From Synergistaceae bacterium (GTDB lineage: Bacteria > Synergistota > Synergistia > Synergistales > Aminobacteriaceae), in assembly GCA_017448795.1 (NCBI GenBank), contig JAFSKV010000026.1:1-36510 (forward strand): a stretch of 36,510 nt of DNA, written 5' to 3'. Positions within the stretch are counted from its first letter, which is position 1, and the number at the start of each line of letters is the position of its first letter. The notes under the pieces were generated by a model that had not been told where the DNA came from, did not search any database, and saw nothing but the letters and a program-made list of their open reading frames with translations. Both the position numbers and the translations under genes were made by a program. Below are positions 1 to 36,510 of this stretch, piece by piece.

Positions 1-1
1 C

Positions 2-1039
2 CGCCCTTCACGTCCCGGCATCACATACATCAAGGGCAGCGCGAAAGATACCGGCTTCATACGCGGCGTACTCGCACAATCTGAATGGGACGCTGTGGTT
101 GACTTCATGGCCTACTCCACTGACGAGTTCAGGCGGCGCGCAGAATTGATGCTGTCAGGCACAAGGCAGTACGTCTTCATCAGCTCGGCAAGGGTCTACG
201 CGAAATCTGATGTCCCAATCACGGAAGAGACACCCAGACTCCTCGACGTATCACAGGATTCCGAGTACCTGAAGACCGACGAATACGCCCTCGCAAAAGC
301 CAGGCAGGAAGACATCCTCACGTCATCAGCAAAAGGCAACTGGACAATCATCCGTCCTAGCATCACGTACAACGACACGCGGCTTCAGCTTGGAGTGCTG
401 GAGAAGGAAGGCGTGTTCTACAGGGCACTTCACGGACGCAGTATCGTGTTCTCGCGCGACATTGCCGACAAGATTACTACCATGACATGGGGGCATGACG
501 CGGCAGAAGGAATCGCATCAATCATCGGCCAGCCCGGCGCATTGGGGCAGGTCTTCCACATAACAGAGCGCAACGCCTACAAGTGGCAGGAAATCCTTGA
601 CGTTTATCTTGATGTCCTCGCCGAGAAAACAGGACGCAGGCCCAATGTCATAATGACAGATAAGGCAGTCAGCTTCATGGCCGGCAACAAGTACCAGATA
701 ATATATTGCCGCTACTTCAACAGACGGTTCGACAGCTCCAAGATCTCACGCTTCATTGACACTTCACGCTTTGTTGACGCTAAGGAAGGACTCAGGAAGT
801 GCTTGGCCAAATTCCTCAAAGCCCCCAAGTTCGGAAGCATCAGCTGGAAACTAGAGGCCCTCAACGATAAGGCAGCAGGCGAAAATACTCCCCTCAAGGA
901 AATTCTAGGCTTGAAGTCAAAGGCTGTCTACATTCTCTGCCGCCACAACATGGCATTTGCAGTAAATATCGCAGGAAAGGTGAAATCAATCATGAAGAAA
1001 ATACGTAATATTACTCTTGCGGGGGGGGGGGGCAAGTAA
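2..1039 (+). CDS. NAD-dependent epimerase/dehydratase (extended SDR), 5'-truncated
   Basis: The reading frame is already open at base 2 and upstream of the first ATG at 95, so the true start and the N-terminal Rossmann glycine motif lie outside the window. What remains resembles extended short-chain dehydrogenases that act on nucleotide sugars: a 'FISSARVYA' strand-turn and a YxxxK catalytic pair in 'EYALAK', with the YLKTDEY context usual in glycan-locus epimerases. The substrate cannot be told from sequence. The C-terminal third (from about base 650) is not obviously SDR-like. The frame stops just after a run of 12 G, encoding a terminal Ala-Gly4-Lys. One base fewer in that run would read straight into the next gene. 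Family call is firm; specificity is unknown. Confidence 0.8.
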   Translation, partial: RPSRPGITYIKGSAKDTGFIRGVLAQSEWDAVVDFMAYSTDEFRRRAELMLSGTRQYVFISSARVYAKSDVPITEETPRLLDVSQDSEYLKTDEYALAKARQEDILTSSAKGNWTIIRPSITYNDTRLQLGVLEKEGVFYRALHGRSIVFSRDIADKITTMTWGHDAAEGIASIIGQPGALGQVFHITERNAYKWQEILDVYLDVLAEKTGRRPNVIMTDKAVSFMAGNKYQIIYCRYFNRRFDSSKISRFIDTSRFVDAKEGLRKCLAKFLKAPKFGSISWKLEALNDKAAGENTPLKEILGLKSKAVYILCRHNMAFAVNIAGKVKSIMKKIRNITLAGGGGK

Positions 1040-1841
1040 ACCGCTGATACTGGGAAGCGGAGTGTCCTCACCGAAAACTTACGGCGAACTCAAGCCCGTA
1101 ATATTCTCCGCTCTGAAGGAGGGCATTAACCGTTTCGACACAGCACCAAGCTACGGGACTGAAAGTGTTATAGGCGAGGTTCTGAAGTCTGCTGAGAATG
1201 AGCTGGGACTGTCGCGCAAAGATTACTGGCTTCAGACAAAGATAGACGCGTGGCAGATGATGGACGGCAATATCAGGAAACACTTTGATGATGCCCTCGC
1301 GAAATTCAGGACGGAATACGTTGATGCGCTTCTTGTTCACTGGCCTGTGCCTGAGAAAATAAATGACACATGGACTCAGATTGCAGGCCTCAAATCCTCC
1401 GGGCTGGTGAGATTCACCGGGATATGCAACGTCAGGATGAGGCAGCTTGAAAGCATTGCAGGCTTGGACGAGATGCCCGACATAATCCAGATTGAGCGGA
1501 GCCCCCTGCGTGTTTGTGCTGACGAGGAAGATTTCTGCCGCAGGAATGGCATTGAGCTTCAGGCATATTCCCCGCTGTGCAAGATGAATCACAGGCTGAG
1601 AGACAGTGCAGTTCTCCGCGACATAGCCGCCAAGCACGGAGTCAGTATAGGCCAGGCCGTGATGAGGTGGCATGTTGAGACTGGAGCAGTTCCGATTTTC
1701 GCCACGACAAAGCCCGAAAGAGTCAGGGAATATTCAGCCGTTACGGATTTCAGCCTTGATGACGCGGACATAGCCGGGATTTCCTCGCTCGACTGCAACC
1801 ACAAGATGTACCTGGAATCCTTCGCTTGTCCTGGATTCTAA
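1017..1841 (+). CDS. Aldo/keto reductase family protein
   Basis: A NAD(P)H-dependent (beta/alpha)8-barrel oxidoreductase. The first strand is seen as 'KPLILGSG'. All four AKR catalytic residues are present in order: Asp and Tyr in 'RFDTAPSYG', Lys in 'LQTKID', His in 'LLVHWP'. Length (274 aa) is normal for bacterial AKRs. The only start that keeps the complete barrel in the present sequence is TTG at 1017, inside the upstream gene and directly before the 12-G run. No Shine-Dalgarno sequence is visible there, so translation may depend on coupling with, or fusion to, the epimerase. Position after an epimerase suggests a sugar or deoxysugar modification role, but no substrate can be assigned. 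Confidence 0.82.
   Translation: MRGGGASKPLILGSGVSSPKTYGELKPVIFSALKEGINRFDTAPSYGTESVIGEVLKSAENELGLSRKDYWLQTKIDAWQMMDGNIRKHFDDALAKFRTEYVDALLVHWPVPEKINDTWTQIAGLKSSGLVRFTGICNVRMRQLESIAGLDEMPDIIQIERSPLRVCADEEDFCRRNGIELQAYSPLCKMNHRLRDSAVLRDIAAKHGVSIGQAVMRWHVETGAVPIFATTKPERVREYSAVTDFSLDDADIAGISSLDCNHKMYLESFACPGF
1021..1032 (+). repeat. 12-base G homopolymer at a gene junction
   Basis: Twelve consecutive G, the longest homopolymer seen in the window, sit across the 3' end of the epimerase and the 5' end of the aldo/keto reductase. With 12 G the upstream frame ends at TAA 1037-1039. With 11 or 14 G it would continue as Ala-Gly-Gly-Gly-Ala-Ser-Lys into the reductase. Tracts this long are prone to slipped-strand change, and also to sequencing error. 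Confidence 0.9.
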
Positions 1842-1853
1842 GGAGACCCGGCC

Positions 1854-2453
1854 ATGAAGAAGAAAGCTGCTGTTGCTGTAATGCTTGCGGTTATACTGCC
1901 TCTTTGCGCCCGGAATGGGGCTGTGCTGACCTTGTGGGGGACTGCCGCGGCCTTGTGGGGCGTGAATGAGATTGCGGCCATGAGGATGCGGAGGCAAGTA
2001 TCCCCCTTCAGTCCCAAAAGTGAAATACGAAACGTTCACACACTTATTATAAGCGACATGATAGCACCCGAAATCACCGGGGCAAAAACAGACTTCTTGC
2101 AGATATTCGCGCCCGGAAGAAGCCTTCAGTCATGCTATGAGATACTCAGGCACACTCACAGCATACTTGACGACAAGGGCGGGGCATGCGTGATTTTCGC
2201 GGTGAAGGAAGGAAACAGTGAGGGCTTCAGCGTGTTCGACATTCCGTTTTTCCACAAGATAACCCTGCGCAAGCATGGGCTGAGAATGCTAAGGAGGCTT
2301 TCAGGATTTCCTGCTTTCGTGTCGCCTTTAAGAGCCTTTTTGCTGGCGGCTGGGATGAAGGGCAGGAATTACCGGGAGATTTCCGCGCTCCCTGAAGAAG
2401 CGGCCTCATTCTGCCGTGAAAGAGGGTACAGCCTGAGAATGTTCACCCGCTGA
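1854..2453 (+). CDS. Hypothetical membrane-anchored protein
   Basis: A 199-residue protein I do not recognise. Residues 1-45 are hydrophobic with a basic start (MKKKAAVAVML) and look like one or two membrane helices, followed by a basic 'MRMRRQ' stretch. The remainder is a soluble mixed domain with short strands such as 'VHTLIISDMI' and 'GGACVIFAV', loosely like a Rossmann-type domain, and a basic, aromatic-rich C-terminal half. It starts 12 bp after the reductase with a good ribosome site (AAGGAG), so it is probably co-transcribed with it. A gap and a candidate promoter then separate it from glmS. An accessory role in surface-glycan synthesis is only a guess from position. Confidence 0.6.
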   Translation: MKKKAAVAVMLAVILPLCARNGAVLTLWGTAAALWGVNEIAAMRMRRQVSPFSPKSEIRNVHTLIISDMIAPEITGAKTDFLQIFAPGRSLQSCYEILRHTHSILDDKGGACVIFAVKEGNSEGFSVFDIPFFHKITLRKHGLRMLRRLSGFPAFVSPLRAFLLAAGMKGRNYREISALPEEAASFCRERGYSLRMFTR

Positions 2454-2514
2454 ATCTTGCAGTCATTGAGTCACGCAAAATGAGACTCCTTCAGGTTATC
2501 CCGTGAAAATGTAA

Positions 2515-2520
2515 TATACT
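2515..2520 (+). promoter_or_regulatory. Candidate -10 box for glmS
   Basis: TATACT (5 of 6 to consensus) lies 32 bp before the glmS ATG in the 99-bp gap after the preceding gene. Only a poor -35 candidate (TTCAGG, 19 bp upstream) is visible. The leader is far too short for a glmS ribozyme. Confidence 0.4.
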
Positions 2521-2552
2521 GTTACCATTCACAGACAACGGAGGAAAAACTC

Positions 2553-4385
2553 ATGTGCGGAATACTAGGCTACTCAGGAGACAGGCAGGCCAGCGGTATA
2601 TTGCTCGCAGGACTCGCCCGCCTCGAATACAGGGGCTACGACTCGGCGGGAATTGCGGTGCTTGCTGACGGGGAAATCAAGGTCGCAAAAAACAAAGGCC
2701 GCCTCAAAGTCCTGGAAGACAGAATCAACGCGGGCGAGAATGTTTCCGGGACCTGCGGAATCGGACACACGCGCTGGGCAACTCACGGTGAACCCTCGGA
2801 CATCAACGCCCACCCGTTATGGAGCGACGACATGGCCGTTGTTGCTGTACACAATGGGATTGTCGAGAATTACCGGGAGATTCGCGAAATGCTCGGCAAA
2901 CATGGCTACACATTCTACTCTCAGACCGACACGGAAGCCGCCGTTAAGCTCATCGATTACTACTACAAGCAGGAGAAATCCCCCCTCAAGGCAATTACCC
3001 GCGCAATCAAGGACATAGAAGGCTCGTATTGCTTCGTGATACTCTTCCGCGATTGTCCCGGTGAAGTCTGGGGTGCAAGGAAGGATTTACCCCTCATAGC
3101 AGGACAGGGGAAGGGCGAGTCGTTCCTTGCGTCGGACGTGTCAGCAATCCTCCATGACACAAGGGAAGTCTACTACCTCGACAACATGGAGATAGTCAGG
3201 CTCAAGGGCGGTGATGTCAGGTTCTTTGACGGCGAGGGCTACGCGACCTACAAGGAGACCAGCACGGTGACATGGGACGCGAACGCGGCGGAAAAAGGCG
3301 GCTTCGAACACTTCATGATGAAGGAAATTCACGAGCAGTCGCGGGCGGTAAAGGACACATTCGGGGCAGTGTATCACTCCGGGAAAATTGACCTGACCGA
3401 GAAGGGACTCACGGATGAGGCGATAAAGTCAGTCTCGCAGATATACATTGTTGCGTGCGGGTCAGCGTATCATGCCGGGGCGGTCGCTCAGTATGTGATT
3501 GAGGACTTGGCGGGAATCCCGGTGAGAATCGAAATGGCTTCGGAGTTCCGCTACCGTGCTATGCCGATGGACAAGAACGCGCTGGCAATCATAATCTCGC
3601 AGTCAGGGGAGACAGCCGACACCCTAGCGGCCATGAGGCGGGCAAAAGACAACGGCATTAAGACTCTCGGAATCGTCAACGTGGTCGGAAGCACAATCGC
3701 CCGTGAAGCTGACTCTGTCTTCTACACTATGGCCGGGCCGGAAATCGCAGTAGCAACAACAAAGGCATACAGCGCGCAGCTGGTGGCGTGTTACGCAATC
3801 GCGGTGAAGTTCGCTCACGTGAGGGGCAGGATTGACGACGCGGAATGTGAGAGGCTTATCGGGGAAATCCAGAAGCTCCCGGAGAAGATAGACGAGATTC
3901 TTGACGAGAAGGACAAAATCGCGCTCCTTGCCGGAAGATTCGTGAACGCCCGCAACGCCTTCTACTTAGGACGTAACATAGATTACGCGGTGGCGATGGA
4001 GGGAAGCCTCAAGATGAAGGAAATCAGCTACCTTCACAGCGAGGCAATAGCGGCGGGAGAGATGAAGCACGGACCTATAAGCCTCATCGAGCGGGGAATG
4101 CTTGTAGCCGGAATCATGACGCAGAAGGACTTGTACCTCAAGACGGCCAGCAACATGCTTGAGGCCAAGAGCAGGGGAGGATTCCTGTTTGTTGTGTCTA
4201 TGAGGGGATGCGAGGAGCTGAAGAGTGATGCGGATTTCGTGTTCCATGTGCCGGAGACTGACGGGCATTTTGCGGCGAGCCTGAGCGTGATACCCTTGCA
4301 GCTGATGGGGTACTATGTGGCTGTGGCGAGGAAGCTGGATGTCGACAAGCCACGGAATCTCGCCAAGAGCGTAACTGTTGAGTGA
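2553..4385 (+). CDS. glmS: Glutamine-fructose-6-phosphate aminotransferase (isomerizing)
   Basis: Makes glucosamine-6-phosphate from fructose-6-phosphate and glutamine in the cytoplasm, the entry step to UDP-GlcNAc for peptidoglycan and lipid A. The protein is 610 aa, the usual length. It begins MCGILGY, so Cys2 is the N-terminal nucleophile after Met removal. The class II glutaminase domain covers roughly residues 2-220 with 'TRWATHGEPSDINAHP'. Two SIS sugar-isomerase domains follow (about 290-430 and 460-600) with 'SQSGETADT' and 'EAIAAGEMKHGPISLIE'. The C-terminus 'DKPRNLAKSVTVE' is the canonical family ending. A GGAGG ribosome site precedes the ATG. Its product feeds the lipid A and cell-wall genes elsewhere in the window. 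Confidence 0.98.
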   Translation: MCGILGYSGDRQASGILLAGLARLEYRGYDSAGIAVLADGEIKVAKNKGRLKVLEDRINAGENVSGTCGIGHTRWATHGEPSDINAHPLWSDDMAVVAVHNGIVENYREIREMLGKHGYTFYSQTDTEAAVKLIDYYYKQEKSPLKAITRAIKDIEGSYCFVILFRDCPGEVWGARKDLPLIAGQGKGESFLASDVSAILHDTREVYYLDNMEIVRLKGGDVRFFDGEGYATYKETSTVTWDANAAEKGGFEHFMMKEIHEQSRAVKDTFGAVYHSGKIDLTEKGLTDEAIKSVSQIYIVACGSAYHAGAVAQYVIEDLAGIPVRIEMASEFRYRAMPMDKNALAIIISQSGETADTLAAMRRAKDNGIKTLGIVNVVGSTIAREADSVFYTMAGPEIAVATTKAYSAQLVACYAIAVKFAHVRGRIDDAECERLIGEIQKLPEKIDEILDEKDKIALLAGRFVNARNAFYLGRNIDYAVAMEGSLKMKEISYLHSEAIAAGEMKHGPISLIERGMLVAGIMTQKDLYLKTASNMLEAKSRGGFLFVVSMRGCEELKSDADFVFHVPETDGHFAASLSVIPLQLMGYYVAVARKLDVDKPRNLAKSVTVE

Positions 4386-4403
4386 CGGCTTGCGGTGCGT
4401 TGA

Positions 4404-5258
4404 ATGACGGCTGTTCATTTCCTGCTATTGTGCGTGGCAGTAGCTGTGATACGCAGGACGTTCTTTGAGGACAAGAGGAGCCCTTGCGAGGGATTCCCCC
4501 CTGAAGTCCGCGAGGCTGCAGCCAAAGGTGCCGATGAAACAGCCGGAGGCCATGCGGAGGAGCGCCGGTATTCCGCTGAAGAGATGCTCATATTGTCGTC
4601 TGCGCAGGGGAACACCAGGGCCGCCAAGACAGTTTTGGGTGACGGGGTTGACGTGAACGCAAGGAATGTTGAGGGTGACACCGCGCTGATTCTTGCGGCA
4701 CTGCACGGACATGCGGAAGCCGTTCATGCTCTCATCAAGGCCGGGGCTGACGTGAATGCCGCTGACACACTCAACCGTACTGCCTTAAGTGTTGCTGTGA
4801 GCTGCGGTTATATCAGTATCGTCAATGAACTGCTGGAAGCCGGAGCTGATGTGAAGCCTGAAGGCTTGCTTGTCATGGCCGCTAAACGTGGCAGCTTGGA
4901 ACTCGTCAGTGCGTTGCTTGAGGCTGGGGCTGATGTCAACGCTAAACTTGCTGGTGATACTGCGCTGGTTGTCGCAGCAAGGGGGGGCAATACAGAGCTC
5001 GTGAAACGCCTCATTGCGGAGGGAGCTGAGGATTTCGCGGACGGGGACGGAAGGACGGCCTTGATGTGGGCGGCTTGGTGCGGACATGCGGAAACAGTGA
5101 ATGCCCTCATTGATGCAGGGTTCAGCGTGAAGGCTAGGGACAAGAAGGGAAGGCCTGTGATCTATTACGCCCTCGCCAGGTCAGAGCTCGAAGACTCGGC
5201 CACGATAAGGCGGCTCGAATCCCTGAGCAGGCAGAACAAATCCCCCGGCCATGTGTGA
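4404..5258 (+). CDS. Membrane-anchored ankyrin-repeat protein
   Basis: A 284-aa protein with an N-terminal hydrophobic segment (about residues 4-16, 'VHFLLLCVAVAVI'), a polar linker to about residue 55, then about six ankyrin repeats to the C-terminus. Repeat hallmarks are clear: 'GDTALILAALHGHAEAV', 'GADVNAAD', 'ALVVAARGGNTELV', 'GRTALMWAAWCGHAETV'. Ankyrin arrays mediate protein-protein contact, and no catalytic domain is seen. The segment resembles an uncleaved anchor more than a clean signal peptide. It starts 18 bp after glmS without a convincing ribosome site and is probably read from the same transcript. The stop lies inside the terminator hairpin. The partner is unknown. Confidence 0.82.
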   Translation: MTAVHFLLLCVAVAVIRRTFFEDKRSPCEGFPPEVREAAAKGADETAGGHAEERRYSAEEMLILSSAQGNTRAAKTVLGDGVDVNARNVEGDTALILAALHGHAEAVHALIKAGADVNAADTLNRTALSVAVSCGYISIVNELLEAGADVKPEGLLVMAAKRGSLELVSALLEAGADVNAKLAGDTALVVAARGGNTELVKRLIAEGAEDFADGDGRTALMWAAWCGHAETVNALIDAGFSVKARDKKGRPVIYYALARSELEDSATIRRLESLSRQNKSPGHV

Positions 5259-5267
5259 GACCGGGGG
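5242..5267 (+). terminator. Terminator-like hairpin between convergent genes
   Basis: A 7-bp stem CCCCCGG/CCGGGGG with a 12-nt loop sits at the end of the ankyrin gene and just beyond the converging 5274-6383 gene. The following sequence is only moderately T-rich (GCAGCTTTATT), so termination may be imperfect. The left arm plus loop start (CCCCCGGCCATG) recurs exactly at 29109-29120. Confidence 0.55.
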
Positions 5268-5273
5268 GCAGCT

Positions 5274-6383
5274 TTATTCGAAGTCGTATTCCTCGCCGCG
5301 TATCAGCTCGTTGAAACGTTCGGTGATGAACTCGCGCTTGACCTCCTGCTGAAATTTCCTGTCGCGGATAATCCTCCACAATGTTACGAGTATTCCGCCG
5401 ACATCGAGCCGCAGTAAATCTCCCGATATTGCCGTGTAAATGACGTTGCTTGTTGATGATATTATGTTGGAGTAGCGGATGATTTTGCGTGTTTTGACCT
5501 CGTAGACTCTTGGTGAGCTGTATTTTGCCGGGTCATAGAACAGTGAGTGTGTCCAGCCGACTATAGCGTTGACCAGAGACGCAAGAGCCGCCCCGCGTGT
5601 TACGCTCCACATGTCGACATGAAATTTCGTGAGCATTTGCGCGGCTAAATCATTGTCCGCTGTCATGATGAACGGCAAGGGCAGCCCCTGCTTCGTGAAG
5701 TAGTCCGAGCCGAAATGCAATGCCTGACGTACGATAGCGGCGGGAAGATTCATTTTGTCAGCCTGTATCTGCTGGAACGCCGCGCTGAATACCTGCGGTG
5801 TGGGAACTGCCCCGGCTATGAGATTGTTCCTGACATTGTAGGACGTAACTATATCGTATGTCGTGAGGCTGTCCGAGAGTATGTTAACCGGCCCGAATAT
5901 CCAGCCCATTATGGGATCATGGCCGAGCGTCTTGTACCTGTGTGTTCCGCCTCCCAAGCCTGTCAATATTCCGTCTTCTATCATTGAGGGGTCTCTCTTC
6001 ACCGCGTCATAAGGCACTGAGGAAAGCAGGATGTTCTGCCAGTTCTTGGGGACAATCTTGGCCATCATTTTGTCGCCCCCGCTTGAAGTCAGTCGGAATT
6101 TGTCGTTGCTGAGAATGTACCACCTCGCGCACTGAACAGCCGTCGCTATGAACATGAACGTAATATCAAGCCCGTTGAGTTTTGTCTTCTGCTCAAATTC
6201 GCGGTCAAGGTCATCGAGAATCTTCGGTGCATTGTGGGCGACATCGGCAACTCTGTTGGACTCGTCAGCAATCTTTTGCATGTTGCGTAGTGTCTTGTCT
6301 GTGCGTGAGTCTAAGTCCTGAGACTGTGTGTCTAAAGCGTCAAATTCTGCCCTGAGCTGTGAGAGTTCCTGCGATAAATCCAT
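5274..6383 (-). CDS. Unrecognised coiled-coil/membrane-associated protein (second gene of a two-gene module)
   Basis: A 369-aa protein I cannot place in a named family. Residues 1-60 are heptad-like and polar (LSQELSQLRAEFDALDTQ), predicting a coiled coil. About residues 70-90 are hydrophobic ('LDITFMFIATAVQCARWYIL'). The middle carries a glycine-rich segment 'TGLGGGTHRYKTLGHDPIMGW' followed by 'IFGPVNILSDSLTTYDIV'. Further hydrophobic stretches near residues 240-260 and 305-330 suggest membrane contact. The C-terminus is charged. No signal peptide, catalytic motif or nucleotide-binding motif is visible. A strong GAGGAGG ribosome site precedes the ATG. It follows the glycine/alanine-rich gene by 61 bp and is probably co-transcribed with it. 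I infer a membrane-acting accessory or defence function, but nothing in the sequence proves it. Confidence 0.65.
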   Translation of the reverse strand: MDLSQELSQLRAEFDALDTQSQDLDSRTDKTLRNMQKIADESNRVADVAHNAPKILDDLDREFEQKTKLNGLDITFMFIATAVQCARWYILSNDKFRLTSSGGDKMMAKIVPKNWQNILLSSVPYDAVKRDPSMIEDGILTGLGGGTHRYKTLGHDPIMGWIFGPVNILSDSLTTYDIVTSYNVRNNLIAGAVPTPQVFSAAFQQIQADKMNLPAAIVRQALHFGSDYFTKQGLPLPFIMTADNDLAAQMLTKFHVDMWSVTRGAALASLVNAIVGWTHSLFYDPAKYSSPRVYEVKTRKIIRYSNIISSTSNVIYTAISGDLLRLDVGGILVTLWRIIRDRKFQQEVKREFITERFNELIRGEEYDFE

Positions 6384-6408
6384 TTTTACGCCTCCTCATA
6401 AAACAAGA

Positions 6409-6428
6409 GCGGGATGATATTTCCCCGC
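6409..6428 (-). terminator. Weak intercistronic hairpin
   Basis: On the minus strand a GCGGG/CCCGC stem with a 10-nt loop is followed by a T-rich stretch (TCTTGTTTTATG), between the two genes of the 7005-5274 module. It could attenuate the second gene or act as a partial terminator. It is short, so confidence is low. Confidence 0.35.
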
Positions 6429-6444
6429 CCCCGCAAGTTTCTGC

Positions 6445-7005
6445 TTATGCCGCTTTGTCCGTGAAGTCCTTCAACTGCTTGTAGTAGCCTAATGTTTCAT
6501 CCGTTGCAGTTCTTCCCTCTTCCTTCATGGCACTGATACAGCCCTCAAACCTGCCAAGAAGAGTAAATGCTTTCTTTGCGAGTGCTTTAGCCTGATCCCT
6601 CTGAAGCCTGTAGCTTTCAATCTCGCTTTTGAGCGTGGCTATTTGTGTGAAAAAGTCTTTTGCCTGACTCCTGAGTTTTGCCTCATACTCGCGTGATGCC
6701 TTGCTGTAACCTTCCTTTATGCCCTCTGTCCTCTCATTGTCCAGCATCGCGCCAGTAATCCCCGCCGCAACAAACAGACCGCCGCCCCAAGCCACAACAT
6801 TCGCAACCGTTATTCCCCCAATGAGTACAGTACCCCCTATCGCCGAAGCCGCCGCCAACGCTGAAGCACCTAATCCCGCCACAGCCGCACCAGCCGCCGC
6901 AGCTCCAGCCGCAACCGCTCCTCCTACAGCCGCCGCCGTTGTAGCAACAGTAGTCCCGGCCGCCGCAATCGCACCGCCTATTGTCGCAAGCAATGTGAAT
7001 ATCAT
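6445..7005 (-). CDS. Gly/Ala-rich membrane protein with coiled-coil tail (first gene of a two-gene module)
   Basis: A 186-aa protein with a striking composition. Residues 1-85 are almost entirely Ala, Gly, Thr and Val with small-xxx-small spacing ('AVGGAVAAGAAAAGAAVAG'), like glycine-zipper membrane segments. Another hydrophobic stretch ('VANVVAWGGGLFVAAGITG') follows. From about residue 88 it is charged and helical (EGYSKASREYEAKLRSQAKDF), a likely coiled coil. There is no cleavable signal peptide of normal form. The ribosome site is strong (GGAGGGG, 6 bp before ATG). I do not recognise a family. Glycine zippers occur in pore-forming or oligomerising membrane proteins, which makes membrane permeabilisation a possible role. 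Its upstream region contains a run of 10 C in the coding orientation. Confidence 0.65.
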   Translation of the reverse strand: MIFTLLATIGGAIAAAGTTVATTAAAVGGAVAAGAAAAGAAVAGLGASALAAASAIGGTVLIGGITVANVVAWGGGLFVAAGITGAMLDNERTEGIKEGYSKASREYEAKLRSQAKDFFTQIATLKSEIESYRLQRDQAKALAKKAFTLLGRFEGCISAMKEEGRTATDETLGYYKQLKDFTDKAA

Positions 7006-7044
7006 GGAAATCCCCTCCGTTACGCAAATTTGTGAGACCGCTAA

Positions 7045-7050
7045 ATTCTA
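7045..7050 (-). promoter_or_regulatory. Candidate -10 box of the two-gene module
   Basis: TAGAAT (5 of 6 to TATAAT) on the minus strand lies 39 bp before the start at 7005. No consensus -35 sits 17 bp upstream, because that position falls in the homopolymer. TACTGT (7079-7074) is 23 bp upstream. Losing about six bases from the tract would bring it to normal spacing. Confidence 0.35.
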
Positions 7051-7093
7051 TACGTAATTCACGGGGGGGGGGTACAGTATATTTACCGATATA
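7048..7093 (+). repeat. Split copy of the CTATACGTAAT / TTTACCGATATA element
   Basis: CTATACGTAAT (7048-7058) and TTTACCGATATA (7082-7093) flank 23 nt that contain the 10-G run. The same two blocks are directly adjacent at 31743-31765. The right block overlaps the stop codon and last codons of the GH3-GH13 gene. A third, more diverged copy with ATACGTAAT and a 12-G run lies at 1001-1043. Confidence 0.7.
7063..7072. repeat. 10-base G/C homopolymer in the 77-bp gap between two genes
   Basis: Ten consecutive G on the plus strand (C on the coding strand of the flanking minus genes) lie between the stop of the glycosidase (7083) and the start of the Gly/Ala-rich gene (7005). It is the second longest homopolymer in the window and sits where a -35 element would be expected for the downstream module. 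Confidence 0.85.
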
Positions 7094-9881
7094 TTCTTGC
7101 CTCTAATGCGTGAAACTCTGAAGGGTCAATGTCTCTCTCACTGCTCAGGATTAACTTCCTCCCGGCGATTTCGTCAGGCAGCTTCACACTCTCAAGCGCA
7201 AAATTCACCACAACAATAACTTCATGGCCGCCATATTCACGAACGAACGCAAAGAGTCTCTCATCGTCAGCAAGAATCTCACGCCACGTCCCCGCCGTCA
7301 ACGCAGGATTCTCACGCCTCATCGCCAGCAATCTCTTGTACCACGACAACACAGACTCACCGTCAGCCGACTCAGTCTCAGCATTCACAGTGATGTGATT
7401 CGGGTTGACTGGAAGCCATGACTCGCCCGACGTGAAGCCCGCGTTGTGTGATGCGTCCCACTGCATTGGCGTGCGTGCGTTGTCCCTCGTGAAGTAGCGC
7501 ACAAACTTCATGGCCTCTTCCGGCGAAAATCCCTCACTCAACGCAAGCTCATACTGCCCCCGCGTCTGTATGTCGTCAATCTCAGCGATATTCCGCCACG
7601 GGTAATTAGTCATCCCCAGTTCTTCACCCTGATAGATGAACGGAGTCCCCCTCATAGTCAGCAGGATTGCTCCGAGACATTTCGCCGCCTTCACAGGGTC
7701 AGCGCCTTCCGGGAAAAAGTGGTTGACGCTGCGGGGCTGGTCGTGGTTCTCAAAGAATGCAGGATACCAGCCGTTTGTTGCTGTTGCTTGCTGACTGTTG
7801 CGGATTGCGCGCTTGAGGTCGGTCAATTTCCAGTCTACAGGATGGCACCAGATTTCAGCTTTACCGAGGGGCAATGTTACGTGGCTGAACTCGAACAGCA
7901 TATCGAACACGCCGTTATCCCCAACCCACAAGGGCAGCTCATCAGCACTCACGCCGTTAGCCTCGCCGACCGTGAAAATGTCCGTATCATCTCTCACTTC
8001 ACGCCTGAACTCACGCAGGAAATCCAGAATACCGGGCTGATTGGCCGTCATTGTGTGAACGTTCACTGTACCGTCCTCTGCGTCGGGCTGACCGTCAGCA
8101 AACACAGCGGGCTTCTTGATGTAGGTTATAGCGTCAATCCTGAAGCCTCCGACTCCCTTTTCGAGCCAGAATTTTGCCGCGTCATAGAGTGCGTAACGTA
8201 CCTCGACATTCTCCCAGTTGAGATCGGGCTGTTCCTTCGCGAATGTGTGAAGGTAATACTGCTGACGTTCCGGGCAAAATTCCCACGCAGAGCCGCCGAA
8301 TATGCTCCGCCAGTTTGTGGGGGCTGAACCGTCGGGCTTGGGGTCGCGCCAGATGAACCAGTCCGATTTTGCGTTGTCCCGTGAGGATTTCGACTCCTGG
8401 AACCAGGCGTGTTTGTCCGAGCAGTGGTTGAAGACGAGATCCATCACTATGCGGATGTTGCGCTTCTTCCCCTCGCGTATGAGAGCGTCAAAATCGGCCA
8501 TTGTCCCGAAATTCCCGCCGATTGCCGTGTAGTCCGAGATGTCATATCCGTTGTCGACCATCGGGGACGGGTAAACAGGAGTCAGCCACAAAGCATTAAC
8601 GCCCAATCCCGCAAGATAATCCAGCTTCGATGTTATGCCGCGGATGTCGCCCGTTCCTTTCCCGGTTGTGTCGAGAAAACTTTTTGGGTAGACCTGATAC
8701 ACCGCGCCTGTCTTCCACCATTCGAGAGGGGCTGTGTTACCTGCCTCATCAATCACCTGCAAATCACCCTGCATCTTCTGCTTAAGTGTCAAAATTCTCA
8801 TCACGCTTTCGTCTAGTCTTGCCTCAGAGATTCGCCCGCTCCTGACAGCCTCAAGCACCCCGTCAAAAGCCTCCATGTAATCCCAAGGCATAAGGATAAT
8901 ATCATTGCCCGCCTCGAATGCCAGTATTGCCGCTTCTGCTGACGTGTAATTTTTCTGAATCGCCCCCATGTCGAACGCGTCCGTGATTATCACACCGTCA
9001 TAGCCCAGTTCACCGCGTAATTTCCCCTCGACAATCTCGCGTGAAAGGCTCGCAGGCAGTCCGTCATCCGTAATGCCCTTCATAGTGATATGAGCCGTCA
9101 TTATCGTATCAGCCTTCTTCAGGTTGCGGACGTAGGGGACAATTTCAGCCCTTATGAGCTCGTCCCATGTCTTGGAGACTGACACATAATCCTCGTGTGT
9201 GTCGCCCTTGGTGTCTCCGTGCCCTGGGAAATGCTTCAGGCAGCCCATCACCCCCTGTTCGTGGAGGCCGTCAAGGAACTCGCCCGCCAATCTTGAGACA
9301 TATTCCGGGTCAGAGCCGAACGCCCGGTCGCCTATGACTATGTTGTCGGGGTTGGTGTTGATGTCTGCCACTGGGGCGAAGTCTAGGTTGAAGCCGTAAC
9401 GCTTGATGTAGCCGGCGATGTATGAGGCTGACTCGCGGACATGGCCGGATTTTCCCATTGCCTCGACGCTGGGGAATTTGCGGACTGTGAAGGCCTTGTG
9501 ATTGGCGAGGCGTGAGATTCTTCCGCCCTCCTCATCGATTGCCATTATGGGATAAAACTTGCTGGCCTTGATGAGCGAGCCGGTGTAGCGCATGAGCTGG
9601 ACGGGGTCGTCAATGTTCTTGGCGAAAAACACGAAGCCTCCTGCCGGGTAATCCTCCAGGTTCCTGCGCATCAGGGGGGATAATGACTTCACGCCGAATT
9701 TCCCGGCCTTGTGTATCTGGTCGGGTGTGAGGGACGTTTCGAGCTGGTCAGGACGTATCACGAAGAGCTGCCCGACTTTCTCCCGGAGCGTCATAGACTG
9801 TAGGATTGCTGACGGGTTGGAGCTTGCGTGAGCTGTGCTGACCGTGAGAAGAGCCAGAGTTATTGCTGTAAGTATCTTCAT
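7083..9881 (-). CDS. Exported GH3 (NagZ-type) - GH13 fusion glycosidase
   Basis: A 932-aa two-enzyme protein. The start at 9881 is chosen because it has GGAGG at 9890-9894 and begins a clear signal peptide (MKILTAITLALLTVSTAHA). Residues about 25-370 are a GH3 beta-N-acetylhexosaminidase-like domain with 'DEEGGRISRL', 'KHFPGHGDT' and the nucleophile Asp in 'IITDAFDMGA'. After a linker of about 15 residues, residues 386-932 form a complete GH13 alpha-glucosidase domain of the oligo-1,6-glucosidase type with all four regions: 'DLVFNHCS', 'GFRIDAI' (nucleophile Asp), 'GEANG' (acid/base Glu) and 'FFENHDQ'. GH13 enzymes of this type are usually cytoplasmic and stand-alone, so export as a fusion is odd. 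Likely jobs are muropeptide or amino-sugar trimming plus alpha-glucan or isomalto-oligosaccharide cleavage in the periplasm. The frame is continuous across the junction. Confidence 0.9.
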   Translation of the reverse strand: MKILTAITLALLTVSTAHASSNPSAILQSMTLREKVGQLFVIRPDQLETSLTPDQIHKAGKFGVKSLSPLMRRNLEDYPAGGFVFFAKNIDDPVQLMRYTGSLIKASKFYPIMAIDEEGGRISRLANHKAFTVRKFPSVEAMGKSGHVRESASYIAGYIKRYGFNLDFAPVADINTNPDNIVIGDRAFGSDPEYVSRLAGEFLDGLHEQGVMGCLKHFPGHGDTKGDTHEDYVSVSKTWDELIRAEIVPYVRNLKKADTIMTAHITMKGITDDGLPASLSREIVEGKLRGELGYDGVIITDAFDMGAIQKNYTSAEAAILAFEAGNDIILMPWDYMEAFDGVLEAVRSGRISEARLDESVMRILTLKQKMQGDLQVIDEAGNTAPLEWWKTGAVYQVYPKSFLDTTGKGTGDIRGITSKLDYLAGLGVNALWLTPVYPSPMVDNGYDISDYTAIGGNFGTMADFDALIREGKKRNIRIVMDLVFNHCSDKHAWFQESKSSRDNAKSDWFIWRDPKPDGSAPTNWRSIFGGSAWEFCPERQQYYLHTFAKEQPDLNWENVEVRYALYDAAKFWLEKGVGGFRIDAITYIKKPAVFADGQPDAEDGTVNVHTMTANQPGILDFLREFRREVRDDTDIFTVGEANGVSADELPLWVGDNGVFDMLFEFSHVTLPLGKAEIWCHPVDWKLTDLKRAIRNSQQATATNGWYPAFFENHDQPRSVNHFFPEGADPVKAAKCLGAILLTMRGTPFIYQGEELGMTNYPWRNIAEIDDIQTRGQYELALSEGFSPEEAMKFVRYFTRDNARTPMQWDASHNAGFTSGESWLPVNPNHITVNAETESADGESVLSWYKRLLAMRRENPALTAGTWREILADDERLFAFVREYGGHEVIVVVNFALESVKLPDEIAGRKLILSSERDIDPSEFHALEARIYR

Positions 9882-9925
9882 GTGAGATGCCTCCATGTTG
9901 TGGGATTTCACAGAGTCTAGCACAC

Positions 9926-9960
9926 AAAAAAACCGCCCCCCCGGTTTCCCGGAAGGACGG
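9926..9960 (-). terminator. Strong rho-independent terminator
   Basis: On the minus strand a 12-bp stem (CCGTCCTTCCGG with CCGGGGGGGCGG, three G-T pairs) closes a GAAA loop and is followed by seven T. It ends transcription of the coiled-coil gene (9979-11220) before the glycosidase gene. Confidence 0.88.
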
Positions 9961-9978
9961 CCGTGTTCCCTGCACCTG

Positions 9979-11220
9979 CTACTTTGCAAGCCGCCTGTTT
10001 ATCTCGTCAAATTCCGCCCTCATTGCCCCGCTCTCGAATATCTGAAGCTCAGGCATAGAAAGCCTCCCTACAGTGTCAAACGCTTGAAGCCCGGAGTGTA
10101 TAAGCTCCCTCAATTCCCCCGAGCTCCTCACAGTCCTGTATGTGTTCTCCGCTAAGTCCCGGTTGAGCCTCAAGCTCCTTATGCTGGACATTATGCTTGC
10201 CTTCTGGCTGTCCAGAAGCTCACCGTAAAGCCCGGCTGCCTCGATTGTCGCCGCGTTGGATTTCGCGTTGAGGGCAAATGCCTTCCTCTGCGCTGACGTA
10301 TAAGCCTTATCGTTGCTTTTCGCCATTGCCTGTTTCCTGAGAGACTCGGCTTCAGTAATTACGTTCTTCAGGCGGGGGCGGTAATCTGTCTCCATTTTCC
10401 TCACAAGCTCCTCCTGCGTGTGAATGAGAAGGTCATTCAGAACAAGATACATACCCGTGTAACGCCGGATAATCTCAAGATTGTTTGTGTCATTCCGGGA
10501 AAGTTCTTCGAGTTTCTCCACAACAGCTCTCACGTTGTCGAATATCACTGTGTTCTGGATGATGTCCTCGCCTGTTACGGAATTGAGGAGTATATCAGTC
10601 TGCGTGTCAGTAAGCTCAAGGCCTATCCCGCGCAGTTCGTCAGCAAGCCGGGAATTTATCGCCCCCATCTGAGACTCAGTCCTCCGTATTTCGGCCTCAG
10701 TCCCGGAGATTTTCGCGTCGATTTTCGGCTTTGTCATCCGCCAGAAGAAAAAGAATGACGCGCTGTCAGGGGCTGTTATTCTCTGGTTACGCAAAGCGTC
10801 AAGCTCCCCCCTGAGCTCCGAGATTCTCGCCCTCAGCCTCACAGCCTCAGCCCTAGCGTTGCCTGCCTCACCGCCTGAGAGTATCACTAATGCCCGGTCA
10901 AGTATGGCGTTGATCTTCCGGGAATTGCTGGCCTTGTCCTCACCAAACCACGCAGAATCCGGCAGGGTCTCCTGTTTGTCCCGGAGAGTCAGAGCGTCAT
11001 TCAGGCTGCCGCTGAGTTTGTCCCATTTCCCCGCAATCCCGGCAGGAAGTGAGTCATCATCAGCGGGGGGAGTCTCGTCTGACGTGAACCAGCTCATGAC
11101 GTAACCCGAAATGCTGCCCCACGCGTCAGAGGCATATTGTGTTACGTCATCCCAGCCGAAAGCAAATGCCCCGTTGGCGCACAACATCACCGCAACTGCT
11201 GCTGCAATAACCTTCTTCAT
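9979..11220 (-). CDS. Exported coiled-coil protein, function unknown
   Basis: A 413-aa protein starting at ATG 11220, with AAAGGAG about 12 bp upstream and a textbook signal peptide (MKKVIAAAVAVMLCANGAFA). The mature part is mostly helical and charged: 'RLRARISELRGELDALRNQ', 'KISGTEAEIRRTESQMGAI', and further heptad-like stretches to the C-terminus ('MRAEFDEINRRLAK'). A short aromatic patch, 'SFFFFWRMTK', lies near residue 155. No enzymatic motif is visible. It is probably a periplasmic structural or scaffold protein. It is transcribed as a single gene with its own terminator and is divergent from the lipid A operon. Not recognised as a named family. Confidence 0.75.
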   Translation of the reverse strand: MKKVIAAAVAVMLCANGAFAFGWDDVTQYASDAWGSISGYVMSWFTSDETPPADDDSLPAGIAGKWDKLSGSLNDALTLRDKQETLPDSAWFGEDKASNSRKINAILDRALVILSGGEAGNARAEAVRLRARISELRGELDALRNQRITAPDSASFFFFWRMTKPKIDAKISGTEAEIRRTESQMGAINSRLADELRGIGLELTDTQTDILLNSVTGEDIIQNTVIFDNVRAVVEKLEELSRNDTNNLEIIRRYTGMYLVLNDLLIHTQEELVRKMETDYRPRLKNVITEAESLRKQAMAKSNDKAYTSAQRKAFALNAKSNAATIEAAGLYGELLDSQKASIMSSIRSLRLNRDLAENTYRTVRSSGELRELIHSGLQAFDTVGRLSMPELQIFESGAMRAEFDEINRRLAK

Positions 11221-11335
11221 TGTCTGACTGCTCCTTTCGTTTTTCACTGCATGAATATTTTCGGAGACTGGATACACTGCTTGAGGGATTATGCGATATT
11301 ATAAGCGTATTCTATTCTCAGAAGGTGAAGAAATT

Positions 11336-12442
11336 TTGCGTGTTACTATTCTCACCAACGGACCGGGCGAATTATGGGGCTGGGTTCGTCCTGTTGCCTC
11401 AGAGCTTCGCAAGCGCGGGCATTCTATATCACTGTGGCTGTTACCCTGCCCTTTTTCGTCGGGACATGAAAGGGAAGCCGCTTCACTCTTGGGCGTGGAC
11501 AAGCTGGAAGGCCCGTCATCAGCTTCTGTTACGTGGCGCGAGGCCGCTAATGAACACACTGACAGAATCATACAGCTTGGGGGCGATGTCTCGTTCGGCG
11601 AAAGGATGTCGAAATTCTCGGACGCTCCCCTCACAGTCTACAGCTACAGGCACAGGAAGGACATACCGGGCGCGAGGCTTCTCACGGGTTACACGGAGCA
11701 GGTGAACATTCCTTCAGTCTCAGCAGTCGGGGATCTCGTGAAAGACTCCGTGAACATGGACATCACACCGTCAGCAATAACTTCATGGAACTGGCACTAT
11801 GACCCTTCATCGCCCCGTATACTCTTTCTTCCCGGAAGCAGGCCGAAAATCAGAGCCGCCGTTATCCCTTGGCTTTGCGAGCTGAGAGACAGAATAACCC
11901 GGCTCATTCCCGGCGCGAGGATACGCTCATTGTTCCCCCAGTTCATGCCGGAAGCAGAGATGAAGCAGTGGCAGAAGGCGGGGCTTAACCCGGCAAGGGC
12001 AGGAGCAGGCCCGGCTATGAGAGAGGCAGACTTCGCCGTAACACAGCCGGGAACAAACAACTTCGAGATGATGCACACGGGGCTTCCGGGAATCGTAACA
12101 GCTCCCGAAAAATTCCTTGAGCTTATGCCGGTCTCAGGCATCGCTGGCTTCTTCGTGGGGCTTCCCATCATCGGCAGGAAAATCCGGCGCAGGGCTCTAC
12201 TTCACACTGTCAGCAAATGGGGCGGTTATGTCTCGCTCCCTAACAGGACATTCCAGCGCGATATTCTCACGGAAATGTGGGGCGATGTTACTCCGGGCCT
12301 CATCGCAAACAAGGCGCTTGAATGCTTCTCACAGCCCGGGATTCTCACGGCCATGAAGGAGGAGCTGATGAAATTTTCAGGGGACTCAGGAGCTGCCTGC
12401 CGGGTGTGCGACATAGCCACAGGAACGGGGGACCCGCTGTGA
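11336..12442 (+). CDS. LpxB-like lipid-A-disaccharide synthase family glycosyltransferase
   Basis: A 368-aa GT-B protein related to lipid-A-disaccharide synthase (GT19), which joins UDP-diacylglucosamine and lipid X at the inner membrane. The N-terminal 'LTNGPGELWGWVRPVASEL' replaces the classical LpxB GEASGD motif. 'ILFLPGSRP' marks the second Rossmann domain, and 'VTQPGTNNFEMMHTGLPGI' is the donor-site region. I prefer TTG 11336 (AAGGTGA eight bases upstream, start directly at the first strand) over ATG 11291, which would add 15 non-conserved residues. It is the first gene of a tightly overlapping envelope operon with the ABC exporter and LpxK. Whether this protein or the LpxB-like half of the LpxK fusion is the true synthase cannot be settled here. 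Confidence 0.75.
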   Translation: MRVTILTNGPGELWGWVRPVASELRKRGHSISLWLLPCPFSSGHEREAASLLGVDKLEGPSSASVTWREAANEHTDRIIQLGGDVSFGERMSKFSDAPLTVYSYRHRKDIPGARLLTGYTEQVNIPSVSAVGDLVKDSVNMDITPSAITSWNWHYDPSSPRILFLPGSRPKIRAAVIPWLCELRDRITRLIPGARIRSLFPQFMPEAEMKQWQKAGLNPARAGAGPAMREADFAVTQPGTNNFEMMHTGLPGIVTAPEKFLELMPVSGIAGFFVGLPIIGRKIRRRALLHTVSKWGGYVSLPNRTFQRDILTEMWGDVTPGLIANKALECFSQPGILTAMKEELMKFSGDSGAACRVCDIATGTGDPL

Positions 12443-14151
12443 GAATCTCATCCCCTGTAAGAATGCTCGCCTCTTACGCGCGAAGATACCGCCTCAAAAT
12501 ATTTCTCGCTGTCGTCTTCATGCTTGCCTCGTCAGGCCTCAACGTCCTTCCGCCTTACCTGTTCAAGTCCGTCGTTGATGACGTTCTGATCTCGCGCAAC
12601 ACTCTCATGCTCAACGTGATATGCGTCTGCGTGATAGTGATATTCGGACTCAAGGCCGTAACTATGTACCTTCAGCGCTACTGCATGAACGAGGCAGGGC
12701 AGGGCGTGGTTATGGACATAAGAAATGCTCTCTATGACCACATGATGAGGATGAAGCTCGGCACTATTTACGCGTCAAGAACAGGCGACCTCATGAGCAG
12801 AATCACGGGCGACGCTTCAACCTTGCAGAACATCGTTACGTCAACATTCATTGATCTCTGCTTCAACCTGATAACTTTTCTGGGAATGTTCGCGTTCATC
12901 ATCTATCTTAACTGGAGGCTTACGACACTTATTGTGATTGTGCTTCCTTTTGTGGGACTGCTCTTGTCGTTTGCCGGGAAAAAGCTCCGCGCTGCCGGGC
13001 ATAATGTGCAGGAGCATCTTGCTGACATAACCGCGACGGCTCAGGAGGCGTTTTCTGCTGTGAGGGTGGTGCGCTCATTCGCGAACGAGGACGAGGAGCT
13101 TGAACGTTTCAGGGAGGCAGGAAGGGGGAACTATGACGCTCTCCTCAAGGCTGTGAGCGTGCAGGGGGTTCTTGCTGGGGTGATTGAGGTGTTCCTGATC
13201 GCGGCACTGGCTGTTGTGTTCCGTGTCGGCGGAATGAGCGTTATAGACGGCGAGCTTACGCCGGGCGAATTGATTTCATTCACGGGGTACATTGCCTTCA
13301 TGGTTCAGCCTATAAGGAGCGTCATGAATCAGATGAGCTACATTCAGACGGGCATAGCTTCAGCCGAGAGAATATGCGCTATCCTTGGCACGCCCGTTGA
13401 GGAGGACAGGGGCGGCCATGTTCACATTCCCGTAATAGGGCGCGTAACGTTTCAGGATGTATCATTCAGCTATGACAGGCAGGAGATACTTCACGGGATA
13501 AACATTGACGTTGAGGCCGGGGGAAAAATCGCAATAGTAGGCCCTACAGGGTCAGGCAAGTCAACAATAGCGGACCTTATCCCGCGCTTCTATGAGCCTT
13601 CATCAGGAAGGATTCTCATTGACGGCCGGGACATCTCGGAGTTCGGCTTGAGGGACTTGCGCCGCCAGATTGGCATTGTCCCGCAGGAATGTGTGCTTAT
13701 GCGTGGGACTGTGGCCTTCAACATAGCGTACGGGATGGGTGATGTTGACATGGCACGCGTTAAGGAGGCCGCTGAAATCGCGGACATAAGCGCGTTCATT
13801 GAGACTTTGCCGGAAGGGTATATGACTCTTGTGGGTGAAAGGGGAGTAACTTTATCTGGCGGACAAAGACAGCGCATCGCAATCGCCAGGGCAGTAATTC
13901 GTGATCCCCGCATCATGATTCTTGACGAGGCCACAAGCTCGCTCGACACAGCGTCAGAACATGCCGTACAGAAGGCACTGAACCAGGCCATGAAGGGGAG
14001 AACGTCAATCATAATCGCCCACAGGTTAAGCACAATACGCAACGCTGACAGAATTTATGTGTTGACTGAAGGAAGGTTCACAGAGTCCGGGACTCATGAT
14101 GAGCTTATCGCAAGGGGGGGGCTTTATGCCGGGCTTTACGGGAATGTATGA
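12439..14151 (+). CDS. MsbA-like lipid ABC exporter (TM domain plus ATPase)
   Basis: A 570-aa half-transporter that works as a homodimer, with six predicted membrane helices in residues 1-310 and an ATPase domain in 320-570. Walker A 'GPTGSGKST', Q-loop 'GIVPQE', signature 'LSGGQRQRIAIARA', Walker B 'IMILDEATSSLD' and the H-loop 'IIAHRLST' are intact. GTG 12439 is chosen because it overlaps the upstream TGA by four bases (GTGA) and removes 39 non-homologous residues. Placement between LpxB-like and LpxK genes supports lipid A-core flipping across the inner membrane, though MsbA and drug exporters are hard to separate by sequence alone. Confidence 0.88.
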   Translation: MRISSPVRMLASYARRYRLKIFLAVVFMLASSGLNVLPPYLFKSVVDDVLISRNTLMLNVICVCVIVIFGLKAVTMYLQRYCMNEAGQGVVMDIRNALYDHMMRMKLGTIYASRTGDLMSRITGDASTLQNIVTSTFIDLCFNLITFLGMFAFIIYLNWRLTTLIVIVLPFVGLLLSFAGKKLRAAGHNVQEHLADITATAQEAFSAVRVVRSFANEDEELERFREAGRGNYDALLKAVSVQGVLAGVIEVFLIAALAVVFRVGGMSVIDGELTPGELISFTGYIAFMVQPIRSVMNQMSYIQTGIASAERICAILGTPVEEDRGGHVHIPVIGRVTFQDVSFSYDRQEILHGINIDVEAGGKIAIVGPTGSGKSTIADLIPRFYEPSSGRILIDGRDISEFGLRDLRRQIGIVPQECVLMRGTVAFNIAYGMGDVDMARVKEAAEIADISAFIETLPEGYMTLVGERGVTLSGGQRQRIAIARAVIRDPRIMILDEATSSLDTASEHAVQKALNQAMKGRTSIIIAHRLSTIRNADRIYVLTEGRFTESGTHDELIARGGLYAGLYGNV

Positions 14152-16321
14152 GCGTTATATCGACCACGCAAAGGGGAAACGTTACAGCCTTCTTCTTGAT
14201 GTGATATTGACTCCTGTCTCGTGGATTACAGGGCTGTACATGGCCGCGCTGAATTTCCTCAGAGTATGCGGGCTTCTTAGGGCTGATGAGTCACCCCTTC
14301 CTGTAATCAGCGTAGGAAATCTCACATACGGCGGCACGAACAAGACACCCTTCACGATAATGCTTGCCGAGCACGCAATCTCACGCGGGATAAAGCCAGG
14401 AATAGTCACGCGCGGCTACATGGGGAAGGCTACAGGCGCAACCGTCATACTGAGCGGCAAAGGAGACCGTGATATTACAGGCGATGAGGCACTGATGATT
14501 TCGCGCAAGCTCCCGGATGTCCCTGTTGCTGTCTCAAAACGAAGGACTGACGGAATAAATGCCCTTCGTGATCTGGGCGTTGAGCTGGTCATTGCTGATG
14601 ACGCTTTCCAGCACAGGGCGTTGAACAGGGATTGTGATATTGTCCTCGTTGACGCTCTTTGTCCTTTCGGCAGCGGGAGGCTGTCCCCCGCCGGGATTAT
14701 GAGAGAGTCGATTTCCGCGCTCAGGCGGGCTCATATCATCGTCATCACAAAAGCATCAATGGCGCGCCCCGATGCCCTTCAAGAACTCTGCGGCATAGTG
14801 AGGAAATATGCGGACCCGGAAAATATTTTCCTGTCTGATATTGCCCCCGATGGATGGATGCTGAATACTCCCGGAAAAGGCTCAAAGGTTTATGCTTTCT
14901 CGGCAACTGGAAGCCCTGAGACATTCACGCGCTCGCTTGAGGAAAATGGCTGCACAGTCTCAGGAAGCACAGAGTACCGCGACCATCACAGATATACCCA
15001 TGACGACATACGGACGCTGAACCTGAAAGCAGCCGGGACAAACGCCGCTTACATGGCCTGCACGGAAAAAGACCTCGCCAACATGGCCGGGATTTCGCCG
15101 GAAGAGTTCAAGCTACCCCTAGCTGTCCCAAAAGTGAAGGTTGCCCTCCGTGAACCGGGAAGATTCTTCTCACACCTCGCTGAGATCATGAGACCCCATA
15201 TTGTCATTGCCTCGAACGGCTACGGTGAGGACGCTATAGCCTCTGTTCTTGCGGCGAAGATGAAGGCGGCTTATCCCTTGTCGGAAATCTCGGCGTTCCC
15301 TCTTGTCGGGACAGGCGAGGCTTTCAGGAAGGCAGGCGTTGATGTCCTGTCAGCAAAATCCGTAACACCGTCAGCAGGAGTCTTCAAGTACTCACTGCGC
15401 GAGCTGTGGTCGGATTTGAGGGCCGGGCTTCTTGGGCAGATTCGCGAACAGCTCAGGGACTGGCGCAAAATCTCACGTGGAATCCTGCCTCCTGTATGCG
15501 TTGGGGATGTCTACCTTCTGGCAAATACTCTGTGGGGTTCCGGGAAGCGTCCTCTTTTCGTCGCGACGGCCAAGACTGTTTATATCGCCGGGCATTGGAG
15601 GACTGAGCGGGCATTCATCCGGGCGTTCACACTCAGGACATGGACGAGGGACGCGCCTACTGCCGTTCAGATAGGTGAATGCGCGTGCTACTCAGGGAGT
15701 CCTATCATGGATCTGCTTGGTGATTCTGAGACGGGGCGGGGGAATGTCATTCTCCTTCTTCCGGGAAGCAGGAAATCTGCCGGGAAGAACGCGGGGATTC
15801 TGCTGGGAGCCGCTGAGATTCTCAGGGAACACGGCCATGATGCCTTCAGGATGGTGCTTGCCCCGACGCTGGATTACGGTGAATTTTTCACTGCCTGCGG
15901 GGCTGAAGGCTGGATGAAGGACGGCGTTAGTCTCACAAAAAACGGACTCAATGTCGCCCTGACGCATGAAGGAATCGCTGAGGCTTCGGACGGCGCATGT
16001 ATCCTTCTGGGAATGGGAGGGACTGCCAACCAGCTTTGCGCGGGAATGGGAGTGCCTGTAATCGCTCCTGACGACAAGGGAAAACGTGTGCAGAAAAAAT
16101 TGCTGGGACATGCCGAGATTCTCACGTCAGGAACTCCGCAGGCTATGGCTGAATGCGCGCTTCGTGTTCTTGCTGACAGGGAGCTTTACGGCTTCATGAG
16201 CAGGACGGGCCGGGACAGAATGGGGGACAAAGGGGCATGTGATGATGTCGTGAGTTACACGCGTGAAATTTTGGGCTGGGATGTCAGGGAGAAAGTTTTT
16301 GCGGGGCTCAGAGGAGGCTGA
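14126..16321 (+). CDS. lpxK: LpxK (tetraacyldisaccharide 4'-kinase) fused to an LpxB-like domain
   Basis: A 731-aa fusion. Residues 1-353 match LpxK, the inner-membrane kinase that phosphorylates the lipid A precursor at the 4' position: an N-terminal membrane segment, Walker A-like 'GNLTYGGTNKTP', 'GDEALMISRKL', and 'IADDAFQHRALNRDCDIVL' (family form DDGFQHR). The P-loop carries Asn where the family usually has Gly before the Lys. From about residue 355 ('RPHIVIASNGYGEDAIAS') a second GT-B module follows, related to LpxB-like proteins, with 'VILLLPGSRKSAG' and 'ILLGMGGTANQLCAGMGVPV'. ATG 14126 is preferred because eight G precede it at 4-bp spacing; ATG 14144 (MYERY) is the alternative. It overlaps the ABC gene, so translation is likely coupled. 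Confidence 0.85.
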   Translation: MPGFTGMYERYIDHAKGKRYSLLLDVILTPVSWITGLYMAALNFLRVCGLLRADESPLPVISVGNLTYGGTNKTPFTIMLAEHAISRGIKPGIVTRGYMGKATGATVILSGKGDRDITGDEALMISRKLPDVPVAVSKRRTDGINALRDLGVELVIADDAFQHRALNRDCDIVLVDALCPFGSGRLSPAGIMRESISALRRAHIIVITKASMARPDALQELCGIVRKYADPENIFLSDIAPDGWMLNTPGKGSKVYAFSATGSPETFTRSLEENGCTVSGSTEYRDHHRYTHDDIRTLNLKAAGTNAAYMACTEKDLANMAGISPEEFKLPLAVPKVKVALREPGRFFSHLAEIMRPHIVIASNGYGEDAIASVLAAKMKAAYPLSEISAFPLVGTGEAFRKAGVDVLSAKSVTPSAGVFKYSLRELWSDLRAGLLGQIREQLRDWRKISRGILPPVCVGDVYLLANTLWGSGKRPLFVATAKTVYIAGHWRTERAFIRAFTLRTWTRDAPTAVQIGECACYSGSPIMDLLGDSETGRGNVILLLPGSRKSAGKNAGILLGAAEILREHGHDAFRMVLAPTLDYGEFFTACGAEGWMKDGVSLTKNGLNVALTHEGIAEASDGACILLGMGGTANQLCAGMGVPVIAPDDKGKRVQKKLLGHAEILTSGTPQAMAECALRVLADRELYGFMSRTGRDRMGDKGACDDVVSYTREILGWDVREKVFAGLRGG

Positions 16322-16372
16322 ACGATGCGGCCATGCCCTGAGCCTCACACGGACAAGCTCAGAGGAGTCTGA
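16306..16372 (+). repeat. Short direct repeat with hairpin between convergent genes
   Basis: GCTCAGAGGAGGCTGA (16306-16321) and GCTCAGAGGAGTCTGA (16357-16372) match at 15 of 16 bases and cover the ends of the LpxK fusion and of maf. A 6-bp inverted pair CTGAGC/GCTCAG (16338-16343 and 16357-16362) could form a hairpin. It has no T run on either side, so it is a poor terminator. Confidence 0.4.
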
Positions 16373-16922
16373 CTCCCATTTCCCGGAGCATTCCCCCAAG
16401 AGTACACAAAGGAAGCCCGACAACATTATAGTAATCCCCCTTTATGCCCTCGATGAGAAGAGAGCCTCTGCCCTGTACAGCATAAGCCCCCGCCTTGTCA
16501 TCACACTCGCCCGTCGCGGCATAAGCGGAAATCTCATAGTCCGACAATTCCCGGAACTTCACCAGCGTGTGAACGTCATCAGACATGACAGCACCCTTGC
16601 GCCTGACAGTAAGACCTGTGATCACTTCATGCTCACGCCCGGACAGCTTATGCAGCATCCCCGCGGCCTCGTCCCTGTCATGGGGCTTGCCGAGAATTTC
16701 ACCGTCAACAACAACGATTGTATCAGCGGCAATGATGAGAGCGTCAGGAAATTCACGCGCCCCCGCTTCAGCCTTAAGCCCGGAAAGCCTCCTGCACATT
16801 TCGCCGGGAGACTCGCCGGGCATCCTAGACTCGTCAGCGTCAGGCCTGTACACCGTGAAATCAAGCCCAAGGCTCTCAAGCAATGACTTCCTGCGCGGAC
16901 TGCCTGAAGCAAGAATTATCAT
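16359..16922 (-). CDS. maf: Maf-type nucleoside triphosphate pyrophosphatase
   Basis: A 187-aa cytoplasmic house-cleaning enzyme that hydrolyses non-canonical or pyrimidine nucleoside triphosphates to monophosphates. It shows the N-terminal 'LASGSPRRKSLLESLG' substrate-binding motif, 'IIAADTIVVVDG', 'LGKPHD' and the C-terminal 'AGAYAVQGRG' plus 'GDYYNVVGLPL' typical of the YhdE (dTTP/UTP-type) branch. Length is normal. Its ATG overlaps the uppP stop by four bases, so it is the last gene of the RNase J-uppP-maf operon. There is no clear terminator after it. Confidence 0.95.
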   Translation of the reverse strand: MIILASGSPRRKSLLESLGLDFTVYRPDADESRMPGESPGEMCRRLSGLKAEAGAREFPDALIIAADTIVVVDGEILGKPHDRDEAAGMLHKLSGREHEVITGLTVRRKGAVMSDDVHTLVKFRELSDYEISAYAATGECDDKAGAYAVQGRGSLLIEGIKGDYYNVVGLPLCTLGGMLREMGVRLL

Positions 16923-17701
16923 GACAGATACACCGCAGCAGCCCCGACAATGAGGCAGTAGACCCCGAACAATGCCCAGTTCCTCGCGTTCACGAGCCTC
17001 CGCATGAAGACCAGCGCGCCGAACCCAAGGACAAACGCGACAGCCGCCGCCATGATGTACCCTTCAGGCATGAACGCGGCTTCCCCTGACTTCAGCCACT
17101 TCAAGCACTCAAGCAATGTAGCACCGAGAACGGCAGGTATAGATATGAGGAACGAGAAGCGGAATGCCTCACTCATCCCCAGCCCCATGAACAAGGCCAT
17201 AGCTATAGACATTCCAGAACGCGAGACACCCGGAAGAACGGCGATGCCCTGAGCTATTCCGACAAATACGGCCGTCTTCAGGAGTGATGAATTTTTCCGC
17301 CCCGATGAAAGCACAGGTATAAGGACGAGGATTATTCCCGTGAAGATTTCCCCTGCTCCTACAAGCGCGAGGCTCTCGGAGAATTTTTCTGCTGTTGGCT
17401 TGAGACCGAGTCCTATTGCCGCCGTGATGAATGACGCGATTATTACTGCCCAGCCGTAAGCCCAGCCTGAACGCCTCTTCCCTGTCCAGCCAGTGAACCA
17501 GTCAGCAAGAATCCTCCATATGTCCCGCCGGAAAAACAGCACGACAGCCAGCAGCGTCGCGAAATGAAGCAGTATGTCAAACGCAAGCATATTCCCGCCG
17601 AAGCCCATGAATATCTGGAACAAAGCAAGATGCCCGGAGCTGCTCACGGGAAGAAACTCACAAAGCCCCTGAACAGCCCCCAATATCAGCGAATGAATCA
17701 T
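16919..17701 (-). CDS. uppP: Undecaprenyl-diphosphatase
   Basis: Integral membrane phosphatase of the BacA family that recycles undecaprenyl pyrophosphate to the monophosphate carrier used for peptidoglycan and O-antigen precursors. The 260-aa protein has the two inverted-repeat active-site motifs: 'CEFLPVSSSGHLAL' near the N-terminus and 'AVLPGVSRSGMSIA' in the second half, with about seven to eight hydrophobic helices. GGAGG precedes the ATG. It sits 11 bp after RNase J and overlaps maf by four bases. Confidence 0.97.
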   Translation of the reverse strand: MIHSLILGAVQGLCEFLPVSSSGHLALFQIFMGFGGNMLAFDILLHFATLLAVVLFFRRDIWRILADWFTGWTGKRRSGWAYGWAVIIASFITAAIGLGLKPTAEKFSESLALVGAGEIFTGIILVLIPVLSSGRKNSSLLKTAVFVGIAQGIAVLPGVSRSGMSIAMALFMGLGMSEAFRFSFLISIPAVLGATLLECLKWLKSGEAAFMPEGYIMAAAVAFVLGFGALVFMRRLVNARNWALFGVYCLIVGAAAVYLS

Positions 17702-17712
17702 CCTTATCCCTC

Positions 17713-19449
17713 CTAGAAAAATTCCTTCTCGAAAATGTTGCCGCTGTCCCTGCTATTCACTGAAACTATAGGCATGACAACAGCAAATGATGAGTTGCGT
17801 TTTCTGAGAACATCACGGACACGGGTCTTTATGGCCTTCCTGAGAGCGTCAGGGTTAGCGCGCCTGCCTGATAATTCCTGCACTGCCTGTTCACTCACAG
17901 CGTAGAGTTCTTTGAAGATGTCCCCGCTGTCCTCAGAGATAAAGACTCCCTGTGTCTCAATAGCAGGAGGGGCAAGGAGATTCCCCTTTTCGTCGACAGC
18001 AACAGCTACAGCTATCACGCCGTCCTCCGAAATTTCGCGGCGTTCCTTGAGGACTTCACTGCGTATGCTTCCTGCGGCCTGACCGTCAATTATCACCGCT
18101 CCCGCCTGAACATGGCCGTGTTTCTTGGGGGGGTTGTTCCTCGTGAAAGTGAGAATTTCGCCGTTGACCATGAGGAATATATTGCGCGGGGAAATCCCGA
18201 CTTCCTGCGCAAGCTGCGAGTGCCTGACCATGTGCTTATACTCGCCGTGAACAGGAACGAAATACTGAGGCCGTGTAAGGTTCAGCATGATCTTGAGCTC
18301 CTCGCTTGACGCGTGGCCGGAAACGTGAATCTGCCTGTCCTTCTCGTAGACCACTTCACAGCCTTGGGCAAACAGACGGTTTATCGTGTTGTTCACGAGC
18401 TTCTCATTGCCGGGAATAACGGACGCTAACAGGAACACTACATCATGCTCGCCGAGATCTATAGACCTGTTTTCGCCGCGGCTCATAGTAACAAGACCTG
18501 AAAACGGCTCCCCCTGGCTTCCTGTCGTGATAATGACAAGCTGGTTGTCTGAATACTTCCAGATCTCCTCGACTTGGATTATCATCTTGCTGTCAATCTT
18601 GAGGTAGCCTGTTTCGCGCGCAAGCTCGGCGTTTCGTATCATGCTCCTGCCGAGAAAGGCTATCTTCCTGTTGAATCTGGCTGACACGTCCGCAACCTGC
18701 TGTATCCTGTGGACGTTGCTGGCAAATGAGGATATTATGATTCGCTTTGTCCTGTAAGTCCTGAAGAGTGTATCAAGAGTCCCGGAGATTATGCGCTCTG
18801 ACGGGGTGAAGCCCTTGCGTTCTGCGTTGGTCGAGTCTGAACACAGAAGCATAACGCCCTTGTCTCCCTCCTCAGCAAATGCCCCGTAATCAGTAACGCG
18901 CCCGTCAACAGGAGTAGAGTCCAGCTTGAAATCTCCCGTGTGAACAATGCGGCCTAAAGGTGTCTCAATGCTCAGTGCCACACAGTCCGGGATTGAGTGG
19001 GCTACAGCTATGAATCTCACGGTGAAAGAACCTATCTTAATGACATCCCCCGCTCTTATCTCGTGCATGTCAGGGCGGAAAGCCGGGAGGTCATCAGCCA
19101 GCTTGTTGCGTATGAGTCCTAGTGTGAGCTGTGTTCCGTATAATGGGACATTAAGGCGCGGCAGGACATAAGGGAGGCCTCCCGTGTGGTCTTCATGGCC
19201 GTGTGTGATGAGAATGGCAAGTATCCTGTCCCTGTTCTGCTCAAGGTAAGATATATCCGGGACTATGTAATCGATTCCTGGAAGCTCGCTGTCCGGGAAC
19301 TTAAGGCCGCTGTCAATCACTATGATCTCGTCGCAGTATTCAATGACGTACATATTCTTGCCGATTTCTCCCAAGCCTCCGAGGGGAATCAGGCTCAGTT
19401 TTTCGGCGGCAGGGTCATTGCGCCGTCTGTATGATGAATTTCTTGACAT
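17713..19449 (-). CDS. rnj: Ribonuclease J
   Basis: A metallo-beta-lactamase/beta-CASP ribonuclease (578 aa) with 5'-3' exo- and endonuclease activity in mRNA decay and rRNA maturation. The N-terminal basic tail (MSRNSSYRRRNDP) precedes 'IPLGGLGEIGKNMYVIEY'. The zinc-binding motif is 'ITHGHEDHTGG', followed by 'VHTGDFKLDSTP', the beta-CASP 'IHVSGHAS' and 'FVPVHGEYKH', and the C-terminal domain. AAGGAAGG precedes the ATG. RNase J, common in Firmicutes and Synergistota, is the first gene of an operon with uppP and maf, with a TATAAT box in the short gap after pbpC. Confidence 0.97.
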   Translation of the reverse strand: MSRNSSYRRRNDPAAEKLSLIPLGGLGEIGKNMYVIEYCDEIIVIDSGLKFPDSELPGIDYIVPDISYLEQNRDRILAILITHGHEDHTGGLPYVLPRLNVPLYGTQLTLGLIRNKLADDLPAFRPDMHEIRAGDVIKIGSFTVRFIAVAHSIPDCVALSIETPLGRIVHTGDFKLDSTPVDGRVTDYGAFAEEGDKGVMLLCSDSTNAERKGFTPSERIISGTLDTLFRTYRTKRIIISSFASNVHRIQQVADVSARFNRKIAFLGRSMIRNAELARETGYLKIDSKMIIQVEEIWKYSDNQLVIITTGSQGEPFSGLVTMSRGENRSIDLGEHDVVFLLASVIPGNEKLVNNTINRLFAQGCEVVYEKDRQIHVSGHASSEELKIMLNLTRPQYFVPVHGEYKHMVRHSQLAQEVGISPRNIFLMVNGEILTFTRNNPPKKHGHVQAGAVIIDGQAAGSIRSEVLKERREISEDGVIAVAVAVDEKGNLLAPPAIETQGVFISEDSGDIFKELYAVSEQAVQELSGRRANPDALRKAIKTRVRDVLRKRNSSFAVVMPIVSVNSRDSGNIFEKEFF

Positions 19450-19497
19450 TAATTGCCTTCCTTTGCGGTAAATTTTGGTGCGGTTGGGTTTGGCAAT

Positions 19498-19503
19498 ATT
19501 ATA
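19498..19503 (-). promoter_or_regulatory. Candidate -10 box for the rnj-uppP-maf operon
   Basis: A perfect TATAAT on the minus strand ends 48 bp before the RNase J ATG, overlapping the last bases before the pbpC stop. No convincing -35 hexamer is at 16-18 bp. Confidence 0.5.
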
Positions 19504-21648
19504 CTAAAATAATTTTTCCTCCTGTTGACTTTTTCCGGGCGTAAACACTTTGACTCTCACAGCGTCAGTCCTTCCCTTGCTGTCAAGAACGCTCACCACA
19601 TGCTCGCCGTCATCGATCCCGTGAAAGAATGTCTGCCCTGCCTCTGACATTCCCGCATATTTCCCGTCAACATACCAGTAGACTATACCCTTTGAGCCTT
19701 CTGACTTGAGCGGTATTTTCCTTGCTGTGTCGAAAGGAGCTGTGAAGTATGATGCTCCGGGTATGGGTGATATTATGCTGAGGCGCGTATTTTTCCCCGC
19801 CCCAAATTCTGCCGGGAGGTTTACGGCGGACTTTATCCCGTGAATTTCGCAGGGTGTGCTTCTTGTCGTGTCTTCAACGTGCCAGTCCATTTTCACGGAA
19901 GGACAGAGGGCAGTAGGCGGCTTTCCTGAGAGGGAACACACTTTCCTGCGTGAGACTGAAGGGGGACGTTCATACCAGCCTGAACGGGGAAGGAGTCTCT
20001 GTATGCTGACAGCAAGGGGTGTACATGCTCTTGCGCCTATAAGCCCCTCCCATGATGAGCCGTCAGTTTTCCCGCACCAGACGCAGACCGTGTATCTTGG
20101 TGTCCATGAACAGGCCCAAGCGTCGCGGAGACCGTAAGACGTTCCTGTTTTCAGGGCGAGGTTAAGCCCCCCGGAAAATTCGCCGTCATATTTCAGCATG
20201 TCGCTCACTATCCAGCATCCGGCATCCGAGGCTAAATGCTCCTCAGTCTGAGGCTCGTCGGAAAGAAGCCTTAATTTCCTGTGTACCCCCATGGACGCGA
20301 GGAAGGTATAGGCTTCAAGCTGCTCAAGAAGCGTAACCTCACAGCCTCCAAGTATGAGGGAGTCGCCGTAATGGCTGGCCGGCTGCGTGAGATGATGGAA
20401 ACCCGCCTGCCTCATGAGCGAGAGCACACGCCCGCTTCCTGCGTTTCTGAGGACTCTGACGGCAGGAGCATTGAGTGATTCATGAAGCGCGGTTCTTGCG
20501 GTGACAGCCCCCCTGTAGGAAAGGTCGAAGTTCCTCGGTGCCCTCCCGGAAAATGCCCCCGGCGTGTCGGCAAGAAGCGTTGAAGGCGTAAGTATGCCCT
20601 GCTCTATGGCGGAAAGGTAGGCAAAAGGTTTCAGCGTGGAGCCCGGAGAACGGGGGGAAAGCCCGCAGTCAACCCATGAGCCGGAATAGCTGAAACGCGC
20701 GTTTCCTGCCCACGCTATGAGGCTTCCTGTTCTGTTGTCCGTTATGCCGGCAGCAAGCGTTACGTCCTGCGGCAGATCCCCGAGAGCCTGGCGGAGTATT
20801 GCCTCAAGTTTCATCTGAACAGGCAGGTCAAGCGTCGTGTCAAATCTCGGCGGATGCTCAGGGTTCTGTGATACAGCAAGCTCCGTGAAGTGCCACGCTG
20901 ATGAAGGAAGGGGGAATTTTCTGCGCGGAAGCTCCTCAAGATATGCCCTTGATGCCGTGTCATGGGTGAAGATACGTTTGCGTTCCATGAGGGATATTAT
21001 CTCGTTCCTGCGTTTCATGGCTGACTTTGGCCTTGTGTCAGGGCGGAAAAGAGACGGCCCCTTGAGCATCCCGATAAGAAGGCAGGCTTCACCCGGCGAA
21101 ATCTGGGCGGCAGTCTTCCCGAAATATATCCTCGACGCCGCTTCAACGCCCCTTATGTTCCCCCCGAACGGCGCAAGGTTCAGGTAGCACTCCAGTATCC
21201 GGGGCTTGCTGAGTTTCCGCTCAAGTTTCAGCGCCATGATGAACTCGCGGATTTTCGTGCTGACACTGCGCTTCCTTCCTTCACGTTCTGAGACTGAGAG
21301 TCGCACTACCTGAGCCGTGATAGTCGACGCTCCGGAGACAACCCGGCCATGGGCAATATCCTGGAAGGCCGCCCGGAGAAGTGAAAGCGCGTCAATCCCT
21401 ACATGCTGGAAAAATCTCCCGTCCTCAGCGGCAACAGCAACAGCAGGGAGCCACTGCCCCATTTCCCCGAGAGGAACGGGTATCTGCCACTCAGAAGAAG
21501 GTGAGAGCCTGACATGAAACAGCCTGCCCCCGTTGTCGTAGAAGGCAGGCGAGCCGTGTATTTCTGTTACTTGTTCGGGACTGATGCCGGGAGAGAAGCA
21601 AAGCGCGGATAATATCAGTATGGCTGTGACAGCGCAGAGCTTCCTCAT
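19504..21648 (-). CDS. pbpC: Penicillin-binding protein 1C
   Basis: A bifunctional class A peptidoglycan synthase (714 aa) anchored by the N-terminal hydrophobic segment (residues about 5-20). The glycosyltransferase domain (about 50-215) shows 'AVAAEDGRFFQHVGID' and 'GASTITAQ'. The transpeptidase domain has the catalytic Ser in 'PGSTLKPF', SxN in 'ESLNAPAV' and the KTG box in 'LALKTGTSYG'. A C-terminal beta-sandwich of the BiPBP_C type ends the protein ('GIDDGEHVVSVLDSKGRT'), which distinguishes PBP1C from PBP1A/1B. Its ATG overlaps the stop of the cotransporter by four bases. Confidence 0.94.
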   Translation of the reverse strand: MRKLCAVTAILILSALCFSPGISPEQVTEIHGSPAFYDNGGRLFHVRLSPSSEWQIPVPLGEMGQWLPAVAVAAEDGRFFQHVGIDALSLLRAAFQDIAHGRVVSGASTITAQVVRLSVSEREGRKRSVSTKIREFIMALKLERKLSKPRILECYLNLAPFGGNIRGVEAASRIYFGKTAAQISPGEACLLIGMLKGPSLFRPDTRPKSAMKRRNEIISLMERKRIFTHDTASRAYLEELPRRKFPLPSSAWHFTELAVSQNPEHPPRFDTTLDLPVQMKLEAILRQALGDLPQDVTLAAGITDNRTGSLIAWAGNARFSYSGSWVDCGLSPRSPGSTLKPFAYLSAIEQGILTPSTLLADTPGAFSGRAPRNFDLSYRGAVTARTALHESLNAPAVRVLRNAGSGRVLSLMRQAGFHHLTQPASHYGDSLILGGCEVTLLEQLEAYTFLASMGVHRKLRLLSDEPQTEEHLASDAGCWIVSDMLKYDGEFSGGLNLALKTGTSYGLRDAWACSWTPRYTVCVWCGKTDGSSWEGLIGARACTPLAVSIQRLLPRSGWYERPPSVSRRKVCSLSGKPPTALCPSVKMDWHVEDTTRSTPCEIHGIKSAVNLPAEFGAGKNTRLSIISPIPGASYFTAPFDTARKIPLKSEGSKGIVYWYVDGKYAGMSEAGQTFFHGIDDGEHVVSVLDSKGRTDAVRVKVFTPGKSQQEEKLF

Positions 21649-23267
21649 GCCTTGCTGTTTATCGCGAGAATGTCCAGCGTGTAGCCTGCTATGTTGTTGC
21701 TGTGGTCGCCGATACGCTCAAGGTTGGACAGCAATGTGATGAAGTTCACGCCCTTTTCCGGGTCGCACTCTCCGCGGTTGAGGCGGTCAATGTGCTTCTT
21801 GCGGTAAGTGCGCTCCTGGCCGTCTATTCTCTTCTCTATGTCGCGGATGACTTCCCAGGCCTGCGCGCTGTCCTCGTGCTGTATAGATGAAAGCGATTTG
21901 TCGAGTGCAAGATTGGTAGTGTCGTACATGTCACGGAACTCCTCGACAGCCTCGTCCGACAAGTAATGATTCATCACGTCAGAACGCTCAATCAGATTCT
22001 CCATCCTGTCGCCTATGCGCTCAAGGTCAAGGCTTGCGTTCACGTAGCATCCCAAGACGGTTGACACTTCATCGCTGACTCCCCTCTGCCATACCTCGGA
22101 GGCATATTCTGAGATTGCCCGCGTGATTGTGTTCACGGCATCTTCGAGGCTGTCGAATTTCTTGCGGCGTTCCTCCATTTTTGCCTCGCTGAAGTCAAAG
22201 AACGTTTCACGTATAAGCACGAACATTCTTTGAACTATGTTGCCCATGTGAAGAAGCTCGTCTTTCACTGCCTCTACTGCGCTGGCTGATGATATGGAGA
22301 TAAGGTTCTTGTCCAGGTACATGACATCTTCGGGTTTGTCCTCGGGGCGTATTGGGATTATCGTTGATATGAGCCTGGCAAGGAGGGACACGAACGGGAA
22401 GAATATTATTGTGTTGAGCACGTTGAAGATTGTGTGAGCGTTTGCGATCTGTCGGCCTATGTCGGGGCTTGAGGCGATTATCACCGTCCTGTAGACGGGG
22501 AGGGCGAGAAGGAATATCACCGTCCCTATGAGGTTGAACAGGACATGCCCCAGGGCGGCCTGCTTTGCCGGTCTTGATGTGTTGAGCGAGGCAACTATAG
22601 CCGTAAGGGTTGTGCCTATGTTGTCGCCGAGAATTATCGGTATCGCCGCGTCAAGCGTTATGAGTCCCTGCGAGGCTACAGCGATTGTGAGGCCGATTGT
22701 TGCCGCCGATGACTGGATGAGAGCCGTCAATATCATGCCTGCAAAAACGCCCGTAACAGGATTGCTGCTGAGGAAAAGAAGAAGGTCTTTGTGCTGCGCG
22801 ATTACGTGCGAGGCCGTTTTCATCGTCTGCATTCCCATGAAGACAAGCCCAAGACCTATAAGCCCGCTGGCAAGATAGGCGAGCTGCTTTTTGCTGAAGA
22901 TCATTGACATGAATACCCCGAAGAAAAGAAGGGGCAGCGCGAGCATGTCAATATTGAACGCGATTAACTGCGCTGTTACTGTCGTGCCTATGTTCGCGCC
23001 CATAATGAGGCCTAATGCCTGCTTCAGCGAAAGAAGGCCGGTGTTCACGAAGCTGACTGTCATGACTGTAGTGCCGGCTGACGACTGGATGAGAACGGTG
23101 ACGATAATTCCAACGATGATGCCGCGCAGGGGGGTCTTAGTGAGTTCGCCCAAGAGCTGACGCAGTTTGTTGCCCGCGAGATTTTGGAGCGATGAGGAGA
23201 GAAGTTTTATGCCGTAGAGAAAAAGGGCAACTCCTCCGGCGATGGTGAAGAAAGTTTTGATGTCCAA
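21645..23267 (-). CDS. Na/Pi cotransporter family protein with PhoU-like tail
   Basis: An inner-membrane transporter with two inverted Na/Pi-cotransporter repeats. The paired motifs 'TVLIQSSAGTTVMTVSFVNTG' and 'TALIQSSAATIGLTIAVASQG' are diagnostic, and each is followed by a glycine motif ('MGANIGTTVTA', 'LGDNIGTTLTA'). The C-terminal third (from about residue 330) is helical and PhoU-like. I choose TTG 23267 (AAGGAGG about 9 bp upstream) over GTG 23297, because the latter would lie before the start of the transcript predicted from the -10 box at 23305-23300. It probably moves phosphate or tunes it for the cell; the substrate is not proven. Co-transcribed with pbpC. Confidence 0.9.
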   Translation of the reverse strand: MDIKTFFTIAGGVALFLYGIKLLSSSLQNLAGNKLRQLLGELTKTPLRGIIVGIIVTVLIQSSAGTTVMTVSFVNTGLLSLKQALGLIMGANIGTTVTAQLIAFNIDMLALPLLFFGVFMSMIFSKKQLAYLASGLIGLGLVFMGMQTMKTASHVIAQHKDLLLFLSSNPVTGVFAGMILTALIQSSAATIGLTIAVASQGLITLDAAIPIILGDNIGTTLTAIVASLNTSRPAKQAALGHVLFNLIGTVIFLLALPVYRTVIIASSPDIGRQIANAHTIFNVLNTIIFFPFVSLLARLISTIIPIRPEDKPEDVMYLDKNLISISSASAVEAVKDELLHMGNIVQRMFVLIRETFFDFSEAKMEERRKKFDSLEDAVNTITRAISEYASEVWQRGVSDEVSTVLGCYVNASLDLERIGDRMENLIERSDVMNHYLSDEAVEEFRDMYDTTNLALDKSLSSIQHEDSAQAWEVIRDIEKRIDGQERTYRKKHIDRLNRGECDPEKGVNFITLLSNLERIGDHSNNIAGYTLDILAINSKA

Positions 23268-23299
23268 GACAGGAAGCCTCCTTAACTTGATTTTCACAG

Positions 23300-23305
23300 A
23301 GTATA
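23300..23305 (-). promoter_or_regulatory. Candidate -10 box for cotransporter-pbpC
   Basis: TATACT on the minus strand, 33 bp before the preferred TTG start at 23267. The -35 is weak. It forms a divergent pair with the prfB promoter. Confidence 0.45.
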
Positions 23306-23341
23306 ACAGAAAAACTCGTGCAGCGGGGAAAAACGCAAGTG

Positions 23342-23350
23342 TGCTATCAT
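23342..23350 (+). promoter_or_regulatory. Candidate extended -10 promoter for prfB operon
   Basis: TGCTATCAT is an extended -10 (TGn plus a 5-of-6 TATCAT) located 38 bp before the prfB ATG. The same TGC-plus-hexamer layout is seen before mnhE (32991-32999). Confidence 0.5.
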
Positions 23351-23388
23351 TATCCGCAAAATCACAATGAAAGGTTCAGCAGTCAATA

Positions 23389-24493
23389 ATGAATCCCAAT
23401 ATTAAGGCGGAAATGGAAGAACTGCATACATTGCTTCACGATATGCAGGACAGCCTTTGACCTTGCGTCTTTGAGTGCGGAATCTCAGGAGCTTACACGC
23501 CGTACTTCTGCCCCTGATTTCTGGAGCGCGCCGGGCCATGAGGAAGCCTTGAAGGAATTGTCCCGTGTGAACTCTGAGCTTGAGAGAATGAGGCGCATAC
23601 AGTCGGAGTATGATGACTTGTCGGCAATAGAAGAGATGCTGAATGAGGCTGACGACGCGGAGCTTGAGGCGGAATTTTCCCGACGGTCATCAGACCTTCG
23701 CCGTGAGCTTGAGCACATGAGCCTTCTTCTTCTCCTGAATGAGCCTTACGACAATTCCAGCGCAATACTGATGGTGCATTCCGGCTCTGGGGGGCTTGAC
23801 TCTCAGGACTGGGCGGGAATGCTCCTCAGAATGTACCTGCGCTACTTTGAGCGTGAGAATTTCCGCGCAGAGGTCATCGAGGCAACGACGGACGACGGGA
23901 GCGGGATAAAGTCAGCAACAGTTATGGTTGAAGGGGAATATGCTTACGGTTTCCTGAAGGCTGAGAGGGGCGTTCACCGCCTCGTGAGAATATCGCCTTT
24001 CGACAGCGCGCACAGGAGGCACACGAGCTTCGCCAGCGTCCTTGTGTCCCCGGAATACAGCGGGGAGGAAGACACGGAGATACGCCCGGAGGATCTTAAG
24101 GTTGACACTTTCCGGGCATCAGGAGCAGGAGGGCAGTACGTCAACAGGACAGACTCAGCCGTCAGAATCACGCATCTGCCGACGGGCATAGTAGTAACGT
24201 GCCAGAATGAACGCTCACAGCACCAGAACAGGGCAACGGCAATGAGGGTGCTGAAATCCCGGCTCTATGACATGGCTAGGGAGCAAAGAGAGGAAGAGCT
24301 TTCGGCAGTCGTGGGCGAGAAGAAGGAAACGACATGGGGGAGCCAGATACGCAGCTACGTCCTTCATCCTTACACGCTGGTGAAAGACCACAGGACGGGC
24401 TGCGAGCGCGGGAATGTGCAGGGTGTTCTTGACGGGGACATAGGCGGCTTCATTATGGAGTACCTGAAGCAGAAAGCGAGGGGCAATGTTTAA
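23389..24493 (+). CDS. prfB: Peptide chain release factor 2, with programmed +1 frameshift
   Basis: Class I release factor recognising UGA and UAA. ATG 23389 opens a 23-codon frame (MNPNIKAEMEELHTLLHDMQ...) ending at an in-frame UGA (23458-23460). Skipping one base at CTT-TGA-C gives GAC CTT GCG and continues to 24493, for a total of 367 aa, matching normal RF2 length. Class and specificity are clear: the 'SPF' tripeptide in 'RISPFDSAH' (RF2 anticodon mimic) and GGQ in 'ASGAGGQYVNR' (peptidyl hydrolysis). Annotating only the downstream frame (TTG 23471) would lose the N-terminus. The stop overlaps the next gene by eight bases. Confidence 0.96.
23455..23461 (+). promoter_or_regulatory. prfB autoregulatory +1 frameshift site
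   Basis: CTTTGAC is the classical RF2 slippery site: P-site Leu codon CTT, then a TGA stop followed by C. AGGA lies four bases upstream, in the position of the internal Shine-Dalgarno-like stimulator. Low RF2 slows UGA decoding and favours frameshifting, giving feedback control. Confidence 0.93.
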
Positions 24494-26195
24494 GCGGATA
24501 TTGTGCGCGTTGTTTTTGCTGGCGGCGGTCCCGGCGTACGCGGAATTTGCGCCGTCTGTTCCTGTGATGCCGGTGAATGAGATTCGTCCCGGAATGAAGG
24601 GGTATATGCTTACGGTTCTGAAGGGTACTGAGCCTTCAAGAATCCCGGTGAGAATAGAGGCAGTTATCCCGCAGAAACCAAGCCGTCAGTATGGAGAACT
24701 CATAATGCTCAGGCTTCTCGGCGGCTACAAGATAGCGCAGGGCATGAGCGGCTCTCCTGTTTACATAGGCGGCAGGCTGGCGGGAGCTGTCAGGAGCGGC
24801 TGGAAGGAAGCCGACCACACTCTAGGAATGGCCATGCCAGCACAGTACATGACGCGGCTTCACAACACGGAAGCATACTCGGACATGCCTGAAGCCGAAA
24901 ACCTGTCTCTCTTGACAGTCTCAGGCCTGAACGCTGACACGCCCGCAATGTCTGATCTTTCACGGAAACTGGGAATCCCATTCACGCAGGGAGTGAGCGG
25001 CTCAACCGGGACATTCACCCCCGGAGAGTCATCCATAAAGCCCGGCGGCTCTATTGCGGCCATGCTGGTATGGGGAGACGTTGAGCTTTCTGTACTGGGA
25101 ACGGTAACAGCCACTGACAGGCACGGACGCTTCATCGCTATGGGTCATGAGCTGCTGAAACGCGGCGGTGTCCGTTTTCCCTCAGCAGGAGCGTATGTTT
25201 ATGACATCATTGACAGCTCTTCTTTTCCCTTCAAGATAGCTTCTGCCCTCGGCATAAACGGGACTGTAACGCAAGACCGGGAGACAGGACTCGGCGGAAT
25301 ATTCGGCCGTTATCCTCAGTCAATATCCTGCGAGTTCGTGTTCCGTGATTTCGACACAGGCACAGAGGACAGGTACAAGTTCAGGACGGCGGCGGATGAG
25401 TTCATAGCTTCCGGGCTCATAGAGGGAGTATGCAAGGGACTAGCCGAAGAAGCATGGGGGCGCAGGGGAGAGGGTACTATGTCGGTCAGCATAAGAATAG
25501 ACGGCCGGAATGTCCCAGAAGGATGGGTACGGAAAGATATATTCTACTCCGACACCAACATAATAGATGAAGCCTTCAAGCAGCTCAAATCCGTTGCTGA
25601 CGCGTACTTGTCCCAGCCATTCACAGGAATAATGCCGTCAGGTTTCACTGTAACTGTTGACGCTACAAGACAGCCCAAGGTCCTGCTCATAGAGGACGTG
25701 AAAGCCCCTTCAGACGCAAAGCCGGGCGAGGAGATAGAAGTGGCCGTTAAGCTCAGAGGCTGGAGGACAGACCCTGTGACGCGCAAGTTCAGGCTCACAA
25801 TCCCGGAGGACGCTTCAGGAGTCGTTGAGCTTATAGTACGCGGAGGAGGCACGCAGTCTATGAGCCAGGCAGGAATCGACGGCGGCTGGAAATCTATAAC
25901 CAGCCTTGAGAGAATGCTTACAGAGTTCCGCGCGGCTGACGCAAACAATCAGCTTGTTCTTGAGCTCAATGCTGACAGGACTGGCGACTTCGTCAGGAAA
26001 GTGAAGAACGCCCGCAAGAAAGGAGCTAAGACAAAGGCAAGGGTAGAAGACCGCCCGCCCGATCTTCTCCCGGAAGAGGAAGAATACCTCAGCGAGACAA
26101 AGGAACGCCGCATCAAAGAAGGCACGCTCGGAATCTACAGCTCTGAATATTACATTGACGGCCTGATGAGGCGGGTAATCCACACGGAGAGATAG
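24486..26195 (+). CDS. SpoIVB peptidase S55-domain protein, exported
   Basis: A 569-aa protein with a signal peptide (MFKRILCALFLLAAVPAYA). The S55 domain covers about residues 30-300: 'EIRPGMKGYMLTVLKG' opens it, the presumed catalytic Ser is in 'QGMSGSPVYIGG', and the presumed His is in 'FIAMGHELLK', between 'LGTVTATDRHG' and 'GTVTQDRETGLGGIFG'. In Bacillus, SpoIVB is a sporulation signalling protease, but no sporulation gene is seen here and this diderm-type homologue probably acts in the periplasm on unknown targets. The second half has no recognised domain and is basic near the end. It overlaps prfB by eight bases, so it is in the prfB-tmk transcription unit. Confidence 0.85.
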   Translation: MFKRILCALFLLAAVPAYAEFAPSVPVMPVNEIRPGMKGYMLTVLKGTEPSRIPVRIEAVIPQKPSRQYGELIMLRLLGGYKIAQGMSGSPVYIGGRLAGAVRSGWKEADHTLGMAMPAQYMTRLHNTEAYSDMPEAENLSLLTVSGLNADTPAMSDLSRKLGIPFTQGVSGSTGTFTPGESSIKPGGSIAAMLVWGDVELSVLGTVTATDRHGRFIAMGHELLKRGGVRFPSAGAYVYDIIDSSSFPFKIASALGINGTVTQDRETGLGGIFGRYPQSISCEFVFRDFDTGTEDRYKFRTAADEFIASGLIEGVCKGLAEEAWGRRGEGTMSVSIRIDGRNVPEGWVRKDIFYSDTNIIDEAFKQLKSVADAYLSQPFTGIMPSGFTVTVDATRQPKVLLIEDVKAPSDAKPGEEIEVAVKLRGWRTDPVTRKFRLTIPEDASGVVELIVRGGGTQSMSQAGIDGGWKSITSLERMLTEFRAADANNQLVLELNADRTGDFVRKVKNARKKGAKTKARVEDRPPDLLPEEEEYLSETKERRIKEGTLGIYSSEYYIDGLMRRVIHTER

Positions 26196-26200
26196 GCGCA

Positions 26201-26821
26201 ATGTTCATCACGCTTGAAGGCATTGACGGGTCAGGCAAGTCCACACAGTCAGAAAAAATCGCGGAATGGCTTGAATCCCGGACAGGAAGAAGGACAGTGA
26301 GGACTTTCGAGCCCGGAGGCTGGCAGGGCGGAGGGGCAATAAGGGGCTTCATCCTGAACACTCCCGGCTTGTCGGCAATGTCGGAGCTTCTTCTTTTTCT
26401 TGCTGACAGGAGCGAACATATCAGCCGCGTAATCCTTCCTGCATTGCGCCAGGACTGCAACGTTTTGTGCGAACGATGGAACGAGTCTACACTCGCATAC
26501 CAAGCGGGAGGCCATGAGCTTAACCCGTCCCACGTGAGGCGGATAATAAGGGCTTGCAGTTTCCCGGAGCCTGACGTGAAAATACTCTTGGACATTTCCC
26601 CGGAAACAGCAATAGAGCGCGTGAAATCCCGGAAAAATTCCCCCGATAAGTTCGAGGACGAGGGCATAAAACTCCTGCGGAACGTTGCAGCATTCTACAG
26701 GCTGATTGCTGAGGAGGACCCGGCGGGCTTTGTGCGTGTTGTATGCGACGGCCTGACGGAAGATGAAGTGTTCACCAAGATCACGGCAGGGCTAGAGGCG
26801 CGTTTATGGCGATCCAGATAA
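26201..26821 (+). CDS. tmk: Thymidylate kinase
   Basis: Phosphorylates dTMP to dTDP in the cytoplasm. The 206-aa protein has the P-loop 'EGIDGSGKSTQ', the 'FEPGGW' position that is usually followed by Arg/Glu, and the 'CERWNESTLAYQAGG' substrate segment (family form DRYxxSxxAYQG). 'ILLDISPETAIER' is the next typical strand. Its 3' end overlaps yaaR. tmk before yaaR-holB-ricT matches the Firmicutes gene order. Confidence 0.95.
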   Translation: MFITLEGIDGSGKSTQSEKIAEWLESRTGRRTVRTFEPGGWQGGGAIRGFILNTPGLSAMSELLLFLADRSEHISRVILPALRQDCNVLCERWNESTLAYQAGGHELNPSHVRRIIRACSFPEPDVKILLDISPETAIERVKSRKNSPDKFEDEGIKLLRNVAAFYRLIAEEDPAGFVRVVCDGLTEDEVFTKITAGLEARLWRSR

Positions 26822-27261
26822 AACGCAGCGGAAGCGACCCGGCGGCCTCATCACAGCCCAGGATAGAATACGGCGGACACAGCGGAAGCAACACAGCCCC
26901 GGCAAATTCCGTAGCCTCGTCAGCTTTCTCGTTTGATGCGGCTATGGAGTCGACAGAGCTGGAAGAACTCCTTGACCGTCTATATGAGCTGTCTGACAAG
27001 CTGACTGTTTTTCCCGGAGGAAGGCTCATCACGGAATACAGGAACGTGCTTCACGAACTCCTCAAGCGGGCGGCTAAGGGACTCAGAATAAAGCGGGACA
27101 TGCGCTGGCGAAAGACTGACCGCAAGATGTACGTAACAATAGAACGCGCAGGGCAGGCAATGGATGAGCTTGAAGAGGCGTTCCTTTACGAGGGAGACAG
27201 GACGAAGGCACTTGCCCTTATGGAGGAGATAAAAGGTTGCTTGATCTCACTGCTAATGTAG
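26806..27261 (+). CDS. YaaR family (DUF327) protein
   Basis: A 151-aa small cytoplasmic protein of the YaaR/DUF327 family. The N-terminal 45 residues are polar and low in complexity. The conserved part starts at 'LEELLDRLYELSDKLTVFPG' and includes 'YRNVLHELLKRAAKGLRIK' and 'RKMYVTIERAGQAMDELEEAF'. Its biochemical role is unknown; position between tmk and holB is the conserved context. It overlaps tmk by 16 bp and holB by 25 bp, so translation is strongly coupled. Confidence 0.85.
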   Translation: MAIQIKRSGSDPAASSQPRIEYGGHSGSNTAPANSVASSAFSFDAAMESTELEELLDRLYELSDKLTVFPGGRLITEYRNVLHELLKRAAKGLRIKRDMRWRKTDRKMYVTIERAGQAMDELEEAFLYEGDRTKALALMEEIKGCLISLLM

Positions 27262-27995
27262 CGTGGCGGGAAATAATACGTGAGACTGAGGCCGGGAATA
27301 TCCCGCATTGCCGGGCAGTATCAGCCCCTATTTCAGTCCACGCAGAAATCACAGAGACACTTGCCCGCATGATTCTGGGAAGTTACCGCCCCTCACATCC
27401 TGACCTGCTGGTGATAGGCACTCCCGACAAAGCCCCACCGATCGGCGAATACGGCAAACCAAGCTATGAGCGTTCATGCCGCTGGCTCATCGACAGCATA
27501 GCCTTGAGGCCTATGGAGTCGTCCCGGAGATTGGCTGTGATAAACTGCGCGGACAAACTCAACAAGCCCGCAGGAAATTCACTGCTTAAACTCGCGGAAG
27601 AACCCCCGTCCCACGCGTATCTTCTTTTCCTCATGGAGGACGGAAGATTATTCCTGCCTACACTGAGAAGCCGCTCACGTTTCACAGCGGTAACAACCGA
27701 TGAAGGCATCCCCGCGAAGAAGCCTCCTCATGAAGCGCAGGAGTGGGCAGAATGGCTCGCTAAGACCCGGAAAAGCACGGGCGGCAATGACACGCTGACT
27801 CCTGAGCTTGAGGCATGGGGAACTTACGCGCTTGAGGCAGGGAATGCTGACATGGCGGCCAGGATTGAGAAGCTGAGGCTCATATCATCACAAAAGAATT
27901 TATCCGTGCCTATGATGGCAGATCTTATCATGCTGGCACTAATGGAGGAAAGCACAGACATTGAGCGTATACTTGACGATATTCGGCAAGCCTAG
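27237..27995 (+). CDS. holB: DNA polymerase III delta' subunit
   Basis: Clamp-loader subunit that helps load the beta clamp at replication forks. 'RRLAVINCADKLNKPAGNSLLKLAEEPPSHAYLLFL' and 'LFLPTLRSRSR' are the delta'/tau AAA+ signature segments. At 252 aa it is shorter than most delta' proteins, with a reduced C-terminal domain and no usable Walker A, as is usual for delta'. The TTG start follows GGAGGAG by 8 bp, inside the yaaR gene. Its 3' end overlaps ricT. Confidence 0.88.
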   Translation: MLDLTANVAWREIIRETEAGNIPHCRAVSAPISVHAEITETLARMILGSYRPSHPDLLVIGTPDKAPPIGEYGKPSYERSCRWLIDSIALRPMESSRRLAVINCADKLNKPAGNSLLKLAEEPPSHAYLLFLMEDGRLFLPTLRSRSRFTAVTTDEGIPAKKPPHEAQEWAEWLAKTRKSTGGNDTLTPELEAWGTYALEAGNADMAARIEKLRLISSQKNLSVPMMADLIMLALMEESTDIERILDDIRQA

Positions 27996-29100
27996 ATACT
28001 TGGGCTTTGCTGAGATAAACGGAGATGAAGGCTTTGACCTTGAGCGTCCTAAATGGGCGGTGATAAGGACATCGCGTGGCTATGAGATGGGACTTCCGGG
28101 AGGAGTCTTAACGCCTGAACAGCAGGAGACATACAGGAGGACAACGGAGAAATTTGACGACGCTTCGGAGGCCATGCTTCAGGATGTGGAATTTGTGCGC
28201 GAGGCTGACGCTGAGGACATAGAGAACTACTATGACTGCCGACATGAGGAAGAAGAAGCTCTGCTTGTGGGGCGTGATATTCTTGCTGAGTACGGGCTTA
28301 ACATGAAACTTGTTGACGTGGAATATATGCTTGACCGTAGGAGATTATATTTCTACTTTACGGCCAGCCAGCGTGTTGATTTCCGGGAATACGTGAAGGA
28401 ACTTGCGTATGAGTTCCGTACAAGAATAGAGATGCGTCAGATAGGAGTCAGGGATGAGGCACGTATAGTGCAGGGAATTGCGTCATGCGGGCGGTGCTGC
28501 TGCTGTTCGTACTGGCTGAGGGGTTTCAGTCCCATAAGTATCCGCATAGTGAAGGAGCAGAGATCCGCGCTCAACCCAACGAAGATTTCCGGGATATGCG
28601 GGCGGCTGATGTGCTGCATGTCGTACGAGAAGGATATATATTCCGAGATGTGGGCGAATCTTCCCGGACCGGGTACTAAGATTCGTACTGAGAGGGGGGC
28701 ATATGTCCTTGAGAGTCTTGACGTTGGGACTGAGCAGGTGAACATCCGCTTTCCGACAGGCCGCTTGATACCGGTTGCTATAAGCGAGTTCCCTGACTTC
28801 CGGGACACGGTGCTTCGCGGTGAGGAATGGGGTGAAGATAAGGAGATGGCGGAGAAGAAACGCAAGGCTGCCGAGAGAATCGCCGCGATAAAGGCACGAG
28901 CTGAACGCCTGAAAGCCTCGCGTATAAGCCGTGTGAATGCCAAGCCCCTCAAGCCAAAAGCCGACAGCCCGGACATTCCCGCCAAGCCCGGCAAGAAGCC
29001 CCGTCCCAAGCCCAAGCAGGCCAAACCCGCGAACGAGTCATCCGCCAAGCCCAAGCCCAGACGGCACCGCAAGCCCAGTCCGCCCAAGCCCGAAGAGTAA
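27961..29100 (+). CDS. ricT: PSP1-domain protein, RicT/YaaT family
   Basis: A 379-aa homologue of B. subtilis YaaT/RicT, part of a Y-complex that binds Fe-S clusters and promotes RNA processing by RNase Y. The PSP1 domain (about residues 60-160) is followed by two conserved Cys motifs, 'SCGRCCCCSYW' and 'ICGRLMCCMSYE', likely Fe-S ligands. From about residue 285 it has a long basic tail ('EKKRKAAERIAAIKARAERL' then Lys/Pro-rich repeats such as 'KPKPKQAKP') that is unlike the Bacillus protein and may bind RNA. Start TTG 27961 overlaps holB by 35 bp and has GGAGG upstream; TTG 27973 is possible. It ends the operon before a terminator. Confidence 0.92.
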   Translation: MSVYLTIFGKPRYLGFAEINGDEGFDLERPKWAVIRTSRGYEMGLPGGVLTPEQQETYRRTTEKFDDASEAMLQDVEFVREADAEDIENYYDCRHEEEEALLVGRDILAEYGLNMKLVDVEYMLDRRRLYFYFTASQRVDFREYVKELAYEFRTRIEMRQIGVRDEARIVQGIASCGRCCCCSYWLRGFSPISIRIVKEQRSALNPTKISGICGRLMCCMSYEKDIYSEMWANLPGPGTKIRTERGAYVLESLDVGTEQVNIRFPTGRLIPVAISEFPDFRDTVLRGEEWGEDKEMAEKKRKAAERIAAIKARAERLKASRISRVNAKPLKPKADSPDIPAKPGKKPRPKPKQAKPANESSAKPKPRRHRKPSPPKPEE

Positions 29101-29106
29101 ACGAAA

Positions 29107-29139
29107 TCCCCCCGGCCATGAACCGAGGGGATAATTTTT
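29107..29139 (+). terminator. Terminator of the prfB-ricT operon
   Basis: Stem TCCCC-CGG/CCG-GGGGA with one mismatch, 7-nt loop, then TAATTTTT. It lies 7 bp after the ricT stop. The left arm and loop start are identical (CCCCCGGCCATG) to the hairpin at 5242. Confidence 0.78.
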
Positions 29140-29164
29140 CTGCCTTCATCCAGCGTTGGGGAGT

Positions 29165-29383
29165 TCATGCGGTTGCCGGGATTGCCTCTGCTGGTTCTTC
29201 TTCAAGTTCTTCATCAAGGTTGTACAGCTCAAGCCCCATCCCTATCTCATTAAGGCCGTCCATAGAAAAAGTAACAGCCTCAACAAGACGGTCTAGCTTC
29301 TCCATTTCTGCCCTTGCTTCAGGACTTGTTGACTTCGCATATTCCTCGAAATCGTCCCACGTTCTTATGTCCTCGTATCTCAA
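29165..29383 (-). CDS. HigA-like antitoxin remnant lacking the HTH
   Basis: A 72-aa acidic protein directly after, and overlapping by four bases (ATGA), a HigB/Gp49-type toxin gene. The N-terminal 45 residues ('TWDDFEEYAKSTSPEARAEMEKLDRLVEAV') resemble the helix preceding the HTH of HigA-type antitoxins. Where such proteins continue into the Ser-Gln-containing recognition HTH, this one turns into an acidic tail ('DEELEEEPAEAI') and stops. The sequence beyond is the ricT terminator, so no displaced HTH remains. It may still neutralise the toxin but should not bind DNA as a standard HigA does. The homology is from pattern memory, not alignment. Confidence 0.55.
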   Translation of the reverse strand: MRYEDIRTWDDFEEYAKSTSPEARAEMEKLDRLVEAVTFSMDGLNEIGMGLELYNLDEELEEEPAEAIPATA

Positions 29384-29742
29384 TTTTCATGCCTCCTCAA
29401 GTAATCATCGCGTTCACGTTTTGCCTTCTCAATCTCCCGGCGCGGAGTCTTCTCTGTAGTCTTGCGGAAATAGTGAAGCAGCACAAATCCGTCATCAACC
29501 ATGCAGAAGTAAAGTATCCTGTTTTTACCCGGCCTGAGCTCCCAAATATCTTCCTCAATATGCTTCGTATACTTTGCGGGAAGATTCGTTCCTTTTGCGC
29601 GGAGAAGCCCTATCTGCGAGTATATTTTGTCATACTGTATGCGGGCATCTTTGTTTGTTGCTGACGAAAGGAGAAGCCTATCGATGAAATCCAACAGTTC
29701 ACTTCTTCCTTCCTTGTCCCTGTAGAAATCAATCTTGTACAC
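29380..29742 (-). CDS. HigB/RelE-superfamily toxin (Gp49-like, DUF891)
   Basis: A 120-aa protein with the pattern of phage-derived Gp49-like/HigB mRNA interferases: 'DFYRDKEGRSELLDFID', 'LPAKYTKHIEEDIWELRPGKNRILYF' and 'FVLLHYFRKTTEKTPRREIEKAKRE'. These toxins cut mRNA on translating ribosomes. Start is GTG 29742 with GGGAGG ten bases upstream; a nearby ATG at 29746 is in another frame and stops after five codons. The toxin gene comes first, as in higBA operons. It appears full length, but its partner is truncated. Confidence 0.82.
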   Translation of the reverse strand: MYKIDFYRDKEGRSELLDFIDRLLLSSATNKDARIQYDKIYSQIGLLRAKGTNLPAKYTKHIEEDIWELRPGKNRILYFCMVDDGFVLLHYFRKTTEKTPRREIEKAKRERDDYLRRHEN

Positions 29743-29768
29743 CCATCGCTCACCTCCCGGCCATCATA

Positions 29769-29774
29769 ATTATA
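29769..29774 (-). promoter_or_regulatory. Candidate -10 box for the higBA-like module
   Basis: Perfect TATAAT on the minus strand, 27 bp before the GTG start of the toxin. It lies just after the terminator of the porin gene, so the module has its own promoter. No good -35. Confidence 0.5.
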
Positions 29775-29783
29775 CACGCACAC

Positions 29784-29817
29784 AAAAAAGCGGGACTCCC
29801 ACACTCGGAAATCCCGC
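29784..29817 (-). terminator. Terminator of the SLH porin gene
   Basis: On the minus strand a GCGGGA/TCCCGC stem with an internal TCC/GGA pairing is followed by six T. It lies 38 bp after the porin stop. Confidence 0.8.
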
Positions 29818-29854
29818 CTTGTATTCATTATTCGTTGTTACTGCACTTGCGCTG

Positions 29855-31420
29855 CTAGAAGCTGACTGATGTCCTGAACCTGACTACGTTGTCCTCGCGG
29901 CTTGCTGCACCGTCAAGGTCGTTGTCCGCGTGCATGTAGTTGAGTCCGAACGTTGTCGCGTCGTTGTACTTGTACTGAATGCCTGCGCCGAACTCTGTAG
30001 GCTTCCTTCCGCCCAGAACGTCAACATCATAGCCGTAGTAGAACAGGTAGGTCGCCCACTGATCCGTCCACTGCTGGCCGAGACCGACTCTCCAGTACTT
30101 CGTGTCCGCGATTGCGATGCCCGCGCCGTACTCTTCCTGAAGAAGCCCGCCGTAGAACAGGAAACCGCCGTTAAGTGCGCTGAAACCTGCATCATACTGG
30201 CCGTACTCAAGCCACAGGCTGGTGAACTTCAGAGCATCCTGCTTCACGTCAATGATTGCTGACCAGTGGTTAGCGTCAGTCGTGTTGCTCGCGTCAGCCC
30301 AGTAATGCCTTCTGTTGGCCGCGTCATAAGCCACAACTTCCTCGTCCCATGCCTGATGATAAAACGTACCCTTGAGTGCGATCGCGTCTGTGAAGTTGAA
30401 GCGAAGCCCCGCGTAAATCGTCCAGAGGTTGTTGAACGCGCTGTCTGCTCCGTTGGCGTCAACGATGTGCTCGCCCCTTGCGTTGAGGTGGTCATATGTC
30501 TCCGCGTTGTCGCCGATGAACGCCTGGCCTCCGATGTCGAACCCTACGCGCTCTGTGAACTGGAACGTGCCTCTTGCCATGATCATCCAGTCTTCCCAGC
30601 CGAACTGGTCAGGATGCGCCGCCATAATCTGGGCTGTGCCAAGTCCGAAGTTCTTTGTCAGACCCATTCCCTGCCATGTCCAGTCTGTGAGGATCTGGTC
30701 TCCGTCCCAGCCGCCTGTCATCGGAAGGGAAATCTTGTAGTCGCCTTCCCATGCCCAGTTCTGACGGCCGACGAGAAGCCTTGTGTCCATGAAGAACGGC
30801 ATCTCAACATAGAACCTGTCAAAGTACGCGCTCTGAGTGTTCTTGTTTCCGCCGCTGGTGTCGCCCTCGTTCCTGAGCCTTGCGCGGAAGAAGTACTCAT
30901 CATTCTCGCCCCATGTGCGCTCGAAGAACAGCCTCGCTTCGTCGAATTTCACTGACCCCTTTCCGTCAGCTGTGAAAGCATCTCCTGCGTCATTCCTGCT
31001 CTCGTTCATGACATCAAGCACCAACGTGCCGTGAATGTGCCATCCGCCGAGCCTGCTCTCAAGAACAGCTACCCTCTCGTCAAGCTCATCAACGCGTACA
31101 CCGAGTGCCTCAAGCTCGTCCTTGAACTCGACAACGAGTCTCTTGAGCATCTCAACGTCCTGCTTGCTTGCCTTTGTCATGTCAACGACTGCGAGTGCTC
31201 TGGCCAGTGCTGAAGCCATCTCATAACGTGTTGTCTGCTGCTTGCCCTTGTAGAGGCCATCGGGATAACCCGAAAGGATTCCGTGTGCCGCAAGCTGACC
31301 GATCGCGTCATATGCCCAGTGGTTCATCGGCACGTCCATGAACGGATTTGTCGCTGAAAACGCCGGGGCCGCAAGTGCTGCTACTGCTGCAATAGCTACT
31401 AATGCTGCTATCTTTCTCAT
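29855..31420 (-). CDS. SLH-domain outer-membrane porin
   Basis: A 521-aa protein with a signal peptide (MRKIAALVAIAAVAALAAPAFSA), one SLH domain at about residues 24-78 ('NPFMDVPMNHWAYDAIGQLAAHGILSGYPDG' region), a heptad coiled coil at about 83-125 ('LEALGVRVDELDERVAVLESRL') and a beta-barrel of alternating aromatic strands to the end. The last residue is Phe in 'VRFRTSVSF', the usual signal for barrel assembly. This SLH-coiled coil-barrel layout is that of OmpM/SlpA-type porins in diderm Firmicutes, Synergistota and Thermus-Deinococcus, where SLH tethers the outer membrane to peptidoglycan polymers. Codon use looks that of a highly expressed gene. It has its own terminator and a long leader. 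Confidence 0.92.
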   Translation of the reverse strand: MRKIAALVAIAAVAALAAPAFSATNPFMDVPMNHWAYDAIGQLAAHGILSGYPDGLYKGKQQTTRYEMASALARALAVVDMTKASKQDVEMLKRLVVEFKDELEALGVRVDELDERVAVLESRLGGWHIHGTLVLDVMNESRNDAGDAFTADGKGSVKFDEARLFFERTWGENDEYFFRARLRNEGDTSGGNKNTQSAYFDRFYVEMPFFMDTRLLVGRQNWAWEGDYKISLPMTGGWDGDQILTDWTWQGMGLTKNFGLGTAQIMAAHPDQFGWEDWMIMARGTFQFTERVGFDIGGQAFIGDNAETYDHLNARGEHIVDANGADSAFNNLWTIYAGLRFNFTDAIALKGTFYHQAWDEEVVAYDAANRRHYWADASNTTDANHWSAIIDVKQDALKFTSLWLEYGQYDAGFSALNGGFLFYGGLLQEEYGAGIAIADTKYWRVGLGQQWTDQWATYLFYYGYDVDVLGGRKPTEFGAGIQYKYNDATTFGLNYMHADNDLDGAASREDNVVRFRTSVSF

Positions 31421-31738
31421 TACGAATAACCCCCTATGAAATTGTCAATGTGCTTTATCGTCTCGCGCACTCAGTCTTTGATGTTAAGTCCTGAGACTGC
31501 GGGGGGTTTGTGAAAGTTGCCTTGTTTCCTTTCAGAACCTCTTTGCAGTTCACAGAGGCTTGACCTGTCTCAGACCTCCTGCGCTTTTTCCCGCAATTAA
31601 CTCTTTTCCGTAATGGCTGAACGGGGATTGTTTTACCTCGCTTTCCTGCCGTCTGGTTAATGAGTTGTGCGTCTTTTGACGATTTCCTACTAGGTATTTC
31701 CCGTAGGACGGTGCATATATTACCCCAACCCGCCGGAA

Positions 31739-31767
31739 TTGCCTATACGTAATTTTACCGATATAAT
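31739..31767 (+). promoter_or_regulatory. Sigma70-type promoter-like sequence pointing into vapC (antisense)
   Basis: TTGCCT, exactly 17 bp, then TATAAT. This is the best-spaced promoter match I noticed in the window. It reads rightward into the 3' end of the minus-strand vapC and precedes no plausible plus-strand gene. Confidence 0.45.
31743..31765 (+). repeat. Contiguous copy of the CTATACGTAAT / TTTACCGATATA element
   Basis: CTATACGTAAT (31743-31753) is directly followed by TTTACCGATATA (31754-31765). At 7048-7093 the same 23 bases are split by a 23-nt insert with a G run. This copy has no G run and overlaps the promoter-like sequence. Confidence 0.7.
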
Positions 31768-31790
31768 AAATCAGCTATTCACGCGGAGAT

Positions 31791-32199
31791 TTACACGTAA
31801 AGTATGCAAGGCTCGGTGTATGTTGTGAGTTTATCGTCATGGGTGATGAAGGTCATGCTCTCGGATTTGGCCTGTGAGATTAGGGTGCGGTCGAAGGGGT
31901 CTTTGTGTGGCGGGGCGTTGTCCTGGCGTGAGATGGTTTCTAGGGTGTACACATGCTCAAGAGCCAGCGGCAATTCGAGAAGTCCTGCCTCCTTGCAGAA
32001 ACCCACAAGTTCCTTCGGTGTCAGCGCGGTGATTTTGTCAGGGTGAGTCAGGCGTTTTATGGCGACTTCCCATATTGAGATCGTGCTGTAGTATATCTCG
32101 TTTTCCTTGACGCTGAGAATTTCCCTCACTTTGTCCGGGACTTTCTTGGACTCTCCGACAATCCAGAGCATTATTGTGAGTGTCGAGAAGGTATCTCAT
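31791..32199 (-). pseudogene. vapC: VapC-type PIN-domain toxin, frameshifted near the start
   Basis: The intact part (from ATG 32171, 126 aa) is a VapC/PIN RNase toxin with 'STISIWEVAIK', 'DPFDRTLISQAK' and 'ITHDD', covering three of the acidic active-site positions. The natural start is ATG 32199, one base after the antitoxin stop, giving MRYLLDTH, which carries the first catalytic Asp. That frame then reads AAT AAT GCT instead of joining 'MLWIVGES'. Removing one base in the CACAATAATG stretch restores a normal VapC. As it stands the toxin lacks its first catalytic Asp, so it is probably inactive unless the extra base is a sequencing error. Confidence 0.72.
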
Positions 32200-32200
32200 G

Positions 32201-32443
32201 CTACTTCACCCCGAACATTTCAGCGATCTCATCACTCATCATCGAGTCGAAATCGTCAGGGATGATGAATTTTCCGTCAGCCACGCCGAGCTTTACTCCA
32301 CCACGAGGCGGGTTGTAGTAGTCGACCAGCTTTGCGACAGGCACACCGTTTTTCGTGATGATGATTTGATGTTCATCGCCGAACTGGACTCTCCCCATCA
32401 ATTCTGGTAGGTTGTCCTTGAACTCTTCGTAAGTTACGCGCAT
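32201..32443 (-). CDS. Phd/YefM-type antitoxin of the vapC module
   Basis: An 80-aa antitoxin. The N-terminal half is the Phd/YefM DNA-binding fold ('RVTYEEFKDNLPELMGRV', then 'IIITKNGVPVAKLVDYY', the usual hairpin). The C-terminal part ('GKFIIPDDFDSMMSDEIAEMFG') is the toxin-binding tail common in VapC partners. AAGGAGG precedes the ATG. It ends one base before the original vapC ATG, so the two were translationally coupled. It likely represses its own promoter (TATAAT at 32481-32476). Confidence 0.88.
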   Translation of the reverse strand: MRVTYEEFKDNLPELMGRVQFGDEHQIIITKNGVPVAKLVDYYNPPRGGVKLGVADGKFIIPDDFDSMMSDEIAEMFGVK

Positions 32444-32475
32444 TGTGTTATGTTCCTCCTTTGTGTGATGACTGT

Positions 32476-32481
32476 ATTATA
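32476..32481 (-). promoter_or_regulatory. Candidate -10 box of the phd-vapC module
   Basis: Perfect TATAAT on the minus strand, 32 bp before the antitoxin ATG and only a few bases after the stop of the ACT-domain gene. No strong -35. Confidence 0.5.
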
Positions 32482-32485
32482 CCCT

Positions 32486-32941
32486 TCACGCGAACGCCCG
32501 CTTCAGTGCCTCCAAGCCTTCACGCGCACGGGTAAGACTCACGATGCATATTGCGCTCTCTGTGGCCGAGTTGATGATCTCAATGTTTACCTTCACGGAC
32601 GCAAGAACACTAAACACCTTTGCGAGGACTTGCGCAGAGTCAGCAGGTGAGTCGAACGCCACAGTTATGGCCGCAACTTCCGACATGAACGACACGCCTT
32701 GTCCGCCGACTCTTTCTGACACTTCACGGCAAACGGGAATCATGTCATCGAGTCTTCCCTTCGGAATCAGGAACGACAAATCCGAACGCCCCCCGCGCAT
32801 CGTGTTCTGAGTCACCATGCTCACACTGACTGAATGCTTCGAGAGTTCCCCGAAAATCTCCGCCGCAATTCCGGGAACATTGGGCAGCCCCAGGAACACC
32901 ACGTGAACACACTCATCGTTGAACGTAATCATACCCATCAA
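32486..32941 (-). CDS. Stand-alone tandem ACT-domain protein
   Basis: A 151-aa protein made of two ACT domains, without an enzyme domain. The first is 'VHVVFLGLPNVPGIAAEIFGELSKHSVSVSMVTQ'-like (residues about 12-75), and the second starts near 'AAITVAFDSPADSAQVLAKVFSVL' (about 88-150). The pair resembles the regulatory region of aspartate kinase, including 'VNIEIINSATE', where amino acids bind. As a free protein it may sense an amino acid and regulate a partner, or be a separate regulatory chain. The start could be any of M1, M2 or M4; GGGAG is about 11 bp before M1. It is divergent from the mnh genes. Confidence 0.8.
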   Translation of the reverse strand: MMGMITFNDECVHVVFLGLPNVPGIAAEIFGELSKHSVSVSMVTQNTMRGGRSDLSFLIPKGRLDDMIPVCREVSERVGGQGVSFMSEVAAITVAFDSPADSAQVLAKVFSVLASVKVNIEIINSATESAICIVSLTRAREGLEALKRAFA

Positions 32942-32990
32942 TAATGTATCTCCCTTCAGGATTCATGATGAGCTAATTTTACACGGGCTA

Positions 32991-32999
32991 TGCTAAAAT
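32991..32999 (+). promoter_or_regulatory. Candidate extended -10 promoter for the mnh genes
   Basis: TGCTAAAAT (TGn plus a 5-of-6 TAAAAT) in the 113-bp divergent gap, 55 bp before mnhE. No obvious -35, as is usual for extended -10 promoters. Confidence 0.5.
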
Positions 33000-33054
33000 T
33001 TCAGTCATCATTCACATTTCAACACAATTCATTTCACGCTGGGAGGTATATTCT

Positions 33055-33531
33055 TTGAGCCTCGTTTACTTCTTGCTATGGCTTGTCTTCAACGGCAGGA
33101 TAACTCTTGAGATATGCGCCGTCGGAGCCGTCCTGTCAGCCGCGCTCGATTTCTTCATCCGCAAGGTGTTCCGCCTCAATCTCACCGTCCATAATCTCAT
33201 CAGAACCGCAAGAATACTCCCCGAAATCCTCGTATATATTGCCGTGCTTCTTGCCGAGATAGTCCGGGCGAATCTCTCAATCACCCGGCTTGTCCTCGCA
33301 CCTGAGATTGCGGTTGAGCCGTGCCTCGTGAAGTTCAGGACTCCGCTTAAGTCTGAGGCCGCAAGAGTCGCCCTGGCAAACTCAATCACCCTAACGCCGG
33401 GGACTATCACGGTCTCACTTGACGGGGATGAATTGCTTGTACACGCGCTGAACCGGGAAATTGCGGGCGGGCTTGAAGGAAGCCTGTTCGAGAGACTGCT
33501 TGCGAGAATGGAGAGGATACTTCATGTTTGA
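33055..33531 (+). CDS. mnhE: Mrp/Mnh-type Na+/H+ antiporter subunit E
   Basis: A 158-aa membrane subunit of multi-subunit cation/proton antiporters. Two or three hydrophobic helices fill residues 1-90, and the soluble tail has the family signature 'LANSITLTPGTITVSLDGDELLVHAL'. The TTG start follows GGGAGG. MnhE does not transport on its own; it needs the MnhA/D-type proton-pumping subunits, which are not present in this window. It overlaps mnhF by eight bases. Confidence 0.92.
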   Translation: MSLVYFLLWLVFNGRITLEICAVGAVLSAALDFFIRKVFRLNLTVHNLIRTARILPEILVYIAVLLAEIVRANLSITRLVLAPEIAVEPCLVKFRTPLKSEAARVALANSITLTPGTITVSLDGDELLVHALNREIAGGLEGSLFERLLARMERILHV

Positions 33532-33817
33532 CGCTGAGACTTTGAAGAACATTCTGCTTGTTGTGTGCGCTGTGTTTCTGTCGGCTACGATATTCCTGTG
33601 CCTAGCTAGGGCAGCACTTGGGCCGAGATATTCGGACAGGATAATTGCCGCCAACATAGTAAGCACGAAAATCATCCTGCTTATTGCCGTGTTGTCGCTC
33701 ATAATCGGTGAGGGCTATCTTGCTGACGTGTGCCTGATTTACGCGGTGATAAGTTTCCTGTCAGTCGTTGTGCTGGCAAGGTCGGTTATCGAGAAGAAGG
33801 AGGGGGCTGGAGAATGA
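33524..33817 (+). CDS. mnhF: Mrp/Mnh-type antiporter subunit F
   Basis: A 97-aa three-helix membrane subunit. The conserved core is 'CLARAALGPRYSDRIIAANIVSTK' (family form RxxxGPxxxDRIxAxN), followed by 'DVCLIYAVISFLSVVVLAR'. ATG 33524 gives the right family length; longer readings upstream are overlap with mnhE. GAGAGG precedes it. Overlaps mnhG by four bases (ATGA). Confidence 0.92.
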   Translation: MFDAETLKNILLVVCAVFLSATIFLCLARAALGPRYSDRIIAANIVSTKIILLIAVLSLIIGEGYLADVCLIYAVISFLSVVVLARSVIEKKEGAGE

Positions 33818-34158
33818 TACGCGTGATCATAGCGGGCGTATTGATGGTGTGGGGGCTGTTCGCTCTTGGGATTGCTACGGTTGGGATATTCAGGTTCTCG
33901 ACGATGCTCAACAGGATTCACGTCGCGGCCAAATGCGACACTATGGGGGCATTGCTCGTTCTGTCGGGATTAATCGTGCTGTCCGGGTGGAACGTGTTCT
34001 CGCTGAAGCTGGCACTGGTGATAGTGTTCCTGTGGCTGTGCAACCCCGCGGCGAGCCATCTTGTTGCGCGGGCTGAGGTGAAGACCAACCCTGAGCTTGA
34101 GAGGATATGTGATTTCGTAGACCTGACGGAAGGGGAGGATGACGATGATAACGGTTGA
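33814..34158 (+). CDS. mnhG: Mrp/Mnh-type antiporter subunit G
   Basis: A 114-aa membrane subunit with three helices and the MnhG/PhaG signature 'VGIFRFSTMLNRIHVAAKCDTMGALLVLSG' region, then 'NPAASHLVARA'. The C-terminus is acidic (EGEDDDDNG), beyond the usual family end. Starts in the ATGA overlap with mnhF; its end overlaps the next gene by 14 bases. Confidence 0.92.
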   Translation: MIRVIIAGVLMVWGLFALGIATVGIFRFSTMLNRIHVAAKCDTMGALLVLSGLIVLSGWNVFSLKLALVIVFLWLCNPAASHLVARAEVKTNPELERICDFVDLTEGEDDDDNG

Positions 34159-34402
34159 GTGGCTTCTGCTGGTGTTCCTGATAGTGTGCGCGATCGCGGT
34201 GTCGATCTCGAAGAACCTGCTGAACTCGGTGATAATCTTCATGAGCTACAGCCTGGTGATGGCGGTGATATGGGTGCTGCTGAGGTCGCCGGACTTGGCG
34301 ATTACGGAGGCGGCTGTTGGTGCGGGGGTTACGAGCGTGCTGTTCTTCTTGGCGCTGCGGAGGATTGGGAGGATGGGGCATAAGGACGAAGGGGAGAAGT
34401 AA
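34145..34402 (+). CDS. DUF4040/MbhD-like antiporter subunit
   Basis: An 85-aa membrane protein that matches the small hydrogenase/antiporter MbhD-like (DUF4040) subunit, equivalent to part of the C-terminal region of MrpA: 'AVSISKNLLNSVIIFMSYSLVMAVIW' and 'SPDLAITEAAVGAGVTSVLFFLAL'. Start 34145 is preferred since GGGGAGG ends six bases upstream; ATG 34139 touches the ribosome site. In complete Mbh/Mrp operons the next genes are mnhB, C and D, but here a Sel1-repeat gene follows after 20 bp. Confidence 0.82.
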   Translation: MITVEWLLLVFLIVCAIAVSISKNLLNSVIIFMSYSLVMAVIWVLLRSPDLAITEAAVGAGVTSVLFFLALRRIGRMGHKDEGEK

Positions 34403-34422
34403 CGGGAGGAGTTTACGCTTGA

Positions 34423-35247
34423 ATGTTAGGCTGGTTTAGGTTCATGAAAAAACTGCTCGTTGCGGCATTGGGTTACTGCAAACGCAGGCCGCTCGACAAA
34501 ATGAGAAGGAATGCAGAAAACGGAGATGCACAGGCGCAGTACACACTAGGCATGATGTATTACGCTGGTGAGAAAGTCAGCAAGAATTATCCTGAAGCCT
34601 TCTTATGGCTTCGCAGGGCGGCAGAAGAGAACGGACACATAGAGGCACAATTTTTTCTTGGCATGATGTATTTCGAAGGCATAGGCACTCAGCAAAATCA
34701 TTCAGAGGCCGTAAGGTGGTACCGCAGAGCTGCTGAACAGAATTATGCTCTGGCACAATACAGTCTTGGGTTTAAGTACTTAAAAGGTGAAGGAGTCCCG
34801 CAGGATTATACGGAGGCTGTAAAGTGGTGGCGCAAAGCGGCGGAACAAGGATTCGCTGAGGCACAATGCAATCTGGGGCAGATGTACTTCAACGGCTACG
34901 GAGTAACGCAGGACAAAACAGAGGCCGCCAGATGGTATCGTCTTGCCGCTGAACAAGGGGATAATCTGGCACAATTCAGCTTGGGGCTTATGTGCTTTAA
35001 CGGCGAGGGAGTCCCGCATGATTATTTGGAGGCTGTGAAATGGTATCAAAAAGCGGCGGAACAAGGCCATGCTGACGCGCAATGCAACTTGGGTATCATG
35101 TACTCCAAAGGCTTGGGGGTAACGCGGGATTATGAGGAGGCGGTGAAGTGGTACAGCAAAGCCGCTGAACAAGGCCATGCCGTCGCCAAAGCCCTGCTTG
35201 ATCTTGCGTACGCTTCAGGCCTGGCAGAACGGCAAGGTAAATCATAG
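34423..35247 (+). CDS. Sel1-repeat protein
   Basis: A 274-aa protein made of about six and a half Sel1-like repeats of 36 residues, each of the form A(E)xGxxxAQxxLGxMYxxGxGVxxDYxEAVKWYRKA. The N-terminus (MLGWFRFMKKLLVAALGYCKRRP) is short, hydrophobic and basic, a doubtful signal or anchor; there is no good lipobox. Sel1 repeats form alpha-solenoids that bind proteins, often in envelope or stress signalling. GGGAGGAG precedes the ATG, and it directly follows the antiporter genes. Confidence 0.88.
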   Translation: MLGWFRFMKKLLVAALGYCKRRPLDKMRRNAENGDAQAQYTLGMMYYAGEKVSKNYPEAFLWLRRAAEENGHIEAQFFLGMMYFEGIGTQQNHSEAVRWYRRAAEQNYALAQYSLGFKYLKGEGVPQDYTEAVKWWRKAAEQGFAEAQCNLGQMYFNGYGVTQDKTEAARWYRLAAEQGDNLAQFSLGLMCFNGEGVPHDYLEAVKWYQKAAEQGHADAQCNLGIMYSKGLGVTRDYEEAVKWYSKAAEQGHAVAKALLDLAYASGLAERQGKS

Positions 35248-35291
35248 GCCGGCGGATTCCGTCAGGCACGAACACGAAAGGAGGATAAAAC

Positions 35292-36266
35292 ATGCGCAGG
35301 TACGCAGCAATACTCGCCGTTATAGCCGTTATAACATGCACAGTCCCGGCAATGGCTATACCCGGAGTCGACTGGGCAGTAGGAAAACTTTTCGAGACAG
35401 CTTGGGACTACATCACACGGACACCGCTCGACGAAGTGAAGGAGAATGCCGAAAAAGGCGACGCTCAGGCACAATACGCGCTGGGACTCGTTTACTACAG
35501 CGGAAAGGACGTAACCAGAAATTACGCCGAAGCCCTCAAATGGATACGCAGGTCAGCAGAAGAACAAGGTCATCCAGACGCACAGTGTTTCCTAGGTTAC
35601 ATGTACTACGAGGGAATAGGAACACCTCAGAATTTCCCGGAGGCAGGCAGATGGTTCCGCAAAGCAGCAGAACACGGACACGCCGCCGCGCAATATAACT
35701 TGGGACTCATGTACAGACGGGGCGACGGTTTCACGCAGAATTACACTGAGGCTCTGAAATGGTATCTCATAGCGTCAGACAACGGAGACACAGACGCGCA
35801 ATACAGCCTGGGAATGATGTATTACAGCGGAGAAGGAGTCCCGGAGAATAAGCAGGAAGCCGCGAAATGGTACACCAAAGCCGCCGACAACGGACACGCC
35901 ACGGCGCAATACAGGCTTGGAGCTATGTACTATGACGGCGACGGAATAAGCCAAGATTACGGGGAAGCCTTCAAGTACTTCACCATGTCAGCAGAACAAG
36001 GCAATGCAAAAGCACAAAACTTTCTTGGGAGAATGTATCACAGCGGCCAGTATGTCAAGCAGGATTACACAGAAGCCCTCAGATTTTTCCGAAAAGCAGC
36101 AGAGCAGGAAGAAGCACAGGCTCAATATAATTTGGCACTCATGTACGCTAACGGCGAGGGAACAGAGCAGGATTACGAGGAAGCCCTGAGATATTTCAGG
36201 ATGTCAGCGCGGCAAGGCTTCGCTCCGGCTCAGGAAATACTGAGAGGAATCGGCCTGACATGGTAG
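35292..36266 (+). CDS. Exported Sel1-repeat protein
   Basis: A 324-aa paralogue of the preceding gene with a clear signal peptide (MRRYAAILAVIAVITCTVPAMA), a short linker and about eight Sel1 repeats from residue 53 to the end ('AEKGDAQAQYALGLVYYSG' to 'ARQGFAPAQEILRGIG'). Strong ribosome site AAAGGAGG. The two proteins share the same first-repeat context ('RRPLDKMRRNAENGDAQAQY' and 'RTPLDEVKENAEKGDAQAQY'), which supports tandem duplication. It probably acts as a periplasmic scaffold; the partner is unknown. Confidence 0.9.
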   Translation: MRRYAAILAVIAVITCTVPAMAIPGVDWAVGKLFETAWDYITRTPLDEVKENAEKGDAQAQYALGLVYYSGKDVTRNYAEALKWIRRSAEEQGHPDAQCFLGYMYYEGIGTPQNFPEAGRWFRKAAEHGHAAAQYNLGLMYRRGDGFTQNYTEALKWYLIASDNGDTDAQYSLGMMYYSGEGVPENKQEAAKWYTKAADNGHATAQYRLGAMYYDGDGISQDYGEAFKYFTMSAEQGNAKAQNFLGRMYHSGQYVKQDYTEALRFFRKAAEQEEAQAQYNLALMYANGEGTEQDYEEALRYFRMSARQGFAPAQEILRGIGLTW

Positions 36267-36300
36267 CACATCACATCAATACGAAAGGAGACACACAATC

Positions 36301-36510
36301 TTGAACGAAGAACTACGCGCAGTCTGGCAGTCATTCTTCAACTGGGTAATGGGCATAGGCCCGCGCCCGGAAAACGAAGTAATCCCCGAAGAACCACCTC
36401 CCAATCTCCCATTCACGCAGAAGCAGGAGGACAAATATTCCCGCTTCCACGAGGCAACCATAAAGGAGCGTTATTCCCAGTGGGTCGAGATTCACGGGCT
36501 TCACCTCTTC
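36301..36510 (+). CDS. Unknown protein, 3'-truncated by the window
   Basis: An open frame of 70 codons from TTG 36301 to the window end, preceded by AAGGAG and the same ACGAAAGGAG leader seen before the second Sel1 gene. The start reads MNEELRAVWQSFFNWVMGIG, then a Pro/Glu-rich stretch (EVIPEEPPPNLPFTQ), then a charged helical part. No signal peptide or known motif. It is likely the third gene of the Sel1 operon. Confidence 0.6.
   Translation, partial: MNEELRAVWQSFFNWVMGIGPRPENEVIPEEPPPNLPFTQKQEDKYSRFHEATIKERYSQWVEIHGLHLF

What the first reader, a model, noticed from the sequence alone, without database searches (positions are those of the whole stretch)
7048..7093. A small dispersed element that can carry a long G run between two conserved blocks
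Seen directly: CTATACGTAAT and TTTACCGATATA are adjacent at 31743-31765 (23 nt). At 7048-7093 the same 23 nt are split by 23 nt that include G10. At 1001-1043 ATACGTAAT is followed by G12 and then a diverged ACCG right side. ATACGTAAT occurs only at these three places by my reading, and two of them are beside the two longest G runs in the window, all in the same orientation. I infer a mini-repeat family existing in 'empty' and 'G-run' forms, possibly a mobile or slippage-generating cassette. I know of no named element of this form.
Basis: partly seen in the sequence, partly recalled or inferred. Interest (0 to 1): 0.85.

Follow-up and report, generated by a model that had tools for sequence, protein, structure and literature searches.

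The report
Poly-G switch sites with shared motif
Bacteria of one Synergistaceae genus (rumen and oral metagenome genomes, Fretibacterium-like) carry up to about 58 long runs of the letter G, mostly inside unrelated cell-surface genes where they probably switch the gene on and off, and these runs have a short conserved DNA sign about 13 letters upstream that ordinary G-run switches are not known to have.

Summary
The window is contig C8 of a Synergistaceae MAG. Its genome has 26 G-runs of 10 or more (3.5-9 expected by chance); congeners have 0-58. They lie mostly on the coding strand, inside unrelated glycosyltransferase, envelope and lipoprotein genes. One third are in frame. Run length differs between orthologues (G12/G13; C8-C13). 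I read them as poly-G phase-variation (contingency) loci.

The new part is the flank. A motif T(A/C)(A/C)GTAAWW lies about 9-18 nt upstream of the run. The strict form occurs in 34 of 118 unrelated protein clusters against 0.3 expected. It appears in two codon phases and in non-coding runs, and is essentially absent from G5-G7 runs.

The literal pair CTATACGTAAT/TTTACCGATATA exists only twice, in this genome alone. The 'empty form' at 31743 is not an emptied cassette but a conserved site upstream of an S-layer-homology gene, with no G-run in any orthologue examined. No target-site duplication or inverted repeat was found; in one gene family the run replaces native sequence of similar length. 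Verdict: a new variant of a known kind; the motif's function is unknown.

The parts
7048..7093 (+). Poly-G element in the intergenic gap upstream of gene 6445-7005(-): left flank with motif, G10, right flank
   Evidence: syntenic orthologous sites with C13, C11, C10 and C8 in G057, G009, G044 and G011
7051..7062 (+). Upstream motif TACGTAATTCAC (consensus TMMGTAAWWYWM); its reverse complement AATTACGTATAnnAT reads as a -10-like region for gene 6445-7005(-) (inference)
7063..7072 (+). G10 homopolymer (C10 on the strand of gene 6445-7005)
   Evidence: length varies between species
1002..1014 (+). Upstream motif TACGTAATATTAC
   Evidence: identical in G047
1021..1032 (+). G12 homopolymer between the upstream open frame (95-1018) and the aldo/keto reductase frame (1035 on); the frames join only if n mod 3 = 2, so G12 is off
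   Evidence: G13 in the orthologue in G047
95..1018 (+). Open frame upstream of the G12 run (weak NAD(P)H-binding similarity, below the Pfam cut-off)
1035..1841 (+). Aldo/keto reductase frame downstream of the G12 run
   Evidence: PF00248, 1.3e-35
6445..7005 (-). Gene of unknown function (no Pfam match) whose upstream region carries the C10/G10 run
31743..31765 (.). The 'empty form': in fact a conserved site (CCGTAAAATTACGTATAGG type) 5' of the promoter-like region of the SLH gene; no G-run in any orthologue examined
29855..31420 (-). S-layer-homology (SLH) domain protein gene with a long conserved leader

Best explanation
The G-runs are contingency loci. Slipped-strand replication errors change the length of a G10-G16 tract, moving a downstream reading frame in or out of register (most loci) or changing promoter geometry (window 7048), so that cell-surface genes switch reversibly between on and off. 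In this genus the tract is accompanied by a cis motif, T(A/C)(A/C)GTAAWW, whose GTAA lies about 9-18 nt 5' of the G-run, and by TA-rich sequence 3' of the run that stops translation soon in the wrong frames. SHOWN: the enrichment of long runs, the motif, its independence of gene family and reading frame, different lengths in orthologues, random phase states, and off-frame stops. INFERRED: that switching occurs in living cells. PROPOSED, less sure: that the motif is under selection because it acts on the DNA, either by binding a protein or by easing local melting, and so sets or protects the instability of the tract.
For: Run excess. Host genes: 92 of 106 runs assigned to a gene have G on the coding strand. 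Host proteins match 78 Pfam families, most often GT2, GT1, short-chain dehydrogenases, FkbM, radical SAM, CotH, MBOAT, LicD, GT92 and capsule synthesis. Phase: 22 of 66 runs in frame, the one third expected of free slippage. Length changes: G12/G13 in a 108-nt otherwise identical stretch against 86.5% identity overall; C8-C13 at the 7048 orthologues. Motif: EM finds TMMGTAAWWYWM in 117 of 165 flanks, mostly ending 3-8 nt before the run. Strict form in 34 of 118 unrelated clusters against 0.27 at random positions, in 13 clusters at codon phase 1 and 8 at phase 0, and in 15 of 38 runs lacking a host frame. 47 of 154 strict motif sites stand within 20 nt of a G10+ run against 0 of 97 for the reversed motif. 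GTAAW-N4-14-G10 matches in the genus: 375 against 37 for the reversed pattern (tally). Off-frame stops within 8 codons in 70% and 62% of frames against 54% and 49% after codon shuffling.
Against: No reads or cultures were available, so length heterogeneity within a population is not shown. The genomes are MAGs and homopolymer lengths may be off by a base. The motif is degenerate and about 29% of flanks score poorly. G008's few runs lack it. No trans-acting factor was identified. The 375 and 37 matches count long tracts more than once. A second identical stretch (141 nt at the contig start) weakens the argument from local conservation.
Confidence: 0.72

Rival explanations
1. A mobile mini-cassette: a 25-50 nt element (motif + G-run + TA-rich tail) is copied into genes, creating new phase-variable loci.
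For: Near-identical flanks in unrelated genes and different codon frames, e.g. TACGTAATTCAC-G10-TA in G000 and G004 and GTAATTCAC-G in RGIG1612 and oral Fretibacterium, and TTACTCTTGC-type flanks in five G000 genes. The GT1 gene has 6 residues including the run that are absent from its G049 orthologue.
Against: No direct or inverted repeats beyond permuted pairs. Upstream and downstream flanks are not co-inherited. In MBOAT the run replaces native sequence of about the same length. No motif sites with G4-G9 beyond one G4 and one G6. Several sites are conserved orthologously between species.
Confidence: 0.15
2. Convergent selection without any trans factor: flanks are driven TA-rich to supply off-frame stops and low duplex stability, and the motif is a by-product of codon and stop constraints.
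For: Off-frame stops are enriched downstream; flanks are TA-rich.
Against: The upstream motif is the strongest signal, yet an upstream off-frame stop does nothing for translation. It occurs in two codon phases and in non-coding runs, with a preferred spacing.
Confidence: 0.25
3. One reading: one CTATACGTAAT/TTTACCGATATA mini-repeat with empty and filled forms.
For: A 23-nt split identity between 7048 and 31743.
Against: The pair occurs nowhere else in 43 genomes. 31743 is a conserved SLH upstream site, with no G-run in any orthologue examined.
Confidence: 0.03
4. Assembly or sequencing artefact (two-colour poly-G).
For: A few very long G runs at contig ends look like this (L103, L142).
Against: The runs lie inside contigs, on either genome strand, at orthologous places in independent assemblies, with a specific upstream motif.
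Confidence: 0.02

Closest known systems
Poly-G/poly-C contingency loci of Campylobacter (phasome; PMC6321876, PMC4965091)
   Same: Dozens of G/C homopolymers of 7 or more, mainly in surface-structure genes, translational or promoter phase variation by slippage. C. jejuni NCTC11168 has 29 such loci (PMC4965091).
   Different: Unrelated phylum. A shared cis motif upstream of the tract is, to my knowledge and in the papers searched, not described there. Here short runs (5-7) lack the motif.
Homopolymer phase variation in Helicobacter canadensis (PMC2823697)
   Same: Homopolymers associated with coding regions, giving potential transcriptional or translational switching (abstract).
   Different: No shared flanking motif mentioned in the abstract shown; the full text was not read.
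Promoter homopolymers (spacer-length switches, e.g. Neisseria, Treponema; general knowledge)
   Same: At 7048 the C-run sits just upstream of a -10-like AATTACGTATAnnAT, conserved in position in 5 species with differing length.
   Different: The same motif is used at coding tracts in other genes.

Membership tests
Simple-sequence-repeat (poly-G) contingency loci | Homopolymer longer and more frequent than chance | tested here: met
   26 observed against 3.5-9 expected in G000; 0-58 in congeners
Simple-sequence-repeat (poly-G) contingency loci | Tract within a reading frame or promoter so that length changes alter expression | tested here: met
   position within frames shown; promoter position inferred; effect on expression not measured
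Simple-sequence-repeat (poly-G) contingency loci | Host genes mostly surface structures | tested here: met
Simple-sequence-repeat (poly-G) contingency loci | Tract length variable between related genomes | tested here: met
   G12/G13; C8-C13
Simple-sequence-repeat (poly-G) contingency loci | Reversible high-frequency switching within a population | not testable with these tools
   no reads or cultures
Mobile mini-element (MITE/REP-like) | Target-site duplication or terminal inverted repeats | tested here: not met
Mobile mini-element (MITE/REP-like) | Orthologous sites without the element, same flanks, clean empty site | tested here: inconclusive
   GT1: 6 residues longer than the G049 orthologue; MBOAT: replacement without insertion; no close strain pair available

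The most novel reading that the evidence does not exclude
The genus has a dedicated hypermutation system: a factor recognises TMMGTAAWW and acts 9-18 nt downstream to create, lengthen or keep unstable a G-run, so that phase-variable loci are specified by a cis code rather than arising passively.
Probability: 0.2. Interest if true: 0.9.

Novelty: new variant of a known kind. Interest (0 to 1): 0.62.

Why it matters
Poly-G phase variation appears not to have been described in Synergistaceae: no paper in the searched library held both sets of terms. If confirmed, a rumen and oral genus with up to about 58 candidate switch loci would have one of the larger phasomes known. A cis motif tied to long tracts, independent of gene and frame, is unexpected under passive slippage. 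It makes a concrete question testable: do bacteria mark which homopolymers are to be unstable?

Tried and rejected
(1) Literal two-block family: only 2 sites in 43 genomes. (2) 'Empty site': rejected after aligning SLH upstream regions. (3) Target-site duplications and inverted repeats across the run: none beyond permuted pairs. (4) Rfam: no match in the window. (5) Paralogy as the cause of shared flanks: rejected, 34 of 118 unrelated clusters carry the strict motif. (6) Protein-level constraint: the motif is used in two codon phases and in non-coding runs. (7) Composition alone: reversed-motif and random-position controls. (9) Literature on Synergistes, Synergistaceae or Fretibacterium phase variation: no papers; queries on flanking motifs gave nothing relevant.

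Full report
WHAT WAS CHECKED. The window is contig C8 of a 2.54-Mb genome in 86 contigs. Congeners found by pattern scan are titled Synergistaceae MAGs from goat rumen, reticulum and abomasum, and uncultured Fretibacterium; for example, the RGIG3476 contigs match G004.

THE LITERAL FAMILY DOES NOT EXIST. TACGTAAT followed within 30 nt by TTACCGATATA occurs twice, both in this window, and in none of the 42 other genomes of the genus. ATACGTAAT occurs 8 times genome-wide; three are beside G-runs of 10 or more (1001, 7050 and C36:4178).

THE 'EMPTY FORM' IS A CONSERVED S-LAYER UPSTREAM SITE. The gene 29855-31420(-) has an S-layer-homology domain. Aligning upstream regions of its orthologues shows (A)TCCGTAAAATTACGTATAGG at about -305 to -346 in most species, 5' of a conserved promoter-like TTGTAATATATGCACCG and a long leader, without a G-run in any. 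In L301, L302 and L305 the dyad GTAA-NN-TTAC is in the opposite orientation. The 23-nt identity with 7048 is therefore best read as a shared upstream motif, not an excised cassette.

THE G-RUNS ARE THE REAL FAMILY. G000 has 26 runs of 10 or more G against 3.5-8.9 expected from Markov models of order 1-3. Congeners have 0-58. In genomes sampled from other families of the order the count is 0-5, mostly 0-2. The run-length histogram of the window falls smoothly to G8 and then has isolated G10 and G12. Of 106 runs assignable to a gene, 92 have G on the coding strand. Host proteins match 78 Pfam families, dominated by glycosyltransferases and other envelope enzymes. Where both sides of the frame are visible, 22 of 66 are in frame, exactly a third. 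Off-frame stops come early after the run: median 2 and 8 codons against 5 and 20 inside the same genes, and still enriched against codon shuffles of the same stretch.

LENGTH CHANGES BETWEEN SPECIES. The 1021-1032 G12 run is G13 in G047, inside 108 nt that are otherwise identical while the 2.4-kb region is 86.5% identical; another identical stretch of 141 nt lies at the contig start, so the conservation argument is suggestive only. With G12 the upstream frame stops at 1037-1039; it would join the aldo/keto reductase frame at n mod 3 = 2. The 7063-7072 run lies at the syntenic place in four other species as C13, C11, C10 and C8, just upstream of AATTACGTATAnnAT, a -10-like sequence for gene 6445-7005(-). 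I infer a promoter-type switch there and a frame-type switch at 1021.

THE MOTIF. k-mer counts per genome first showed TACGTA, TTACTC, AATTAC and GTAATT in the upstream 30 nt. An expectation-maximisation search on 165 flanks from many species gives TMMGTAAWWYWM in 117, ending mostly 3-8 nt before the run. One run per unrelated protein cluster: 34.3 of 118 have the strict form T[AC][AC]GTAA[AT] in the upstream 22 nt; random positions give 0.27. It is read in two codon phases (13 and 8 clusters; the third would put TAA in frame) and occurs at 15 of 38 runs with no host frame. It is tied to long runs: 47 of 154 strict sites in 414 kb stand within 20 nt 5' of a G10+ run, one beside a G6, none beside G7-G9, and 0 of 97 reversed-motif sites do. 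G5-G7 runs lack TACGTA upstream (1 of 283). Genus-wide, GTAAW-N4-14-G10 gives 375 matches against 37 for the reversed pattern, with few in 140 other genomes of the order. A 19-hit scan of 84,980 species with GTAATTYAC-N0-4-G10 has 10 hits in Synergistaceae.

INSERTION OR NOT. A GT1 gene (L056) is 6 residues longer at the run than its G049 orthologue. In MBOAT genes, G000, G009 and G023 have the run where G045 has ordinary sequence of about the same length. There are no direct or inverted repeats across the run beyond permuted pairs, and groups sharing an upstream flank do not share the downstream flank. I conclude that tracts arise and persist in place at least sometimes; a copying mechanism is possible but not shown.

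HOW IT PROBABLY WORKS. Slippage in the G tract is established biology for other bacteria (general knowledge; PMC6321876 passages). What the motif does is open: protein binding, local melting, or a by-product of other constraints. The positional preference, independence of frame and absence at short runs favour a DNA-level function.

LIMITS. No reads, no cultures; MAG homopolymers may be off by a base; a few poly-G contig ends look like sequencing artefacts (L103, L142). The motif was found on the same set on which it was first counted, though the reversed-pattern controls and the genus-wide pattern count do not depend on the EM fit. Campylobacter-type outside controls were not available. The literature search covers only open-licence papers.

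Noticed in passing
window 29855-31420(-); G049 C42, G021 C13, G004 C3: Some congeners have two divergently oriented SLH genes next to each other, and the conserved upstream dyad is reversed in L301, L302 and L305: possible S-layer gene switching.
   Followed up: no
L380 (G000 C53, about 19590): A G7 run with TTACGTACA on the left and CAAAACTACGTA on the right inside a probable coding region; possibly a contracted tract. The right flank is identical to that of the G12 run in L024.
   Followed up: partly
G124, G135 (family f4 of the same order): 6 and 5 GTAAW..G10 matches outside the genus; not examined.
   Followed up: no
L148, L149 (G008), L070 (G006): G-runs inside what look like signal-peptide coding regions of secreted proteins, without the motif: a second, different context in the genus.
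   Followed up: no
window 1-141 and G047 C134:1-141: Two species' contigs begin at the same place with 141 identical bases, suggesting a repeat at this contig boundary.
   Followed up: no
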